64,000 nucleotides of DNA from Okibacterium sp. HSC-33S16 (GTDB lineage: Bacteria; Actinomycetota; Actinomycetes; Actinomycetales; Microbacteriaceae), in the NCBI RefSeq assembly GCF_024171565.1, contig NZ_JALJZZ010000002.1, positions 496,001-560,000 of the forward strand. The letters are read 5' to 3'. Positions 1-64,000 of the stretch are shown piece after piece; the stretch's first letter is position 1, and each line of letters begins with the position of its first letter. Both the position numbers and the translations under genes were made by a program. Below the pieces are notes generated by a model that had not been told where the DNA came from, made no database searches, and saw nothing but the letters and a program-made list of their open reading frames with translations.

Positions 1-1
1 C

Positions 2-918
2 AAGGTGCTTTCCACCTATCGTTCGTACCACGGCAACACCGGTGCAGCCATCGTGGCCACCGGTGACTGGCGTCGGATGCCCAATGAGTTCGCTCGTGGC
101 CACGTGCACTTCTTTGGCCCCTACCTCTACCGCTCTGAATTCTGGGCATCGACGCCCGAGGAAGAGTCGGCGCGCGCGCTGCACCATCTCGAACGCGTGA
201 TCCAGGGCGAAGGGCCGCAGACGATCGCAGCCATCCTGCTCGAGTCGATTCCGGGCACCGCAGGCGTCCTGCTGCCTCCACCCGGCTACCTGGCCGGCGT
301 ACGCGAACTCTGCGACCGCTACGGGATCGTCCTCATTCTCGATGAGGTGATGGCCGGCTTCGGACGATCCGGCCGGTGGTTCGCCTTCGAAGGGTACGAC
401 GTGGTTCCCGACCTCATCACCTTCGCCAAGGGGGTGAACTCGGGGTACGTGCCCACGGGAGGCGTGATCATCTGCGATGAAATAGCATCCGATTTCGATT
501 CGACAGTATTCCCCGGCGGACTGACCTATTCCGGACACCCGCTCGCAATGGCTTCGATTGTCGGCGCGCTCGACGCGATGGCCGACGAAGGCATCGTCGA
601 GAATGCCGCTCGCATCGGGCGTGAGGCCATCGGCCCCGCCCTCGCCGAACTGGCGGAGAAGCACGACCTCATCGGTGAGGTGCGGGGTGAGGGCGTTTTC
701 TGGGCCATCGAATTGGTAGCGGATGCCACGACGCGCGAGCCGCTCCCTGCCGCGGTGATGGGACGCATCAAGACCGCCCTTGTCGGGCGAGGGCTGCTTC
801 CATTTGTGCAGGACAACCGCATTCACGTCGTGCCGCCGTGCACCGTCACGGACGACGAGGTCGCCGAGGCGATGGCGGCATACGACGCCGTTCTCACCGA
901 CGTTTCGAAAGGACTGTA

Positions 919-919
<1 letters not shown>
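2..919 (+). CDS. Class III PLP aminotransferase, C-terminal part (5' truncated by window edge)
   Basis: The reading frame is open to the left edge, so the true start lies outside the window; the GTG at position 5 is an internal valine codon. The visible 305 residues carry class III (omega-amino acid) aminotransferase features: an HGNT segment near the start, a VLILDEVMAGFGRSG segment holding the cofactor-contacting Asp, and TFAKGVNSGYVPTGG with the Schiff-base lysine. Family members move an amino group from omega-amino acids, beta-alanine or GABA to pyruvate or 2-oxoglutarate. The stop overlaps the start of the methylmalonate-semialdehyde dehydrogenase gene (TAATG), implying translational coupling. 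Together the pair could oxidise beta-alanine or another omega-amino acid to acetyl- or propionyl-CoA. The exact substrate cannot be read from this fragment. Confidence 0.9.
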
Positions 920-2412
<1,493 letters not shown>

Positions 2413-2417
2413 TCCGA

Positions 2418-2457
2418 CGCCGATGCCGACCGGGACGTATTCCGGTCGGCATCGGCG
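2418..2457. terminator. Hairpin between convergent mmsA and the LysR gene
   Basis: A perfect 16-bp stem (arms 2418-2433 and 2442-2457) with an 8-nt loop fills the 48-bp gap between the two convergent stop codons. There is no clear T-run on either side, so it may act as a bidirectional terminator or an mRNA 3' stabiliser. Confidence 0.65.
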
Positions 2458-2460
2458 CGC

Positions 2461-3414
2461 TCAAGTCCAGCGGGGCGTCGTGTACGGCGCGGCATCTTCA
2501 ACAGGGTTGTGGGCAAGCTGCAGCCGAGCCGCCTCGGCGTGCAGCGCTTCCACTACCGTCCGCACGGCCAGACGTTCGGCCTTTTCCGGCCGCATCAGGG
2601 CAACAATATGGCGGGATGCCTCCACTCCCGTCAGCGGGCGCGTCACGATTCCTCGTTCACGGCCGGATGCTGTAAATCGCGGGACGAGGCCAACTCCGAT
2701 GCCCGCCGCCACGAGTGCCTCGGAAACGCGGTTGTCGGTTACCCGCTGCACCACGCTCAGCTCCTTGCCGGTGACCGCTTCGATTTCGTGCATCAGTCCG
2801 TCGAAGGGGTATCCCTGTGGCACGCCGATCCAGGGCTCATCGACCAGCTGGTCCGGCGTGAGCATGTTGACACCTGCGAGCCGGTGTCCGACCGGCAACG
2901 ACACATCAAGCGGTTCACTCAGCAGGTAGAGGTTGCGGAGGCCCTTGCCGCTCCACGAGCGTCGACCGGGCATCGAATGGGCGACCACGATGTCGTGGTC
3001 GATGGTCAGGGACGGAAAGTCGCCGGAGTCAGGATCGCGGTCAACCATGGTGACGGTGAGGCCCGGTCGGTCGGCCAGCGAGGAAATCGCTCCAGGCAAG
3101 AGCATCTGGCCGGCTGTGGGGAAGCTCGCAACCGACACCTCACCGGTGGCGTCATTGCGATACTCATCCCATACGGCGTGCGCCCGCTCGAGTGCGATGG
3201 CCACGTCGGTGGCACTGAGCGCCAGCGCCTTTCCCGCGTGGGTCAAGGAAATACCGCGCCCGCTGCGTTCGGTGAGAGGCACCCCGGCTTCACGCTCCAG
3301 CACTTTCAATTGCTGTGAGACGGCGGACGCAGTGCGGTGGGTGGCGGCCGCGACGGCCGCAATGCTTCCGCGATCAGCCAGTTCACGAAGAAGATCCAAC
3401 CGGCGAACATCCAT
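2461..3414 (-). CDS. LysR-family transcriptional regulator
   Basis: A 317-residue protein of usual LysR length. The N-terminal winged helix-turn-helix (about residues 1-60) includes SIAAVAAATHRTASAVSQQL and LTERSGRGISLTHAG. The remainder is the periplasmic-binding-protein-like effector domain. It is convergent with mmsA and divergent from a 40-aa membrane protein gene. LysR proteins usually control a divergent neighbour, so the small gene is a formal candidate target, although control of the aminotransferase-mmsA pair is also possible. The 120-bp gap upstream contains AAGC-N7-GCTT near 3440, a weak candidate LysR dyad. The effector is unknown. Confidence 0.9.
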   Translation of the reverse strand: MDVRRLDLLRELADRGSIAAVAAATHRTASAVSQQLKVLEREAGVPLTERSGRGISLTHAGKALALSATDVAIALERAHAVWDEYRNDATGEVSVASFPTAGQMLLPGAISSLADRPGLTVTMVDRDPDSGDFPSLTIDHDIVVAHSMPGRRSWSGKGLRNLYLLSEPLDVSLPVGHRLAGVNMLTPDQLVDEPWIGVPQGYPFDGLMHEIEAVTGKELSVVQRVTDNRVSEALVAAGIGVGLVPRFTASGRERGIVTRPLTGVEASRHIVALMRPEKAERLAVRTVVEALHAEAARLQLAHNPVEDAAPYTTPRWT

Positions 3415-3534
3415 TTAGAAATACTACCGATTCACGTAAGCAATGTTCGCTTGTTCTGAATAGTTGCAGCGTGCACCATGGAGATGTATCCAGTGGTCGT
3501 TGCCACTTCACCCACAGAAAGGACTGGAATCCTC

Positions 3535-3657
3535 ATGATCGTATTCTTTGCAGGACTTGCAGCCTTGAGCGCTGCCGCCATCGTCGGAAGCCTCGTCGTT
3601 GTGAAGCGCGACGGCTACCGCAAGGTGCCCACGCGCACCTATGCACTGCTGCCGTAA
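3535..3657 (+). CDS. Small membrane protein, 40 aa, function unknown
   Basis: A short gene beginning ATG ATC GTA and ending in TAA at 3655-3657. The product starts MIVFFAGLAALSAAAIVGSL, giving one hydrophobic helix (about residues 2-22), followed by a basic tail KRDGYRKVPTRTYALLP. A purine-rich AAAGGA lies about 11 nt upstream of the ATG. An in-frame ATG at 3478 would add 19 residues but has no ribosome binding site. It is followed by a plausible terminator, so it looks like a monocistronic unit divergent from the LysR gene. I do not recognise a family. The basic, tyrosine- and proline-containing tail after a single helix suggests a small inner-membrane protein. Confidence 0.6.
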   Translation: MIVFFAGLAALSAAAIVGSLVVVKRDGYRKVPTRTYALLP

Positions 3658-3670
3658 GGCGGCGCTAGCG

Positions 3671-3738
3671 AAAATCGCGCCCTCCCAGGAAGATCCCGTA
3701 GCGCCAGATGCGGTCGATCCCTGGGGAGGCGCGTTTTT
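3671..3738 (+). terminator. Candidate intrinsic terminator after the small membrane protein
   Basis: A GC-rich inverted repeat (left arm around 3676-3690, right arm around 3719-3733, with a few mismatches) is followed by TTTTT. It lies 13 bp after the stop of the 40-aa gene and well before pyrE. Confidence 0.55.
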
Positions 3739-3848
3739 CGTTGTCTGTAATTTGCCGGGCTCCGGGTGCGAGCCCCCGGTGGGCAGCCGGTCGCCTGTTG
3801 GGCGCGCCTCGTCACGGTGAAAGAACGTCGCATCGCTAAACTTGCTGC

Positions 3849-4397
3849 GTGACTGACGCGCGCCAGCAACTAATTGAGTACATTTCGGCCGAGGCCGTCT
3901 TCCACGGGGACTTCACCCTGACGAGCGGCAAGAAGGCGACCTATTACGTCGACCTCCGCAAGGTCAGCCTCGACCACCGCGTCGCACCGCTGATCGGCCA
4001 GGTCATGATCGACCTCATCGCCGACGTCCCCAATGTCGTTGCTGTCGGCGGCATGACCATGGGCGCTGACCCGGTCGCCGCCGCGGTCCTGCACCAGGGC
4101 GCCGCTCGGGGACTCGCCTACGATGCATTCGTTGTGCGCAAAGAGCCTAAGGACCACGGCCGCGGCAAGCAGGTCGAGGGTCCCGAACTCGAAGGCAAGC
4201 GCGTCATCGTTCTCGAAGACACATCGACAACGGGTGGTTCACCGCTCGCGGCCATTGAAGCGCTCAAGAAGGTCGGAGCCGAAATCGCCGGAGTTGCCGT
4301 GGTCGTCGACCGCAACACCGGCGCACGCGAGATCATCGAGAATGCGGGATACCCCTACTTTGCCGCTATCGGGCTCGCTGACCTGGGACTCGAGTAG
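3849..4397 (+). CDS. pyrE: Orotate phosphoribosyltransferase
   Basis: A 182-residue enzyme that joins orotate to PRPP to form OMP in de novo pyrimidine synthesis. It shows the orotate-side TLTSGKKATYYVDLRK segment near residue 25 and the PRPP-binding loop VIVLEDTSTTGGS in the C-terminal half. The GTG start at 3849 gives the expected N-terminus (MTDARQQLIEYI). Its stop overlaps the next GTG by one base, so the large septum-formation-domain gene is probably co-translated. Confidence 0.95.
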   Translation: MTDARQQLIEYISAEAVFHGDFTLTSGKKATYYVDLRKVSLDHRVAPLIGQVMIDLIADVPNVVAVGGMTMGADPVAAAVLHQGAARGLAYDAFVVRKEPKDHGRGKQVEGPELEGKRVIVLEDTSTTGGSPLAAIEALKKVGAEIAGVAVVVDRNTGAREIIENAGYPYFAAIGLADLGLE

Positions 4398-6394
4398 TGA
4401 GCGACGACGACGCCTCGTTCCGACGGCGTCGCCGCCGGGACGGTGACCCGATTCCGGAGTCGAACGAAACGCCGGTCGAGAACGACGCGAGCGAGCCGCA
4501 GGCTGATGCCGAGGGCGCAGACTGGCTGCTTTCCCAGCTTGAGGACGATGACACCGAACGCACTCAAGCCATCCCGGTGACTGAGGGCAACGAGCAAGTG
4601 CCGTCGCGCCGTGCTGACGGGCCAGCACCGGACCTGACGCCGTGGTGGCGGAGCACCGCGCCCACATCCGACACCGCGACTGACGCTGAAGCCGATGGAG
4701 AGGATGACTCCGCACCCGACGCCGGGGACGAACCGTCGCCCCGCCGCCGCTCGACATTCCAAGCGTTCACCCCCGCCCTTCCTGAGGATGACTCGGCTGA
4801 GGCAGTCGTTGCGCCCACCGTCGAGCCGGGCCGCGTTCCGGTTGCTGAGCCAGAACCGATCGAGCCAGAACCGATCGAGCCAGAACCGATCGAGCCAGAA
4901 CCGATCGAGCCAGAACCGGTGTCTGCGGTGGTCGTCGAGCCGCACGCTGAACCGACTCCGCTTCTCTTCAAACCACGACCAGACGCCGACCGGCCGTGGG
5001 TGACCCGGCCTGTCGACGGGCAGCGCGAACCCGCACAGGTGAGTTCGCCCACCAACGCCGGTGAGAACTCCACCGATGAGGTCGACCTCAACGACAGTGC
5101 ACCGTTCGTCTGGTCGCTGTCCCCGAACGACCAGCTCGATCCGATCGTGCACAAGAGCACATCGGACACCGCCGCGCCAAGTGCTGCACTGAGTGCTGCG
5201 CCGAGCCCCGATGACGCCGCACCCACGACCGCCGAATCGTCGCCCGCCGATGCCGCACCTTCTGTGGAGCCCGTGTTCCTTCCAGCCCCGGCATTCGTGC
5301 CGGAGCCTGCGACGCCGCCGGTGCCGACCGAAACCGTCGTCATCCCGGAAATCGTCGACGACGGCCCCGACGAGAACGACCACGGGGCGCGGGCAGCGAG
5401 CGACGATGATGACATCATCGACGCCGAAATTGTGGAGTCGGAATCCGACGACGACGAGCCGGTTACGACGAGCACCTCGGCCACGCCGCGCACCGCCACG
5501 TTGAGCACCGACGACGTCGACAGTCTCGCGTTCCTCATGGGACTCGAAGAAGCGACTGCCGCAACGGTGGCGTTCAGCCCTGTCGAGAAGGACGAGCTCG
5601 ACGAGCAGACCGAGAACGTCCCGACTTACCCAACGCCGGTGGGCAGCGCCGAGGACGCCGAGCCGCTGGCGCGCCGGAGAGCCGCAGAAATGGCATCGCC
5701 TGCCGCTGAAACACCGACCGCATTGTTCCCTCCCGTCGGACCCTTCCCCGCCGACCCGACGCCGGTGCCCGCGGCGACAGATACTTCCGGACGACCGCCG
5801 CTCCCGCCGTACGTCAAGTGGATCGCACTCGGTGTGGTCGCCCTGCTTGTGCTCGTTGGACTCTTCTTGCTCGGTACCCGCCTCCCGAGCCTCTTCGGCG
5901 CGCAGCCCGCGGCACCCGCGCCATCGCCAAGTGCCACCGCCACTCCCACCGCCACTCCGACCCCGACCGAGGCTCCGGCCGAAGACGTGGTCACGGTGGG
6001 GCCGGTCGCGCCGGGCGAGCACAAGTGGACCGCGCTCCTCGGCAGCGAGTGCCTCGAACCGTACTCCACTCCGTGGGCGGAGAACTTCATGGTCGTTGAC
6101 TGCGCCACCCCGCATCGCGCCCAAATGGTGTTCACCGCTCCGGTCACGTCCGACCCGGCCGCTCCGTACCCGGGCGAAGCCGAGCTCGCCTCCCAGATCG
6201 CACTTTGGTGCAGCGCTCCCGGCGTCTTCGACACGGCAGCAGCCGGCGCGTTCACCGACCTCCAGGTGCAGGGCACCTACCCGGTAAGCGATGAACAGTG
6301 GGCCGACGGGGAGCGCAATTACTACTGCTTCCTCAGCCGCTCATCCAATGAGCCGCTCACCGGCTCGCTCGCCGTCGCGCAGCCTGCCACCTAG
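4397..6394 (+). CDS. Septum-formation-family membrane protein with long acidic N-terminal region
   Basis: A 665-residue protein. Residues 1 to about 470 form a low-complexity, Asp/Glu/Pro/Ala-rich region with no predicted fold. One transmembrane helix follows (around 475-495, WIALGVVALLVLVGLFLLG), then a Pro/Thr/Ala-rich linker. The C-terminal extracellular domain has paired cysteines (SECLEPY, VVDCATPH, LWCSAP, YYCFLSRS) typical of the actinobacterial septum-formation domain. The fold would place the Cys-rich domain outside and the acidic tail in the cytoplasm. It starts on the pyrE stop. A 15-bp tandem repeat encodes the Glu-Pro run near residues 150-175. The exact role is unproven; the division link is by family name only. 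Confidence 0.75.
   Translation: MSDDDASFRRRRRRDGDPIPESNETPVENDASEPQADAEGADWLLSQLEDDDTERTQAIPVTEGNEQVPSRRADGPAPDLTPWWRSTAPTSDTATDAEADGEDDSAPDAGDEPSPRRRSTFQAFTPALPEDDSAEAVVAPTVEPGRVPVAEPEPIEPEPIEPEPIEPEPIEPEPVSAVVVEPHAEPTPLLFKPRPDADRPWVTRPVDGQREPAQVSSPTNAGENSTDEVDLNDSAPFVWSLSPNDQLDPIVHKSTSDTAAPSAALSAAPSPDDAAPTTAESSPADAAPSVEPVFLPAPAFVPEPATPPVPTETVVIPEIVDDGPDENDHGARAASDDDDIIDAEIVESESDDDEPVTTSTSATPRTATLSTDDVDSLAFLMGLEEATAATVAFSPVEKDELDEQTENVPTYPTPVGSAEDAEPLARRRAAEMASPAAETPTALFPPVGPFPADPTPVPAATDTSGRPPLPPYVKWIALGVVALLVLVGLFLLGTRLPSLFGAQPAAPAPSPSATATPTATPTPTEAPAEDVVTVGPVAPGEHKWTALLGSECLEPYSTPWAENFMVVDCATPHRAQMVFTAPVTSDPAAPYPGEAELASQIALWCSAPGVFDTAAAGAFTDLQVQGTYPVSDEQWADGERNYYCFLSRSSNEPLTGSLAVAQPAT
4847..4921 (+). 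repeat. Five tandem 15-bp units inside the septum-formation gene
   Basis: Four perfect copies of GAGCCAGAACCGATC and a fifth that diverges at its end encode repeated Glu-Pro-Glu-Pro-Ile. Identity at the nucleotide level, including third codon positions, points to recent slippage, so copy number probably varies between strains. Confidence 0.95.
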
Positions 6395-6398
6395 GGCT

Positions 6399-7199
6399 CT
6401 AGACGACCTCAGACTCGATCGGCTCCGCCTCGAGCAGGTCAACTACGCCCCCGAGAATCTCGGACGGACGGAACGGGTAACGCGCAATCTCGCGCTCATC
6501 CGAGATTCCGGTGAGCACGAGAATGGTGTGTAGCCCCGCCTCGATCCCGGCAACGACGTCGGTGTCCATCCGGTCACCGATCATGCCGGTGTTCTCCGAG
6601 TGCGCCCCGATCTTGTTGAGCGCCGAGCGGAACATCATCGGGTTCGGCTTGCCGACAATGTAGGGTTCCTTGCCGGTGGCCTTTGTGATGAGTGCGGCAA
6701 TCGCGCCGGTCGCCGGCATGGGCCCGTCGGCACTGGGCCCCGTGGCATCCGGGTTGGTGGCGATGAAGCGAGCACCGTTGTTGATCAGGCGGATGGCCTT
6801 GGTGATCGCCTCGAACGAGTAGTTGCGGGTTTCTCCGACGACGACATAGTCGGGCGCAGTCTCGGTCATGATGAAGCCGGCTTCGTGCAGCGCCGTGGTG
6901 ATGCCGGCCTCGCCGATGACGAATGCCGAGCCGCCGGGCATTTGATCCTTGAGGAACGCAGCGGTCGCGAGAGCTGAGGTCCAGATGAACTCCTCGGGCA
7001 CCTCGAGGCCCGAGGCGCGCAGTCGCGCGCTGAGGTCGCGCGGCGTGAAGATGGAGTTGTTCGTCAGCACGAGGTATGGCTTGCCCTGGTCGCGCCACTG
7101 CTGCAGCAGTTCGGCAGCCCCGGGAAGCGGACGGTTCTCGTGCACAAGCACGCCGTCCATGTCGGTCAACCAGCATTCAACTTCGTCGCGACGGGTCAT
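6399..7199 (-). CDS. HAD-superfamily (class IIA, NagD-like) phosphatase
   Basis: A 266-residue protein with all HAD motifs: WLTDMDGVLVHE (nucleophile Asp and general-acid Asp) at residues 10-20, VLTNNS near residue 45, a Lys-containing GKPNP segment, and IGDRMDTDVVAG near residue 210. The C2a-type cap and length match NagD/AraL-like sugar or nucleotide phosphatases. It is convergent with the septum-formation gene, with 4 bp between the stops. The substrate cannot be assigned from sequence; members often act on UMP, 4-nitrophenyl phosphate or metabolite side products. Confidence 0.88.
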   Translation of the reverse strand: MTRRDEVECWLTDMDGVLVHENRPLPGAAELLQQWRDQGKPYLVLTNNSIFTPRDLSARLRASGLEVPEEFIWTSALATAAFLKDQMPGGSAFVIGEAGITTALHEAGFIMTETAPDYVVVGETRNYSFEAITKAIRLINNGARFIATNPDATGPSADGPMPATGAIAALITKATGKEPYIVGKPNPMMFRSALNKIGAHSENTGMIGDRMDTDVVAGIEAGLHTILVLTGISDEREIARYPFRPSEILGGVVDLLEAEPIESEVV

Positions 7200-7254
7200 C
7201 GGGCTCCTTCGTTCGTGATCTCAGTGTAGGGCTGACGCCAAAGTCCAAGGTGGG

Positions 7255-7893
7255 TTAGGCACTCAACCAGATAGCGGATGCTGCCGCCTCGTCGAGAGGA
7301 ACCGTCGCTTCGCCCGCGACCATGGCGCTTCCGGCCACGATCACCGTCGTCCCGATGTCGATTCCCGACGCTTCAAGCGTGCGCAGCAGTTCGGGGTCAC
7401 GATCGCTGATGCGCAGAACGACGCCCACGTGCCCTTCGCCGGCGGAGCCCAGGAGCACAGCGTTTTCCCGCCGCACCGTGCCGTCACTCGCCGGAATCGG
7501 ATCACCGTGCGGGTCGCGATCAGGGAACCCCAGCCGTGCGTCAATCGCCGCGAGCAGCCGGTCGCTGATGGCGTGCTCGAGCACCTCGGCTTCGTCGTGC
7601 ACCTCGTCCCAGCTGTAGCCCATCTCACGCACGAGCCAGGTCTCGGTGAGCCGGTGTCGACGCACAACGGCTATAGCCTCGCCCCTGCCCGTGTCGGTCA
7701 GGCTGATCGCGCCATAGCGCACATGGGTGACGAGCCCCGCTGCGGCAAGCTTTTTCACCATCTCGGTCACGGTCGACGGCGCGAGCCCCAGCCGCTCGGC
7801 GAGCACCGACGGCGTGATTGCGTCGGCCTGCCACTCGGTGTGCGCGTAAATCGTTTTGAGGTAATTCTCGATCACCGTTTGGGAGAGCTTCAT
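7255..7893 (-). CDS. mntR: DtxR-family metalloregulator, MntR-type (manganese) by its metal ligands
   Basis: A 212-residue DtxR-family repressor with a winged helix (residues about 1-65, LAPSTVTEMVKKL recognition helix), dimerisation and metal region, and a C-terminal FeoA/SH3-like domain. By alignment from memory, DtxR ligand Met10 is Asn10 here and Cys102 is Glu103, while H80, E84, H99, E106 and H107 are kept. A Glu in place of the Cys is typical of Mn-selective MntR proteins. The downstream position behind an NRAMP transporter and the paired operators in front of that transporter fit a manganese-responsive repressor. The gene probably shares the transporter transcript, as only 12 bp separate the two. 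Confidence 0.85.
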   Translation of the reverse strand: MKLSQTVIENYLKTIYAHTEWQADAITPSVLAERLGLAPSTVTEMVKKLAAAGLVTHVRYGAISLTDTGRGEAIAVVRRHRLTETWLVREMGYSWDEVHDEAEVLEHAISDRLLAAIDARLGFPDRDPHGDPIPASDGTVRRENAVLLGSAGEGHVGVVLRISDRDPELLRTLEASGIDIGTTVIVAGSAMVAGEATVPLDEAAASAIWLSA

Positions 7894-7905
7894 GGCACGG
7901 CCAGA

Positions 7906-9177
7906 CTACTCGGCGCCGGTGACGAGCAGAACGAGAAGGACGGCGTTGAGGCTGACCAGGAGAACGGATGCCACGGCACCGGCGGCGGTTGTGAACCAGC
8001 GGTTCGCGTACTGTCCGAGTATTCCCTGCCGGGCGGTGATGACCACCAGGGGGATGAGAGCGAACGGAATGCCAAATGACAAGACCACCTGGCTGAGCAC
8101 GAGGGCGAGGGTGGGGTCGAAACCCGAGCCGAGCAGCACCAGTGCAGGGATGAGTGAAATGAGTCGGCGCAGCAGGAGCGGGATGCGTACTTTGAGCAAC
8201 CCCTGCATGATCTCGGCCCCGGCGTACGCGCCCACCGAGGTGGAAGCGAGACCTGAGGCGAGGAGCCCGACCGCGAACAGGGTGGCGATGACCGGGCCGA
8301 TCGAGTTCTCCAGTGCGGCATGTGCGCCCTCGAGGCTGTCGGTGCCCGGCACCCCGGCGAGATTGGTCGCCGCCAGAAGGAGGATTGCGAGGTTGACGCT
8401 TCCGGCGATGAGCATCGCGATCGACACATCCCACCGGGTGACCCGCAGCAAGCGGGCGGTGGTGAGGCCTGACGCCCGCACGGCGAACCGATCACGGCTC
8501 AGCGCCGAGTGCGCGTAAATCGCGTGCGGCATGATTGTCGCACCGAGGATCGACGCGGCGAGGAGAACCGAGTTCGCATCTTCGAATCGTGGGAGGAGGC
8601 CGGAAGCGACGCTGGAGGCATCCGGTGGGGAAAGAAAGACACCGGCGCTGAAGCCGACAGCGATCACGACGAGCAGGCTGACGATGACCCCTTCGAAGGC
8701 GCGCGGGCCGCGGCGTGACTGCAGGGTCAGCATGATCATCGACACGGTGCCGGTGATGAGGCCACCAACGATGAGCGGCAGGTCGAAGAGCAGGTAGAGG
8801 GCGACGGCGCCGCCGATGATCTCGGCCAAGTCGGTGGCCATGGCGACGAGTTCGGCCTGGATCCAGTAGGCGATGCGGAGCGGGCGGCGCTGAATTCGTT
8901 CGCCGAGCACCTCGGGCAGGCTCTTGCCGGTGACAACGCCGAGTTTGGCGGACAGGTATTGAATCAGCCAGGCCATCACGTTGCCCGCGACGACGACCCA
9001 GACCAGGAGGTATCCGTATTGCGCGCCGGCCGTCATATTGCTGGCGACGTTGCCGGGGTCGAGGTAGGCGACTCCGGCGACGAGCGCGGGGCCGAGGAGC
9101 CACAGAAGCCGCGGCGGTTTGGTGGCGCGTGGGGGAACCAGAGGTGCAGCACTGACGTCGACGGCAGATTTCGGCAT
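7906..9177 (-). CDS. mntH: NRAMP-family Mn2+/Fe2+ symporter
   Basis: A 423-residue polytopic protein with about 11 helices. The metal-site DPGN motif is at residues 40-43 in the first helix. The helix-6 motif appears as MPHAIYAHS, where many relatives have MPHNLYLHS, keeping the metal-coordinating Met. It imports Mn2+ or Fe2+ with protons. The ATG at 9177 sits inside a perfect 16-bp palindrome, and a second palindrome lies 27 bp upstream, indicating tight repression by the adjacent DtxR/MntR-type protein encoded immediately downstream. It is divergent from the TrmH-type methyltransferase. Confidence 0.93.
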   Translation of the reverse strand: MPKSAVDVSAAPLVPPRATKPPRLLWLLGPALVAGVAYLDPGNVASNMTAGAQYGYLLVWVVVAGNVMAWLIQYLSAKLGVVTGKSLPEVLGERIQRRPLRIAYWIQAELVAMATDLAEIIGGAVALYLLFDLPLIVGGLITGTVSMIMLTLQSRRGPRAFEGVIVSLLVVIAVGFSAGVFLSPPDASSVASGLLPRFEDANSVLLAASILGATIMPHAIYAHSALSRDRFAVRASGLTTARLLRVTRWDVSIAMLIAGSVNLAILLLAATNLAGVPGTDSLEGAHAALENSIGPVIATLFAVGLLASGLASTSVGAYAGAEIMQGLLKVRIPLLLRRLISLIPALVLLGSGFDPTLALVLSQVVLSFGIPFALIPLVVITARQGILGQYANRWFTTAAGAVASVLLVSLNAVLLVLLVTGAE

Positions 9178-9184
9178 GCCGAAA
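9169..9184. promoter_or_regulatory. Candidate MntR operator 1, overlapping the mntH start codon
   Basis: TTTCGGCATGCCGAAA is a perfect 16-bp palindrome of form TTTCGG-N4-CCGAAA. The start codon of mntH (9175-9177) lies in its centre. Confidence 0.7.
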
Positions 9185-9193
9185 CCTTAGCCG

Positions 9194-9213
9194 CTTTTCG
9201 GTCGGCCGAAAAG
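9194..9213. promoter_or_regulatory. Candidate MntR operator 2 upstream of mntH
   Basis: CTTTTCGG-N4-CCGAAAAG is an 8-bp perfect inverted repeat with the same TTTCGG-N4-CCGAAA core as operator 1. The two centres are 27 bp apart. It lies between mntH and the divergent methyltransferase gene. Confidence 0.7.
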
Positions 9214-9251
9214 GGGGAACCCTGCTCGGTTGAGGCGGCTACCCTTGGACG

Positions 9252-9896
9252 GTGCCGAACGCGATCGAAAACCCCAGCCACGAACTCTCAACGAACGGTG
9301 TTGGTCCGTGGCCGGGCGAGTGGCCGACCGAGGACTACTACGACGAGGACCTCCTCACACACGGCGACACCCGCAACGTGATTGATCGGTATCGCTACTG
9401 GAAGTTAGACGCGATCGTTGCCGACCTGGACGAGCACAGGCATCCGTTTCACGTGGCCATCGAAAACTGGCAGCACGACATGAACATTGGCTCGATCGTG
9501 CGCACCGCCAACGCATTCGCCGCCGACACAGTGCACATCGTCGGCCGACGGCGCTGGAACAAGCGCGGCGCCATGGTCACCGACCGATACCAGCACGTCG
9601 TTCACCACCCCGACGTCGACGCTCTCGTGGCGTGGGCCCAGGCTGAAGGCATGCCCATTATCGGTATCGACAACGTCCCTGGCTCTGTACTCATCGAGAC
9701 CTTTGCGTTGCCCGAGCGGTGCGTGATGCTCTTCGGGCAGGAGGGCCCCGGACTGTCTCCCGAGGCCATTGAGGCATCGGATGCCGTTCTCGAGATTAGC
9801 CAGTTCGGGTCGACCCGGTCGATCAACGCCTCCGCTGCGGCCGCCGTTGCGATGCATTCCTGGGTGATGCAACACGTAAGCTTCCCTGCGCGGTAG
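9252..9896 (+). CDS. TrmH/SpoU-family RNA 2'-O-methyltransferase
   Basis: A 214-residue SPOUT enzyme. The N-terminal half has an actinobacterial extension. The catalytic half has NWQHDMNIGSIVRTANAF (motif 1, with the Asn and Arg), VMLFGQEGPGLSPEAIE (motif 2) and ISQFGSTRSINASAAAAVA (motif 3). Such proteins methylate a 2'-hydroxyl in tRNA or rRNA using S-adenosylmethionine bound in a trefoil knot. The GTG start at 9252 is the start that leaves the mntH operators outside the coding region. The RNA target is unknown. Confidence 0.9.
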   Translation: MPNAIENPSHELSTNGVGPWPGEWPTEDYYDEDLLTHGDTRNVIDRYRYWKLDAIVADLDEHRHPFHVAIENWQHDMNIGSIVRTANAFAADTVHIVGRRRWNKRGAMVTDRYQHVVHHPDVDALVAWAQAEGMPIIGIDNVPGSVLIETFALPERCVMLFGQEGPGLSPEAIEASDAVLEISQFGSTRSINASAAAAVAMHSWVMQHVSFPAR

Positions 9897-9905
9897 CGTG
9901 GGCGC

Positions 9906-10274
9906 ATGACTGAGATCACTGACGATCTGCCCGCCATCCTCCTTCGCGAAGAACACGAGGGCTGGAAGGCCATCCTCGCCGGGCGTGGTGGTGAACATTA
10001 CGCTCGCGCGATGACGCGCGACGCGCTCATGATTGTCGAGGGAGCGGTGATCGGTCGAAACGAGGTCATTGCCGCGTTTTCAGCGGCCGCCCCCTGGGAG
10101 TCCTACGAGATCCACGAGCCGGCCCTGATCCGACTCGGCGACCGCAGTGGCATCGTCGCCTATCGTGCCGTCGCGACCCGGGGCGGCAACACGGTCGAAC
10201 TGCGGATGTCGACGACCTATCTCTACGGCGGGGGCGCCTGGCACGTTGCCGCGCACCAGCAGACGCCTGCCTAA
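9906..10274 (+). CDS. NTF2-fold (SnoaL/DUF4440-like) protein
   Basis: A 122-residue protein. The pattern of DALMIVEGAVIGRNEVIAAF followed by alternating strands (YEIHEPALIRLGDRSGIVAY, ELRMSTTYLYGGGAWHVAAH) is that of a single NTF2-like cone fold. The ATG lies 9 bp after the methyltransferase stop, so the two are probably co-transcribed. The fold serves small-ligand binding or simple enzymes, and no catalytic identity can be assigned. Confidence 0.75.
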   Translation: MTEITDDLPAILLREEHEGWKAILAGRGGEHYARAMTRDALMIVEGAVIGRNEVIAAFSAAAPWESYEIHEPALIRLGDRSGIVAYRAVATRGGNTVELRMSTTYLYGGGAWHVAAHQQTPA

Positions 10275-10410
10275 GCTTCCCGGGCCGTGCGACCTTACAC
10301 GTCGAGCACTCCGCTTCGCAACGATAATTCGTCTCTAGTGTGTTTCGGGTTTCACTGGTTACGCTAAATCGAAGCCACCGACAGCAGTGCGCTCGAGGGG
10401 ACCCAGAGAG

Positions 10411-11250
10411 ATGATCAGGTTCGACGGAATATCGAAGCGGTTCCCCGACGGGACCCTCGCGGTCGACGACTTCACCATCACCATCCCGTCGCGCACAACG
10501 ACCGTGTTCGTCGGCTCGTCAGGCAGCGGCAAAACGACACTGTTGCGCATGGTGAACCGGATGGTCGACCCGACATCGGGCAGCATTCACATCGACGATG
10601 ACGACATCTCGACGCTCGAACCCGTGGCGCTCCGTCGCCGTATCGGATACGTGATGCAGAACTCGGGACTGCTGCCGCACCGCACTGTTGTCGACAACGT
10701 AGCCACCGTGCCCCTGCTCACCGGTGTGAGCAAGCGCGAGGCTCGCGCGGCTGCCCTCGACCTCATGGATACCGTCGGCCTCGACCGCGCGCTCGCCGAC
10801 CGCTATCCGTCACAACTCTCCGGTGGCCAACAACAACGGGTGGGCGTGGCGCGCGGGCTCGCCATCGATCCGAACATCCTGCTCATGGACGAGCCATTCG
10901 GCGCCGTCGATCCGCTCGTCCGCAGCGAACTGCAGCAGGAGCTCGTCCGCATCCAAAAGGACCTCGCCAAAACCATCGTCTTCGTCACGCACGACATCGA
11001 TGAGGCCTTCCTGCTTGGCGACCAGGTCGTCATCCTCAAAACCGGTGGGCGCATCGCCCAGGTCGGCACACCGGCCGAAATCCTCGCGAACCCCGCCGAT
11101 GAGTTCGTCGACACGTTCATCGGAGCCGAACGCGGGCGTCGCGCCCTCTCCATCCAGACCGTGAACGGCAAAGAGGTCGTCGTCGATGGTACCGGCCGCC
11201 TGGCCGGCATCCTCAGGTCACCGACACCGGAATCGGGCCGGTCGGCATGA
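10411..11250 (+). CDS. Osmoprotectant ABC importer, ATP-binding subunit (OpuCA-like, no CBS domains)
   Basis: A 279-residue ATPase with Walker A GSSGSGKTT, signature LSGGQQQR, Walker B ILLMDEPFGAVD and switch His in VFVTHDIDEA. The segments FVGSSGSGKTTLLRMVNRM and FGAVDPLVRSELQ match the glycine betaine/carnitine/choline (OpuCA/ProV) branch. Unlike Bacillus OpuCA it ends soon after the ATPase domain and lacks the tandem CBS domains used for osmotic sensing. The ATG at 10411 is chosen by homology over a GTG 24 bp upstream. It heads a four-gene operon, overlapping the first permease by 4 bp. Confidence 0.9.
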   Translation: MIRFDGISKRFPDGTLAVDDFTITIPSRTTTVFVGSSGSGKTTLLRMVNRMVDPTSGSIHIDDDDISTLEPVALRRRIGYVMQNSGLLPHRTVVDNVATVPLLTGVSKREARAAALDLMDTVGLDRALADRYPSQLSGGQQQRVGVARGLAIDPNILLMDEPFGAVDPLVRSELQQELVRIQKDLAKTIVFVTHDIDEAFLLGDQVVILKTGGRIAQVGTPAEILANPADEFVDTFIGAERGRRALSIQTVNGKEVVVDGTGRLAGILRSPTPESGRSA

Positions 11251-11933
11251 CGTGGGTGCTCGCGAACCTCGGACAGATCTGGGAACTCACCGTTGCCCAC
11301 GTGCTCCTGAGCATCGCGCCCATCGTCCTCGGTTTCCTGCTCGCCGTGCCGATCGGCTGGTTCGCCTACCGTTTTCGCGTCTCGCGCGGCCTCGTCCTCA
11401 CCGTCTGCGGGCTGCTGTACACCATCCCCTCGCTGGCACTCATCGTGGCGATGCCCACGATTCTCGGCACAAAAATCCTCGACCCGCTCAACCTGATCGT
11501 CACGCTTACCCTGTACGCGATCGCCCTCATGGTTCGAACAGCGACGGATGCCTTCGACGCGGTCTCCACGGACGTCATCCAGTCATCGACAGCGGTCGGC
11601 TTCGGTGCCTGGCGCCGGTTCTGGCAAGTGGAGCTTCCTCTCGCCGGTCCCGTGCTGCTCGCCGGGCTCCGCGTCGTGTCGACGAGCACGGTCAGCCTCG
11701 TCACCCTTGGCGCACTTGTTGGGATGAGCGGGCTGGGTTACCTCTTCACCAACGGGTACCAGCGCAACTTCCCCACCGAAATTCTGACCGGGATCGTGGG
11801 AACGGTACTCATCGCCGTGGTCTTCGACATCCTCCTCGTGCTTATCGGGCGGATGCTTCTGCCCTGGGCACGGGTGGATGACGCGGCTCGCCGCGGCGCC
11901 GGTACGGCGCGCGTCAAGGCGGTCGCCGCGTGA
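11247..11933 (+). CDS. Osmoprotectant ABC importer, permease subunit (OpuCB-like)
   Basis: A 228-residue integral membrane protein with about five or six helices. The EAA-type loop that docks on the ATPase is seen as QSSTAVGFGAWRRFWQVELP, followed by GPVLLAGLRVVSTSTVS, typical of OpuCB/OpuCD permeases. The ATG overlaps the ATPase stop (ATGA), and the end overlaps the next permease by 4 bp, so translation is coupled throughout. Confidence 0.9.
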   Translation: MTWVLANLGQIWELTVAHVLLSIAPIVLGFLLAVPIGWFAYRFRVSRGLVLTVCGLLYTIPSLALIVAMPTILGTKILDPLNLIVTLTLYAIALMVRTATDAFDAVSTDVIQSSTAVGFGAWRRFWQVELPLAGPVLLAGLRVVSTSTVSLVTLGALVGMSGLGYLFTNGYQRNFPTEILTGIVGTVLIAVVFDILLVLIGRMLLPWARVDDAARRGAGTARVKAVAA

Positions 11934-12667
11934 ACCTTTTTGGAGACGCCTTTCGCTGGATTCTGGAGCCGTCCCACTGGACCGGGCCGAACGGCATCCC
12001 GAATCGCATTCTTGAACATCTGGCATACACCGGCCTGACGGTGCTGATCGCCACACTCATCGCGGTGGCGCTCGGTCTGTATATCGGGCATACCGGCCGT
12101 TTTCGCGGAATCGCGGTGAGCGTGACCGGAGCCATGCGCGCGTTGCCGACACTTGGTCTGCTGGTGTACCTCGCCGTGCTGTTCGGGTTGGGGATTCAGT
12201 TTGCGCTGATCCCGACGATCATCGTGCTGGTAGTGCTCGCGATTCCACCTCTGCTCGCCGGAGCCTATTCGGGAGTGCAGTCGGTGGACGGACGCACCGT
12301 GGACGCGGCCCGGTCGATGGGAATGACCGAGTGGCAGATCCTCTGGAAAGTGGAGGTGCCGCTCGCCCTTCCGTTGATCCTCGGGGGAATACGGTCGGCG
12401 GTCCTGCAGGTTGTTGCAACAGCGACCGTTGCCGCATACATCTCGTTGGGAGGTCTGGGTCGGTACATCATCGATGCGTTGCCGGTGCGCGACTACACCA
12501 CGGTGTTGGTCGGGGCACTTCTCGTCACGATTCTGGCGCTCGTGCTCGACGGCATCCTCATTCTCTGCCAGCGACTGACGGTCCCCGCCGGGGTCCGGGC
12601 AATCCGAAGTTCACCAGGGCAACGAAGCACAACGAAGTCGGCGAGCACCGTGTCGACTGCGGCATAA
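11930..12667 (+). CDS. Osmoprotectant ABC importer, second permease subunit (OpuCD-like)
   Basis: A 245-residue paralogue of the preceding permease, with the docking loop DAARSMGMTEWQILWKVEVP and the downstream PLILGGIRSAVLQVVATATV segment. It starts with a GTG that overlaps the previous stop. Two different permeases in one importer is the OpuC rather than the ProVWX arrangement. A short CGAAAC-G-GTTTCG dyad just after its stop lies within the operon and has no T-run. Confidence 0.9.
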   Translation: MNLFGDAFRWILEPSHWTGPNGIPNRILEHLAYTGLTVLIATLIAVALGLYIGHTGRFRGIAVSVTGAMRALPTLGLLVYLAVLFGLGIQFALIPTIIVLVVLAIPPLLAGAYSGVQSVDGRTVDAARSMGMTEWQILWKVEVPLALPLILGGIRSAVLQVVATATVAAYISLGGLGRYIIDALPVRDYTTVLVGALLVTILALVLDGILILCQRLTVPAGVRAIRSSPGQRSTTKSASTVSTAA

Positions 12668-12723
12668 CCGAAACGGTTTCGCCAATTTCGCTCAGCACCT
12701 TTTTCTCACAGTAAGGAAGACAG

Positions 12724-13659
12724 ATGTTTACTTCACGACGCGGACGGATAGCGGCGGGGATCTTCGCCGCTGGCGCCGTTCTCACTTTGGCGGCGTGCTC
12801 GAGCGGCGACCCGCTCGCCGAGGACGACTCGGCAGGATCAGGGGGCGACAGCATCGCCATTGGAGCGGCCGGCTTTGCCGAGTCCGAGATCATCGCTCAG
12901 ATTTACGCTCAGGCGCTGGAAGCCAACGACATTACCGTGGACTTCAAGGGCCAGATCGGTCAGCGCGACGTCTACATTGAGGCGCTCAACGACGGCTCGA
13001 TCGACCTCATCCCGGACTACAGCGGCAACCTGCTGCAGTTCTTCGACGACAGCTCAGAAGCAAAGTCGAGCGACGAAGTTCTCGCCGCTCTGCAGGACGC
13101 CACACCTGACGGTCTCGAAGTTCTTGACCAGTCAGAGGCCGAGGACAAGGACAGCTACAACGTCACCAAGGAGTTCAGTGAGGCCAACGGCGTGACCAGC
13201 CTGGCCGACCTGGCCGGCATCGACGTTCCGCTCATCGTTGGCGGCAACCCCGAGCTGGCTGAGCGACCGTACGGACCCAAGGGATTGACGGATGTCTATG
13301 GCGTCGATGCTGCTCGCATCAGCTTCGTTCCGATCAGTGACTCGGGCGGACCGCTGACGACCGGGGCGCTGCTCGACGGCACCGTCACCATCGCAGACAT
13401 TTTCTCCACAACCCCGTCGATCGAGGAGAACGGCTTCGTGACGCTCGAGGATCCGGAAAACCTGATCCTTCCGCAGAACGTGCTGCCGCTCATCAACTCG
13501 GACAAGGCCAGTGACAAGGTCACGAAGGTGCTCAACGCGATCTCCGCAGAGCTCACCACTGACGACCTCATCGAACTCAACGCCCGCAACCAGGGTGACG
13601 AGAAGGCCGAGCCGGAGGCGCTGGCCAAGGACTGGCTGGCCGAGAAGGACCTCTTTTAA
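12724..13659 (+). CDS. Osmoprotectant-binding lipoprotein (OpuCC-like)
   Basis: A 311-residue lipoprotein with a signal peptide ending in a lipobox, LTLAACSSG (lipidated Cys about residue 24). The mature part starts IAIGAAGFAESEIIAQIYAQ, the pattern of OpuCC/ProX-type binding proteins for glycine betaine, carnitine or choline. PDYSGNLLQFF carries conserved aromatic ligand-cage features. It delivers quaternary ammonium compounds to the permease pair. A strong AAGGAAG site precedes the ATG, and a perfect 15-bp terminator hairpin follows the stop, closing the operon. Confidence 0.92.
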   Translation: MFTSRRGRIAAGIFAAGAVLTLAACSSGDPLAEDDSAGSGGDSIAIGAAGFAESEIIAQIYAQALEANDITVDFKGQIGQRDVYIEALNDGSIDLIPDYSGNLLQFFDDSSEAKSSDEVLAALQDATPDGLEVLDQSEAEDKDSYNVTKEFSEANGVTSLADLAGIDVPLIVGGNPELAERPYGPKGLTDVYGVDAARISFVPISDSGGPLTTGALLDGTVTIADIFSTTPSIEENGFVTLEDPENLILPQNVLPLINSDKASDKVTKVLNAISAELTTDDLIELNARNQGDEKAEPEALAKDWLAEKDLF

Positions 13660-13695
13660 GCACCACGCTGCAGGCGCCTGATGACGCCTCACCCG

Positions 13696-13729
13696 CAACG
13701 ACCCGGCAGCTCACGCTGCCGGGTCGTTG
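13696..13729 (+). terminator. Terminator of the osmoprotectant importer operon
   Basis: A perfect 15-bp stem (13696-13710 and 13715-13729) with a TCAC loop, followed by TCGTG rather than a long T-run. It lies 36 bp after the lipoprotein gene. Confidence 0.85.
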
Positions 13730-13813
13730 TCGTGTCATGACGGTGTCACTGCGAGCAACATTGCGTTCTGTGCAGAGAATTACATAGCATGGGCATGAGG
13801 CTCTTGTTGCAGA

Positions 13814-13837
13814 TGTGACGAGTGTTACTCATGTGAC
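13814..13837 (+). promoter_or_regulatory. Three TGTKAC direct repeats at 9-bp period upstream of the M23 gene
   Basis: TGTGAC, TGTTAC and TGTGAC start at 13814, 13823 and 13832. They lie upstream of a possible -10 (TAGAGT, 13866-13871), at about -60 to -36. Direct 9-bp repeats fit an OmpR-type response regulator such as MtrA, a known controller of actinobacterial cell-wall hydrolases. The identity of the binding protein is inference. Confidence 0.45.
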
Positions 13838-13895
13838 TACCCCCAGTTCGGCGCTGCCTACGAGCTAGAGTGCTGTTCTCTGACACCATGGAGCA

Positions 13896-15227
13896 ATGCG
13901 CATGCGACTTCGGACCCTCATCGCGACGATCGCCCTTGGGGTTGTTGTCGCCTCCGTGGGAGTTTCCGCACCCGCCACCGCAGCGACGAGTTACCCCTCC
14001 TGGGAAGACGTTCAGAACGCGCGGGCAAGTGAGTCCGCCAAGGCCGCCGAGATCACCAAGATCGAAGATCTCATCGCCGGGCTTCGCACGAATGCGGAGA
14101 ACGCGCAGCTTGCTGCAGTTGCCGCCGCCGACGAATACCAGATCGCTCTGGCCGTCGCCGAAGAGGCGCTCATCAAGTCTGAAGACCTCAAGACCCAGCT
14201 CGCGACCGCTCAGGAAACAGCGGCCGCCTCGTCGAAGCAAGCGGGCGCACTCTTCGCCCAAATGGGTCGTACGAGCACGTTCGACACCACGGCGAGTCTG
14301 CTCCTCGACTCCAAGCAGGCCGACGACACTCTCTACAAGCTCGGCGCGGTGTCCAAGCTCACCTCCCTGTCGACCGAGTTGCTCGACACCGCGGAGCAGG
14401 ATGCCAACCAGGTGACCTCGCTCTCCGCGCAGGGCGAAGTCGCTGCTCAAGTTCTCGAAGATGCCCGCGCTGACTCCGAGGACAAGCTCGACAAGGCCAA
14501 TGCGGCCGCCGACGCCGCAGCAGCAGCGGTTGCCGAGCAGGAAGCTCACGAAGAAACGCTCCTCGGTCAGCTGTCACTGCTCAAGGGTCAGACCGCGTCG
14601 ATCGAAGAGGGATATCAGGCCGGTGTCGCCGAGCGAGCCCGACTGGCAGCGATCGAAGCTGAACGTCAGCGCAAGCTCGCTGAAGAACGCGCGGCAGCGG
14701 CAGCCGCAGCCGCCGCAGCGGCCGCGAAAAACAACACCGGTGGCGGCGGAAGCAGCAGCGGCGGTGGCGGTGGCGGATCGAACGCCGGCGCAACCGGTAC
14801 CTACTTCCAGGCCTCAGCTCAGGGCTGGTGGCGACCGCTGCCCGGAGCCATCACCTCTTGGTACGGCCCGCGCCAGAAGCTCTGCGGTGGCACCGGCTGC
14901 TCGGTTCCGTTCCACGCCGGCATCGACTTCGGAAACGCTTGTGGCAGCGCGGTAAAGGCCGTCCATAGTGGAACCGTCACAGGCGCTTATTACTCGAGTG
15001 CGTTCGGGTACCGCGTGATCATCGACCACGGCGGCGTCAGCTCCACCTATGGGCACCTCAGCGCGGGCTCTTTCCGGGTGGGTGTCGGACAGCAGGTGTC
15101 GGGCGGTCAGATCATCGCGAGCGTCGGTAAAACCGGTGTCGCGACCGGCTGTCACCTCGACCTCAAGATCAACGACGGTGCCACTAACCCGGCCACCTTC
15201 CTCCGCGGCAAAGGCGTCTCGATCTAG
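13896..15227 (+). CDS. Secreted M23-family peptidoglycan endopeptidase with coiled-coil region
   Basis: A 443-residue exported protein with a signal peptide (about residues 1-30, ending near PATAATS), long Ala/Glu-rich coiled coils (about 40-265), a poly-Ala and Gly/Ser linker (about 268-305) and a C-terminal LytM/M23 domain. Zinc-site elements H340 and D344 (HAGID) and the catalytic H387 (YGHLS) are present. The last motif, normally HxH, reads H420-L-D422, replacing the third zinc ligand with Asp. The coiled coil plus LytM plan resembles EnvC/MepA-type cell-separation proteins. It may be a true hydrolase with altered metal binding or an inactive activator. Direct repeats upstream suggest regulator control. 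Confidence 0.88.
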   Translation: MRMRLRTLIATIALGVVVASVGVSAPATAATSYPSWEDVQNARASESAKAAEITKIEDLIAGLRTNAENAQLAAVAAADEYQIALAVAEEALIKSEDLKTQLATAQETAAASSKQAGALFAQMGRTSTFDTTASLLLDSKQADDTLYKLGAVSKLTSLSTELLDTAEQDANQVTSLSAQGEVAAQVLEDARADSEDKLDKANAAADAAAAAVAEQEAHEETLLGQLSLLKGQTASIEEGYQAGVAERARLAAIEAERQRKLAEERAAAAAAAAAAAAKNNTGGGGSSSGGGGGGSNAGATGTYFQASAQGWWRPLPGAITSWYGPRQKLCGGTGCSVPFHAGIDFGNACGSAVKAVHSGTVTGAYYSSAFGYRVIIDHGGVSSTYGHLSAGSFRVGVGQQVSGGQIIASVGKTGVATGCHLDLKINDGATNPATFLRGKGVSI

Positions 15228-15267
15228 CAATCCGCGCTCGTTCTCCCAGTCGCGGTAGGCTAACCCT

Positions 15268-15747
15268 GTGACTGGAGATAACCTGCTGGGACTGCCCGAG
15301 ACCCGACTCCCGTTTGAACCGGAAGTCGTCGACGCCCTCGACCGTGCCACCTCGACGGACGACATAGCCGCCGTCGCGGCTAAATTCCCAACGTCCTCGC
15401 TTGCGTGGGCCCGGTTGGCCGAGGCAACGTTCGACCCCGCGAACCCGATCACCGGCTACGCCTACGCTCGCGTCGGCTATCACCGCGGCCTTGACGCCCT
15501 CCGCAAGGCCGGCTGGCGCGGACAGGGCCCGATCCCGTGGAACCACACTCCGAACCAAGGCGTCCTGCGGTCGCTCTACATGCTTCGCAAGACAGCGGAT
15601 GCCATCGGCGAAGCAGACGAAGTCGCTCGCCTGACCGATTTCTTGCGTGACGCAGACGAAACCGCTGTCGCCCGGATTGAGACCGAATCCCTGCCTTCTG
15701 AACCCCAGCCGTCCACCGAAGCGTTCTTCATTCGCGGCCAGGACTAG
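15268..15747 (+). CDS. DUF3151-family protein
   Basis: A 159-residue soluble protein. The segment AYAYARVGYHRGLDALRKAG followed by RGQGPIPWNHTPNQGVLRSL is characteristic of DUF3151, an actinobacterial family of unknown function. The GTG start at 15268 gives the typical beginning. It lies just upstream of purA, as in many actinobacterial genomes. No catalytic residues can be proposed. Confidence 0.85.
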   Translation: MTGDNLLGLPETRLPFEPEVVDALDRATSTDDIAAVAAKFPTSSLAWARLAEATFDPANPITGYAYARVGYHRGLDALRKAGWRGQGPIPWNHTPNQGVLRSLYMLRKTADAIGEADEVARLTDFLRDADETAVARIETESLPSEPQPSTEAFFIRGQD

Positions 15748-15833
15748 TCAGCCGCACCGAACGTGCGCACAGTGACGTCGCACCATATTTTTTCCGTAGG
15801 TAATACACAGAAGGCAACAAGGGAGCATCCGTA

Positions 15834-17120
15834 ATGCCAGCAATCGTGATCGTTGGAGCCCAGTGGGGCGACGAGGGCAAGGGAAAAGCTACTGACCTTC
15901 TGGGTAGTCGCATCGACTACGTGGTGAAGTTCAACGGCGGAAACAACGCCGGACACACCGTCGTCGTCGGCAACGAGAAGTACGCGCTGCACCTGCTTCC
16001 GTCGGGCATCCTCACCGAAGGCGTCACCCCGGTGATCTCGAACGGTGTGGTTGTCGACCTCGAGGTCCTCTTCCACGAGCTCGAGGCGCTCAGCGCCCGC
16101 GGCGTTGACGTGTCGAAGCTCAAGGTCAGTGCCAACGCTCACGTCATCACTCACTACCACCGCACCCTCGACAAGGTCACCGAGCGGTTCCTGGGCAAGC
16201 GCCAGATCGGCACCACCGGCCGTGGTATCGGCCCGGCGTACGCCGACAAGATCAACCGCGTGGGCATCCGCATCCAGGACCTGTTCGACGAAAACATCCT
16301 GCGGCAAAAGGTGGAAGGCGCCCTCGACGTCAAGAACCACATGCTGCTCAAGATCTACAACCGCCGCGCCATCTCGGCCGACGAGATCGTCGAAGACCTG
16401 CTGTCCTACGCCGAGCGGCTGCGCCCGATGGTCGCCGACACTGCGCTTGAGCTGCACCAGGCACTCGAGCGCGGCGAGATCGTCCTGTTCGAGGGTGGCC
16501 AGGCCACCATGCTCGACGTCGACCACGGTACCTACCCGTTCGTCACCTCGTCGAACGCGACGTCGGGTGGAGCGGCGACCGGTTCAGGCATAGCTCCCAA
16601 CAAGATCGAGCGCGTGATCGCGATCGTCAAGGCGTACACGACTCGGGTCGGCGCCGGCCCGTTCCCCACTGAGCTGTTCGACGCGTCGGGCGACTACCTG
16701 CGCTCCAAGGGGTTCGAGTTCGGGACCACCACCGGACGCCCGCGCCGCGTTGGTTGGTACGACGCCCCGATCGCCCGCTATGCGTCCCGCATCAACGGTG
16801 TCACCGACTTCGTGCTCACCAAGCTCGACATCCTCGACGAACTCAAGACCATCCCCGTTTGTGTCGCCTACGACGTCGACGGCGTGCGCCACGAAGAGGT
16901 TCCGGTCTCGCAATCGGACTTCCACCACGCGAAACCGATCTACGAAGAGTTCCCGGGCTGGCAGCAGGACATCTCTGGCTGCCGCACCTTCGAGGAGCTG
17001 CCCAAGAACGCCCAGGACTACGTCCTCGCCCTCGAGGCCATGAGCGGTTCCCGGATCTCGGCGATCGGTGTTGGACCCGGTCGCGACGCGATTGTTGTGC
17101 GTCACGACCTGATCGACTAA
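15834..17120 (+). CDS. purA: Adenylosuccinate synthetase
   Basis: A 428-residue GTP-dependent enzyme that converts IMP and aspartate to adenylosuccinate, the first AMP-specific step. It starts [20 protein letters not shown], with the GDEGKGK phosphate loop and catalytic Asp. NNAGHTVVV, the [16 protein letters not shown] loop and [11 protein letters not shown] (GTP and aspartate contacts) are all present. Full family length. The 86-bp gap upstream contains AT-rich sequence, so it probably has its own promoter. The signal peptidase gene starts 4 bp after its stop. Confidence 0.97.
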
Positions 17121-17124
17121 CTCG

Positions 17125-17931
17125 ATGGGTGACCCGGTGGCGGATGCGACGAAGCAGCCGTCGGTCGACGTGCCTGCGGGTGGTGCCTCGGATGGGACTG
17201 TGCCGATCCGTCGGCGACCTTCTCAGGGTGGCGGTGCACCGTCCGTTCTGAGTCGCGTTGCGAATACCGTAGTGCGCGTCGTCAGCTGGACCGTGCTCAT
17301 CGTCTGCGGGCTTCTGATTGTTGGATTTGTTCTCGTTCCGCGTCTCACCGGCTCGACGCCGTACACGGTGCTGACCGGATCGATGCGACCGACGATGCCG
17401 CCGGGAACCACAGTGGTCGTGAAGCCACTGGCCTTCTCCGACATCCGGGTTGGTGATGTCATCACCTACCAGCTCCGTTCGGGGGAGCCCGAGGTGGTCA
17501 CGCACCGCGTGATCGGCATCAACATCACCGGTGACGGCGTACGACTCGAAACCCAGGGTGACGCAAACCCCATTCCCGACGAGAAGCTCGTACGCGAAGA
17601 ACAGGTTCGCGGCAAAGCGTGGTACTGGCTACCCGTGATCGGGTACGTCACGAACGGTGTGACCAGCGACACCCGCACCTGGCTCGCGCAAGGACTTGGC
17701 GTCGCGCTCATCGGCTATGCGGTTGTGACGGTGTTTCTTGCCGTCGTGCGTCGCAAGAGCGGCTCTCGGGACTCCGAGAACGCTGCTGTTGACGGTGATA
17801 CAGGAACGACGGCTGCCAGCGGAGATAGCGTGCCTGTAAAAAAGAAACCGATCTCAACGGAGCAGGCACTCACCCGTCGAGCGTTGCGACGCACGGGCGC
17901 CCCCGATCCGAGCGAAGCTCCGCCGAAATAG
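17125..17931 (+). CDS. ER/archaeal-type signal peptidase I (SipW-like)
   Basis: A 268-residue membrane protease. After a helix (about residues 48-70) comes the nucleophile serine in VLTGSMRPTMPPGTTVV, and VTHRVIGI places a His where Gram-negative-type enzymes have the general-base Lys, defining the SipW/Sec11 branch. A second helix lies near residues 190-210, followed by a basic cytoplasmic tail rich in Lys, Arg and Pro. Such enzymes process a narrow set of exported proteins; the two following genes carry matching SipW-dependent signal peptides, so they are the likely substrates. It starts 4 bp after purA, which may be chance read-through coupling. Confidence 0.92.
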   Translation: MGDPVADATKQPSVDVPAGGASDGTVPIRRRPSQGGGAPSVLSRVANTVVRVVSWTVLIVCGLLIVGFVLVPRLTGSTPYTVLTGSMRPTMPPGTTVVVKPLAFSDIRVGDVITYQLRSGEPEVVTHRVIGINITGDGVRLETQGDANPIPDEKLVREEQVRGKAWYWLPVIGYVTNGVTSDTRTWLAQGLGVALIGYAVVTVFLAVVRRKSGSRDSENAAVDGDTGTTAASGDSVPVKKKPISTEQALTRRALRRTGAPDPSEAPPK

Positions 17932-18249
17932 CCCGACTTCCGTCATCCGAGTGCCAGCCCGACGTGCAGGCGTTGTTGGCCCGCGTGAGAGATATTGACG
18001 TTCAGGCGGCCGGTTCCCGATGCGCACGGGCACGCTGCTCAATACGACGTGGTCGCGCTCTCATTGCTGTGATTGCGCAGATCTTGCGGATAACCTGAGC
18101 TTTGCTGAAAGAACTATCGCAACCTTACGGATGTGTTCTGGGTGTTCTTGATTGTCGCCGGGGAATATGGCTCTTGTTGGAAGCGAAAGCGGAAAACCCC
18201 ATAGACTCCGGCCGCCTCTCGGCTGCCAGGCCCCAGAAGGAAGTACGCC
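17932..18249 (+). promoter_or_regulatory. 318-bp intergenic region between signal peptidase and first exported substrate
   Basis: No credible gene is seen. It holds a tandem TGTTCT pair at 18134-18139 and 18143-18148 (9-bp period, GGG spacer), which could be a response-regulator direct repeat. An AGAAGGAAG ribosome binding site follows just before the GTG at 18250. A promoter for the exported proteins probably lies here, but I cannot fix its -10 and -35. Confidence 0.4.
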
Positions 18250-18855
18250 GTGAAGAAGTTCAACATGAAGAAGACCACCGCTGCCGCGGTCGCCGCTGCC
18301 GTGGGTGCAGTTCTGCTCCTCGGAGGTGCGGGAACTCTCGCGTACTGGTCCGACACTACCCAGAGCGAAACCACCGCGATCTCTTCGGGTCAGCTTGACC
18401 TCCAAGCGGTACAGCCCGGAACGTGGACGGTGACCAACGGTGCGAGCGTCGACGTTCCTTTGACAGGCGACGCTGTTCCCGGCGATATTCTGACGTCGAA
18501 ATTCAATGTGCCGGTGACGCTCGAGGGCCAGAACATGCAGGCCGATCTCACTGTCACGCCAAGCGTTCCGACCATTACTCCCGTTGCGGGAACGACGACT
18601 GTCGATGGGGCAGTCCTTGCCCAGTACATGCAGCTGAAGCTCGAGGGTTTTGACGCCAACCAGAAGTCGACGGGAGTCACCAGCGGGCCGCTTACGGCGA
18701 CGACACTCTCGAAGATCACGCCTTCTACGGTTACTGTCAAGGTGAGCGTGACGGTTGCGTTCCCCTTTGATACAGACTTCAAGCAGGACGCGATGAACCG
18801 CACTCTGCAGGCCATTACGATGAACTACTCACTCGTTCAGGTTCGGAAGGCCTAG
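18250..18855 (+). CDS. Exported protein with SipW-dependent signal peptide (TasA-like), copy 1
   Basis: A 201-residue protein. The signal region GAVLLLGGAGTLAYWSDTT followed by SSGQLDLQ matches the alternate SipW-processed class, resembling Bacillus TasA (GGGTWAAFND ... SGTLDLS). The mature part has a PGD element (AVPGDILTSKFNVPVTLEGQ), as in TasA-like beta-sandwich filament proteins, and no cysteines. The GTG start at 18250 is supported by an AGAAGGAAG site; an ATG five codons later is possible. It is probably a secreted fibre or matrix subunit cleaved by the upstream signal peptidase. Filament formation is inferred from family resemblance only. Confidence 0.85.
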   Translation: MKKFNMKKTTAAAVAAAVGAVLLLGGAGTLAYWSDTTQSETTAISSGQLDLQAVQPGTWTVTNGASVDVPLTGDAVPGDILTSKFNVPVTLEGQNMQADLTVTPSVPTITPVAGTTTVDGAVLAQYMQLKLEGFDANQKSTGVTSGPLTATTLSKITPSTVTVKVSVTVAFPFDTDFKQDAMNRTLQAITMNYSLVQVRKA

Positions 18856-18870
18856 AACTCTTTATTTACG

Positions 18871-18898
18871 GCCCGGTCGTGTCCCGACACGACCGGGC
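18871..18898 (+). terminator. Hairpin between the two SipW-type substrates
   Basis: A perfect 12-bp GC-rich stem (18871-18882 and 18887-18898) with a CCCG loop, 15 bp after the first substrate gene. It is followed by only two T residues, so it may partially attenuate the downstream gene, setting subunit ratios. Confidence 0.7.
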
Positions 18899-18958
18899 TT
18901 GACCTCTTGAGACACCGGTTCAAACGGGCACCGCAGATCACGGAAGGAAGAGCGCGAC

Positions 18959-19582
18959 ATGAAGAAGTCCACCCGCTCTCTTCTTGGTGCTTCTTCGGCA
19001 GCCCTTCTCGGGGTGATTCTCCTTCTCGGCGGTACGGGCACTCTCGCATCCTGGACGAGCAACACGACGAGTTCCACCCAGCAGATTCAGTCCGGCACGC
19101 TACAGCTGGGATCGACCGACAAGATCAGTCTCACGGGTGCCACGATCCTGCACTGCACTTCCGTCTGCCCTCTGAACGCGCCCGCTGAAGCGTATACCGG
19201 GCAAGTCCTTGTTCCCGGCGATGTCATAACGGCGACCATGTCGATTCCCGTCACTCTGACCGGGCAGAACATGAAGGCCAACTTCTCGGTCAGCCCTCGC
19301 AAGGCGGCTGGAACGGCAGATGCCTCTGGGGTGGTCATCGCCACAGACGCCGATACCGCTCTCGCTACGGCGCTGCAAATGTCGGTCACCCAGATCGACG
19401 GTCAGAAACTCAAATCCGCCCCCGACACCACGCAGTCGATCGGAATGGGCGTCAGAACTACTCCGGTCGTCGTCACTCTGGAAATCAAATTCCCCTGGGG
19501 AGAGCCCGGTCAGTTCAACAAAGCGATGGGCGGGACAGTCGGTCTGACGGCCGTGTACTCGCTCACACAGGTCGCGGGTTAG
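18959..19582 (+). CDS. Exported protein with SipW-dependent signal peptide (TasA-like), copy 2
   Basis: A 207-residue paralogue of the preceding protein. The signal region LLGVILLLGGTGTLASWTSN followed by IQSGTLQLG aligns with copy 1, as do the PGD element (VLVPGDVITATMSIPVTLTG) and the C-terminal strands ending VGLTAVYSLTQVAG. It differs by an inserted ILHCTSVCPLN segment with two cysteines (C-N3-C), which could form a disulfide outside the cell. GGAAGGAAGAG precedes the ATG. It may be a minor or accessory subunit relative to copy 1, given the intervening hairpin. Confidence 0.85.
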   Translation: MKKSTRSLLGASSAALLGVILLLGGTGTLASWTSNTTSSTQQIQSGTLQLGSTDKISLTGATILHCTSVCPLNAPAEAYTGQVLVPGDVITATMSIPVTLTGQNMKANFSVSPRKAAGTADASGVVIATDADTALATALQMSVTQIDGQKLKSAPDTTQSIGMGVRTTPVVVTLEIKFPWGEPGQFNKAMGGTVGLTAVYSLTQVAG

Positions 19583-19799
19583 CCGCCGTCGCAGCCTTGT
19601 AACCCAGAGCTACCGCACGGTTGATCTCCCTCCGATAAGGCCGTTCGGCTGCGGCCACGATCATGGGCGGCGCCGGCCATGTCTTCGTGGCTGTAAGCTC
19701 GCATCACGCTTCACATAAGTGACGCGAGTGGAGCCCATGATGGCGTGCATGGCACCGCTCAGGCAATCTCATGACGTCCAGTGTGGGGTGCCGACATCC

Positions 19800-20489
19800 A
19801 TGGGTAAACGAGTCAAATTGGCTGACTGGTCTATGACCGTGGCCGGGACCGCTCTCGCAGTCCTCACAATTGTGGTCGTCGTTGTTGCCTCACCGACCCC
19901 AGCTTCTGCTGAACATCGCGAGCGCACACTTCATATGACACGGGTCGACGGGGCTCCGATTGGTGCATTGTTCGACGACTGGGTCATGGTACCGGGTGAC
20001 AAGGCCAGTACGACGGTCGTCGCCAATCGGACAGGTGGCGGAGTTTCTTCGCTCGCCATCACGCTCGGAAACGGGAACACCCGGGCCGCGAGTGCGGCAG
20101 CGCTGCCAATCGAGGAGAACCTGCTGATCACAGCAGAAGTGAACGGACTTGTGTTTCGGTCCTCTGCAGCGTCACTCATGCAAGGCGATGCCGTTTTCGA
20201 CCTGGGTCGCAGTACCGATCCTGCCGTCCCGATCGACGTCACATTCGAGCTTCCCTTCGAGTCAGGAAACAACACCCAACAGCAACCGTTCGATCTATCG
20301 TTGGTCGTCACAGCCGCTGATGTACCGACATCAGCGGACTCCCGGATTCGGGAGACGACGCTTCCGCTCCTTCCGGGAACCGGAGCATCCGTTCGCGACA
20401 TCCTTATCGCCGCAGGTGCTCTTACCATGTCTGGGCTCCTCCTTCTGGGGGGTAGGCAAAAACGGCGTGAACGGCAGAACGCGAGCTAA
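19800..20489 (+). CDS. LPxTG cell-wall-anchored surface protein with PGD-type domain
   Basis: A 229-residue protein from ATG 19800, with a signal peptide (MGKRVKLADW then a hydrophobic stretch, cleaved near ASA-EH). The middle domain has VMVPGDKASTTVVANRT, echoing the PGD element of the two SipW substrates. The C-terminus has LPGTG, then a hydrophobic helix (about 22 residues) and a basic tail GRQKRRERQNAS, a standard sortase sorting signal. No sortase gene is in the window. In-frame starts at 19719 and 19737 are possible but would put a polar segment before the signal peptide. It probably anchors or caps the secreted proteins at the wall. Confidence 0.8.
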   Translation: MGKRVKLADWSMTVAGTALAVLTIVVVVVASPTPASAEHRERTLHMTRVDGAPIGALFDDWVMVPGDKASTTVVANRTGGGVSSLAITLGNGNTRAASAAALPIEENLLITAEVNGLVFRSSAASLMQGDAVFDLGRSTDPAVPIDVTFELPFESGNNTQQQPFDLSLVVTAADVPTSADSRIRETTLPLLPGTGASVRDILIAAGALTMSGLLLLGGRQKRRERQNAS

Positions 20490-20500
20490 GGTTTAGGGAG

Positions 20501-20517
20501 CGTGACAGGGGGTCACG
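20501..20517. promoter_or_regulatory. Perfect CGTGAC-N5-GTCACG palindrome before the response regulator gene
   Basis: A 6-bp perfect inverted repeat with a 5-nt centre lies 11 bp after the LPxTG gene and 61 bp before the regulator start. It could be an operator for the regulator's own promoter. It lacks a T-run, so it is a poor terminator. Confidence 0.45.
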
Positions 20518-20577
20518 TGCCACACCGTAACCGACGGCTTGAGTCGCTCGATGTGCTTGCCAGGGAACAGCCGAAAT

Positions 20578-21429
20578 ATGTCAGACCGCTCCATCCGCAC
20601 CGCCGTAGTCATTGAGGACGATGCCGACATTCGTGGACTCATTGAAACGGTTCTCCGCCAGGGCGGCTTCACAGTCACTTCGACGGCCGACGGGGCTGAG
20701 GGAGTCGAACTCGTTCGAACTCTGGCACCGACGATTGTGACCCTCGACGTCGGGCTCATCGACATCGACGGCCTCGAAGTGGCACGCCGTATCCGTTTGT
20801 TCAGCGATTGCTACATCGTCATGGTCACCGCGCAGGGGGACGAGGCGGATCTCCTCTTCGGGCTCGAATCCGGCGCTGATGATTACGTCATCAAACCCTT
20901 CCGGCCGCGGGAACTGCGAGCTCGGGTTGAGGCCATGATGCGCCGGCCGCGCGCGTCTGCCGTCCCCCAAGCAGCGGAAGCTGCTGTTCTCGTTCCCGCA
21001 CAGGCCTCCGGTGTGGGAGCAGTCGCTACGCAGATAGCACCGACCCTCGCGACCGGCCCGGGTGCGTCCGCCGACGACAGCGGTGAACTGATTTTTCGCC
21101 ACAACGGGCTCACCTTGAACGCCGACACTCGCACCGTTGAATTGGGCGACGTCGAGCTGGACCTCACCCGCACTGAGTTCGACCTCCTCCAGTCGCTGTT
21201 GAGCAGTAAACGCCGGGTTCGCTCCAAAGCGGATCTGGTGCGCGACCTCCGTGACGAGGATTACGTCGCCAACGACTATGTCAGCGAGTCGGAAGAACGA
21301 GCGATCGAAGTTCACTTCGCGAATTTGCGCCGGAAGTTGTCTGACGACCCGAAGCATCCGCTCTGGGTGGAAACGGTTCGTGGCGTCGGCTACCGGCTAC
21401 CGCCGGCTCGCGACGGTGAACGCTCATAA
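20578..21429 (+). CDS. OmpR/PhoB-family response regulator with long inter-domain linker
   Basis: A 283-residue regulator. The receiver (residues 8-122) has acidic EDD at 13-15, phosphoacceptor D57 in VTLDVGL, T84 and K106 (VIKPFRP). An Ala/Pro/Val-rich linker of about 45 residues (125-168) then leads to a winged-helix DNA-binding domain (170-278, ending VRGVGYRLPP). That linker is several times the usual length. The ATG at 20578 is chosen because the receiver starts directly after it; a TTG 39 bp upstream is less likely. No histidine kinase is adjacent. It follows the exported-protein genes and is convergent with an Hpt-like gene, so it is the natural regulator of the cluster, by inference. 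Confidence 0.88.
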   Translation: MSDRSIRTAVVIEDDADIRGLIETVLRQGGFTVTSTADGAEGVELVRTLAPTIVTLDVGLIDIDGLEVARRIRLFSDCYIVMVTAQGDEADLLFGLESGADDYVIKPFRPRELRARVEAMMRRPRASAVPQAAEAAVLVPAQASGVGAVATQIAPTLATGPGASADDSGELIFRHNGLTLNADTRTVELGDVELDLTRTEFDLLQSLLSSKRRVRSKADLVRDLRDEDYVANDYVSESEERAIEVHFANLRRKLSDDPKHPLWVETVRGVGYRLPPARDGERS

Positions 21430-21470
21430 CTCGCCGCTGATCGAAGCGCAACCGCGGCGGGGCTTGGGCC

Positions 21471-21863
21471 CTACGGTCGGCGGGCTTTGAGCGCCATCAG
21501 TGACTCAGCCCCCACAGCCCGCAACGTTTGCACACGGCCGAGAGCCGCAGGGAAATCTCCTGTACGCACCATGTGCTCGAGCTCGCAAGCGAGCGAAGTG
21601 AGTTGGCTCGTTCCGATCATCTGGCTCGACACCTTGAGGCTGAGAACAGCTGTCAATGCTCCATCGTGATCCCGGGCAGTGACACGCTCATCGATTCGCA
21701 CCAACCGGGTGGGCCATTGGGAGACAAAGGCACAGACGAATCCCGTGACGGCGTCCCGATCGTCGTCGAGCGACTCCAGCAGATTTAGAAGTGCGGTGTC
21801 ATCAACGAGAGGGAGACGCCCGGCGAGGAAATCGGGGAGGTCATTCGGGGGAAACCTCACCAT
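21471..21863 (-). CDS. Hpt-like helical protein lacking the phosphorylatable histidine
   Basis: A 130-residue, all-helical protein. The second half has the Hpt signature layout, but where true Hpt domains have A-H-x-L-K-G-S-S this one reads V-L-S-L-K-V-S-S, putting Leu in the place of the phospho-accepting His. The following MIGTSQLTSLACELE helix fits the Hpt fold. It cannot relay phosphate by the usual His, so it may bind receivers as an inhibitor or scaffold. Convergent with the response regulator, 41 bp between stops. The fold call rests on motif reading and is moderate in certainty. Confidence 0.65.
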   Translation of the reverse strand: MVRFPPNDLPDFLAGRLPLVDDTALLNLLESLDDDRDAVTGFVCAFVSQWPTRLVRIDERVTARDHDGALTAVLSLKVSSQMIGTSQLTSLACELEHMVRTGDFPAALGRVQTLRAVGAESLMALKARRP

Positions 21864-22058
21864 CTACCAATCTCTACTGCGCCGGGCATCCGCCCGTGTG
21901 TGGCGGTCTAGGGAACCGCATCTCAGACAGTTTCGGGTGACTGCCTGTAAGTACTTTGACCCGTGAAGATCAGGATTAGCTGGCGCCCATGGTCAAGTTT
22001 TGAGCAAGATTTGATCGTTCAATGAAGATACGGGCAGGTCTTGCCGTCGCTGGCATTC

Positions 22059-22919
22059 TCAGCGTGAGGTCACTTGTGAAAAGCGCCGAATCGCCAACGG
22101 AACAAAGATGAGCAAAATCACGATGACGCCGATCAGCACGGCGAGCGCCGGGTTCTGCTGGACCCAGCTGTCACCAACCGGCGTGCCCGTCGGCACGTTG
22201 CCGAACAACTCACGCGCAGCCTGCACGAGCGACGTCACAGGGTTCCACTCCGCAAACGCTCGCAGCGGTCCGGGCAGGCTTTCGGCCGGAACGAACGCAT
22301 TGGAGATAAAAGTCAGCGGAAATAGGACGAGGAACGACACATTGTTGATGACCTCGGGACTCCGCACCGTCATACCGAGAAACGCCATCACCCAGGAGAG
22401 CGCGTAGGCGAAGAGTAGGAGAAGAGCGACCGCGGCGACCGCTTCAAGGAAGCTCGAGTGGATGCGCCAACCCACGATGAACCCGGTAACCATCATCACT
22501 ACCATCGAGATGCTGTTGATGAGTAGGTCACCATTAGTGCGCCCGATGAGCACGGCCGATGGGCTCATGGGCAGGGTGCGGAACCGGTCGATGATGCCGT
22601 CCTTGAGGTCCTGGGCCATGGCCGAACCCGAGTACGTCGACCCGAACACCACGGTCTGCGCGAAGATGCCGGCCATGATGAACTCGGCATAGGTGCTTCC
22701 CGGAATGTCGATCACTCCGGCATAGACGTAGGTAAAGAGCAACACAAACATGATCGGTTGCAGCGTCGTGAAGACGAGGATGTCGGGAACGCGCTTGATC
22801 TTGATCAGGTTGCGCCTGGTCGTGATCCAACCGTCATTGAACCACCCAGCCAAAGCGCCAGGGGAGTGCGGTGTATCCACCCCGGAGGGCTTCGCCGGCG
22901 ACGCGCTCGTTTCGGTCAT
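22059..22919 (-). CDS. ABC-2-type exporter permease (DrrB-like)
   Basis: A 286-residue membrane protein with about six helices. The conserved segment ALSWVMAFLGMTVRSPEVIN and the LFPLTFISNAFVPAESLP stretch mark the daunorubicin-resistance (DrrB) permease family. It forms the channel of a drug or lipid exporter with the ATPase encoded immediately upstream, whose stop it overlaps by 4 bp. The substrate is not predictable. Confidence 0.92.
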   Translation of the reverse strand: MTETSASPAKPSGVDTPHSPGALAGWFNDGWITTRRNLIKIKRVPDILVFTTLQPIMFVLLFTYVYAGVIDIPGSTYAEFIMAGIFAQTVVFGSTYSGSAMAQDLKDGIIDRFRTLPMSPSAVLIGRTNGDLLINSISMVVMMVTGFIVGWRIHSSFLEAVAAVALLLLFAYALSWVMAFLGMTVRSPEVINNVSFLVLFPLTFISNAFVPAESLPGPLRAFAEWNPVTSLVQAARELFGNVPTGTPVGDSWVQQNPALAVLIGVIVILLIFVPLAIRRFSQVTSR

Positions 22920-23929
22920 GTTGTCTTCCCCGCCGTCGTGCGCCCGCCGGTAGCCGCTTCGTCCGTCTCGGGCTCCTCGGTTGCAGCATGCCCGGTGAGT
23001 CGGAGGAAGACGTCGTCGAGGGTGGGGCGGCGCATGCCGGCGTCAAACAGCGCAACCTCGCGAACGCTCAGTTCGGCGAGCACGAGCTGCAGAGCTTCCG
23101 GTCCGCTCTCCACGCTGACGGTCACCGTGCGCGAGTCATTCGAGACCGCGGGCTCAGCCGTGCCGAAACGCCGAAGGATCTCGACGGTATCGCTCACGTC
23201 TGCGGCGGTCACGAGGTTGAGTTCGACCCGTTGGCCGCCCACTGACGCCTTGAGCTCGTCTGCCGTGCCCTTGGCGATGACCTTGCCGGTGTCGATGACA
23301 CTGATGTCGTCGGCCAGTTGGTCGGCTTCCTCGAGGTATTGCGTGGTCAGCAACACGGTGGTGCCTCCGTCGACCAACGACCGGATGATGTCCCACATGC
23401 CCAAGCGGCTGCGTGGGTCCAGGCCGGTTGTCGGCTCGTCGAGGAAGAGTACGCTCGGTCGCGTCACCAGGGCACCGGCGAGGTCAATGCGTCGACGCAT
23501 GCCGCCGGAGAACCCCTTCACCGGGCGGTTCTGTGCCTCGGAGAGCTCGAACAGGTCGATGAGTTCACGGGCCCGAGCCCGTGACGCTTTCGCGCCCAGG
23601 TGGTAGAGCCGACCGACCATATCGAGGTTCTCGAAACCGGTGAGGTTCTCGTCGACGGCAGCGTACTGCCCGGATACGCCGATGATCGGGCGAATGGCCT
23701 CCGGCCGTGTGAGAACGTCGATGCCGCCGATCGTTGCGGTGCCGCTGTCGGGCACGATGAGGGTCGTGAGCACTTTGACGGCCGTGGTCTTCCCGGCTCC
23801 GTTCGGCCCCAGGATGGCCGTGATGGTGCCCTCGGGCACATCGAGATCCAACCCGTCCAGCGCGTGGACCGGGTTGGCGCCCTTCGGCGTGTAGGTCTTC
23901 CGGAGATCGCGAGCTTCGATGAAACTCAT
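22916..23929 (-). CDS. ABC exporter ATP-binding subunit (DrrA-like)
   Basis: A 337-residue ATPase: Walker A GPNGAGKTTAVKVLTTL, signature FSGGMRRRIDLA, Walker B VLFLDEPTTGLDPRSR and the TTQYLEEAD switch typical of DrrA proteins. The extended C-terminal region (about 230-337, including the MRRPTLDDVFLRLTGHAA box) is the DrrA regulatory domain. It pairs with the overlapping DrrB-like gene. No regulator is adjacent. Confidence 0.93.
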   Translation of the reverse strand: MSFIEARDLRKTYTPKGANPVHALDGLDLDVPEGTITAILGPNGAGKTTAVKVLTTLIVPDSGTATIGGIDVLTRPEAIRPIIGVSGQYAAVDENLTGFENLDMVGRLYHLGAKASRARARELIDLFELSEAQNRPVKGFSGGMRRRIDLAGALVTRPSVLFLDEPTTGLDPRSRLGMWDIIRSLVDGGTTVLLTTQYLEEADQLADDISVIDTGKVIAKGTADELKASVGGQRVELNLVTAADVSDTVEILRRFGTAEPAVSNDSRTVTVSVESGPEALQLVLAELSVREVALFDAGMRRPTLDDVFLRLTGHAATEEPETDEAATGGRTTAGKTT

Positions 23930-23992
23930 CGTCCGAAGATACCGCTCGCTGGGCGCTTCGAAAAGGGGCCCGTCATACTCGACAGCCCCGAC

Positions 23993-24601
23993 CTAAACGA
24001 CACTGAAGCCCTCGGGCAGTTGCTCCCGTCCGGTGAGCGCCATGAGCACCTGCTCGCCGTCGCCCTTGCGGGCCGCGATCCCGGCGGCCAGCGACGCGCT
24101 CTCCTCGATCAGGTCAGCGGCGAAGTGCGCCTCCTGCCCGGTCGCTCGAGCAATATCGATCGAGTGAACGACGAGTTCAAAGACCCGGGTCTTGAGATAT
24201 TCAGCAAGAGGGATGCCCATGCCGCCTAAGGAAACGAGCCGCGTGGCATCCGCTTTCGTAATGAGATCGAGCGCGCGCTGCCTGAGCTTTTCGATCGACG
24301 CCACCGGGTCATCGCCCAAGGCAATGCCGGCCTCGACACCGCGCTGGGCGATGGCCTCCGGGTTGGTGTAGACGAGGTAAATCTGGCCGTAGTAGTCGCC
24401 GGCGGTCTCCATATCGACCTGCCGGGCCGGATCGAGTTCGAGGTAGTCGCAGACCGTGATGAGAGCTCGGGCGGTATGCCCGACGAGCGATCGAACGCTC
24501 CAGACGCCGAGTCCGTGGGTCTCCCAGGTGTCGGGTTTAATACCCCGGACCACCTCGATGAACGCGTCGGCGGCCTTCGAGAACTTCTCCGCTGTAGCCA
24601 T
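23993..24601 (-). CDS. Maleylpyruvate-isomerase-family (DinB-like, mycothiol-dependent type) protein
   Basis: A 202-residue protein whose N-terminal helical bundle contains GVWSVRSLVGHTARALITV, the DinB/MDMPI pattern with a metal-binding His, and a later His-containing VFELVVHSIDIARATG segment. Family members bind a divalent metal and use mycothiol, the actinobacterial thiol, as cofactor or substrate. The specific reaction is not identifiable. It lies divergent from the lactonase gene, with only 38 bp between start codons. Confidence 0.75.
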   Translation of the reverse strand: MATAEKFSKAADAFIEVVRGIKPDTWETHGLGVWSVRSLVGHTARALITVCDYLELDPARQVDMETAGDYYGQIYLVYTNPEAIAQRGVEAGIALGDDPVASIEKLRQRALDLITKADATRLVSLGGMGIPLAEYLKTRVFELVVHSIDIARATGQEAHFAADLIEESASLAAGIAARKGDGEQVLMALTGREQLPEGFSVV

Positions 24602-24639
24602 GGTTCATGCTTGCACGAACTGCTGCCAGACTGAAGAGC

Positions 24640-25767
24640 ATGGCACAGCTCGAGAACCCCACTCCTCTGTTTTGGCTCGGTTCCTATACAGCGGATGCCG
24701 GCAGGTCCGGCGACGGAATCAGCGCACTGCGCCAGGAAGAATCGGGCACGCTGAAACCGGTGTCGCATTCGCAACTCGACTCGCCGTCGTTCGTTGCCAC
24801 ACACCCGACCCTGCCGGTCGTCTACGCGGCGCTCGAGACCTCGGGGCGGGTTGAAGCTCTGGCTCGCCGCGGTGAGTCCGGGCTGGTTCCGCTCGGGCAA
24901 CCGCTCGATGCCGGCGAGTCGGTGTGCCAGCTCACCGTGACGCCGGACGGCTCAGCGCTTATCGCGAGTTGCTACGGCGATGGCCAGGTGCTGCTCTACG
25001 CCCTCACCGCCAACGGCTCGTTTGCGTCGGACGGTGTGCCCGCCGCCGCGTCGGTTGATCCATATGGTGACCCGCTCGCCGCGCGCGCCGCCGAGCTGGA
25101 CGGCACCGACTTCGGCGATGACCCGTTTGCCGAGCTCGCACTTCGGAAGGTCGTCGATGACGCCGCCGAGGACCGCCAGTCTCGCGCGCACGCGTCGCTC
25201 GTGCTGCCAGACGGACGCATCGCCACCACGGACCTCGGTCACGACAGTGTGCGGATCTGGCGTCGCGCCGGAACCCGGATGGTGCTCGCCCAACAGATCG
25301 TTCTGCCGTTCGGGGTTGGGCCTCGTCACCTCGTCGGGCACCCGTCAGGACACATCCACGTCGTGACCGAATACTCCAATGAAGTCTTCACGCTCGGCCG
25401 AGGCGACGATGGCAACTGGCGCGTCGTTGCATCCGTTGTGGCGACGGCAGATTCGATCGAGGACGGCGACAACGCCTCCGAGATCAGCCTGGCTGCCTCT
25501 CGCGAGCAGCTGCACGTATCAATTCGCGGGACGAATCGGGTCTCGACGCTCGCCATCGGCGGGGACGGATCGACGCTGCGAGCTATCTCCGATGTGGAGT
25601 CCGGCGGCACATGGCCACGGCACCACGTCGAGTCGGGCCGGTTCCTGCACGTGGCGAACCAGCGCTCCAACGAGGTGTCGTCGTTCCTGCTCGACTCCCG
25701 CGGAATCCCCTCCAAGCTCCTCGGCTCGGTCGAGGCCGGGTCACCGACCTGCCTGGTGCGCGCCTGA
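24640..25767 (+). CDS. Lactonase-family beta-propeller protein (6-phosphogluconolactonase-like)
   Basis: A 375-residue protein with repeated strands of a seven-bladed propeller. FWLGSYTADAGRSGDGIS at the start, SPSFVATHPTLPVVYAALE and VLPFGVGPRHLVGHPSGHIH mark the PF10282-type lactonase family. Known members hydrolyse 6-phosphogluconolactone or cis,cis-muconate-derived lactones. The ATG at 24640 is chosen by alignment to the family start. An in-frame ATG at 24607 is possible, and neither has a good ribosome binding site. The stop overlaps the following GNAT gene. Confidence 0.82.
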   Translation: MAQLENPTPLFWLGSYTADAGRSGDGISALRQEESGTLKPVSHSQLDSPSFVATHPTLPVVYAALETSGRVEALARRGESGLVPLGQPLDAGESVCQLTVTPDGSALIASCYGDGQVLLYALTANGSFASDGVPAAASVDPYGDPLAARAAELDGTDFGDDPFAELALRKVVDDAAEDRQSRAHASLVLPDGRIATTDLGHDSVRIWRRAGTRMVLAQQIVLPFGVGPRHLVGHPSGHIHVVTEYSNEVFTLGRGDDGNWRVVASVVATADSIEDGDNASEISLAASREQLHVSIRGTNRVSTLAIGGDGSTLRAISDVESGGTWPRHHVESGRFLHVANQRSNEVSSFLLDSRGIPSKLLGSVEAGSPTCLVRA

Positions 25768-26408
25768 TGGTCGCGCGAATTCCCGAACCGGCGCCGCTCA
25801 TCGGCAGTTTTATCCGGCTTGACCCGATGGTGCCGGACGACTATCCCGCCCTGTTCGAGGCGATTGGCCACCCCGAGGTGTTCGCCGGTGGATACGGCGG
25901 CGGCCCGGCCGGGCTGCCCGCCGATCTCGACGGCTTCGCCCGTTTTGCCGCATCGTACTTCGCACAGGACACCAACCAGAGCTTCACCATCCGCCTCATC
26001 GGCGGCGATGCGGATGGCACGATCGTCGGCACCTCGACCCTCGGCGACTTCGATGAGGCCAGCGAACACGCCCATATCGGCTGGACCGCGTACGACCCTC
26101 GGGTCTGGGGAACCGCCGTCAACGCTGAGGCCAAGTTGCTGCTGCTCGGACTCGCGTTCGACAGCGGCTTCGGCCGGGTGAAGATTCAGGCCGACGAACG
26201 CAACGAACGCTCCCGGGCCGCAATCGCCAAGATTGGTGCGACCTTCGAAGGGCTCATCCGACGCGACAAACGTCGTGCCGATGGAACCTGGCGAACCACG
26301 GCATTGTTCTCGGTGATCGTTGAGGAGTGGCCGACGGTACGCGCCGGTCTCCAGCAACGTATGGCCCGGTTCGACCCGCCGGTGGAGCTGCGTCCGACAC
26401 GAGCGTGA
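25767..26408 (+). CDS. GNAT acetyltransferase (RimJ/RimL-like)
   Basis: A 213-residue protein. The start ATG overlaps the lactonase stop (TGATG). LIGSFIRLDPMVPDDYPALF at the N-terminus, HIGWTAYDPRVWGTAVNAEA in the middle and KIQADERNERSRAAIAKIGATFEG near the end are the RimJ/RimL-type acetyl-CoA-binding fold. Substrates include protein N-termini and small amines; the target here is unknown. Translational coupling to the lactonase is the only functional link visible. Confidence 0.85.
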   Translation: MVARIPEPAPLIGSFIRLDPMVPDDYPALFEAIGHPEVFAGGYGGGPAGLPADLDGFARFAASYFAQDTNQSFTIRLIGGDADGTIVGTSTLGDFDEASEHAHIGWTAYDPRVWGTAVNAEAKLLLLGLAFDSGFGRVKIQADERNERSRAAIAKIGATFEGLIRRDKRRADGTWRTTALFSVIVEEWPTVRAGLQQRMARFDPPVELRPTRA

Positions 26409-26476
26409 ACCCGGGCAGAAAGTCGCGGTTCGCTGTCCGATTTCCGCCGGTCAGCGCTCGCGGGCCAGAGTAGATT

Positions 26477-27448
26477 GTGGGGGTGTCTTCAGCCCCTCCC
26501 TCTGCTTCGGTCCAGTCGCCCGAAAGCTCGCCCGCCCTCTCAGCCGGTTCCCGCCGCATCACTCTTCAGTTCGTCGGAATGGGTCTCGTGTGGGGTGCCA
26601 GCTTCCTCTTCATGAAGGTGGCGCTCACCGGCGTTTCGTTCGGTCAGGTGGCGTGGACACGGATCCTGCTCGGCGCGCTCACCCTCGGCATCATCGCTCT
26701 CGCCACCCGGGCGAAGTTGCCGCGTAACCCGAAGATCTGGATGCACTTCTCCGTCATCGCCATCACCTACTGCGTGATCCCGTACTCACTGTTCGCCTGG
26801 TCTGAGCAGTACATCTCGTCGAGCCTCGCGTCGATCCTCAACGCGGTGACCCCGATCATGACCGCACTGATGGCGACGCTCCTGTTCCGAGTGGAGAAGC
26901 TCAGCGCAGGGCAGGTGTTCGGTATCGCCGTCGGCATCCTCGGCGTGATCATCATCGTCGCTCCGTGGCAGGCCGGGGCGCTCGTCGGCGACTGGCAGGG
27001 TCAGCTCGCGTGCATCGGCGCCGTGACCTCCTACGGCTTCAGCTTCGGGTACCTGCGCAAGTTCCTCACGCCGTACCAGGTGCCCTCCATCACTGCCGCG
27101 TTCATGTACATGGGTATCGCCGGGGTCATCATGTTGGTTCTCACGCCCGTGGTGGCGTGGCAGCCCGTCGACCTCGACATCTGGGTTGTGCTCAGCCTGG
27201 TCGGCCTCGGCGCGTTCGGAACAGGCATCGTCTACATCTGGAATATGAATGTGCTCGCCGCCTGGGGCCCGACTGCGACCTCAAGCGTCACCTACATCAC
27301 CCCGGTCGTCGGCGTGATCCTCGGCGTTCTTCTGCTCTCCGAGTCACTCGGTTGGCACGAGCCGCTCGGCGCTGTCATCGTTTTCCTCGGCATCCTGCTC
27401 ACCCAAAAACGCCTCCGGCTCCCGAAGCGTTCCGTTCCTCAGGTCTGA
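26477..27448 (+). CDS. EamA/DMT-family transporter
   Basis: A 323-residue protein with ten predicted helices arranged as two EamA repeats (GLVWGASFLFMKVALTG in the first; ITPVVGVILGVLLLSE in the second). It is a drug/metabolite-type exporter of unknown substrate. The GTG at 26477 is used; a second GTG two codons later is equally possible. Transcribed with the same polarity as, but 68 bp after, the GNAT gene. Confidence 0.88.
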   Translation: MGVSSAPPSASVQSPESSPALSAGSRRITLQFVGMGLVWGASFLFMKVALTGVSFGQVAWTRILLGALTLGIIALATRAKLPRNPKIWMHFSVIAITYCVIPYSLFAWSEQYISSSLASILNAVTPIMTALMATLLFRVEKLSAGQVFGIAVGILGVIIIVAPWQAGALVGDWQGQLACIGAVTSYGFSFGYLRKFLTPYQVPSITAAFMYMGIAGVIMLVLTPVVAWQPVDLDIWVVLSLVGLGAFGTGIVYIWNMNVLAAWGPTATSSVTYITPVVGVILGVLLLSESLGWHEPLGAVIVFLGILLTQKRLRLPKRSVPQV

Positions 27449-27468
27449 GGATCCGAGGAATACCTCGG
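27437..27468. promoter_or_regulatory. Two adjacent hairpin/palindrome elements before an ABC exporter operon
   Basis: CCTCAG-GT-CTGAGG (27437-27450) and CCGAGG-AATA-CCTCGG (27453-27468) are perfect inverted repeats side by side. The first overlaps the end of the upstream transporter gene. They could be operators for the following exporter or part of a terminator, although no T-run follows. Confidence 0.4.
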
Positions 27469-27532
27469 GAGGATGACCCGAGTCAGCCTCAGGCACGATG
27501 TGCGGATGCCGGCGGGCGGCGAGTCTGGAAGC

Positions 27533-28312
27533 ATGAACTTTTCGACGCCCTCATTTCCCACGAACCCCACCCCACCAACGACCGCATTTTCGGCACCGGC
27601 CATCCTCTCCGGCTCGGGCCTGGTGAAGACCTACGGGTCGAGCACCGCGCTCGCCGGGGTGGACATCGCGGTTCGCGCTGGCGAGTCCGTCGCCATCATG
27701 GGTGCGTCCGGATCGGGAAAAACGACGCTGCTGCACACCCTCGCTGGTATCACGTCGCCGGACTCCGGCCGGGTCGAGTTCCAATCGGCAGCCGGCGCTG
27801 TCGACGTCACCGCGATGAACGAGCGTGACCGTTCGCGCCTGCGCCGTGAAGCGTTCGGCTTCGTTTTCCAGCAGGGCCTCCTGATCCCCGAGCTCACCGC
27901 CATCGAGAACACCGCGCTACCGCTGATGCTCGCCGGCTACCCCCGTCGCGAAGCGGAGGGCCGCGCACAGCACTGGCTTGCCGCGCTCGGCCTCGCCGGC
28001 ATGGAAGCCCGCCGCATCGGTGAGCTGTCCGGGGGACAGGCGCAACGTGTCGCCATCGCCCGAGCACAGGTCACCGGTGCAACGGTCGTTTTCGCCGACG
28101 AACCCACCGGGGCGCTCGACTCCGCCACCAGCGATGACGTGATGAGCGCGCTGCTCGGATCCACCGTCGGCCAGGGCCACGCCCTGATCGTCGTCACCCA
28201 CGACGAAACCGTTGCCGCCCGCTGCTCCCGCATCATCCGCCTCCGCGATGGTCGAACCGACGCGACCGCCGGTGTCGCAGCTGGTTCGACCGGAACCGGA
28301 GTGTCAGCATGA
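27533..28312 (+). CDS. ABC transporter ATP-binding subunit (MacB/LolD-like)
   Basis: A 259-residue ATPase with Walker A GASGSGKTTLL, signature LSGGQAQRVAIARA and Walker B VVFADEPTGALD, plus the FVFQQGLLIPELTAIEN Q-loop region, the set expected of LolD/MacB/FtsE-type ATPases that serve FtsX-fold permeases. The ATG at 27533 is preferred over one at 27473, whose GGAGG would abut the start codon. It overlaps the permease gene by 4 bp. Confidence 0.92.
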   Translation: MNFSTPSFPTNPTPPTTAFSAPAILSGSGLVKTYGSSTALAGVDIAVRAGESVAIMGASGSGKTTLLHTLAGITSPDSGRVEFQSAAGAVDVTAMNERDRSRLRREAFGFVFQQGLLIPELTAIENTALPLMLAGYPRREAEGRAQHWLAALGLAGMEARRIGELSGGQAQRVAIARAQVTGATVVFADEPTGALDSATSDDVMSALLGSTVGQGHALIVVTHDETVAARCSRIIRLRDGRTDATAGVAAGSTGTGVSA

Positions 28313-29709
28313 CCGCGACATCAACGGTGACGCCACCCATGGCATCCGCTGTACGAATCTCCGGCCGTGCGCCGATAGCGCGCCTCACCTGGCTGCTGGC
28401 GCGACCGAGCGCGCAGAGCGCCGCGGTTCTTGTGCTCCCCGCTATCGCGTTTGCGGTGACGACCGCCCTCATGCTCATCGTGCTCGGCGGTGCGCTCATG
28501 TTCTGGCGCTGGACGCCCGACGAAACCCCGGATTCGGGGGTCTACCAGATGCTCAGCGTTCTCGCGCTTGCCCTGCTGCTCGTTCCGCTTGCCAGCCTCG
28601 GCGGTGCTGCGGCCCGGCTGTCCGCCCGCCGGCGTGACGATCGCCTGGCCACGCTCCGTCTGCTGGGAGCAACCCCGAGCGTCGTCACTCGCATGACGGT
28701 TCTCGAATCGACTGCTGTTGCTGTTCTGGGCTCGCTCGTGGGAGTTGTGCTGTATCTCGCCGCGATGCCGCTGGTGGGACTCATTCCGTTCGCCGGCGCC
28801 CCGATTGGCGGCGGTGAGCTCTGGGTCGGCTTCGGGGTGCTTGCGCTCGTGATTCTGGCGGTGGCCGCCCTCGCTGCACTGAGCGCGGCGATCGGTCTGC
28901 GCCAGGTCACGATCTCACCCCTCGGCGTGCGCACCCGACAGTCGGCACCGAAGATGCACTGGATGCGGATCGTGCTCGGTGTGCTGATCATTGCAGTCGC
29001 ATTCGGCGGGCTCAGCGCGTTCCCGACGATCGGTGATTACGTCGTGATGATCGCCATCCTGGGCACGGCATTCGCCGTCGGTGTCGCGGTGCTCAACCTC
29101 ATTGGGCCGTGGGCGATCAGCGTTGCCGCGAAGATGTCGCTGCGCCGCGCCTCGACGCCCGCGAAACTTCTCGCGGCCCGCGGCATCCTCGAATCGCCGA
29201 AGGCCGCATGGCGACAGGTGTCCGGGGTCGCCATGACGAGCTTTGTGTCGGTTGTCGCCGGCACCGGCATCGCCTTCGTGAACACCCTCACCGGAGACTA
29301 CGAAGCCGACACGTTCCTGCTGCTCGCCGACGTGCAGACCGGCATCACCATCACGGTGGTCGCGTCCTTCCTCATGGTGGCCTGCTCGGTCGGAGTGAAC
29401 CAGGCCGCTGGCATCCTCGATCGCCGCGACCTGTATGTCAGCCTTGATCGGCTCGGTATGCCCCGTGAGGTGATCGAGAAGTCCCGCTCCCGCACGGTCA
29501 TGAGCCCGCTCCGTTTCGTCACTCTCGGCTCAGCCCTCATCGGAGCGGTTCTCGTTCTCCCCCTCGTAGGGATCTCGATTGTCGTCGCACCGCTCTCGAT
29601 TGTCACGATCGCGGGCTGCCTCGTCGGCGGGGTGCTCCTGGTCTGGCTCTCGCTCAAGGCGACCACCCCGGTGCTCACCCGGGTGCTCAGCCAGCCCGAG
29701 CGGCTCTAG
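28309..29709 (+). CDS. FtsX-fold ABC transporter permease
   Basis: A 466-residue membrane protein with paired FtsX-type domains: a first helix near residue 45, then clusters of three helices around 85-190 and a later set at 225-265 and 330-460. RRRDDRLATLRLLGATPSVV is the cytoplasmic segment conserved in FtsX permeases. With its ATPase it probably forms a mechanotransmission exporter for peptides or envelope stress, as in bacitracin-type systems. No two-component partner is adjacent. Confidence 0.88.
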   Translation: MTATSTVTPPMASAVRISGRAPIARLTWLLARPSAQSAAVLVLPAIAFAVTTALMLIVLGGALMFWRWTPDETPDSGVYQMLSVLALALLLVPLASLGGAAARLSARRRDDRLATLRLLGATPSVVTRMTVLESTAVAVLGSLVGVVLYLAAMPLVGLIPFAGAPIGGGELWVGFGVLALVILAVAALAALSAAIGLRQVTISPLGVRTRQSAPKMHWMRIVLGVLIIAVAFGGLSAFPTIGDYVVMIAILGTAFAVGVAVLNLIGPWAISVAAKMSLRRASTPAKLLAARGILESPKAAWRQVSGVAMTSFVSVVAGTGIAFVNTLTGDYEADTFLLLADVQTGITITVVASFLMVACSVGVNQAAGILDRRDLYVSLDRLGMPREVIEKSRSRTVMSPLRFVTLGSALIGAVLVLPLVGISIVVAPLSIVTIAGCLVGGVLLVWLSLKATTPVLTRVLSQPERL

Positions 29710-29716
29710 AGCCGGG

Positions 29717-29752
29717 GCTGCCCCGTGCCGTACGGGTTCGGCACGGGGCAGC
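29717..29752 (+). terminator. Terminator of the FtsX-type exporter operon
   Basis: A perfect 14-bp stem (29717-29730 and 29739-29752) with an 8-nt loop starts 8 bp after the permease stop, before the chorismate mutase gene. Confidence 0.8.
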
Positions 29753-29781
29753 ACCGTCGGTCGGCACGATAGATTGAGTTC

Positions 29782-30081
29782 ATGGTCGACACCGAAGCAA
29801 CAGCAGAGCTCCTCAGTTTGAGGTCCACCATCGACAACATCGATGCGGCACTCATCCACATGCTCGCCGAACGCTTCAAGGCCACCCAGCAGGTCGGCCG
29901 GCTCAAGGCCGAACACGACCTTCCCGCCGCTGATCCCGAGCGTGAGAAGCGCCAGATCGCAAGGCTTCGAGCCCTCGCCGAAGACGCCCACCTCGATCCG
30001 GCCTTCGCCGAGAAGTGGTTCAACTTCGTCGTCGCCGAGGTCATCCATCACCACGAGCAGATCGCCGCCGGCGAGCGATGA
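29782..30081 (+). CDS. Chorismate mutase, AroQ type
   Basis: A 99-residue all-helical protein: ELLSLRSTIDNIDAALIHML, then ERFKATQQVGRLKAEHDLP and PEREKRQIARLRALAE, matching the AroQ helices that carry the active-site Arg and Lys. It converts chorismate to prephenate for Phe/Tyr synthesis. It is a stand-alone single-domain form with no secretion signal. It overlaps the SDR gene by 4 bp, although no biosynthetic link between the two is evident. Confidence 0.92.
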   Translation: MVDTEATAELLSLRSTIDNIDAALIHMLAERFKATQQVGRLKAEHDLPAADPEREKRQIARLRALAEDAHLDPAFAEKWFNFVVAEVIHHHEQIAAGER

Positions 30082-30998
30082 CCTGGAATCCGGCCGACCT
30101 GCCGCTGCAACCCGGCCGCGTCGCTGCCGTGTCCGGCGCAAACGCCGGAATCGGTTTCTGGACCGCATACGCTCTCGCTGGCACCGGAGCATCCGTTCAG
30201 TTGCTTGCGCGAAATCCAGAGCGAGCGGATGCCGCGATGCGTGCCATTCGTGCGCACGTCCCTTCCGCAGACCTCACGGTGGTGCCGCTCGATGTGGCCG
30301 ACCTCGCGTCCGTGCGTGAGGCCGGTTCTCGGCTGGCTGACCTGCCGCGGCTCGACGTTCTCGTCAACAACGCCGGGATTGTTCACGCGCCCAAGCGGCG
30401 GGACCAGACCGCCGATGGGCTCGAGCTGGTCACAGGCACCAACTTTTTCGGAGCCTTCGCGCTCACCGCCGCGGCGCTGCCCGCGCTTGAGCGCACGCCA
30501 GGGTCACGGGTCGTCTCGCTCGGGAGCCTTGCCACCCTGCTCGTTCGGCTCAACACCGACGACCTGCAGCAGGAGCGCGGGCGCTATTCGGGCTGGACCG
30601 CATACGCCTCGTCGAAGGTCATGCTTTCGTCGTTCGGGTTCGAACTCGACCGCAGGCTGGTCGCGCGGGGGAGCGTGACCCGCTCGCTTGTCGCGCACCC
30701 GGGCTACTCGATCTCGGGGCGCACCCGCACCGTCCCCGGAGTAAACGAGCCCTCGCGCCTCGACCGGTTCGTCGACATCCTGCAGACGCCGTTCACCCAG
30801 AGCAAGGAACGCGGGGCCGAGCCCGTTGTGCGGGCCGCGATCGACCCGGCCGCTGAGGGTGGCACGTTTTATGGGCCGAAGTATCTGGTGAAGGGCGAGT
30901 CCGTCGAGCTGAAGCCGGCTCAGGCGACGCGGGACCCTCGAGTTGCCGCCGCCGTATGGGCCGAGGCCGAGGTGGCCACCGGGGTGCAGTTGCTCTAG
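30078..30998 (+). CDS. Short-chain dehydrogenase/reductase
   Basis: A 306-residue SDR. The cofactor loop is SGANAGIG (a variant of TGxxxGxG) near residue 22, followed by VNNAG and the catalytic Tyr-Lys pair YASSK. The Arg residues after the first strand suggest NADP(H). The C-terminal stretch (FYGPKYLVKGESVELKP) resembles the retinol-dehydrogenase-like or WW-domain oxidoreductase SDRs. The ATG overlaps the chorismate mutase stop. Substrate unknown. Confidence 0.88.
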   Translation: MTWNPADLPLQPGRVAAVSGANAGIGFWTAYALAGTGASVQLLARNPERADAAMRAIRAHVPSADLTVVPLDVADLASVREAGSRLADLPRLDVLVNNAGIVHAPKRRDQTADGLELVTGTNFFGAFALTAAALPALERTPGSRVVSLGSLATLLVRLNTDDLQQERGRYSGWTAYASSKVMLSSFGFELDRRLVARGSVTRSLVAHPGYSISGRTRTVPGVNEPSRLDRFVDILQTPFTQSKERGAEPVVRAAIDPAAEGGTFYGPKYLVKGESVELKPAQATRDPRVAAAVWAEAEVATGVQLL

Positions 30999-31167
30999 CG
31001 AGCTCGTGCGCGCCTCACGCTCTCGCCTGGTGCCGCTCCTCGCCTACAGTGGGCTCTCGCGCCGGCGCACGGAAAAAGCGGCGGCAGACGGTTGCGACTG
31101 GTGTTGTTTTCCGTTTCTCGGCGCCTTTTCCTTCTGTGGCTCGCTGCCGAACTGCCACACTGGTCGG

Positions 31168-31518
31168 ATGGACTTCTGTTCAGCGATCCGAGACGCAGAG
31201 TTAGCGCTGCTGTCTTCGCCGGTACGCCGGAGCCCGGAACAAGTGCGAGCGATGCTCCACCCAGATTTCGTTGAGATCGGCCGCTCAGGACGACGATGGA
31301 CTCGCGATGAAATCGTAGCTGCGCTGGCAGCGGCCGCCGACGGTGAGACGCCCGCAGTCGATGAGTGGGAATTCGTCGAGATATCGGGGGACCTCACGCT
31401 CGCCACGTACCTACTCCGAGGCGAAGATGGAACGAGTCGTCACTCCTCGTTGTGGGATACCTCTTCTGGTTCACTCGTGATGCGATTCCATCAGGGGACC
31501 GTCGTCCCCTCGCAGTAA
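31168..31518 (+). CDS. DUF4440/SnoaL-like NTF2-fold protein
   Basis: A 116-residue protein. RSPEQVRAMLHPDFVEIGRS followed by RWTRDEIVAAL matches DUF4440-type NTF2-fold proteins. The ATG at 31168 starts the recognisable domain; longer in-frame extensions upstream do not look like protein. A ribosome binding site is weak, so the start is uncertain. It is convergent with the YhgE/Pip gene, separated by a strong hairpin. No activity can be assigned. Confidence 0.72.
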   Translation: MDFCSAIRDAELALLSSPVRRSPEQVRAMLHPDFVEIGRSGRRWTRDEIVAALAAAADGETPAVDEWEFVEISGDLTLATYLLRGEDGTSRHSSLWDTSSGSLVMRFHQGTVVPSQ

Positions 31519-31522
31519 CGCA

Positions 31523-31568
31523 GAATCGCACGGGCCGGGAGGTGAATGTCCCGGCAACCGTGCGATTC
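31523..31568. terminator. Bidirectional terminator between convergent genes
   Basis: A composite hairpin: an 11-bp outer stem (31523-31533 and 31558-31568) and a 6-bp inner stem (31535-31540 and 31549-31554). It starts 4 bp after the SnoaL-like stop and ends 16 bp before the YhgE/Pip stop. Confidence 0.85.
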
Positions 31569-31584
31569 GTTTGCCTTGCCGCCG

Positions 31585-33537
31585 TTAGGCCAGACGCGGC
31601 ACCAGTTGGCGCGCGGTCACCGTTCGTGACCGAACCACCGCAAGGCACGTGACCACGAAGGCGCCGAGCGTCCAGAAAATGAGACCCGCGACTGCCGCCG
31701 CAATTCCGCCTCCGCTGGTCACAATGGCGCGGAAGCCGTCGAGTGCCGGCTGCAACGGGGTGACCCCCACTGCGGTATCCAGCGCGGCAGGAGCCGTCGC
31801 GATGATGCTCGTGCCGATCAGCACGAGGGCGACGACCATCGAAACGAAACGGCCTGCTCCGCCGAAGAACGCGTTGAGCGCCTGGTTCGTCGAAGCGAAG
31901 GCGATGGCAGCGAGGGCGGAGACTCCCGCGAAGGCGAACCAGTCGCCCGTGTCGAGCTTCATCAGCGGTTGCAGGACCGCAGCAACCATCACACCTTGCA
32001 CGATGCCGACGAGCGCACCGGGTAACCACGCCTTGAATGCGAGCACCGTCGACGGGCGGGTCGAACCGAGCGCGCGGAGCGGCCGGGCACGCAGCACGAG
32101 GAAGCTCGCGAACGCGCCGAGCCACAGTGCGAGGGCCGCGAAGAACGGGACACCCGTCGTGCCAAACGAGAGACCGGTGCCGCTACCCTCGGCGACCACC
32201 GGAGTGGCGACGACGTCGGCAAGAGTCTCGCGTTCGGATTCGGTGTAGCTCGGGAGAGCGTCCGTTGCCTCGCCCAGCCCGGAGGCCAGACCATCGACGC
32301 CACCGGCAACGCCGGTCACGCCCTCGGAGATGCCGGTTGTTCCGGTAGCCAGATCCGCAGCGCCGGTCGCGAGTTCCTGTGCGCCCGAGCTGAGCGTCGC
32401 GCCCGAGGTGGAGAGCTGCGATGCGCCGGAGGCGATGGTTCCGATTCCCGAGGTGAGCGCGGGGAGACCGCCGGCGAGTTGGGACGCGCCGGATGCAAGC
32501 CCGTTTGCGCCGTCGACAAGCTGTTGGGTCCCGTTCGGGTTCTGAGCAGCGGCCTTCTGTGCCTCGGCGGCCCAGGTCAGAATCTCGACGCAGTAGGTCG
32601 CTGACAGGGGGTTGATGGCGCATTCCTCTGCGACCCGGCCCAGGAGGGCGCCCTGTGTGGTGACCGAATCGGCCAGGGTCTGGACGCCGGCAGCGAGGCC
32701 GGCGGCACCATCAGCGAGCTGACGGGTTTGCGCGGGCAGGGCGGCCGTCTGCTGCTGCAGCGTCGTCAGACCCGTCGAAAGCTGGGTGACGCCCCGCGTG
32801 TACTCGGTGACGCCCGAAGCGAAGGTCGAGACGCCACCGGAGAACTCGGTGGTTCCCGACGCGAGCTGCGAGGCGCCGTCGGCGAGGGTGTTGGCACCGG
32901 TCGCGAGTTCCTGCGCGCCATCGGCCGCTGTGCCCAGTTGCTCCCCGAGCGTGTTGAATCCGACGTAGATGTTCTCGAGGTACGTCGTGGTCAGTTGGTT
33001 GCCCACGAGGCTGGCCGCGGTCGAGGTGATGACCGTGCTGATGGCGTCGTCGACGAGGCGGCTCTTGTCGCTCGTGTTGACCTCGATGGTGGCCTTCTCA
33101 GCGTCAGCCGCGTCACCCGAGAACGAGGTCGCCGCCGCCGAGAAGTTCTCGGGAATGGTGACAACCGCGGTGAACCGACCTGAGTCGAGCCCGTCTGTCG
33201 CGTCCTCCTCGTCGGTCAGCACCCAGTTGTAGTTGGTGTCGGAGAGATCGGCACCGGCCGCACTCGCCGAGGTTGAAGCCGAGTCGCTCGTGCCGCCACC
33301 GACGAGCCCGGCGGCGAGCTGGCGCCCGAGCGGAACGGTCTGCCCATCGAGCTCAACCGGCTCGTCGAGGTTGACGATGGCCGCGTTCACGGTGTCGAGT
33401 CGCTCCTGCGGATTCCAGAACGCCCAGACGAGCACTCCGGCGACCACGAGCGGGACGAGGAGAATGCCGAGGACCGAACGCCAGGTAATGCGACCGGTGG
33501 CCCGGGAGGCCTGGAAACGTGCGAGTGGCGTGCTCAT
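31585..33537 (-). CDS. YhgE/Pip-family membrane protein with xxxLxxG heptad repeats
   Basis: A 650-residue protein. One N-terminal helix (about residues 20-40) is followed by an extracellular region full of 7-residue repeats of the xxxLxxG kind (for example NTLADGASQLASG), then five or so C-terminal helices resembling an ABC-2 permease. This is the plan of phage-infection protein (Pip) and YhgE, found in type VII secretion-linked and envelope systems. Its start overlaps the stop of the MMPL gene by 4 bp, so the two are made together, probably as parts of one envelope complex. Function in this organism is unknown. Confidence 0.88.
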   Translation of the reverse strand: MSTPLARFQASRATGRITWRSVLGILLVPLVVAGVLVWAFWNPQERLDTVNAAIVNLDEPVELDGQTVPLGRQLAAGLVGGGTSDSASTSASAAGADLSDTNYNWVLTDEEDATDGLDSGRFTAVVTIPENFSAAATSFSGDAADAEKATIEVNTSDKSRLVDDAISTVITSTAASLVGNQLTTTYLENIYVGFNTLGEQLGTAADGAQELATGANTLADGASQLASGTTEFSGGVSTFASGVTEYTRGVTQLSTGLTTLQQQTAALPAQTRQLADGAAGLAAGVQTLADSVTTQGALLGRVAEECAINPLSATYCVEILTWAAEAQKAAAQNPNGTQQLVDGANGLASGASQLAGGLPALTSGIGTIASGASQLSTSGATLSSGAQELATGAADLATGTTGISEGVTGVAGGVDGLASGLGEATDALPSYTESERETLADVVATPVVAEGSGTGLSFGTTGVPFFAALALWLGAFASFLVLRARPLRALGSTRPSTVLAFKAWLPGALVGIVQGVMVAAVLQPLMKLDTGDWFAFAGVSALAAIAFASTNQALNAFFGGAGRFVSMVVALVLIGTSIIATAPAALDTAVGVTPLQPALDGFRAIVTSGGGIAAAVAGLIFWTLGAFVVTCLAVVRSRTVTARQLVPRLA

Positions 33538-36344
33538 GCGGATACCTCTGCTTCGTGCTCGAGTTCTGAGTGTGTCAAGTCGAGTCGAACCGCACTCTCG
33601 ACGCCAGGGACGGCGTCGGCAACGGTCTCGGGCGACGCGGTACCGACCGCGATCGCCAGGGTGGAGTCGCGTCGTTCAGCGGCACTTCGGGCCGAAACGA
33701 GCGCGTCGAAAATGTTGCGGCGAGTGACGGCATCCGTCACCTGGTCGATTCCGTCGAGGGCAATCAGGCGCGGCTTCTCGCGCAGCGCTTCGGTGAGATC
33801 GTGCACCGGGTCGGCCGCCTCGCTGAGCGAGACGAAGGCGACACGTGAGCGAACGGATGCCGCCCGCACGCTGGCCAGGTACCCAGCGACCTTGAGGCGA
33901 CCGGTGTCTGCGGCCATGCGTCCGGACAGCGTGAGCAGCAACGCGGTTGCGCTGGCACCGCGATCGGCTGACACCACGAGGGTGCCGTCCGGCGGGAGCG
34001 AGAACGACACGTTCTCGTAGAGCCTGCTGGATGCGGCGTCGAGGGTGAGCCCCTCAGCGGTTGCGATGTCGGTGGAGTCGGGGGACGGCCAGTTGCGTAG
34101 CTCGATCTCCTTGGCAACACCCTCACCCTCAACGTCGAACGACGGGAGGATGCGGTCGAGCCACTTCGGTATCCACCAGGCCTTGTCGCCGAGCAGTGCG
34201 AGGACGGCGGGCACGAGCGTCATGCGCACAATGAACGCGTCGACGAAGACGCCGACCGCGAGGCCGAGTGCGATGGGTTTGATGTTGGTGTCACCCTCGG
34301 GCACAAAGGCTGCGAACACCGCGAACATGATGATGGCCGCGGCCGTGACGACCTTCGCCGAACCGATGAAGCCGGTGGTGACCGACTCCCTGGCCTTGCC
34401 GGAGTGGACGAAGTCTTCTCGCATGCGGGCGACGAGGAACACTTCGTAGTCCATGGCGAGACCGAACAGAACACCCATCAGGATGATCGGCATGAAGCTG
34501 ATCACCGGCCCCTCGCGGGTGACGTTGAGGGCGTCGGCGAACCAGCCGTGCTCGAACACCAGGGCGACAACACCGAATGCGGCGCAGACGCTGAGGAGGT
34601 AACCGAGCGTGGCCTTGATGGGCACCCAGATCGACCGGAACACCATGGTGAGCAGCACGAGGGAGAGCCCGACCACGATGATGCCGAACGGCAGCAGTGC
34701 TCCGCCGAGCTTGTCGGAGACATCGATGCCGACGGCCGTGAAGCCCGTGACGGAGAGGTCAACGTCGTATTCGTCGAGGAAGTAGTCGTGCATCGAGCGG
34801 ATTTCGGCGACGAGCTCCTTCGTCTCCACGGAGTCAGGGCCGCCGGTCGGGATGACCTGCACGATGCCCGTGTCTGCCGTCTCGTTCGGGGTGGCCAGCG
34901 GCACGGCTTCGACGCCGTCGAGCTTCTCGATCTCACTCTTGAGGTCGGCCATGAGCCCCAGCGGGTCGGTCGAGGTGACGATGCTGCCCGTGACGATGAG
35001 CGGCCCATTGAAGCCCTCACCGAAGTTGTCGGAGATGAGGTCGTATGTCACGCGCGCCGGCTCGTCTTCGGGCAGCCCGCCCGCGTCGGGCAGCGCGAGG
35101 CGCAGACCGAGTGCCGGGGCCGAGACCACACCGAGAATCGCGATGACACCCAGAATCGTGACGATCGGGAAACGAGTCGCCGCCTTCACCCAGCCCGCGA
35201 AGAAGCGGTTGGGGCGGTGAGCGGATGCCACGGGGGCAGCGTGGCTTCCCGCCTCGGCGCCCTGTCCGTCGGCAGCCTCAGCGGCCGCGGCGTGCTGCGC
35301 CGCCCGAACCCGGCGGGCCGCCTTGGGGCGCAGCCGTTCGCCGGCGAAACCGAGGAACGCGGGGATGAGGGTAATCGAGATGACGACGGCCACGGCGACG
35401 CCGGCCGCGGCGGAGACACCCATGATGGTGAGGAACGGGATGCCGGCGACGCCGAGCCCGACCAGCGCAATGATGACGGTGAGCCCCGCGAAGATGACCG
35501 CGCTACCCGCGGTGGCGACTGCGCGGGCAGCGGATTCCTCGCCTTCCATCCCGTCTCTCAATTGTTCCTGATGTCTCGAGATGATGAAGAGGGCGTAGTC
35601 GATGCCGACCGCGAGGCCGAGCATGAGCGCGAGCATCGGGGTGGTCGACGTGATGGAGCCGAAAGCCGTCGCGATGAAGATGAACGCGATCGAGATTCCG
35701 ACCCCGAGCAGGGCGGTCAGAAGCGGCATTCCGGCGGCCAGGAACGAGCCGAATGTGATGATAAGGACGACCAGGGCGACGCCAACACCGATCAGCTCGG
35801 TGACGGAGAGGGTGGGGAAGCCCGTGCTGAAAAGCTGGCCGCCCAATGCGGATTCGGAACCGTCGGGAAGTGCGCTTGCGAGGGCATCCGCTTCGTCCTT
35901 CAGGCCATCTTTGGTCGCCTCGGTGACCTCATACTGTGACCCCTCAAGCTGAATGCTAATGATCGCGGCGCGCTCGTTGTCGCTGATCGCGCCGTCAATG
36001 TTCTCGTCGAATGGCGAGACAGCATTGGCGACACCGGGGATGTCGTTGAGCGTGTCGACGGCATCGTCGATGACACTCTTCACGTCGTCATCGTTCACCG
36101 ACTCGCCCTCGGGCGCGACGACGGCGAGTTGGGCGGACGCGCCACTCACCTGAGGGAAGGTGGTCGACAGCGAGTCGAGCGCCTTCTGCGACTCGGTGCC
36201 TGGGATGGAGATCGAGTTGTCGAGGCCCTGGTTGAAGAGGAGAGCGCCTCCGCCGACGAGGGCGAGAATGAGGATCCACGCGCCGACGACGACACCGCGC
36301 GCGCGAAATGCCCAACGGCCGAGTGAATAGAGCGGTGAGGACAC
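33534..36344 (-). CDS. MMPL/RND-type transporter fused to a degenerate ABC-ATPase-like domain
   Basis: A 936-residue protein. The GTG at 36344 is chosen because AAGGAG lies 4 bp upstream; the longer upstream frame lacks one. Residues 1 to about 740 are a standard MMPL lipid or drug transporter with twelve helices. Residues from about 748 form an extra cytoplasmic domain that resembles an ABC ATPase: a P-loop-like ADRGASAT (Lys replaced by Ala) around 790, then LLLTLSGRM, and RLIALDGID (Walker B-like, Glu replaced by Gly) around 860. No LSGGQ signature is present, so it is probably catalytically dead. It is followed by YhgE/Pip and opposed by a TetR gene with three operators. Confidence 0.85.
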   Translation of the reverse strand: MSSPLYSLGRWAFRARGVVVGAWILILALVGGGALLFNQGLDNSISIPGTESQKALDSLSTTFPQVSGASAQLAVVAPEGESVNDDDVKSVIDDAVDTLNDIPGVANAVSPFDENIDGAISDNERAAIISIQLEGSQYEVTEATKDGLKDEADALASALPDGSESALGGQLFSTGFPTLSVTELIGVGVALVVLIITFGSFLAAGMPLLTALLGVGISIAFIFIATAFGSITSTTPMLALMLGLAVGIDYALFIISRHQEQLRDGMEGEESAARAVATAGSAVIFAGLTVIIALVGLGVAGIPFLTIMGVSAAAGVAVAVVISITLIPAFLGFAGERLRPKAARRVRAAQHAAAAEAADGQGAEAGSHAAPVASAHRPNRFFAGWVKAATRFPIVTILGVIAILGVVSAPALGLRLALPDAGGLPEDEPARVTYDLISDNFGEGFNGPLIVTGSIVTSTDPLGLMADLKSEIEKLDGVEAVPLATPNETADTGIVQVIPTGGPDSVETKELVAEIRSMHDYFLDEYDVDLSVTGFTAVGIDVSDKLGGALLPFGIIVVGLSLVLLTMVFRSIWVPIKATLGYLLSVCAAFGVVALVFEHGWFADALNVTREGPVISFMPIILMGVLFGLAMDYEVFLVARMREDFVHSGKARESVTTGFIGSAKVVTAAAIIMFAVFAAFVPEGDTNIKPIALGLAVGVFVDAFIVRMTLVPAVLALLGDKAWWIPKWLDRILPSFDVEGEGVAKEIELRNWPSPDSTDIATAEGLTLDAASSRLYENVSFSLPPDGTLVVSADRGASATALLLTLSGRMAADTGRLKVAGYLASVRAASVRSRVAFVSLSEAADPVHDLTEALREKPRLIALDGIDQVTDAVTRRNIFDALVSARSAAERRDSTLAIAVGTASPETVADAVPGVESAVRLDLTHSELEHEAEVSA

Positions 36345-36390
36345 GGGTCTCCTTGGAAAGGCAGGGTGTGTGGGCGAAAACGCGAACGAG

Positions 36391-36438
36391 ATACACCGGC
36401 GTATCCAATACATGAATGTATCGAATACACTGGTGTAT
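36391..36438. promoter_or_regulatory. Three tandem 14-bp palindromic TetR operators at 17-bp period
   Basis: ATACACCGGCGTAT (36391), ATACATGAATGTAT (36408) and ATACACTGGTGTAT (36425) follow the form ATACAY-N2-RTGTAT. The second and third are perfect palindromes; the first has one mismatch. Successive starts are exactly 17 bp apart. They sit between the divergent MMPL and TetR genes and probably let the regulator repress both promoters. Confidence 0.8.
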
Positions 36439-36466
36439 CGCAAAACTCTCTCAGTAAGGTGTCAGG

Positions 36467-37132
36467 GTGTCTTCTTTGGTTGAACAGCTCGAAGCGCCGG
36501 GTGAAACGACCCGTCGCCGTAAAACGCGCGACCGGTTGATCGACGCTGCCTACGAAGTGTTCGCCGAGACCGGCATTCACGCGGCCTCCGTCGAGATGAT
36601 CACGGAGCGCGCGGGGTTCACTCGGGGGGCGTTCTACTCGAATTTCGACTCCAAGGAGGAGCTGTTCTTTGCCCTCGCGGAGCGCGAGAACCGGGTGCGG
36701 TTTGAGCGGCTGCAGCAGGGCGTCGACTCGATTCTTCCCGGCCTTGATGCCGCGACCGCGGTGACTGACGCCACGCTCGGCACACTCGTCATGCGGTTCC
36801 TTGAGCTACAGGGCGACGACCGGCGGTGGTGCCTGGTGCAGTCTGAGTTCCGCTTACTCGCCATGCGCGATTCCGCGGTTGCGGCGTCGTACCTTGAGTA
36901 CCAGCGCAACTTCCAGAATGAGCTGGCCGCGCGGCTTGACGACGCCCTCCGTTCGGTTGGCCTCACTTTCGTGATTGACCCGGTCGCGGTGACTCGAATG
37001 ATCGTGACCGTGTACGAGTCGGCCATGCAGGAGTCGATCCTTGAGGGCGACACGGTGCCCAACATGGCGCGGTCGCCCATCGTGCTCGGCACTTTGCCGC
37101 CCCTCATTCAGTCGCTGACCCGGCCGCTGTAG
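36467..37132 (+). CDS. TetR-family transcriptional repressor
   Basis: A 221-residue regulator with an N-terminal helix-turn-helix (about residues 18-65: RDRLIDAAYEVFAETGIHAA, then ITERAGFTRGAFYSNF and SKEELF) and a helical ligand-binding C-terminal domain. It is divergent from the MMPL-YhgE operon and 28 bp from three 17-bp-spaced operators, so it is the likely repressor of both itself and the transporter. GTG at 36467 is the start, with a TAAGGT site upstream. The ligand is unknown; lipids or drugs are usual for MMPL regulators. Confidence 0.92.
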   Translation: MSSLVEQLEAPGETTRRRKTRDRLIDAAYEVFAETGIHAASVEMITERAGFTRGAFYSNFDSKEELFFALAERENRVRFERLQQGVDSILPGLDAATAVTDATLGTLVMRFLELQGDDRRWCLVQSEFRLLAMRDSAVAASYLEYQRNFQNELAARLDDALRSVGLTFVIDPVAVTRMIVTVYESAMQESILEGDTVPNMARSPIVLGTLPPLIQSLTRPL

Positions 37133-37231
37133 CTCCGGCGGCTCGCGCTGCTCAGACACTAGCGGTCGTTGGGTGCGCCGACCTTGTGTTGCTCGGCCAC
37201 TAACGGTTGTCAGGACCCGAAACTTCTGTGT

Positions 37232-37377
37232 GCTCGGTCACTTGTGGTCGCTGGCTCATTGCTCGGGCGTTTCGGGCGGATCCGAGAGCTGAGGAGCCGC
37301 CGCTTTCGACCGAGCAGTGAGGCGAGTCGCCTTTTGTGACGGAGGAGCCCGATCTCAGCGACCACTTGTGCCCGAGC
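37232..37377. repeat. 146-bp repeat unit with 22-bp inverted ends, copy 1 (MITE-like)
   Basis: Begins GCTCGGTCACTTGTGGTCGC and ends with its imperfect inverse. An inner inverted repeat pairs the centre around GGCGG and CCGCC. It matches copy 2 with 7 mismatches over 146 bp (counted by eye) and has the same length. No target-site duplication or transposase was found. Confidence 0.8.
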
Positions 37378-37467
37378 GTGGGCTGCGTGAGCGTGAGTGA
37401 CCCTAATCGACCGAGGAGTGCCGCGTGCTCCCACACAATCGGCGGCAAGCCCGGGTTGCCGCGGGTT

Positions 37468-37613
37468 GCTCGGTCACTTGTGGTCGCTGGCTCATTGCTC
37501 GGGCGTTTCGGGCGGCTCCCAGAGCTGAGGAGCCGCCGCTTTCCACCGAGCAGTGGGGCAAGTCGCCTTTTGTGACGGAGGAGCCCAATCTCAGCGACCG
37601 CTTGTGCCCGAGC
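37468..37613. repeat. 146-bp repeat unit with 22-bp inverted ends, copy 2 (MITE-like)
   Basis: Second copy, in direct orientation, 236 bp to the right of copy 1. Its central hairpin is better than that of copy 1, with GGCGGCTCC and GGAGCCGCC pairing exactly. Confidence 0.8.
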
Positions 37614-37694
37614 AGCGGCCGCTCGAGTTCGAACGACGGCGATACGGACGGAAACTCTTCGCAGAAGTGGTCACAGCATTCGCTGCTACGACGG

Positions 37695-37727
37695 AGGGGC
37701 GAGAGTTCGGTGAGAACCCCCGCCCCT
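37695..37727 (-). terminator. Candidate terminator for purL
   Basis: A 7-bp perfect GC stem (37695-37701 and 37721-37727) with an inner GTTC/GAAC stem lies 30 bp beyond the purL stop. No strong T-run follows. Confidence 0.45.
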
Positions 37728-37757
37728 GGCGTCCAAGCAATGAAACTCGGGTCGCGG

Positions 37758-40064
37758 TTAGCCGACCGTCGGGCCGAACGCCGCCGGCAGCGTGGCGCGG
37801 TGAGTCGCACGCAGTTCATCGATCGTGGCGGTAAAGAGGTCCTGGATCTCGAGGGTGTGCGATGCCTTGTCGGTCACGCCGATGCGGAGGACCGGGTAGT
37901 TGCGTCCCTCGCACAGGCCGCGGAACTTCACGTCATCCTCGCGCGGCACCGAAACGAGCACTCGGCCCGTCGACTCCGAGAAAAGCGCGGTCGCGATGTC
38001 GACGCCGTCGCGCTCGAGAATCTCGCCGAGCCACACCCGGGCGCCAACACCGAAGCGCAGCACGCTTTCGGCGAGAGCCTGGGCCAGTCCGCCGTCGGAG
38101 AGGTCGTGCGCCGACGCGATGATCGACGACTGCGACCCGGCGTGCAGCAGTGCGGCGAGGTCCTTCTCGCGGCCGAGGTCCACCGCGGGGGGCAGACCAC
38201 CGAGGTGGTCGTGGATGGTGCCGGCCCATGCCGAACCCGAGAGCTCCTCGCTCGTGGTGCCGAGGAGGTAGATGTTGTCGCCCTCATCCTGCCATCCGCT
38301 CGGGACGCGGCGAGCGACGTCGTCGATGACACCGAGCACGCCGACAACCGGGGTCGGGAAGATCGGGGTGTCGCCGGTCTGGTTGTAGAACGAGACGTTT
38401 CCGCCGGTGACCGGCACTTCGAGTTCGAGGCACGCGTCGGAGAGTCCCTCGACGGCCTGCGAGAACTGCCACATCACCTCGGGGTTCTCGGGCGAGCCGA
38501 AGTTGAGGCAGTCGGTGACCGCGGCCGGAACAGCTCCCGTGCAGGCGACGTTGCGGTACGCCTCGGCCAGCGCGAGCTTCGCGCCGAGCGACGGGTCCAG
38601 CTGGCAATAGCGACCGTTCGCATCGGTGGCGATCGCGAAACCGAGCCCCGACTCCTCATCGACGCGAATCATGCCGCCGTCATCCGGGAACGACAGCGCC
38701 GTGTTGCCCATCACGTAGTAGTCGTACTGGTTCGTGATCCAGCTCTTGTCGGCGAGGTTCGCCGAGCCGAGCAGCGAAAGAAACTGCGAACGCAACGTCG
38801 CGGCATCCGTCGGACGTTCGAGAGCGGATGCTGTATCCGCCTGCAGTGCATCAATCCAGGTGGGGTAGGCAACGGGGCGTTCGTACACGGGTCCATCAAC
38901 TGCGACAGTCGACGGGTCGACATTGACGATCTCTTCTCCGTGCCAGTTGATGATGAGGCGACCGGTGTCTGTGACCTCACCCATCACCGAGGTTTCGACG
39001 TCCCACTTCGCGGTGACCGCGAGGAAACCGGCGAGCTTGTCGGGCTCCACGACCGCCATCATGCGCTCCTGCGACTCCGACATGAGGATTTCCTCTGGCG
39101 TCAGCGACGGATCGCGCAGCAGGGTGTTCGAGAGTTCGATGAACATGCCGCCATCGCCGTTCGCAGCCAGCTCGCTCGTTGCGCAGGAGATCCCGGCGGC
39201 GCCGAGGTCCTGAATGCCCTCAACAAGCTTCTCCTTGTAGAGCTCGAGGCAGCACTCGATGAGCACCTTCTCGGCGAACGGGTCGCCGACCTGAACGGCG
39301 GGGCGCTTGGTTGGGCCGGAGGCGTCAAACGAGTCGGAGGCGAGGATCGACGCGCCGCCGATTCCATCGCCACCGGTGCGGGCGCCGAAGAGCACGACCT
39401 TGTTGCCGACACCCGAGGCGTTGGCGAGGTGCAGATCTTCGTGGCGAAGCACACCGACTGAGAGTGCGTTGACGAGCGGGTTGCCCTGGTACACCTTGTC
39501 GAAATAGGTCTCGCCGCCGATGTTCGGCAGGCCGAGGCAGTTGCCGTAGAACGAGATGCCACTCGTCACGCCGTGCACGACCCGGGCGGTGTCAGGGTCA
39601 TCGATGGCGCCGAAGCGCAGCTGGTCCATCACGGCGACGGGGCGAGCGCCCATCGAGATGATGTCGCGCACGATGCCGCCGACCCCGGTTGCGGCGCCCT
39701 GGAACGGCTCAATGTAGCTGGGGTGGTTGTGGCTCTCCACCTTGAAGGTGACGGCCCAGCCCTCGCCGACGTCAACGACGCCCGCGTTTTCACCCATGCC
39801 GACCATGAGGTTCTTCTTCATGGCGGGGCTGACCTTCTGGCCGAACTGGCGCAGGTACATCTTGCTGGACTTGTACGAGCAGTGCTCGCTCCACATCACC
39901 GAGTACATAGCGAGTTCGCCCGAGGTTGGGCGCCGACCGAGGATCTCCTTGATCTTCTCGTACTCATCAGGCTTGAGGCCGAGCGCCGCGTACGGCTGCT
40001 CCTTCTCGGGAGTAACGATGGCGTTGGAGACGGTGTCGGCCACAGACGTAACGGGATTGCTCAC
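37758..40064 (-). CDS. purL: Phosphoribosylformylglycinamidine synthase, large subunit
   Basis: A 768-residue small-type PurL that works with PurQ and PurS to convert FGAR to FGAM with ATP and glutamine. It shows [12 protein letters not shown] near the start, [21 protein letters not shown] (ATP and substrate loop), [15 protein letters not shown] and [13 protein letters not shown] in the second half. Its partners purQ and purS lie about 3.5 kb away, transcribed in the same direction but not contiguous. Full length and intact. Confidence 0.97.
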
Positions 40065-40152
40065 GGGGAGAGGCTCCTAGATCGAGGGATGCCGGAATGG
40101 CTCAATTCTATCCGGCCCCCAACGCGACCCGGTTCGGCCGGACGCCGCCGAA

Positions 40153-40626
40153 CTACTCGTCGCCGCCACCGGGAGGGCCGATGATCAGCAGCACGGAGAA
40201 GATGACAACGAGCGCCACGACAAACAGCACGATGAGAAGCACGGGGTGAGTGAGTAACCAGCGCAGCAATCGGTCGATCCACGACCGGTCACGCGGGTCG
40301 TCTGTCGCTTCGCGTCGCCACTCGCCGTTGAGGCGACCAGTGCGGTCGGCCCACAGGTCGAACGGGATCGTGGCATACGGCACCACTGCAGTGGCTACGG
40401 CCCCGGCGATGAGCGGAATACCCCAGCGCTGGTTGAGCCCGACGATCAACGCGGTTCCCGCATAGGCGAGGAACACGAACCCGTGGATCGAGCCACCGAT
40501 GCGCACCGCGAGGTCACCCAGCTCACCGGGTGCCCAGACGTATTTCATCAACAGGCCGACGATCAGCAGTGTCCAGGTCACCGCCTCAGCGAAAGCGAGC
40601 GTGCGGTAGAACAGGCGGGGAGACAC
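40153..40626 (-). CDS. DUF3817-family membrane protein
   Basis: A 157-residue protein starting at a GTG (40626) with GGAG 11 bp upstream, giving the usual SPRLFYRTLAFAEAVTWTLL beginning. HGFVFLAYAGTALIVG is the DUF3817 core, with three helices. After a hydrophilic loop (RREATDDPRDRSWIDRL) a further helix and a Gly/Pro-rich end follow, longer than the minimal domain. Function unknown. It lies divergent from the ABC exporter gene, with about 230 bp between. Confidence 0.8.
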   Translation of the reverse strand: MSPRLFYRTLAFAEAVTWTLLIVGLLMKYVWAPGELGDLAVRIGGSIHGFVFLAYAGTALIVGLNQRWGIPLIAGAVATAVVPYATIPFDLWADRTGRLNGEWRREATDDPRDRSWIDRLLRWLLTHPVLLIVLFVVALVVIFSVLLIIGPPGGGDE

Positions 40627-40855
40627 GAAAAAATCACTCCAGAAGAGACGGGCGCCACAGCCAATTCGAAGAATCGAACGGATGCCTGTGGCCAAGGGGC
40701 GGGGGTCTCCCATCCTCGCAGGTGGGGTGCGAGGCTACATCGTCCCAAAGTTGTACCCGATGAGATGTGCCCGATCTCCGCCGCACGGGGGATATGCCCA
40801 CACACCAATCCCTGCCACAGTAGGAGTACCCCCGCCCATTTACTTCAGGAGCAGA

Positions 40856-41757
<902 letters not shown>

Positions 41758-41761
<4 letters not shown>

Positions 41762-42576
41762 CCATGTTCATCCCCGCGCTCCGTGCCGAAATCGCCAAGC
41801 TGCTGACCACCAAAATCTGGTGGATCCTCGCGATCATCCTGTTCCTCTACGTCGCTGGAGTGTCCGGTGGGCTGGGTGCCCTCTTCGGGTTCCTGTCGCA
41901 GTCGGCGGACGCCGACGCCTCGGGATCAGCGCCGCCGACCGACGTGCTCGCGCCCATGCTCTACGGCACGGTGTCCACGTTCGGCTACGTCTTCCCGGTG
42001 CTGCTCGGTGCGCTTGCCGTGACGAGCGAGCACCGGCACCAGATGCTCACACCCACGTTCCTGGCCACGCCTAAACGTGGGATCGTGCTCGCCGCCAAGT
42101 CGGTTGCGCTGCTGATGTTCGGCGCGATCTACGGTGTGATCGGAGTTATCGCCTCAGTGGGTGCTGGCGCAGGAGCGCTCGCACTGTTCGGCCTCGACAC
42201 CCAGCTCGGCGAGAGCGACACCTGGGCGATGATCGCCCGGGCCATCCTCGCGCTCGCGCTGTGGGCGGTCATTGGTGTCGGGCTCGGCGCGCTGATCCCG
42301 AACCAGGTCGCCGCCATCGTCGTGATTCTCGCGTTCACCCAGTTCGTCGAGCCGACCCTGCGGGCGCTTGTTTCGTTGGCCGAATGGGCGGCGACCGTCG
42401 GCAAGTTCCTGCCCGGCGCGGCGAGCGATGCACTTCTGGGGGCGCCGAGCTTCTTCACCATGGGAATGACGGGCGACTCGCTCGAGTGGTGGCAGGGCGG
42501 GCTGCTGCTCGCCGCGCTCGCACTTGTGCTCACCGTGCTCGGCTACGTCGTGTCGTGGAAGCGAGACGTCACCTAG
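41758..42576 (+). CDS. ABC-2-type permease subunit
   Basis: A 272-residue membrane protein with six helices and an early segment IPALRAEIAKLLTTKIWWIL, the pattern of BcrB/NatB-type permeases, where a cytoplasmic helix precedes the first membrane span. SEHRHQMLTPTFLATPKRG is the conserved cytosolic loop. A GTG at 41758 overlaps the ATPase stop; an ATG two codons on is also possible. It partners with the ATPase just upstream. The MerR gene begins 69 bp later. Confidence 0.88.
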
Positions 42577-42605
42577 CGCGAGGCCGGGGAAGTTTTCGGA
42601 ATGGC

Positions 42606-42636
42606 TTGACCCTCACACGATGTGAGGCGACATCGT
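42606..42636 (+). promoter_or_regulatory. MerR-type promoter with 19-bp spacer and operator dyad
   Basis: -35 TTGACC (42606-42611) and -10 CATCGT (42631-42636) are separated by 19 bp, the extended spacing of MerR-controlled promoters. A perfect dyad CCTCACA-CGA-TGTGAGG (42611-42627) fills the spacer. The start codon follows 10 bp after the -10, so autoregulation is likely. Confidence 0.75.
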
Positions 42637-42645
42637 CGGAGAATC

Positions 42646-43473
42646 ATGTTCAGCATCGGAGAATTCGCATCGATCGGCCGGGTTTCCATTCGGATGCTGC
42701 GGCACTACGACGAGATCGGGTTGCTGGCGCCGGCGCGGGTGGACCCGTCCACCGGTTACCGGTTCTACGACGGCACCCAGATCGAGGTTCTCGCGCGCAT
42801 CCTCGCCCTTAAGGACCTCGGGCTCACCCTCGACGAGGTGACGCGGATCGTGGGTGGGCTCGTTTCGAGGGATGCCCTCCACGCTCTGCTCGCCGACCGT
42901 CGACAGGCGCTCGCTGTGCAGCTCGACCTTGATCGGGCCCGCCTCGACCGGCTCGACGCGAAGATCCGACAGATCGAAGGAGTACCGCTCATGTCCACTC
43001 TGTCCACCGAACTCAAGCCACTACCTGCGGTGGTTGTTGCCCAAGCCAGTGCACCGATTCCGGGCTTCGGGCCCGAGAACGTCAGCCCGGTGATCGGGCC
43101 GCTGTTCGACACCCTGTACTCAGACCTCGTCGCGGCTGGGGTCACACCCAGCAATCACGCGCTGGCGATGTACGAAGCCGATGCCGAAAATGACACCGGC
43201 GCGCGGGCCTACGCAGCATTCCCTGTTGCGGAAGCGACAGCATCCGCTTCGGGATTCACCGTCACCGAGATTCCCGGTGTCGACCTTGCGGCCACAACGG
43301 TGCACCGCGGCTCGATGTCGACGATCGGGGACTCGTGGGAGGCACTGTACGCGTGGATCGCCGAGAACGGCTACCAGTTATCGGGCACCTGCCGCGAGCT
43401 CTACCTCGTGTCGCAGCCGGAGCCGCAGGAGAACTGGGTGACCGAACTGCAACAACCCGTGGTGCGGGTCTGA
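42646..43473 (+). CDS. MerR-family regulator with GyrI-like effector domain
   Basis: A 275-residue regulator. MFSIGEFASIGRVSIRMLRH then YDEIGLLAPARVDPSTGYRF is the MerR DNA-binding domain (residues 1-70), followed by a coiled-coil dimer helix and a C-terminal GyrI-like ligand-binding domain (about residues 120-275), the BmrR plan for sensing amphipathic drugs. The ATG at 42646 has GGAG just before it. A textbook MerR operator is at its own promoter. The ABC exporter immediately upstream is a plausible additional target or functional partner. Confidence 0.9.
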   Translation: MFSIGEFASIGRVSIRMLRHYDEIGLLAPARVDPSTGYRFYDGTQIEVLARILALKDLGLTLDEVTRIVGGLVSRDALHALLADRRQALAVQLDLDRARLDRLDAKIRQIEGVPLMSTLSTELKPLPAVVVAQASAPIPGFGPENVSPVIGPLFDTLYSDLVAAGVTPSNHALAMYEADAENDTGARAYAAFPVAEATASASGFTVTEIPGVDLAATTVHRGSMSTIGDSWEALYAWIAENGYQLSGTCRELYLVSQPEPQENWVTELQQPVVRV

Positions 43474-43493
43474 CCCGGGCCGCCGTTTGCCAG

Positions 43494-43539
43494 AAAAGGC
43501 TCTCTGTCCACAAGAATTCGCGGGCAGAGAGCCTTTTTT
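43494..43539. terminator. Bidirectional intrinsic terminator after the MerR gene
   Basis: A 13-bp perfect stem (AAAAGGCTCTCTG at 43494-43506 and its inverse ending in TTTTTT at 43539) with an 18-bp loop. Flanking A and T runs let it serve the MerR gene on the plus strand and purQ on the minus strand. Confidence 0.9.
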
Positions 43540-43565
43540 GGTAGATCGGTGACGGTCGGAGGGGC

Positions 43566-44261
43566 CTAGACCGCCTGCAGCGCCTGGATCGCGCTCGTGA
43601 AGAGCGTGAGTCCGTCGGTGCCTGACCGCATGGCGGCCGAGGTGTCGGGGCCGAAGCCCGGCTCGACGGCGTGCTCGGGGTGCGGCATGAGGCCCACAAC
43701 GTTTCCGCGCTCGTTGGTGATGCCCGCGATGTCGCGCAGAGAGCCGTTCGGGTTGACGCCGAGGTAACGGAAGACCACGCGGCCCTCGCCCTCGAGCCGG
43801 TCGAGTTCGTCTTCGGAGGCGATGAATCCGCCCTCACCGTTCTTCAGCGGGATGACGATCTCGTCGTTCAGCTCAAAGCCCGTCGACCATGCGGTGTCGG
43901 TGTTCTCGACACGCAGCGCCTGGTCACGGCGGATGAAGTGGCCGTGATCGTTGCGAATCAGCCCGCCTGGCAGCAGGTGCGCCTCGGTGAGCATCTGGAA
44001 ACCGTTGCAGATCCCGAGCACCGGCATGCCCGAATTCGCGGCTGAAATGACCTCGGCCATGATCGGTGAAACGGATGCGATCGCACCGGCACGCAGATAA
44101 TCCCCGTAGCTGAATCCACCGGGAAGCACCAGCGCGTCGACGCCATGCAGGTCGTGCTCGCCGTGCCAGAGCGCAACCGGCTCAGCGCCGGCAATGCGGA
44201 TCGCGCGCTGCGCGTCACGCTCGTCGAGCGAACCCGGGAAAGTGATGACGCCGATGCGCAT
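43566..44261 (-). CDS. purQ: FGAM synthase, glutaminase subunit
   Basis: A 231-residue class I glutamine amidotransferase that supplies ammonia to PurL. The nucleophile Cys is in [11 protein letters not shown]; the catalytic His and Glu lie in [11 protein letters not shown] near the C-terminus. [20 protein letters not shown] is the expected N-terminus. It begins 1 bp after the purS stop on the same strand, an obvious operon pair. Confidence 0.97.
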
Positions 44262-44262
44262 G

Positions 44263-44517
44263 TTACTCAGCCTCGGGGTAGGTGATGGCGACGACGTCTT
44301 CGATGACCGAGTTCGAGAGGATCTCGTCGGCAATTTTCTCGACGTCGGCGCGAACGATGTCGGTGATCGGGCCGTCGACGGTGAGCTCGAATCGCTTGCC
44401 GATCCGGACGTTCGAGAATTCGGTCTTGCCGAGGCGAGCGAGCGCTCCGGCGACGGCCTTGCCCTGCGGGTCAAGCAGTTCGGCCTTCGGCATGACTTCA
44501 ACGACGATTGTGGGCAC
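44263..44517 (-). CDS. purS: FGAM synthase, PurS subunit
   Basis: An 84-residue PurS with the sequence pattern [31 protein letters not shown] and [17 protein letters not shown]. It bridges PurL and PurQ in the three-part FGAM synthase of Gram-positive bacteria and archaea. The GTG at 44517 gives the usual start. A hairpin sits in the likely leader, between purS and the divergent sensor kinase gene. Confidence 0.95.
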
Positions 44518-44533
44518 GGATGAACTCCAGGCT

Positions 44534-44573
44534 GTTCGAGGTGGCGGAGATTTCAGTCTATCCGACCTCGAAC
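44534..44573. promoter_or_regulatory. Hairpin in the purS/sensor-kinase divergent region
   Basis: A 9-bp perfect inverted repeat GTTCGAGGT (44534) and ACCTCGAAC (44565) with additional inner pairing (CGGA/TCCG). It sits 17 bp upstream of the purS start on its sense side and 57 bp before the kinase start. It could be an operator or an RNA leader element of purSQ. Confidence 0.45.
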
Positions 44574-44630
44574 TTTCGGATGATGCCGCAGATCGGGCGT
44601 GGACGTAGGCTTTCGAGGGAAAGAGAGACG

Positions 44631-45881
44631 ATGAACCACTCCGCCCTCACCCCGGTGTTCGCCGTATTGCGCTGGTCACTGCATTCGCTGCTGATAGCGC
44701 TGGTTGTTGTGGTCATCGTGCGGTCCGTCATTACAGGGGATGCCGATACCGGCGTCATTCACGGGCTTTCTGTGCTGTTACTCGCCAGCTACCTCGGCGG
44801 TGCGCTCATTGCCCACCTCCGGCCGGAGTTTGTGGAGTCGTCCCGCTGGGTTCCGATCGCATGGGTCGGGTTGCTCACAGTGTTCTGGGCCGCTCTTCTC
44901 GCCGTCACACCGGATGCCGCATTCATCGTTTTCCCCCTCTTCTTCCTCTACCTGCAGCTCTTTCCCGCCAAAGCAGCGGTGACCGCTGTCGCGCTCACAA
45001 CGGCGATCACCATCCTGGCCCTCTCCCGGGAATCCGGGTTTTCCGTCGGCGGTGTCATCGGTCCGCTCATCGGAGCCCTTGTCGCGGTCACGATCGGGTT
45101 CGGCTACCGAGCGTTGTACCGCGAAGCCGAAGAACGCCAGCAGCTCATCACTGAACTGCTTGAGACCCGCGGTGAACTGGCCATCGCCGAGCGCTCGGCG
45201 GGAATGCTGGCCGAACGGGAACGCCTGGCCCGCGAGATTCACGACACTGTTGCGCAGAGCCTGTCGAGCATTCAGCTGCTGTTGCACGCGGCCGAGCGCC
45301 TCGACGCCGAGCGCCCTGGGCTCGAGCAGTTGCGCCTCGCCCGGGAGACCGCTGCCGACTCACTCGTCGACACTCGCCGGATCATCCGCGAACTCACCCC
45401 ACCCGCGCTCGACGACCGCACGCTCCCCGCGGCGCTCAAACGTCTGGCCGTATCGACCGAGCAGACACTCCGCGCGGGCGGCGCCCCGACGAGGGTGAAC
45501 TTTTTGGTCGAAGGAACACCGGTTCCTCTTCCGATGACTCTCGACGCTACCCTGCTGCGCATCGCCCAGGGTGCCATCGCGAACGTTGCCCGGCACGCTC
45601 AGGCAACCCGGACCGATGTCACCCTGACCTACCAGTCCGACAGTGTTTCGCTCGATGTGGTTGACGACGGTGTCGGGTTCGTTCCTGAAGTGCAGGCGCT
45701 TACCGCGGCGGCCGCTGGCTCGTTCGGGCTCACCGCGATCCGCCAGCGGGTCGACGCGCTCGGCGGAGTGCTCAGCATTGAGTCGGGAAATGCCGAGGGC
45801 ACCGCCCTGGCCGTCACCCTGCCCATCCTCCAGTCGAGTGACGCTGTTGTTACCGGCTCCGATCCCAAGGTCAGTACATGA
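44631..45881 (+). CDS. NarL-type two-component sensor histidine kinase
   Basis: A 416-residue kinase. Residues 1-170 form five or six membrane helices without a large outer loop, so it senses within or near the membrane. The phosphoacceptor H204 lies in LAREIHDTVAQSLSSIQLL (HisKA_3 type). The ATP-binding domain includes IAQGAIANVARHAQATRTDV (N box) and VVDDGVGFVP (G1). The ATG at 44631 has GGGAAAGAG upstream. It overlaps the response regulator gene by 4 bp. The signal is unknown; the architecture resembles DesK/LiaS-type membrane-stress sensors. Confidence 0.9.
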   Translation: MNHSALTPVFAVLRWSLHSLLIALVVVVIVRSVITGDADTGVIHGLSVLLLASYLGGALIAHLRPEFVESSRWVPIAWVGLLTVFWAALLAVTPDAAFIVFPLFFLYLQLFPAKAAVTAVALTTAITILALSRESGFSVGGVIGPLIGALVAVTIGFGYRALYREAEERQQLITELLETRGELAIAERSAGMLAERERLAREIHDTVAQSLSSIQLLLHAAERLDAERPGLEQLRLARETAADSLVDTRRIIRELTPPALDDRTLPAALKRLAVSTEQTLRAGGAPTRVNFLVEGTPVPLPMTLDATLLRIAQGAIANVARHAQATRTDVTLTYQSDSVSLDVVDDGVGFVPEVQALTAAAAGSFGLTAIRQRVDALGGVLSIESGNAEGTALAVTLPILQSSDAVVTGSDPKVST

Positions 45882-46501
45882 TCCGACTCCTTATTGCCGA
45901 CGATCACCCTGTCGTCCGTGCCGGTCTCCGTGCCCTGTTCGCCACCGAGCCCGACCTCTTGGTTGTGGGCGAGGCGGCGTCGGGCGAGGAAGCGGTCGCA
46001 CGAAGCTACGCAGGCGTCGACATCGTGCTGATGGACCTGCAGTTCGGCAACGGAATGCAGGGGTGGGATGCCACCCGACGGATCCGGGAACGCCCGGGCG
46101 CTCCGCACGTGCTCGTGCTGACCAACTACGACACCGATGCCGACATTTTGGGTGCCGTTGAGGCCGGAGCGGCCGGTTACCTCCTCAAAGACGCGCCGCC
46201 CGAGGAACTCATCGCGGCCGTGCGTGCGGCCGCCCGCGGCGAGAGCGCCCTCGCGCCCACCGTGGCCGGCCGTCTCGAGGCACGACAAAACGCACCCGAC
46301 GATGCGCTGAGCGCCCGTGAAGCCGAAGTACTCACGCTCGTGGCTGACGGAATGTCGAATCGAGAGATTGCACGATCGCTCTTTCTGTCTGAGGCCACGG
46401 TGAAAAGCCACCTCGTGCACATTTTTACAAAACTGCAGGTTTCGTCGAGAACGGCAGCCGTGGCATCCGCTCGCGAACGTGGCGCGATTCGTTCAGTCTG
46501 A
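45878..46501 (+). CDS. NarL/LuxR-family response regulator
   Basis: A 207-residue regulator. The receiver has acidic residues in IADDHPVVRAG, phosphoacceptor D53 in VLMDLQFG, and K near residue 103 (LLKDAPPEE). The LuxR-type helix-turn-helix is in the C-terminal 65 residues (LSAREAEVLTLVADGMSNRE, then SEATVKSHLVHIFTKL). It is co-translated with the kinase. Its end overlaps the convergent esterase gene by 9 bp. No target operon is obvious. Confidence 0.92.
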   Translation: MIRLLIADDHPVVRAGLRALFATEPDLLVVGEAASGEEAVARSYAGVDIVLMDLQFGNGMQGWDATRRIRERPGAPHVLVLTNYDTDADILGAVEAGAAGYLLKDAPPEELIAAVRAAARGESALAPTVAGRLEARQNAPDDALSAREAEVLTLVADGMSNREIARSLFLSEATVKSHLVHIFTKLQVSSRTAAVASARERGAIRSV

Positions 46502-47695
46502 TAGGGAATCGTGCAGCGCGCGAAGCGCCGTGACGACATCAGCGTGCCAGCGTCGGGCCAACGGAACCACCTTGGTGTACATGGCCGCTTCGTGGGTTGC
46601 ACCCTGATAGCGAACAGCGCTCGCGTCGACGCCGGAGGCACGGAGCGCGGCCGCGTAGGCCTCGCCGTCGAGCCGAAGGGCGTCGTACTCGGCCGTGAAG
46701 ATGACGGCAGGAGGCAGTCCGCGGTGAGTGAGGGCGCGCGCCGGTGATGCATAGGGTTCCTTCGCGCGTGAGCGGTCACCGAGGTACGCGTTCGCAACCT
46801 GCACGAGCTCACGCCGAGCGAGGAACCGCGGGATGCGCATTTCTCGGATCGGCGACATGTCGATGGCCGTGCCGGTGAGATCGGTCACCGGGACTTCGAG
46901 GATCTGGACTTTGAGCGGGTGACCGAAACGGTCGCGGTTGAGCAGGGTGACGGCGGCAGCGAGGTTGCCGCCGGAAGAGGTGCCGTTGATGCCGATCCGT
47001 TCGGGATCGACGCCGAGGTCGGCGGCGTTCTCGACGAGCCACCGCAGAGCGGCATAGCCCTGCTCGATCTGCGTCGGGTAACGATGTTCGGGCGCGAGCG
47101 CGTAGTCGACGGCCACATGGATCACACGGGCGTCGACGGTGCGCATCCGGAAGGCCGCGTCGACGCTCGTGTAGTCGACACCTCCGAGCTGAAACGAGCC
47201 GCCGAAGAAAGCGAGCACGGCGGGCAGCGTCGATGACGCGTTGCCACGTGCGTCGATCGGGCGGTAGACACGCACCCGCACCGAGGGATAGTCGGGGACG
47301 GTCACTGTGTAGTCGGTGATGTCGACCTCGGGCGGGGTGAGACCGACCCGTCCGTACAGTTTGGTGTCCCACTTCTGGGCGTTTCGCCGCTTCCACGCCG
47401 GGGTCTTGCGCTTCGCTTTCTCGGCGGCGGACAGCTGACGCTTTGGTGCGGTCGCTTTCGGTGCGGGCGTTTTAACTGTGGAGGCAGCCTCGGCGCCAGC
47501 GGTAGCGGTGCCGGCGGCCGTATTGCCGACCGTCTGTGGCGCCGTCGTCGGGGCGGTGGCCGCCGGGCCTCGCCGCCACGGGGCAACCTTTTCAAGTGCG
47601 GTCGTGAGAAATCCGGTGACAGTGGCTCGCGCTTCCGCGACCATGTCCCGTCGCCTGGCGAGGTACATCTCCTGGAAGTACGGATCCAGCGGCAC
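46493..47695 (-). CDS. Alpha/beta-hydrolase-3 (HSL-type) esterase with N-terminal extension
   Basis: A 400-residue protein; the GTG at 47695 is chosen for the AAGGAGG 5 bp upstream. An Ala/Pro/Lys-rich segment (about residues 50-105) precedes the catalytic domain. The oxyanion region reads FFGGSFQLGG, where HSL-type esterases have HGGGF, so the conserved His is Phe. The nucleophile lies in NGTSSGGNLA (GxSxG); EYDALRLDGE and ATHEAAMY supply the Asp and His. No signal peptide. It probably hydrolyses short-chain esters. It is convergent with the response regulator. Confidence 0.82.
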   Translation of the reverse strand: MPLDPYFQEMYLARRRDMVAEARATVTGFLTTALEKVAPWRRGPAATAPTTAPQTVGNTAAGTATAGAEAASTVKTPAPKATAPKRQLSAAEKAKRKTPAWKRRNAQKWDTKLYGRVGLTPPEVDITDYTVTVPDYPSVRVRVYRPIDARGNASSTLPAVLAFFGGSFQLGGVDYTSVDAAFRMRTVDARVIHVAVDYALAPEHRYPTQIEQGYAALRWLVENAADLGVDPERIGINGTSSGGNLAAAVTLLNRDRFGHPLKVQILEVPVTDLTGTAIDMSPIREMRIPRFLARRELVQVANAYLGDRSRAKEPYASPARALTHRGLPPAVIFTAEYDALRLDGEAYAAALRASGVDASAVRYQGATHEAAMYTKVVPLARRWHADVVTALRALHDSLSD

Positions 47696-47799
47696 AGTTG
47701 CCTCCTTATCGATGGCTTCTCGACAGTAACAAGGGAACACATCGAGTGTCCGGGGGTTGCGCGGTGATGGACGGCGAGCTCCGGACGAGGTCGCGTGCA

Positions 47800-47856
47800 G
47801 TTCACCTACCCGTTACCGCGCGGTCGGTTACCGTTGCCCTCCGCTGGTTAGCGTTG
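47800..47856 (+). promoter_or_regulatory. Repeated GTTACC/GTTCACC elements upstream of the phosphonatase-like gene
   Basis: GTTCACC at 47800 is followed by GTTACC elements at 47812 and 47827. An 11-mer GGTTACCGTTG (47826) recurs 20 bp on with one change (47846). GTTCACC is the PhoP box unit of Streptomyces, but the second unit fits that model poorly. Confidence 0.35.
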
Positions 47857-47886
47857 GCCGGACGAGGTCCGAGTCAGGAGGAAACC

Positions 47887-48639
47887 ATGACCACCTTTGA
47901 CGACATTGTTGTCGACCACGGTGACACCCGGTTGTCATTCGTCAGTGACCCGGAAACCATCGAGGTGGAACTCGTGGTGCTTGATGTCACCGGCACGACC
48001 GTTGACGACGACGTTATCGTCGAGCGCGCCTTCGTCACCGCGGTGAAGCGCACCGGAATTGCGAGCACCAGCGAAGAGCTCGATGCGGCTGTGGGACGTC
48101 TTCATGCGACGAGAGGCCAGTCGAAGCTCGACGTTTTCCGTGCCCTCGCCGACGACGATGACAGTGCCGAGCGAGCGCTCGACGGGTTCGACGACGCCTA
48201 TGCCGAGATCGTCGGCGCTGAAGGAATCGCGGCGATGCCCGGGGCGGAGGACCTACTCCACGCGCTGAGGGAGAGCGGAGTAAAGGTCGCACTGGCCACG
48301 GACTTATCCCGTCGCACCTGTGACGTGTTGCTTGACACACTCCGGTGGAAGGACCTCGTCGACGCCACGGTATCGCCCTCGGAGGCCGGGCGCGGACGCC
48401 CATTTCCAGATCTGCCGTTGACCGCGCTCATTCGCACGTCGGTGAGCCGGGTCGACGCCGTGGTAGTCGTGGGCGATACCACCAACGACATGCTCTCGGG
48501 CATCGCGGCTGGCGCCGGGCTCGTCGTCGGTGTGCTGACCGGGGCACACGATGAGGTGGCGCTCCGGGACGCCGGAGCCGACGACGTGCTCGACAGCGTC
48601 GCCGATCTTTCCGAACTGCTCGGGCTCGACGAGTCCTAG
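47887..48639 (+). CDS. Phosphonatase-like HAD hydrolase
   Basis: A 250-residue HAD enzyme. Motif I is VLDVTGTTVDDD with nucleophile D33; Thr35 replaces the general-acid Asp, as PhnX also lacks that Asp (Ala there). The cap carries RGQSKLDVFRAL, in which K78 aligns with the PhnX Schiff-base lysine (GLLKIDHVRAL). VVVVGDTTNDMLSG is motif IV. This suggests C-P bond or related chemistry on a phosphonoacetaldehyde-like substrate. AGGAGG precedes the ATG at 47887. It lies 27 bp from a zinc alcohol dehydrogenase of a phosphonate-associated type. The substrate is not proven. Confidence 0.82.
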   Translation: MTTFDDIVVDHGDTRLSFVSDPETIEVELVVLDVTGTTVDDDVIVERAFVTAVKRTGIASTSEELDAAVGRLHATRGQSKLDVFRALADDDDSAERALDGFDDAYAEIVGAEGIAAMPGAEDLLHALRESGVKVALATDLSRRTCDVLLDTLRWKDLVDATVSPSEAGRGRPFPDLPLTALIRTSVSRVDAVVVVGDTTNDMLSGIAAGAGLVVGVLTGAHDEVALRDAGADDVLDSVADLSELLGLDES

Positions 48640-48666
48640 CGTCGCTTCACACCGAAGGGGATCGCA

Positions 48667-49827
48667 ATGACGCGAGTGCGAGCAAGGCCCACCGGTCGTG
48701 ACGTGCTTCTTCGGCCGACGCCCGTGGCCATGGTGTGGCCAGGAGCGGGGTATCGGCATGAGGCGATCGCCGTTCCGGGGGTGTGCCTGGCTCGGGGCGA
48801 TGTGCTCGTCGCCGTCGAGCTGGCCACCGCCTGCGGCTGCGTCCTGGATGTCACACTGGCCTGCCGCGAAGCGCTGGTGCCCGTCGTGCTTGGCCATGAG
48901 CAAGTCGGTCGGATCGTCGCGGTCGCCGATGGCGCAGTAGCGGCGGGCGGAACGCCACTCGTGGTTGGCATGCGCGTTGTGTGGTCGGCGACAGCGGGTT
49001 GCGGTACCTGCGAACGCTGTGAAAGGGGCCACGCCGAGAGTTGTCGCGCACTTCGCGGCTACGGCCATGACCGGGTGCGCCGTGGCTGGGAACTGAGTGG
49101 CGGGTTCGCCAGTCACGTTCACGTGCGTGCAGGCACCGCTCTTGTCCTTATTGATGAGTCGCTCCCCGCGACGGTCGCAGCACCCGTTTCGTGCGCCACC
49201 GCGACCGCGGCGGCCGCTGTCGAGGCCGCTGACGAGCGGGTGCCCCTGGCCGAATCCACGGTCGTTATTCTCGGCGCAGGAATGCGAGGCCTCACGGCAA
49301 CTGCGATGGTGACGGATGCTGGAGGCCGCGTGGTCATGTCGGACCCCGGTTCCCTGCGACGGAGTGCCGCGATCAACTTCGGCGCCGTCGCCGTCGCCGA
49401 TTCAAGGGCTGGCTTTCGGTCCGCTACCGGGCTGGGTGGAGTGCTGGCAGCGCTCGCCGCATCGGGTGCGCGTGAGCCGCTCGTCGTGCTTGATTTCTCA
49501 GGCGCGCCCACCGGGCTGTCGACCGCTCTGGCTGTCGTCGGAGGCGGCGGCGTGATCGTGCTGGCCGCCCGTGGATCGGGAACCGAGGGCACCCGGGTGG
49601 AACCGGACATGCTGTCACGCAGACAGCTCACGCTCCGTGGAGTGCACCGGTACTCAGAGCATCATCTTGCCGCCGCGGTCGAGTACCTCGAGCGCGCGTG
49701 GTTACGGTACCCGTTCGCGGGGCTCGTCGGCGAGACCTTCGCTCTCGAGCGAGTAGACGACGCGCTGGCGCTCGCCGCAACCGGCATGCATCAGCGGGTA
49801 GCACTCGACCCACGAGGTCATAATTGA
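48667..49827 (+). CDS. Zinc-dependent MDR alcohol dehydrogenase, phosphonate-associated type
   Basis: A 386-residue medium-chain dehydrogenase. ATACGCVLDV and the VLGHEQVG motif supply catalytic zinc ligands, and CGTCERCERGHAESC is the four-Cys structural zinc lobe. The Rossmann motif VVILGAGMRGLTATAMV (GxGxxG variant) binds NAD. The sequence resembles the alcohol dehydrogenases found beside phosphonatase-like hydrolases, and its neighbour here is just that. It may oxidise or reduce a phosphonate-derived aldehyde or alcohol. ATG at 48667 follows GAAGGGGATCGCA. Confidence 0.82.
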   Translation: MTRVRARPTGRDVLLRPTPVAMVWPGAGYRHEAIAVPGVCLARGDVLVAVELATACGCVLDVTLACREALVPVVLGHEQVGRIVAVADGAVAAGGTPLVVGMRVVWSATAGCGTCERCERGHAESCRALRGYGHDRVRRGWELSGGFASHVHVRAGTALVLIDESLPATVAAPVSCATATAAAAVEAADERVPLAESTVVILGAGMRGLTATAMVTDAGGRVVMSDPGSLRRSAAINFGAVAVADSRAGFRSATGLGGVLAALAASGAREPLVVLDFSGAPTGLSTALAVVGGGGVIVLAARGSGTEGTRVEPDMLSRRQLTLRGVHRYSEHHLAAAVEYLERAWLRYPFAGLVGETFALERVDDALALAATGMHQRVALDPRGHN

Positions 49828-49871
49828 CGCTAGCGCCGACCCGTGCGAAAGCTGGAAACGGCGATTGACGC

Positions 49872-50762
49872 TTAGGCCGATCCGGCCTGAACACGAATCA
49901 GGTTCACCCACGGGTCGTCGAAACTCAGAGTCTGCCCGTCATCTCGCACCTGCACCTTGTGGTGAGTCAGCCGCTCGGTGAGTTCCCCCAGCGAGTCGGC
50001 GTCGGGCACCTGGATGTCGATGCGACCGAGTCCAAGCGCAGGCATGCGTGGGCCGGCGCCGCGAGAGTTCCACACGTTCATCGCCATGTGGTGGTGGTAG
50101 CCGCCAGCCGAAACAAACAGCGCCTGGTTGCCGAGCGACGTCGTGGCGTCGAAGCCGAGTGTGTTCACGTAGAACTCACGAGCGGATGCCACGTCGCCAA
50201 CGGACAGGTGCACGTGGCCGATCTGGGTGCGCCCGAAGACCGTCTCGTCGTCGGGGGCGTCCTGAGCTTCGGCGGTGAGATTCTGCGAGAGAAACTCGTT
50301 GGGATCGACGTAGAGCGTAGCCATCTCGACCTGCCCGTGAACCCAGCTCCACTCGGTACGATCGCGGTCCCAATACAGTTCGACGCCGTTACCCTCGGGG
50401 TCGGTGAAGTAGAAGGCAATGCTCACAAGGTGGTCGGCGCTTCCCGTGAAGGTGCCGGGCGCCTTCCGGGCGACCGAGTACAGCGCCGCGGCGAGGGCCG
50501 CCTTCGACTCGAAGACGATGGCTGTGTGGAAGAGTCCGGCCGATCCGGGCGATGCGTGCTTGAGCTGAGGCGCGTGCTCGAGGATAACGGTGGGAATCCC
50601 ACCGCGACCGAGCGTCACCGAGTTTTCGGTGGCCGACAGGATTCGCAGAGTGACAGCATCCGTGTAATAACGGGTCATGGCGTCGAGGTCAGCCACGAGA
50701 AGGGTGACCGGACCCATCGCGGTGTCGGCGGAAAGTTTGTCTGAGGGTGCGAGCGTGGTCAT
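49872..50762 (-). CDS. VOC-fold protein, catechol 2,3-dioxygenase/glyoxalase-like (CatE-like)
   Basis: A 296-residue protein with two VOC halves. VTLLVADLDAMTRYYTDAVT begins the first and IGHVHLSVGDVASAREFYVN the second. His and Glu residues that could bind metal are in LFHTAIV, GHVHLSV and IDIQVPD regions, and FTDPEGNGVELYWDR is the usual closing strand. It is close to Bacillus CatE, an extradiol dioxygenase linked to quinone stress. The ATG at 50762 has no ribosome binding site but a TATAGT -10 within 20 bp, so it may be leaderless. A palindrome overlaps that -10. Confidence 0.8.
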   Translation of the reverse strand: MTTLAPSDKLSADTAMGPVTLLVADLDAMTRYYTDAVTLRILSATENSVTLGRGGIPTVILEHAPQLKHASPGSAGLFHTAIVFESKAALAAALYSVARKAPGTFTGSADHLVSIAFYFTDPEGNGVELYWDRDRTEWSWVHGQVEMATLYVDPNEFLSQNLTAEAQDAPDDETVFGRTQIGHVHLSVGDVASAREFYVNTLGFDATTSLGNQALFVSAGGYHHHMAMNVWNSRGAGPRMPALGLGRIDIQVPDADSLGELTERLTHHKVQVRDDGQTLSFDDPWVNLIRVQAGSA

Positions 50763-50771
50763 GATGGGTAT

Positions 50772-50792
50772 AACTATAGTTGTAGCGACAAC
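50772..50792. promoter_or_regulatory. Overlapping palindromes at the VOC gene promoter
   Basis: AACTATAGTT (50772-50781) and GTTGT-N4-ACAAC (50779-50792) overlap each other and the TATAGT -10 on the minus strand. This arrangement suits a MarR/HxlR-type repressor, but no such gene is near. Confidence 0.5.
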
Positions 50793-50799
50793 ATTCCCA

Positions 50800-51294
50800 T
50801 TACATCGAGTAAATATCGGCGGGCACCAGATCGCGACCCAGGGAGACCGTTCTCGGGTTGTCGGCGTAGTACCCGTAGGGCGGGATGTCCCGGTAGCCGA
50901 CCGAACGATAGAGGGCGATCGCGGCAGGATGATTTTGGTTGGTCTCCAGAACCATCGACGTTATGCCGTGCTCGATGGCTGACGTCTCCAGCCAGGTGAG
51001 TATCGATCGCGAGAAGCCCTGACCCCGGAATCCGTCGACGACAAACATCCGTTTGAGTTCGGCGGTGCCATCGCCCGTTTTCCGCCATGCTCCCATCGCG
51101 ACCGGCTGGCCATCGACGTAGCCAACGGCCAGAGCCCCGCGCGGCGGCAGGAACTCAGCGTCGTGAATGGGGCTTGCGTCCTGTCCCCCATAAATTTGGG
51201 CATACAGCGCCTGAAGCTGGGTGATCAACTCAACAACATCGTGATGCGAATACTCGCGTCGCTCGACGTTGAGCCTCGATACGGTTTGTGACAT
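50800..51294 (-). CDS. GNAT-family N-acetyltransferase
   Basis: A 164-residue protein. The ATG at 51294 is the likely start; an in-frame ORF reaches 51366 but its extension resembles no protein. RMFVVDGFRGQGFSRSIL is the acetyl-CoA loop (RxxGxG/A type), and ALYRSVGYRDIPPYGYYADN closes the domain. It follows the MFS gene by 16 bp on the same strand and may be co-transcribed with it. Substrate unknown. Confidence 0.85.
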   Translation of the reverse strand: MSQTVSRLNVERREYSHHDVVELITQLQALYAQIYGGQDASPIHDAEFLPPRGALAVGYVDGQPVAMGAWRKTGDGTAELKRMFVVDGFRGQGFSRSILTWLETSAIEHGITSMVLETNQNHPAAIALYRSVGYRDIPPYGYYADNPRTVSLGRDLVPADIYSM

Positions 51295-51310
51295 AGATCC
51301 GGGGCGACGG

Positions 51311-52771
51311 TCAGGCCGCTGGCAGCTCTCGCTTGCGAAGGTCGAGGAGGCTGAGGACCAGCGCAAGAGCGAGCAAGGCGACGATGATCGTCGTGCCGCG
51401 ACCGAAAGCGTCCCGGTAAATGTCGGTGGATCCCTCGAGTCCCTTCTCCGCGTAGAGCGTCGAGAAAAAGGTGCTCGACGCTACAGCGACACCAATGGCG
51501 GTCCCCACCCGCTGGCCCACCTGCGCCACCGAGCCGGCGACACCACCCTGGGTGACCGGCACATCCTGCAGGGTGAGGGTCTGGTTGGGGGAGATGACGA
51601 AGCCTCCGCCAGCGCCAGCGACCGTGAGCACGGCTGCGATGAGCCAGGGCATCCACGCTTCAGACGCGAACGCGGTGATCGGCAGAGTTGCGGCGATGCC
51701 GACGCCCGCCAGGGTGACACCGAGCACGACAATCTTGCGACCGTGCTTGTTGACGAGTCGGCCGCCGACCCACGAGGTGACAGCTGAGGCCAGGGCAAAC
51801 GGAATCGACACCATTCCGGCGAAGACCGCCTCAAGGCCGAGGCCCTGCTGCAGGAAGAGGGTGACGATGAGGAACATCGCGGGGATCGCGGCAAAGTATG
51901 CGGTGGCGATGAGGATGCCGTTGCGGTACGACGCGAGTCGCAACAACCCGAAGTGAACGACAGGCGACTTGCCGATGCGCAGGTAGCGACGTTCCCACCA
52001 GACGAACGCGGCCGCAGCAACAGCGAAACCGATGAGCCAGAACCAGCGCCGGGGATCGTCATCAGGGCCACCCGTCGTAAGGACGAACGGCAGCATGAGG
52101 CTGAAGGTAGCGACGCCGAGCAGGATGATGCCCGTAACGTCGAGGCTCGACGCGCCGCCCTCGTGCACTTGTTTCTTGGGCAGAAGCCGCCAGGCAAACC
52201 AAACGGCGATGAGTCCGAGGGGGATGTTCATCCAGAACAGCAGTCGCCAGCCGTTCTCGATTCCACCGATGGCGATGAGCAGCCCGCCGATCGTCGGGCC
52301 GAACGCCGTGGAGAGGCCAATCGTCGCGCCGAAGACCCCGAACGCCTTACCGCGTTCCTGGCCCTGGAACAGTTGCTGAATAAGCCCGAGCACCTGCGGC
52401 ATCTGAATACCCGCCGCGATGCCCTGCAGGATGCGACCGATGACAAGAATCTCGATTGTCGGCGCAACCGCACACAGCAGGCTCGCCAGCATGAACGACG
52501 TCAGCCCGATGAGGAACATGTTCCGGCGGGACTTGAGGTCACCCAGTCGGCCCGATGGTACGAGCGCGAGTCCGAACGCGAGAGCGTATCCCGCCACGAT
52601 GAGCTGAAGTTCGGTAGCGCCGCCGCCCAGCGACTGCTCGATCGAGGGCAAGCCGACGTTGACCTTCGAGAGGTCGAGAATCGTGAGGCTCGCCACGCCC
52701 GCGCACACCCAGAAGGACTGCCACTTGACGCGGTTGGCGTGGAGCTCGTGAGGGGAAGTCTGAGTCGTCAT
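51311..52771 (-). CDS. MFS multidrug exporter, DHA2 (EmrB/QacA) type
   Basis: A 486-residue protein with 14 predicted helices. GRLGDLKSRRNMFLIG is motif A between helices 2 and 3, and FGPTIGGLLIAIGG is the antiporter motif C region in helix 5. Proton-driven export of drugs is usual for the family. Its start lies 11 bp after purC on the same strand and the GNAT gene follows after 16 bp, so all three may be one transcript. No dedicated regulator is adjacent. Confidence 0.92.
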   Translation of the reverse strand: MTTQTSPHELHANRVKWQSFWVCAGVASLTILDLSKVNVGLPSIEQSLGGGATELQLIVAGYALAFGLALVPSGRLGDLKSRRNMFLIGLTSFMLASLLCAVAPTIEILVIGRILQGIAAGIQMPQVLGLIQQLFQGQERGKAFGVFGATIGLSTAFGPTIGGLLIAIGGIENGWRLLFWMNIPLGLIAVWFAWRLLPKKQVHEGGASSLDVTGIILLGVATFSLMLPFVLTTGGPDDDPRRWFWLIGFAVAAAAFVWWERRYLRIGKSPVVHFGLLRLASYRNGILIATAYFAAIPAMFLIVTLFLQQGLGLEAVFAGMVSIPFALASAVTSWVGGRLVNKHGRKIVVLGVTLAGVGIAATLPITAFASEAWMPWLIAAVLTVAGAGGGFVISPNQTLTLQDVPVTQGGVAGSVAQVGQRVGTAIGVAVASSTFFSTLYAEKGLEGSTDIYRDAFGRGTTIIVALLALALVLSLLDLRKRELPAA

Positions 52772-52782
52772 CCCTCTGAACT

Positions 52783-53682
52783 TTACGCCGTGAGTCGAAC
52801 CAGCAACTCCCGGTAGCGCTCCGCGGTCTTCTCGACTATAAAGTCCGGCAATTCTGGCGGTGTTCCGGTCTGGTCCCAGTTCGCCGCAAGCCAGTCACGC
52901 ACGATCTGCTTGTCGAAGCTGGCCATCCGCTCGGTCGGGGTGTCCGCTGTGGTGTACACCGCGGCATCCCAATAGCGAGAGGAATCTGACGTGAGCACCT
53001 CGTCTGCCAGCGTGATCAACCCCGTGACCGAATCGCGACCGAACTCGAACTTCGTGTCGGCCAAAATGATCCCGCGTTTTTCAGCGAGAGCGGATGCCTC
53101 GGCGTAGATCGCGAGAGAAAGGTCGCGCAACGCAGTTGCGTCGGCCTCGCCAATCAACTCCACGCTCTGCTCGAAAGAGATGTTCTCATCGTGCTCGCCC
53201 ATCGGGGCCTTGTAGGCGGGGGTGTACAGCGGCTCGGGCAGCCGGTCGCCGTTGGACAGCCCTGCTGGCAACGGGATTCCGCAGACACTCTGCGACTCGA
53301 CGTATTCTTTCCAACCGGAGCCGGTGAGGTACCCGCGAACAACGCACTCGACCGGGAACATGTCGAGTTTCTTCACCAGCATGGCCCGACCGGCGAACTG
53401 CGCGGGAATAATCTCGGCCGAGGTGCCGTCGCCCGCCAGCTCGTGGTCGGGCAGCAGGTGGTTGGGCACGCTGAGCTGGTCGAACCACCACAGGCTCAAC
53501 GTGGTGAGCAGCTCGCCTTTGCCGGGAATCCCGGGGGAGAGGACGTGATCGAACGCACTGACACGATCGCTTGCGACAACGAGCAGCGCGTTCGCCCCAG
53601 GCCCATCGGCACGTTCGTAGAGGTCTCGAACTTTACCCGAGTAAAGGTGATTCCAGCCGGCCAGGTCTGTCGATTCGCTCAC
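52783..53682 (-). CDS. purC: SAICAR synthase
   Basis: A 299-residue ligase that joins CAIR and aspartate with ATP. YSGKVRDLYE near the start, VASDRVSAFDHVLSPGIPGK and KLDMFPVECVVRGYLTGSGW are conserved; FEFGRDSVTGLITLADEVLT is the C-terminal nucleotide region. Full-length for the long actinobacterial form. Its downstream neighbours are the MFS and GNAT genes. Confidence 0.96.
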   Translation of the reverse strand: MSESTDLAGWNHLYSGKVRDLYERADGPGANALLVVASDRVSAFDHVLSPGIPGKGELLTTLSLWWFDQLSVPNHLLPDHELAGDGTSAEIIPAQFAGRAMLVKKLDMFPVECVVRGYLTGSGWKEYVESQSVCGIPLPAGLSNGDRLPEPLYTPAYKAPMGEHDENISFEQSVELIGEADATALRDLSLAIYAEASALAEKRGIILADTKFEFGRDSVTGLITLADEVLTSDSSRYWDAAVYTTADTPTERMASFDKQIVRDWLAANWDQTGTPPELPDFIVEKTAERYRELLVRLTA

Positions 53683-53736
53683 CCCTCCATTATCGCGGAC
53701 GGGAGCCAGGCGGTGGCGCCGGCGGACAGGTGAAAT

Positions 53737-53772
53737 GGCTCCCTGCGACCGGGGGCACGGTCGCAGAGAGCC
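53737..53772 (-). terminator. Terminator of the importer operon
   Basis: A stem of 9 bp (CTGCGACCG with CGGTCGCAG, 6-nt loop) extended past one mismatch by 5 bp of GGCTC/GAGCC. It sits 28 bp beyond the stop of the last permease gene and upstream of purC on the minus strand. Confidence 0.8.
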
Positions 53773-53799
53773 ACTCGGCGTTGGAGGAATGACGGGGGA

Positions 53800-54636
53800 T
53801 TACCCCTTCACTGCTCCGGCCGTCAGGCCCTGCACGATGTACTTGCTCGCGAACGCGAACAGCACCATCGTCGGGAGAATGGTCAACACCGCTGCGGCGG
53901 CCATGGAGCCCCAGTCGATGTTGTAGCTGGTGATGAAACCGTTGAGTGCCGTCGGCACCGTCTTGTTGGAGTCCCGGTTCATCAGCGTGACCGAGAGAAA
54001 CAGTTCGTTCCAGCAGTTCACGAAGTTGAAGATGAATGCGGCAACGATCCCGGGCTTCATCACCGGCACGATCACCCGGAAGAGGGCGCCGAGTCGAGAG
54101 CAGCCGTCAATCATGGCTGCTTCCTCCAGCGCGTCAGGAATGTTCGCGAAAAAGCCGCGCAGCATGATCGTGCAGAACGGAATGCAGACGGCGACGTAGA
54201 CGAGCATGAGGCCGGCACGGTTATCGACGAGGCCCAGCTGAACCATCATGAGGTACAGCGGACCAAGGGCGATGAACGCGGGGATCATCTGGGTGACGAG
54301 GAACGCCATCAGAACGGCGGTCTTGCTGCGAAACTCGAAACGGGCGAGAACGTAAGCGCTGAGCAGCGAGATGAGCGTGGCCACGGTTGCTGCGACCGTC
54401 GCGACCAGGAGGCTGTTGCCCACGTACGTGCCGAAGTCCGCCTTGGCGAACAGGCCGATGTAGTTCTCGAAGGAGATATCCTCCGGCCAGTAGGTCAGCG
54501 GGAAGCTGAAGATGGCACCCGGAGTCTTGAGGGAGGTGACGACAATCCAGTACAGCGGGAAAATCGTGATGATGAGCCACAGGCCGAGGAAGACGAACCG
54601 GGAGATGCGCTGGGCCGGGGATTCTCTGGTGATCAT
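53800..54636 (-). CDS. CUT1-family ABC importer permease (MalG-like)
   Basis: A 278-residue protein with six helices. The EAA docking loop is ALEEAAMIDGCSRLGALFRV followed by IVPVMKPGIVAAF, diagnostic of the MalG/LacG carbohydrate permeases. It begins 1 bp after the other permease and ends before a strong terminator, so it is the last gene of its operon. No ATPase gene is present; a shared MsmX/UgpC-type ATPase elsewhere would be required. Confidence 0.93.
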   Translation of the reverse strand: MITRESPAQRISRFVFLGLWLIITIFPLYWIVVTSLKTPGAIFSFPLTYWPEDISFENYIGLFAKADFGTYVGNSLLVATVAATVATLISLLSAYVLARFEFRSKTAVLMAFLVTQMIPAFIALGPLYLMMVQLGLVDNRAGLMLVYVAVCIPFCTIMLRGFFANIPDALEEAAMIDGCSRLGALFRVIVPVMKPGIVAAFIFNFVNCWNELFLSVTLMNRDSNKTVPTALNGFITSYNIDWGSMAAAAVLTILPTMVLFAFASKYIVQGLTAGAVKG

Positions 54637-54637
54637 G

Positions 54638-55594
54638 TCAGCTCACCTTCTTTTCGCGGATCGCCATGAGGTAGAACGCTGAGAACACCAGCAGAACCGC
54701 AACAACGATCAAGCCGAGTGCTGATGCCATTCCGTAGTCACCGCGCTGGGTGATGTTGATCATCCAGGTGGTGATGATGTGGGTCTGGTTCGCAGGTCCG
54801 CCGCCGGTCATGGCCCAGATGATGTCGGGGAAGTTGAAGATCCAGATCACACGCAGAAGCACGGTCAGTGCGAGAGTCGTCTTGATGTAGGGGATGGTGA
54901 TCTGGAAAAGAGTACGTACTTTGCCGGCGCCGTCGAGGGCGGCGGCCTCGAACATTTCGTCAGGAACCGACTGGAGCGCAGCGAGGATCATGATGGCGAA
55001 GAACGTGACGCCGTACCAAATGTTGGCAATCAGAACAGCAGCCATCGCTGTCGTCGGGTCGGCGAGCCAGGCGATCGGAGCGTCGATGAGGCCGGCCTTG
55101 GCGAGCAGGTCGTTGATGACGCCGAACTCGCTGTTGAACATCCAGCGGAAGAGAATGCCGATGAGGAATCCGGAGATCGCCCACGGGAAGAAGATCAGCG
55201 CCTGGTAGAGGCCGCGGAAGGGGAACTTGCGGCGGAGCCACAGTGCGATGGCGAAGCCGATGACGAACTGTGGCACGATCGAGGCGACCACCCAGAGCAC
55301 GGAGTTGCCGAGGATGGTGAAGAACGCAGGGTCTTCGAGAATCTTCTGGAAGTTGCCCAAGCCCACCCACGAGGTGTCAGTGAGGTTGTTGAGGTTCCAG
55401 TTGCGGAACGCCATCTGACTACCGGCGATCATCGGATAGTAGGTGAAGATCGCCACGAACAGGACGGCGGGCGACAAAAAGGCGAGGATGACCAGTCCGC
55501 GTTTTGCGGTGAAGGGGCGGCGGCGAACCGCGCCCCCCGGAGCGCCCGTCCGTGTGGACGGGCGCTCCGGTTCGGTCGTCAGGCGACGTGGCAT
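54638..55594 (-). CDS. CUT1-family ABC importer permease (MalF-like)
   Basis: A 318-residue protein from the ATG at 55594, which starts 10 bp after the binding-protein stop. The N-terminal 30 residues are basic and Pro-rich, then eight or so helices. The EAA loop is MFEAAALDGAGKVRTLFQIT then IPYIKTTLALTVLLR. An in-frame ATG at 55651 would overlap the preceding gene and is unlikely. Pairs with the MalG-like protein to form the channel. Confidence 0.92.
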   Translation of the reverse strand: MPRRLTTEPERPSTRTGAPGGAVRRRPFTAKRGLVILAFLSPAVLFVAIFTYYPMIAGSQMAFRNWNLNNLTDTSWVGLGNFQKILEDPAFFTILGNSVLWVVASIVPQFVIGFAIALWLRRKFPFRGLYQALIFFPWAISGFLIGILFRWMFNSEFGVINDLLAKAGLIDAPIAWLADPTTAMAAVLIANIWYGVTFFAIMILAALQSVPDEMFEAAALDGAGKVRTLFQITIPYIKTTLALTVLLRVIWIFNFPDIIWAMTGGGPANQTHIITTWMINITQRGDYGMASALGLIVVAVLLVFSAFYLMAIREKKVS

Positions 55595-55604
55595 TGGGGG
55601 CAAC

Positions 55605-56906
55605 CTACTCGTTCGCCCATTTTTCGGTCCAGTAGGCATCCCAGCTGGCAAGCAGCTCGTCCTGTGTCATCTGGCCGATCAGAACCTGCTGGAGTTCGGT
55701 GTCAGCTTTCTCGCTCCATTCGGTCCACCAGGCGACGCCGCGGGGCTGTTCCCCGGTCACGAAGTCCTCGGGGTGCTCGCTCATGTAGAGGTAGCTTTCC
55801 CACGGTCCGATCTTGTAGAACTCTGATTCGTCGGCACCCTGGATGATCGGTACCAGGCTGTTGCCTTCGGTGAATCGGATCGACGCGTCACCCTCGGAGA
55901 GGAACTGGATCAACTTCGCTGCCTCTTCCTTATGCTCGCTCTTCTCGGCGATTCCCCACCCCGCGGTAGCGAGGGCCTGGAACGCCTTGCCGGACGGGCC
56001 AGCGAGGGTCGGGGCCGTGTTCCACTGCTCGTCGGTGACAGCGGTGGACTGCTGGACGGAGGCGATGACCTCGGGGTCCTGCAGGAGGAAGCCGGTTGAG
56101 CCGTTGGTGAAGCCCTCGACCATTTCGGGGTATCCCCACGCGACCGACGACGGCGGCGATGCATTCTCGAACAGCTCGAAGTACACGTCGAGGGCATCGG
56201 ATGCCTCGGGTGCGGAGAAGATCGAGTCGCCGTTCTCCAGCTTGTAGGCGTTGTCGGTGTCGATCTGGTCGGCGACGTACGCCGAGATCGCGGTAACGGC
56301 GTTGGTGAAGCCGTTCTTACCGCCGCGGAAGGCGTATCCGAACTCGTTGTTCCCCGCGTCCTGAATGGCGGTTGCCTGCTCCAGCAGCTCCTCCCAGTTG
56401 GCGGGAGGGGCGTCGAAGCCGGCGTCCTTGATCATGTCGGTTCGGTAGAAGAGGCTCAGGCCATAGAACCCGTAAGGAACGTAGTACATCTCGCCATCAC
56501 CCTCGGCGACCGCCTTGGCGTTCGGCGTGAGCTTGTCCCAACCGTCCCAGCCGTCGAACTCTTCAGTCATATTGTCGAGCCAGCCGTTGGTCGAGAATGG
56601 GCCAACCGTGAGGTCACGAACTTCGAGCACGTCAACGCCGGAGCCCGACTGCAGCATCTGCTGGATCTTTTGATCGGCCTGCTCGGTTGGTGGGGAAATG
56701 AGTTCGACCGTGATCTTCGGGTTCTTCTCCTCGAACTCGCCAATGAGCTCGTCGAGCAATTCCGTTCGAACAGGGTTCGTCAGGCTTTCGACCATTTGCA
56801 GGGTGACTGTGCCGCCATCGTCGCCAGCGCTGCTGCTGCAGCCGCCGAGCGTGAGGGCTGCTGCGACGCTGATGCCGATGCCGGCAAGAACCTTTCGCTG
56901 GTGCAT
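55605..56906 (-). CDS. Solute-binding lipoprotein of the CUT1 importer
   Basis: A 433-residue lipoprotein with lipobox LTLGGCSSS (lipidated Cys at about residue 23). The mature part is a family-1 extracellular solute-binding protein: IGEFEEKNPKITVELISPPT near the start and LLQDPEVIASVQQS and other conserved segments later. GAGGAG precedes the ATG at 56906, 31 bp after the aminotransferase stop. The ligand is not evident. A sugar is usual, but the co-transcribed PLP enzyme suggests an amino-containing compound. Confidence 0.9.
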   Translation of the reverse strand: MHQRKVLAGIGISVAAALTLGGCSSSAGDDGGTVTLQMVESLTNPVRTELLDELIGEFEEKNPKITVELISPPTEQADQKIQQMLQSGSGVDVLEVRDLTVGPFSTNGWLDNMTEEFDGWDGWDKLTPNAKAVAEGDGEMYYVPYGFYGLSLFYRTDMIKDAGFDAPPANWEELLEQATAIQDAGNNEFGYAFRGGKNGFTNAVTAISAYVADQIDTDNAYKLENGDSIFSAPEASDALDVYFELFENASPPSSVAWGYPEMVEGFTNGSTGFLLQDPEVIASVQQSTAVTDEQWNTAPTLAGPSGKAFQALATAGWGIAEKSEHKEEAAKLIQFLSEGDASIRFTEGNSLVPIIQGADESEFYKIGPWESYLYMSEHPEDFVTGEQPRGVAWWTEWSEKADTELQQVLIGQMTQDELLASWDAYWTEKWANE

Positions 56907-56937
56907 GTTCTCCTCGTTTCTGTGTGGGATGTAGCTG

Positions 56938-58164
56938 TCAGGGGCGAGCGGACTGTGCCGCGCGTCCCCATTCGATGAGCAGTGGAACCAGGCGCTCAAC
57001 GAAACTGTCAAAATCGGATGCTGTGTTGTAGACGTGGGTGGAGAGTCGGTAGTAGCCGACCCCCTCGAAGCTCGTGAAGGCGGCTTCGATTCCGAATTGC
57101 GCCACGACCAGGTCACGCAGCGCGTCAGCTTCGGCATGCGATTTCGCCAGTCCCGAGGGGAGACGGACAAGTCGCAGCGCGTTGACCGAACTACCGACAT
57201 CCACGTGGTGGTCTTCGCCGGTCTCCTCGGAGAACGCCGTTGCAATGACCGATTCGGCGTAGTCGGCAAGGCGCGACATGTAGATGCGTGCGGTGTCCCA
57301 GCCCCAGTTCGTCTCGATGAACTCAAACGACTTGGGAGCTGCCAGGTAGCTGGTGAGGTCGAGCGTGCCCTGGCTGTCGAACCGCTCGGGGAAGCCCAGC
57401 GGCGCACCCCAGGAGTCGATGAGCGGGTAGAGCTCGTCGCTGAGTTCGCCGGGCGCGACGAGAACAGCGGTTCCGCGGGGGCCACACGCGAACTTGTGCA
57501 GGTTGCCGACCCAGAAGTCGCAGTCGAGATCGCGCAGCGGGTCGGCATACAAGCCAGGGACGTGCGCGCCGTCGACGAGGGTGACGATTCCGCGCTCGCG
57601 AGCGCTCGCCGAAATTTCGCGGACCGGGAGAAGCCTCGCCGTCGCTGAGGTGATGTGGTCGATGACAATGAGCCGTGTGCGCGAGGTGCACTCGTCCATG
57701 ACCGCGTCGTGCGCTTCCTGCGGGGTGGCGCCCAGCGGCACGTGGGCGGTGCGAACGGTTCCACCCCAGCGACGCGCCAGGCGCTCGGCACCCATGGTGA
57801 CAGCGCCGTAGCCGTGGTCGGTTACAACGATTTCACGGTCGCGCGTCACGGGGAGCGACGAATAGACCACGCTGGCACCGGCGCTGGCGTTGGGGACCAG
57901 CGCCGTGGTATCCGGATCGCTGCCCACAAATCCAGCGATCTCACGCCGGACGGCGCCGACGCGTTCGGGCAATGTGGAGAACCAGGCCACCGGATCCGCA
58001 TCCATGCGGGCGCGCAATGTGTTCTGAAGAACCTGGGTGGCGACGGGGACGGCACCGAATGAGCCGTGATTGACATGAAGGCCGGTGGCTGACAACGACC
58101 AGCCTGAAGCTGCGGAGCTTCCGTTGGGCAGAGTGAGCTCTGCCGGCGCGGTGAGTGTCGTCAT
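56938..58164 (-). CDS. Class V aminotransferase-fold PLP enzyme (isopenicillin N epimerase-like)
   Basis: A 408-residue protein. The Schiff-base lysine is K224 in DFWVGNLHKFACGPRG; the pyridine-nitrogen Asp is D198 in VTLVDGAHVPG. Pocket residues include VNHGSFGAVP near the N-terminus, as in isopenicillin N epimerase and ergothioneine-pathway lyases. Epimerase, aminotransferase or C-S lyase activity is possible. It is the first gene of the operon with the solute-binding protein and two permeases, and diverges from a GntR regulator. It probably acts on the imported compound. Confidence 0.85.
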   Translation of the reverse strand: MTTLTAPAELTLPNGSSAASGWSLSATGLHVNHGSFGAVPVATQVLQNTLRARMDADPVAWFSTLPERVGAVRREIAGFVGSDPDTTALVPNASAGASVVYSSLPVTRDREIVVTDHGYGAVTMGAERLARRWGGTVRTAHVPLGATPQEAHDAVMDECTSRTRLIVIDHITSATARLLPVREISASARERGIVTLVDGAHVPGLYADPLRDLDCDFWVGNLHKFACGPRGTAVLVAPGELSDELYPLIDSWGAPLGFPERFDSQGTLDLTSYLAAPKSFEFIETNWGWDTARIYMSRLADYAESVIATAFSEETGEDHHVDVGSSVNALRLVRLPSGLAKSHAEADALRDLVVAQFGIEAAFTSFEGVGYYRLSTHVYNTASDFDSFVERLVPLLIEWGRAAQSARP

Positions 58165-58230
58165 TGCTGTCCTGATTCTCTAAGCGTCGTGTTTCGGCCG
58201 ATGCCGGATGCCACGTCCCAATGAGCAAGA

Positions 58231-58306
58231 CATTAGATGACTTTGATTACAACAGTGTTTCGTAGTCCGTTCTGCCGAGTATATAGAGAAAGTCATTGGA
58301 TGTCTC
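58231..58306. promoter_or_regulatory. Repeated CATTRGATG elements and an 8-bp inverted repeat before the GntR gene
   Basis: CATTAGATG (58231) and CATTGGATG (58294) are direct repeats 63 bp apart. ATGACTTT (58237) and AAAGTCAT (58289) form an inverted repeat overlapping them. A TATATA element (58279-58284 region) is between. These could be regulator half-sites in the divergent region. Confidence 0.4.
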
Positions 58307-58346
58307 GACCTGCGTTAGTGTAAACCGACACACATGGGGAGGTCAG

Positions 58347-59042
58347 ATGAGTGCCGTTGACGACGCACTGCACGGACTGCGCAGGATGATCGCGTCCGGC
58401 GAGCTGGCCCCCGGTCAACAGTTTCCGCCTGAAGCCGCACTGTGCGAGCAGCTCGACGTCTCACGGGGCTCGCTACGGGAGGCCGTGCGGATGCTCGGCG
58501 CCCTCGGCGTGATCGAGTCACGTCACGGCTCGGGCACCTACGTTTCTGATCTCTCGGCGGAGAAGATTATCGGCGCTCTCGCGCTGACGGTGGGGCTCAT
58601 GCCGTTCGAGGGTGTCCTCGACATGTACGAGATGCGGCGAGTGCTCGAGGGACACGCGGCAGCACAGGCGTCGGCGCGAATGACGCCCGAGACGGAAGCT
58701 TCGCTCACCGAGCTCTGCGTGCTGATGGAAGAGTCATCGGACCCGGAGCTCGCATCGGAGTATGACGCACGCTTTCACGACGCGATCGCCGTGCTGTCGG
58801 GCAATGACACTCTTGTGCACCTGTTGCGCGTGTTCCGTGCCCGTTCGCGGGCCTATCAGCTCTTCGACCTCCCGGAGGGGCAAGATCTGCGGGCGCAGAG
58901 CGACGCTGCCCACCGCGCCATTGTCGATGCGCTGGTCGCCCGGGACCCCGGTGCAGCGGGCACCGCCGCGACGGCACACGTCGCTCAGACCGAGCGGTGG
59001 CTGCGGCAGTATCGTCCGCCAGCCGTGCCCGGGCTGCGCTAG
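58347..59042 (+). CDS. GntR-family (FadR subfamily) regulator
   Basis: A 231-residue regulator. GGGGAGG precedes the ATG at 58347. The winged helix (about residues 5-70) includes PPEAALCEQLDVSRGSLREA, and SRHGSGTYVSDL is the wing. The FCD effector domain has D and His residues spaced for a metal (DARFHDAI, DAAHRAIV, TAHVAQTERW). It faces the PLP-enzyme importer operon and is the probable repressor. Convergent with purD, 6 bp apart. Confidence 0.92.
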   Translation: MSAVDDALHGLRRMIASGELAPGQQFPPEAALCEQLDVSRGSLREAVRMLGALGVIESRHGSGTYVSDLSAEKIIGALALTVGLMPFEGVLDMYEMRRVLEGHAAAQASARMTPETEASLTELCVLMEESSDPELASEYDARFHDAIAVLSGNDTLVHLLRVFRARSRAYQLFDLPEGQDLRAQSDAAHRAIVDALVARDPGAAGTAATAHVAQTERWLRQYRPPAVPGLR

Positions 59043-59048
59043 GTCCCG

Positions 59049-60338
59049 CTAATTCGCAACCCGCGCCGCGATGTCGGTACGGAACTGCGCCCCATCAAGT
59101 GAAATGTGGCCGAGTGCCTCATATGCGCGAGCACGCGCTTCGGTGAAACCGTCGCCCAACGCAACCACGCTGAGAACCCGACCGCCCGTCGACACGAGGT
59201 CATCGCCTCGATTCGCGGTGGCCGCATGGGCGATGTGAACGCCAGAAACGGCATCCGCTTCGGAAAGTCCCGTGATGGGCAGGCCGGTGACGGGTGCCGC
59301 GGGGTAGTTTTCGCTGGCCAGCACAACCGTGACAGCGGATGCCGGTGCGAACGTCGGCTGATTCAGCGTTGAGAGCGTGCCGGTGGCGGCCGCGTAAAGC
59401 AGGTCGGAGAGGTTCGATTGAAGGCGCGGCAGTACAACCTGCGTTTCGGGGTCACCGAACCGGGCGTTGAATTCGATCACCCGAATGCCCCGATCGGAGC
59501 CGCCGTCGCGCTTCGACGTGAGGATGAGGCCGGCGTAGAGCAGTCCGATAAACGGGGTCTGCTCGTCGGCGAGCTGTCGAACAACGGGCTTGGCGATGGT
59601 CTCGAGCACCTCGGAAACAAAGGCGTCTTCGCTGTCGAAGGTGTCGGAGAGCCAGGGCAGCGGTGAATACGCGCCCATGCCGCCGGTGTTGGGGCCTTCG
59701 TCACCGTCGGCGAGGCGTTTGAAGTCCTGGGCGGGGGAGAGCGGAACGACCGTGTGGCCGTCGCTCACGAAGAAGAGGGAGACTTCCTGGCCGTCGAGGA
59801 ACTCTTCGACGAGCACGCTGCCCTGCTCGAGGTAGGTCCGGGCGTGGCTGAGCGCGGCGTCGCGATCAGTCGTGACCAGAACTCCTTTGCCCGCGGCGAG
59901 TCCGTCGGCCTTGACCACGTAGGGAGCGCCGAACTCGTCGAGCGCGGCTTCGGCCTCGGCCAGGGTGGCCGCGCGGCCGGCGCGACCGGTGGGGACGCCG
60001 GCGACGTCCATGATGCGCTTGGCGAAAGTCTTGGAACCCTCGAGCTGGGCGGCTGCCTTGCCCGGGCCGAACACGGGGATGCCCTGCTCGCGAAGTTCGT
60101 CTGCGACGCCGGCAACGAGTGGCGCTTCGGGGCCGATCACAACGAGCTCAATAGCCTGCGCGATGGCGTAGTTGGTGACGGTGGTGGGATCGTTGGGGTC
60201 GAGATCCACGGTGGGAACCGCGGCGGCGATGCCAGCGTTACCCGGCGCAGCGACGATGTCGTGCGCGGCGTCCTCTCCGGCGAGTGACAGGATGATGGCG
60301 TGTTCGCGGGCACCGGAACCGAGGACAAGAATCTTCAC
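59049..60338 (-). CDS. purD: Phosphoribosylamine-glycine ligase
   Basis: A 429-residue ATP-grasp ligase that couples phosphoribosylamine and glycine. The GTG at 60338 starts [19 protein letters not shown], the standard N-terminus. The ATP-grasp loop [20 protein letters not shown], the [15 protein letters not shown] segment and [18 protein letters not shown] are intact. A longer upstream frame exists but the sequence before the GTG is not protein-like. It is divergent from the sterol-carrier-family gene. Confidence 0.96.
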
Positions 60339-60357
60339 GGGTACTAGCCTAGAGCGC

Positions 60358-60726
60358 ATGGCGCGTGCACGAATTTCTGATGACATCGGGCGAGTGGCCG
60401 TCGATCGTGCGGTGCGCGAAGCTGCGCTCCGCGACGACATCGCCACCGCGGTGCGATATACCCTGCAGCTGCTCGCCGAGCGCTCCGAAGGCAACACCCT
60501 CGAGGTTCGGGTGCCGCCGTTCGGTGCTGTCCAGTGCATCGAGGGTCCGCGTCACACGCGTGGTACCCCGCCGAACGTCATCGAGATGGGTGCCGAAACC
60601 TGGCTCGACCTGGCAACCGGTCGACTGACCTGGGCCGAAGCGTCGGTTCTGGGTTCCGTACAGGCCTCTGGCCAGCGTGCGGACCTGACCGGCCACATCC
60701 CGGTGATGCGGTTGCCCCGCTCGTAA
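60358..60726 (+). CDS. Sterol-carrier-family protein
   Basis: A 122-residue protein. VPPFGAVQCIEGPRHTRGTP and VIEMGAETWLDLATGRLTW match the bacterial sterol-carrier (SCP2-like) domain widely found beside pur genes in actinobacteria. A hydrophobic lipid pocket is typical, although bacterial ligands are unknown. It diverges from purD, with 19 bp between starts, so promoters must overlap. Its stop is 1 bp from the end of the EI24 gene. Confidence 0.85.
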   Translation: MARARISDDIGRVAVDRAVREAALRDDIATAVRYTLQLLAERSEGNTLEVRVPPFGAVQCIEGPRHTRGTPPNVIEMGAETWLDLATGRLTWAEASVLGSVQASGQRADLTGHIPVMRLPRS

Positions 60727-60727
60727 C

Positions 60728-61510
60728 TCAGTGCTGCGGTCGGTCGGGTTCACCGAGTGAACGCCGTGCCAGAAGGGTCGCACCCGCCGCCGCGGCGGGC
60801 ATAGTGACAAGGGCGCCGAGCGGAACCAGGAACAACAGGAACGTGGCGATTCCGAAACCGAGCGTCGTGGACCGCAGGGACCGAAGTGCCTGGCGGCGTT
60901 GCTTGAGTGCGAGGCCACGGCGCTCGAAGGCCACGGTCGACAGCTCGAGGGCGAGGAACCAACCGCCGGTGATCGCGCCGAGCAGCCAGGCGAGGACAGT
61001 GCCGATGACTGGAATGAACCCGAGGACGAAGAGCCCCAGTCCGATGGCAATCGTCACGAGGAGGATACGCAACGACTCGCCGATGCCGCGAAGGATGGAG
61101 GCGAGTATCGGTGCCTCCACTTCACGGGGCGCCCCGAGGGACTCCTCGACGCGTTCGGCGATCTTCTCGAAGAACGGTTGCCCGATGAGCAGGGTAAGCG
61201 CCGCGTAACTGTAGATGGCGATGAGGACGGCGGCGCCCACAAGTGCGGCCATCACGATGACCCGGATTCCGGTGCGGTAGACCTCGTCCCAGCCGTTCGC
61301 GAACGGAGTGAGGAAGCTGGAGAGCGCTTCGAGGTTGATGCCGAGCGCAACACCGGCTGCGACGAGGAGCACAAATGTGATGACTCCGGGAATCATGCCG
61401 ATGAGCATCAGCCTCGGTGAGGTCAGCCAGAGTCGGAAGCCCCGGCCGAGGAGGCGGATCCCCATCGCAAAGCCGGCAAGGAACCCGGGCTTCGTTGTTT
61501 CCGTCGTCAT
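60728..61510 (-). CDS. EI24-domain membrane protein (CysZ-like)
   Basis: A 260-residue protein with about six helices. FAMGIRLLGRGFRLWLTSPR near the start and SYAALTLLIGQPFFEKIAER are EI24/CysZ-type elements. Escherichia CysZ moves sulfate, but this family is broad, so the substrate is not assumed. ATG at 61510 gives the usual beginning; a longer frame upstream is antisense to the next gene and rejected. Convergent with the sterol-carrier gene. Confidence 0.82.
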   Translation of the reverse strand: MTTETTKPGFLAGFAMGIRLLGRGFRLWLTSPRLMLIGMIPGVITFVLLVAAGVALGINLEALSSFLTPFANGWDEVYRTGIRVIVMAALVGAAVLIAIYSYAALTLLIGQPFFEKIAERVEESLGAPREVEAPILASILRGIGESLRILLVTIAIGLGLFVLGFIPVIGTVLAWLLGAITGGWFLALELSTVAFERRGLALKQRRQALRSLRSTTLGFGIATFLLFLVPLGALVTMPAAAAGATLLARRSLGEPDRPQH

Positions 61511-61612
61511 GGCTTCAGGGTAACGGTCACGCCACGCGGCGCGGTGGAAGAGTGATGGGGCTGCCGGTTTCGTGCGCGGCTGTGGTTCAGATTCATGGGC
61601 GACAATAGAGCT

Positions 61613-62041
61613 ATGACTTCTGAGCCAGACCGGCCCAACACCCCCGCACGTTCTCCTCACGAGCCGGGAACCGTTCAGGTTCGTCGCTCGCCTCGATACA
61701 CGAACTTCATGTTCCTCGGCGCGCTCGTCGGAGCTGTCGTCGCGTTTGTGTTGACGCTTGCCTTCCCGGAGAACCCGGATTACGGCCGTCTTCAGGTCTT
61801 CGGTTTCCTGCTGCTGATCGGCGTCGCTGCCGGTGTTGCTCTCTTCAGCCTCCTGGCCATCCTGCTCGACCGCGTCGTCGGACGGAAGGTGCACAACGTG
61901 CGAGCGGATAGGGTAGAGGTGCACGAGGCGCGGGTCGACGAAAACGACACCCGAACAGACACCGAAATGCCGGAGTCCGAGACATCGTCCGAGCACAATC
62001 CCCCGCAACTTCCCCCCACGACACACGAGGGCAACGCGTGA
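61613..62041 (+). CDS. Two-helix membrane protein, function unknown
   Basis: A 142-residue protein. A hydrophilic start (TSEPDRPNTPARSPHEPG) leads to YTNFMFLGALVGAVVAFVLT (first helix, about residues 28-50) and VFGFLLLIGVAAGVALFSLL (second, about 62-85), then an acidic tail. This layout is common beside purM/purF in actinobacteria, but I do not know its role. Its stop overlaps the purM start by 4 bp. Confidence 0.75.
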   Translation: MTSEPDRPNTPARSPHEPGTVQVRRSPRYTNFMFLGALVGAVVAFVLTLAFPENPDYGRLQVFGFLLLIGVAAGVALFSLLAILLDRVVGRKVHNVRADRVEVHEARVDENDTRTDTEMPESETSSEHNPPQLPPTTHEGNA

Positions 62042-63159
62042 GCATGAACTCCCCGATTGACGACGCCTCAACGAGCTACCGAGAGGCCGGCGTTGATACC
62101 GCCGCGGGAGACCTTGCCGTCTCGCTCATGAAGTCGGCCGTGGCGAACACGCACGGACCCGAGGTGCTCGGTGGAGTTGGCGGATTCGCCGGGCTCTTCG
62201 ACGTGTCCTTCCTCACGTCCTACACACGCCCGTTGCTTGCCACCTCGACCGACGGCGTCGGCACGAAGGTCGCCATCGCCCAGGCCATCGACAAGCACGA
62301 CACCATCGGCCAGGACCTCGTCGGCATGGTCGTCGATGACATCGTCGTTGTTGGCGCCAAGCCGCTGTTCATGACCGATTACATCGCGTGCGGCAAAGTC
62401 GTTCCGCAGCGCATCGCCGACATCGTTGCCGGGATCGCGCGCGCCTGCTCCGCCACCGGAACCGCGCTCGTCGGTGGCGAGACCGCCGAACACCCTGGCC
62501 TTCTCGGCCCGGACGACTATGACGTCGCCGGTGCAGCTACCGGCGTCGTCGAAGCCGATGCCCTGCTCGGCGCTCACCTCGTGCAAGACGGCGACGTCGT
62601 TATCGCGCTCGAATCATCGGGACTCCACTCCAACGGCTACTCCCTGGTTCGGCACATCCTGGCCCAGCGCAGCATCGGCTTCACCGACACCTCGGCTGAA
62701 CTGGGCGGTGTCGTCGGTGAAGTGCTGCTCGAACCGACACGCCTCTACACCTCACCGCTCCTCGACCTGATCAGCCGTCACCCGGGCGCTATCCACTCGC
62801 TCTCCCACGTCACCGGTGGAGGCATCGCGGCCAACCTGGCGCGGGTTCTCCCCGTCGGCAGCTGGGCTGAAGTCGACCGCACCACCTGGTCACCGGCACC
62901 TGTCTTCCGCGCACTCAGCGACATGGCCGGCTCCTCCCTCGAGAGTGCTGAAGGCACCTGGAACCTCGGCATCGGCTTCTTCGCAATCGTTCAAGCGGAT
63001 GCTGCGTCAGCGATCATCGCGGACCTTACGTCAGGCGGCATCCCGGCCTGGCAAGCGGGCACCGTGCACATCGGACCTCGCGACCTCACCGGGTTCGAGC
63101 AAGGTGCCAAGGGCGTCGACGGCGGTGCCGTTCGGCTCGTCGGAAGCTACGCGAATTAA
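62038..63159 (+). CDS. purM: FGAM cyclo-ligase (AIR synthetase)
   Basis: A 373-residue enzyme converting FGAM to AIR with ATP. SYREAGVDTAAGDLAVSLMK, TSTDGVGTKVAIAQAIDKHD, MVVDDIVVVGAKPLFMTDYI and LVGGETAEHPG are signature stretches. The GTG at 62038 overlaps the upstream stop; an ATG two codons later is equally possible. purF follows after 45 bp, so this is a purM-purF order, the reverse of the common purF-purM. Confidence 0.96.
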   Translation: MSMNSPIDDASTSYREAGVDTAAGDLAVSLMKSAVANTHGPEVLGGVGGFAGLFDVSFLTSYTRPLLATSTDGVGTKVAIAQAIDKHDTIGQDLVGMVVDDIVVVGAKPLFMTDYIACGKVVPQRIADIVAGIARACSATGTALVGGETAEHPGLLGPDDYDVAGAATGVVEADALLGAHLVQDGDVVIALESSGLHSNGYSLVRHILAQRSIGFTDTSAELGGVVGEVLLEPTRLYTSPLLDLISRHPGAIHSLSHVTGGGIAANLARVLPVGSWAEVDRTTWSPAPVFRALSDMAGSSLESAEGTWNLGIGFFAIVQADAASAIIADLTSGGIPAWQAGTVHIGPRDLTGFEQGAKGVDGGAVRLVGSYAN

Positions 63160-63204
63160 CATTTCGGCAATTCACACCACTGCAACGCAAGGAGCCCGCT
63201 AAGT

Positions 63205-64000
63205 ATGTGCGGCATCGTCGGCATCGTTTCCCCTGAGCCTGTCAACCAGCAGGTCTACGACGCGTTGCTGCTTTTGCAGCACCGCGGGCAGGACTCCACC
63301 GGTATCGCTACGGCGGATGGTCCGACCTTCCACATCCACAAGGCTAAGGGCCAGGTGCGCGAGGCGTTCCGCACCCGCGACATGCGCTCGCTGCTTGGCA
63401 AGATGGGACTGGGCCACGTCCGCTACGCCACGAAGGGTATCGCCGACAATGAACAAGAGGCACAACCGTTCTACGTGAACGCGCCTTATGGCATCATCCT
63501 CGTGCACAACGGCAACCTCACCAACACGCGTGAACTCGCCGATGACCTCTTCCACATCGACCGCCGCCACGTGAACTCCACCAGCGACACCGAGATGCTG
63601 CTCAACGTCCTCGCGACCGAACTGCAGTCGCAGATCACCGGTCTCGGACTCGACCCTGACCAGATCTTCACGGCCGTGTCCCAGGTGCACGAGCGCGTCG
63701 AGGGGTCATATGCCGCGATCGCCATGATCGCGGGTCACGGCTTACTTGCATTCCGTGACCCGTATGGAATCCGCCCGCTCATCCTCGGCAAGCGTTCCGC
63801 TGGGCTCGTCGGCGACGAGTGGATTGTGTCCTCCGAGTCGCTCGTGCTCGAGAGCGCGGGTTATGAGGTCGTCCGGGAGGTCGCCCCGGGTGAAGCCATT
63901 TTCATCACCACCTCCGGCGAGATGTACTCGCGCCAGTGCGCCAAGAACCCCCGGCTCGTGCCGTGCTCCTTTGAGTACGTGTACCTGGCGCGCCCCGACT
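63205..64000 (+). CDS. purF: Amidophosphoribosyltransferase, N-terminal part (truncated by window edge)
   Basis: The frame remains open at the right edge; about 265 residues are seen. It starts MCGIVGIVSPE with Cys2 as the nucleophile exposed after Met removal (no propeptide). LLLLQHRGQDSTGIAT-type sequence and GLGHVRYATKG (glutamine site) follow. It makes phosphoribosylamine from PRPP and glutamine, the committed step of purine synthesis. AAGGAG is 10 bp upstream. The PRPP-binding half is beyond the window. Confidence 0.95.
   Translation, partial: MCGIVGIVSPEPVNQQVYDALLLLQHRGQDSTGIATADGPTFHIHKAKGQVREAFRTRDMRSLLGKMGLGHVRYATKGIADNEQEAQPFYVNAPYGIILVHNGNLTNTRELADDLFHIDRRHVNSTSDTEMLLNVLATELQSQITGLGLDPDQIFTAVSQVHERVEGSYAAIAMIAGHGLLAFRDPYGIRPLILGKRSAGLVGDEWIVSSESLVLESAGYEVVREVAPGEAIFITTSGEMYSRQCAKNPRLVPCSFEYVYLARPD

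Follow-up and report, generated by a model that had tools for sequence, protein, structure and literature searches.

TasA-like protein-matrix systems have been worked out in Bacillus. The locus described here lies in a 64,000-nucleotide stretch of DNA from Okibacterium sp. HSC-33S16 (the window), and it shares with the Bacillus tapA-sipW-tasA and sipW-calY operons (TasA/camelysin fibres) a SipW-type peptidase, small proteins carrying SipW signals, and a PGD element; the beta-sandwich predicted for the window proteins would be a further likeness. Bacillus sipW-calY1-bc_1280-calY2, in the passages of the B. cereus source used here (PMC10151520), likewise combines two TasA-like paralogues with SipW. 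The window differs in its actinobacterial TIGR04089 subfamily, in an extra sortase-type surface protein, and in its likely control by a kinase, a response regulator (RR) and a His-less Hpt protein (pHpt), as against SinR in Bacillus (PMC9674648, cited from part of the text). The TIGR04089 and TIGR04088 models cover the exported proteins only, and the RR and pHpt fall outside them.

The pHpt has its own closest known counterparts in the plant pseudo-HPts, of which AHP6 acts as an inhibitor, and in bacterial FimL. Plant pseudo-HPts of the AHP6 type and FimL are Hpt-like proteins lacking the phospho-His. Both sites of FimL hold Gln, and interaction is its proposed mode of action (PMC3019171, in the portion of the text used). 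The pseudo-HPt literature found concerns plants and FimL. The present family differs from these in having Leu (or Gly/Ala) at the site, in being seen here in actinobacteria, and in its partners, which are either the product of a tail-to-tail RR gene of one kind or a GT2 enzyme.

Searches of the open-licence literature returned nothing on the control of TasA-like systems in actinobacteria, and nothing on point for SipW in actinobacteria or Arthrobacter, for these NCBI family names, or for XrtP. Within the reach of these searches, the original prediction of an undescribed system stands for the control genes; the structural genes fall into families that NCBI has already named. In the window an RR paired with a His-less Hpt adjoins genes for exporting TasA-like proteins, and the persistence of that pairing in many related bacteria suggests an undescribed way to control biofilm-matrix production.

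The export and surface genes

All six predicted genes are present at 17125-21863 (Table 1). They stand side by side, as had been claimed, but do not share one transcription unit, since the Hpt gene runs toward the other five from the opposite strand.

Table 1. Features of the cluster, in window coordinates
Feature	Position	Strand	Remarks
SipW/Sec11-type (Ser/His) signal peptidase I, 268 aa	17125..17931	+	TIGR02228
Weak candidate regulator box 5' of Tas1	18083..18101	+	two CTTGMGG-like half-sites, 11 bp apart; 3 mismatches in 14
Tas1, TasA-like exported protein with SipW-type signal	18250..18855	+	TIGR04089, TIGR04088, PF12389
Tas2, Tas1 paralogue	18959..19582	+	TIGR04089, TIGR04088
LPGTG-motif surface protein; also has a VPGD element, a membrane helix and a basic tail	19719..20489	+	start perhaps ~19800
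OmpR-family response regulator (RR)	20539..21429	+	likelier start ATG 20578; canonical receiver and winged helix, long variable linker
His-less Hpt protein (pHpt), 130 aa	21471..21863	-	convergent with RR; Leu74-Ser75 at the phospho-His site

The peptidase is of the His type, as proposed: in the curated profile scan it reaches 96.2 bits with TIGR02228 (cut-off 51.85), and its translation holds a Ser in TGSM and a His in VTHRV, which we take to be the catalytic residues. Its score with the Bacillus SipW equivalog NF046067 is 76.4, below the cut-off of 190, so it is not the Bacillus SipW equivalog. The two exported paralogues also hold up, since both pass TIGR04089 (101.6 for Tas1 and 69.0 for Tas2; cut-off 60) and the SipW-signal model TIGR04088 (34.8 each; cut-off 19). 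Tas1 passes the Pfam camelysin family PF12389 as well (26.1 over 22.5), and Tas2 gave no match in the Pfam scan.

The surface protein displays the LPGTG, the hydrophobic stretch and the basic tail. It was said to be an LPxTG protein with a similar PGD element, and both are visible, but it stays under the curated LPXTG anchor cut-offs (14.5 against 15.9 in NCBIfam; 14.9 against 20 in Pfam). The sorting-motif site reads LPxTG in three and LSxTG in four of seven aligned members, window included. In an hhalign comparison (Prob 90.8, E 1.2e-6), the VPGD element of this protein lines up with its counterpart in the Tas proteins, and part of the match falls in the signal region. An iterated LPXTG profile drifted into Tas proteins (143 ORFs), and was used only as a hint of kinship that hhalign re-tested. 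The genome contains one sortase match.

For the predicted TasA-like fold the comparisons give a mixed picture. With the Tas1 AF2 model (modest, pLDDT 69), Foldseek places the TasA fibre 8aur second (E 6.5e-4, prob 1.00, TM 0.44, rmsd 9.5) and an archaeal bundling pilin third; with the surface protein's model (also modest, pLDDT 57), 8aur is sixth. In VIA-align, however, TasA scores Z 6.2 (Tas1 against TasA, rmsd 5.5, 148 aligned) and 7.2, and other beta-sandwiches score as high. Searching the PDB by sequence profile yielded no meaningful match for the Tas profile, with TasA absent from the matches, nor for the surface-protein profile. Taken with the TIGR04088 and TIGR04089 scores, the Foldseek ranks support the reading of a SipW/TasA-like export and surface cluster, whose export and structural parts are of known kinds.

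A canonical regulator and an Hpt without its histidine

The RR contains Pfam Response_reg at 23-131 (85.3 bits) and Trans_reg_C at 206-287 (67.7 bits). Its long linker, which had been singled out as unusual, is real but differs in length and sequence among orthologues, so it is not a conserved feature and was rejected as a special one; nor is the receiver atypical, its DD/D/T/K residues being canonical and invariant in 6/6 aligned orthologues.

No kinase gene was seen adjoining the window's genes. The genome's member of the kinase family that accompanies this RR in relatives is on another contig (E 4.4e-199), as is the degenerate-GGDEF gene that neighbours it. The system is therefore not self-contained, as it had been called, because its likely kinase is encoded elsewhere; the RR-pHpt pair also occurs far beyond the SipW cluster. 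A kinase of this one family is found in 13/13 genomes of the three genera tested, and at E<=1e-40 in 71 of the 80 named loci, its His-Glu being invariant in 12/12 aligned sequences. In Mycetocola, the named genus closest to the window, the kinase gene does not adjoin that of the RR.

Upstream of Tas1 there is a weak candidate box for the regulator. In 5/8 upstream regions, against 2.8% of shuffles, two CTTGAGG-like half-sites occur at a spacing of 11 bp with <=3 mismatches in 14, for a half-site picked post hoc, after the same upstream sequences had been read. Among the five, L004 has its best score at a different place and on the opposite strand; the scores of L051, L127 and L125 lie inside the shuffle range. 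The box is a lead only.

The predicted loss of the Hpt histidine is borne out. The window pHpt scores 23.6 bits with Pfam Hpt PF01627, slightly under the gathering threshold of 24.6; 6/6 pHpt members match the Hpt profile at E<=0.1 (best 2e-6), and the family profile finds the solved Hpt HptA 7c1i at E 2.7e-7. In the window protein, a Leu aligns with the phospho-His of 7c1i. The site is other than His in 32/32 aligned family members, in 65/65 of a second set that overlaps slightly with the first, and in 12/13 members from other families. All 65 of the second set have Leu-Ser at the site, at a mean pairwise identity of 49%. This Leu is encoded by five different codons, which suggests that the amino acid itself is selected, and the loss is conserved rather than mere decay.

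It is improbable, in our judgement, that the pHpt still handles phosphate instead of serving as a passive docking domain, whether via another residue such as the invariant Ser or by drawing phosphate off the RR. This would fit the Ser that directly follows the lost His in 32/32 and 65/65 sequences, and the Met and Gly further along that are also invariant in the 65. However, 7c1i too has a Ser after its His (AHSFKG), so the pHpt Ser may be structural; GT2-fused forms have G/A-S and not L-S at the site, and we know of no Hpt that uses Ser.

The RR-pHpt pair and its neighbourhoods

The RR and pHpt genes face each other tail-to-tail in 28/30 loci and in 12/13 loci of the set from other families, and among the 80 named loci the two lie within 400 bp in 57, the pHpt being missing from 15. 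The loci are related to one another and hence not independent. The L and G locus sets overlap and are given separately for that reason, seven records being the same (L179=G002, L180=G245, L181=G149, L182=G098, L183=G210, L185=G135, L255=G120). In M. miduiensis (L005, the same as L181) the RR adjoins a SipW cluster and no pHpt was found, and SipW genes are absent from the RR-pHpt loci of G148 and G199.

The full six-gene set occurs in seven genomes, window included. Its gene order is the same in the six others, with extra genes between SipW and Tas1 in some; random separation, as the original prediction proposed checking for, was not seen. TIGR04089 is present in 67/150 Microbacteriaceae genomes, and Tas-Tas-SipW clusters are common within the family. 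Of the 73 TIGR04089 clusters fetched besides the window (one weak match was left out: G003 C1:825361, E 3.1e-4), most lack the RR and pHpt, and five have both. Such commonness would suit an ordinary SipW/TIGR04089 surface locus whose neighbours are a two-component gene with no bearing on it and the remnant of an Hpt in decay. A relic, however, would not retain Leu-Ser throughout so divergent a set or remain tail-to-tail with the RR across families, and we regard this account as very improbable.

More weight goes to another account, in which exopolysaccharide (GT2, GH6, GGDEF), or something else again, is the main target of the RR-pHpt-kinase set, the SipW/Tas neighbourhood in Mycetocola and Arthrobacter being secondary or coincidental. 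SipW/TasA-like genes are near 16/68 Arthrobacter-type loci, and elsewhere the neighbours are glycosyltransferase (GT2), GH6 and GGDEF genes. By profiles built in this analysis, which also underlie the kinase counts, SipW and Tas genes appear within the fetched 20 kb of 21/80 named loci and were not seen in the fetched stretch of 59/80, where a contig end truncates some of the stretches. At the four Plantibacter loci, and at many others in Microbacteriaceae, the set belongs to a GT2/GH6/GGDEF locus that lacks SipW, and most Pseudarthrobacter loci show no SipW nearby. Against this account, the SipW/Tas genes recur in varying layouts: upstream of the RR in Mycetocola, between RR and kinase in G001, beyond the pHpt in Arthrobacter, beside the pHpt and away from the RR in L187 and L210, and divergent from the RR in L215. 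A chance match would be expected at <1% per 20 kb, from a Microbacteriaceae density of ~0.5 TIGR04089 cluster per 3.3 Mb genome. We consider this account unlikely. Where genes are called purA, lysC, asd, mqo or recR, the name is presumptive and was given by eye.

GT2 fusions and a proposed docking switch

Our preferred explanation is that the membrane histidine kinase encoded elsewhere, and conserved with a degenerate GGDEF membrane protein, would phosphorylate the RR, which in turn would control transcription of the adjoining SipW, TasA-like and surface-anchor genes. SipW would cleave both Tas subunits, these may build an extracellular assembly with a TasA-like beta-sandwich as its plan, and the LPGTG protein could be the cell-attached member of the assembly. 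Having lost the phosphate-carrying His, the pHpt would keep the receiver-binding surface of an Hpt and dock on the RR receiver, tuning the RR, most likely by restraining it or blocking its other contacts, a role that pseudo-HPt proteins are held to play in plants. We give this explanation as a whole an even chance of being right.

A broader reading, held tentatively and at a little under an even chance, is that a large actinobacterial Hpt family carries out no phosphotransfer and serves as a docking module for one receiver lineage. One canonical kinase would then feed a split output switch whose effector is on the receiver or on the pHpt. In the first case it would be a DNA-binding domain acting on TasA-like or polysaccharide matrix genes, and in the second a directly controlled glycosyltransferase. 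The conserved His-less Hpt with its canonical RR would be a simple example of how phosphorelay components can be turned into binding modules, and the switch would also connect the control of protein and polysaccharide matrices in Arthrobacter and relatives.

Both readings draw on GT2-pHpt fusions at five loci (L121, L167, L170, L171 and L174), each with a Pfam GT2 match and an Hpt-profile match in one frame. All five face a receiver-domain gene without a DNA-binding domain. In the set from other families, seven pHpt were not seen as GT2 fusions, and the receiver that each of these faces has a matched DNA-binding part; counted among those not seen fused are L166 (602-aa frame, no Pfam match) and L177 (326-aa frame, unscanned). 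The output domain is thus swapped between the receiver and pHpt partners, which predicts physical contact between the two, and where a GT2-pHpt fusion meets a bare receiver the same docking could act directly on the enzyme. A sixth candidate, L169, was dropped, as its 405-aa frame has no GT2 match. In the L171 fusion, the GT2 portion scores above the cut-off of the XrtP-associated glycosyltransferase model NF053846 (530.7 over 520), whereas the window cluster contains no GT2 gene; this match ends at residue 486, and the pHpt tail spans residues 502-612.

A histidine-less Hpt and its response regulator

The control part of the cluster is a conserved Hpt-like protein without its phospho-His (pHpt), tied to one lineage of OmpR-family response regulators (RR). 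The export and structural families are already known, and no description of such a pair was found in the literature searched, which scarcely covers subscription journals. Binding of pHpt to the receiver, a regulatory effect, and a role in matrix formation are putative. In six aligned members, Leu-Ser occupies the phospho-His position of Hpt proteins, and the pHpt profile matches the solved Hpt protein HptA (7c1i; E 2.7e-7) with its His aligned to Leu. This profile finds 71 of 398 Microbacteriaceae genomes; among 32 aligned proteins the site is Leu in 31 and Gly in one, and the Ser directly after it is invariant. A wider profile (E <= 1e-6) reaches 44/297 genomes of the order and 38/345 of the class, two draws with genomes in common, where only the best loci were read and weaker matches may be ordinary Hpt. 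Thirteen loci from other families carry Leu (7), Gly (4), Ala (1), or His (1, locus L178). Finally, Leu-Ser is present in all 65 pHpt reading frames from 80 RR loci with organism names (Arthrobacter, Pseudarthrobacter, Plantibacter, Mycetocola and others), these sample sets sharing a few records. Since five Leu codons are used at the site (CTG 31, CTC 27, CTT 4, TTG 2, CTA 1) while mean pairwise identity is 49%, the comparison points to selection on the Leu residue.

In 28 of the 30 top-ranking loci, pHpt lies opposite an RR belonging to a single family, and so it does in 12 of the 13 loci from other families, the single exception being L178, with its His. Among the 80 named loci, 65 have pHpt, 57 have it tail-to-tail with RR within 400 bp, and in 38 of these 57 the two frames overlap by about 21 bases. 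Its absence from the other 15 and from one close relative is counter-evidence. In that relative, M. miduiensis (G149; L005/L181), RR is retained at the same chromosomal site as in the window and pHpt was looked for without success; the SipW genes there form a cluster of the common kind that is divergent from RR, unlike that of the window.

A likely kinase partner and a putative output swap

Canonical receiver residues are retained in 6/6 RR and the kinase His-Glu in 12/12 aligned sequences. Kinase and RR thus look like an ordinary phosphotransfer pair, and pHpt would have no place in the phosphate route. The kinase profile (E <= 1e-40) matches in 71/80 named loci, directly divergent from RR in 45. 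Each of the 13 tested genomes from three genera (the window's genus, g2, and g17) encodes a member of this kinase family (best E at most 9.9e-192); the next gene specifies a membrane protein whose GGDEF domain is degenerate. In the window genome, the kinase lies between what we take by eye to be asd and mqo. A second degenerate-GGDEF copy follows in tandem there, and also in G086 and G200.

The original prediction had joined all six window genes in one system. In many other Microbacteriaceae, RR and pHpt sit inside the kinase-type locus itself, with varying subsets of glycosyltransferase 2 (GT2), lipoprotein-like, GH6, and GGDEF-EAL genes. SipW is not seen nearby in most relatives carrying the RR-pHpt-kinase set, which counts against a link to SipW. 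In genome G001, the SipW cluster sits between RR and kinase, a layout that links the three parts. SipW and/or Tas genes lie within 20 kb of RR in 10 of the 13 genomes; none were found within that distance in G148 and G199, and in G245 the contig ends within it. Both SipW and Tas genes occur in the fetched stretches of 21/80 named loci: 4 Mycetocola, 16 of 68 Arthrobacter/Pseudarthrobacter-type, and L210. The latter is an Arthrobacter-like RR/SipW locus on a contig titled Sporosarcina beigongshangi, probably misnamed or contaminating DNA.

In five loci, pHpt makes up the C-terminus of a longer protein that also matches Pfam GT2, and the facing gene encodes a receiver without a DNA-binding domain (5/5). 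In L169 the partner is likewise receiver-only, and no GT2 match was found in the pHpt frame. For the seven other RR-paired pHpt among the 13 loci from other families, the partner receiver is also matched in its DNA-binding part. This swap of output between partners (GT2 on pHpt versus DNA-binding domain on the receiver) is the main argument that the two would bind each other. The GT2 of L171 scores above the cut-off of the XrtP-associated glycosyltransferase model.

Coordinates of the window genes and related features
Feature	Location	Coordinates	Strand	Remark
Window	G000 C2	496001-560000
SipW, Tas1, Tas2, LPGTG surface protein, OmpR-family RR	window		+	
Hpt-like gene	window		-	faces the five genes
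M23 peptidase	window	13896-15227
Kinase	G000 C4	83850-85463
Kinase and two degenerate-GGDEF membrane proteins	G000 C4 (L157)	83850-87785
GT2-pHpt fusion	L121	8128-10122
GT2-pHpt fusion	L167	1-1872
GT2-pHpt fusion	L170	1-1866
GT2-pHpt fusion	L171	1-1926
GT2-pHpt fusion	L174	1408-3336
OrfX	L125	6755-7744		GxWC start region
OrfX	L016	10716-11696		GxWC start region
OrfX	L051	10803-11756		GxWC start region

Export and structural genes

The export and structural part is a new member of known families. In this 3.2 Mb genome, the cluster lies between a gene presumed by eye to be purA and an ABC transporter, and among named organisms Mycetocola has the nearest relatives of its RR. The signal peptidase SipW belongs to the archaeal/ER type (TIGR02228 score 96.2, cut-off 51.85), and both Tas proteins pass the TIGR04088 and TIGR04089 cut-offs. 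The LPGTG protein has the motif, helix, and basic tail, and falls below both LPXTG cut-offs. Its family matches that of Tas in a profile comparison spanning 153 columns (Prob 90.8, E 1.2e-6); the aligned stretch takes in the VPGD element, though some of the match comes from the signal region.

AF2 models were built for Tas1 (mean pLDDT 69, 27 sequences) and the LPGTG protein (pLDDT 57, 5 sequences). Foldseek ranks the TasA fibre second for Tas1 (E 6.5e-4, prob 1.00, TM 0.44, rmsd 9.5), ahead of a Pyrobaculum bundling pilin in third place, and TasA sixth for the LPGTG protein. VIA-align gives TasA Z values of 6.2 and 7.2, respectively, level with other pilus and carbohydrate-binding sandwiches. 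From these models a TasA-like sandwich is likely and fibre formation putative. TasA is described as assembling by donor strands and as being controlled by SinR (PMC10151520, PMC9674648).

TIGR04089 is present in 67/150 Microbacteriaceae genomes. The majority of 73 fetched neighbourhoods have Tas genes and SipW without a window-type regulator; RR and pHpt are both present in five, plus the window. With further genomes added, seven carry the full set (SipW, at least two Tas, LPGTG-type protein, RR, convergent pHpt) with its gene order preserved: the window, L003, L004, L016, L051, L127, and L128. Between SipW and Tas1, L003 and L004 have extra genes, as L051 may. SipW was not seen in the fetched stretch of L125, which has the rest of the set, and an LPGTG protein was looked for in L007 and not found. 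The window lacks two components of the fuller clusters: a third Tas protein and the exported OrfX (no Pfam or NCBIfam match for the one representative scanned). Upstream of Tas1 in L051 and L127, AACCCGAAATTG-like units recur at irregular spacing. Upstream of the window's SipW cluster is an exported M23 peptidase with a coiled coil and a Gly/Ser linker.
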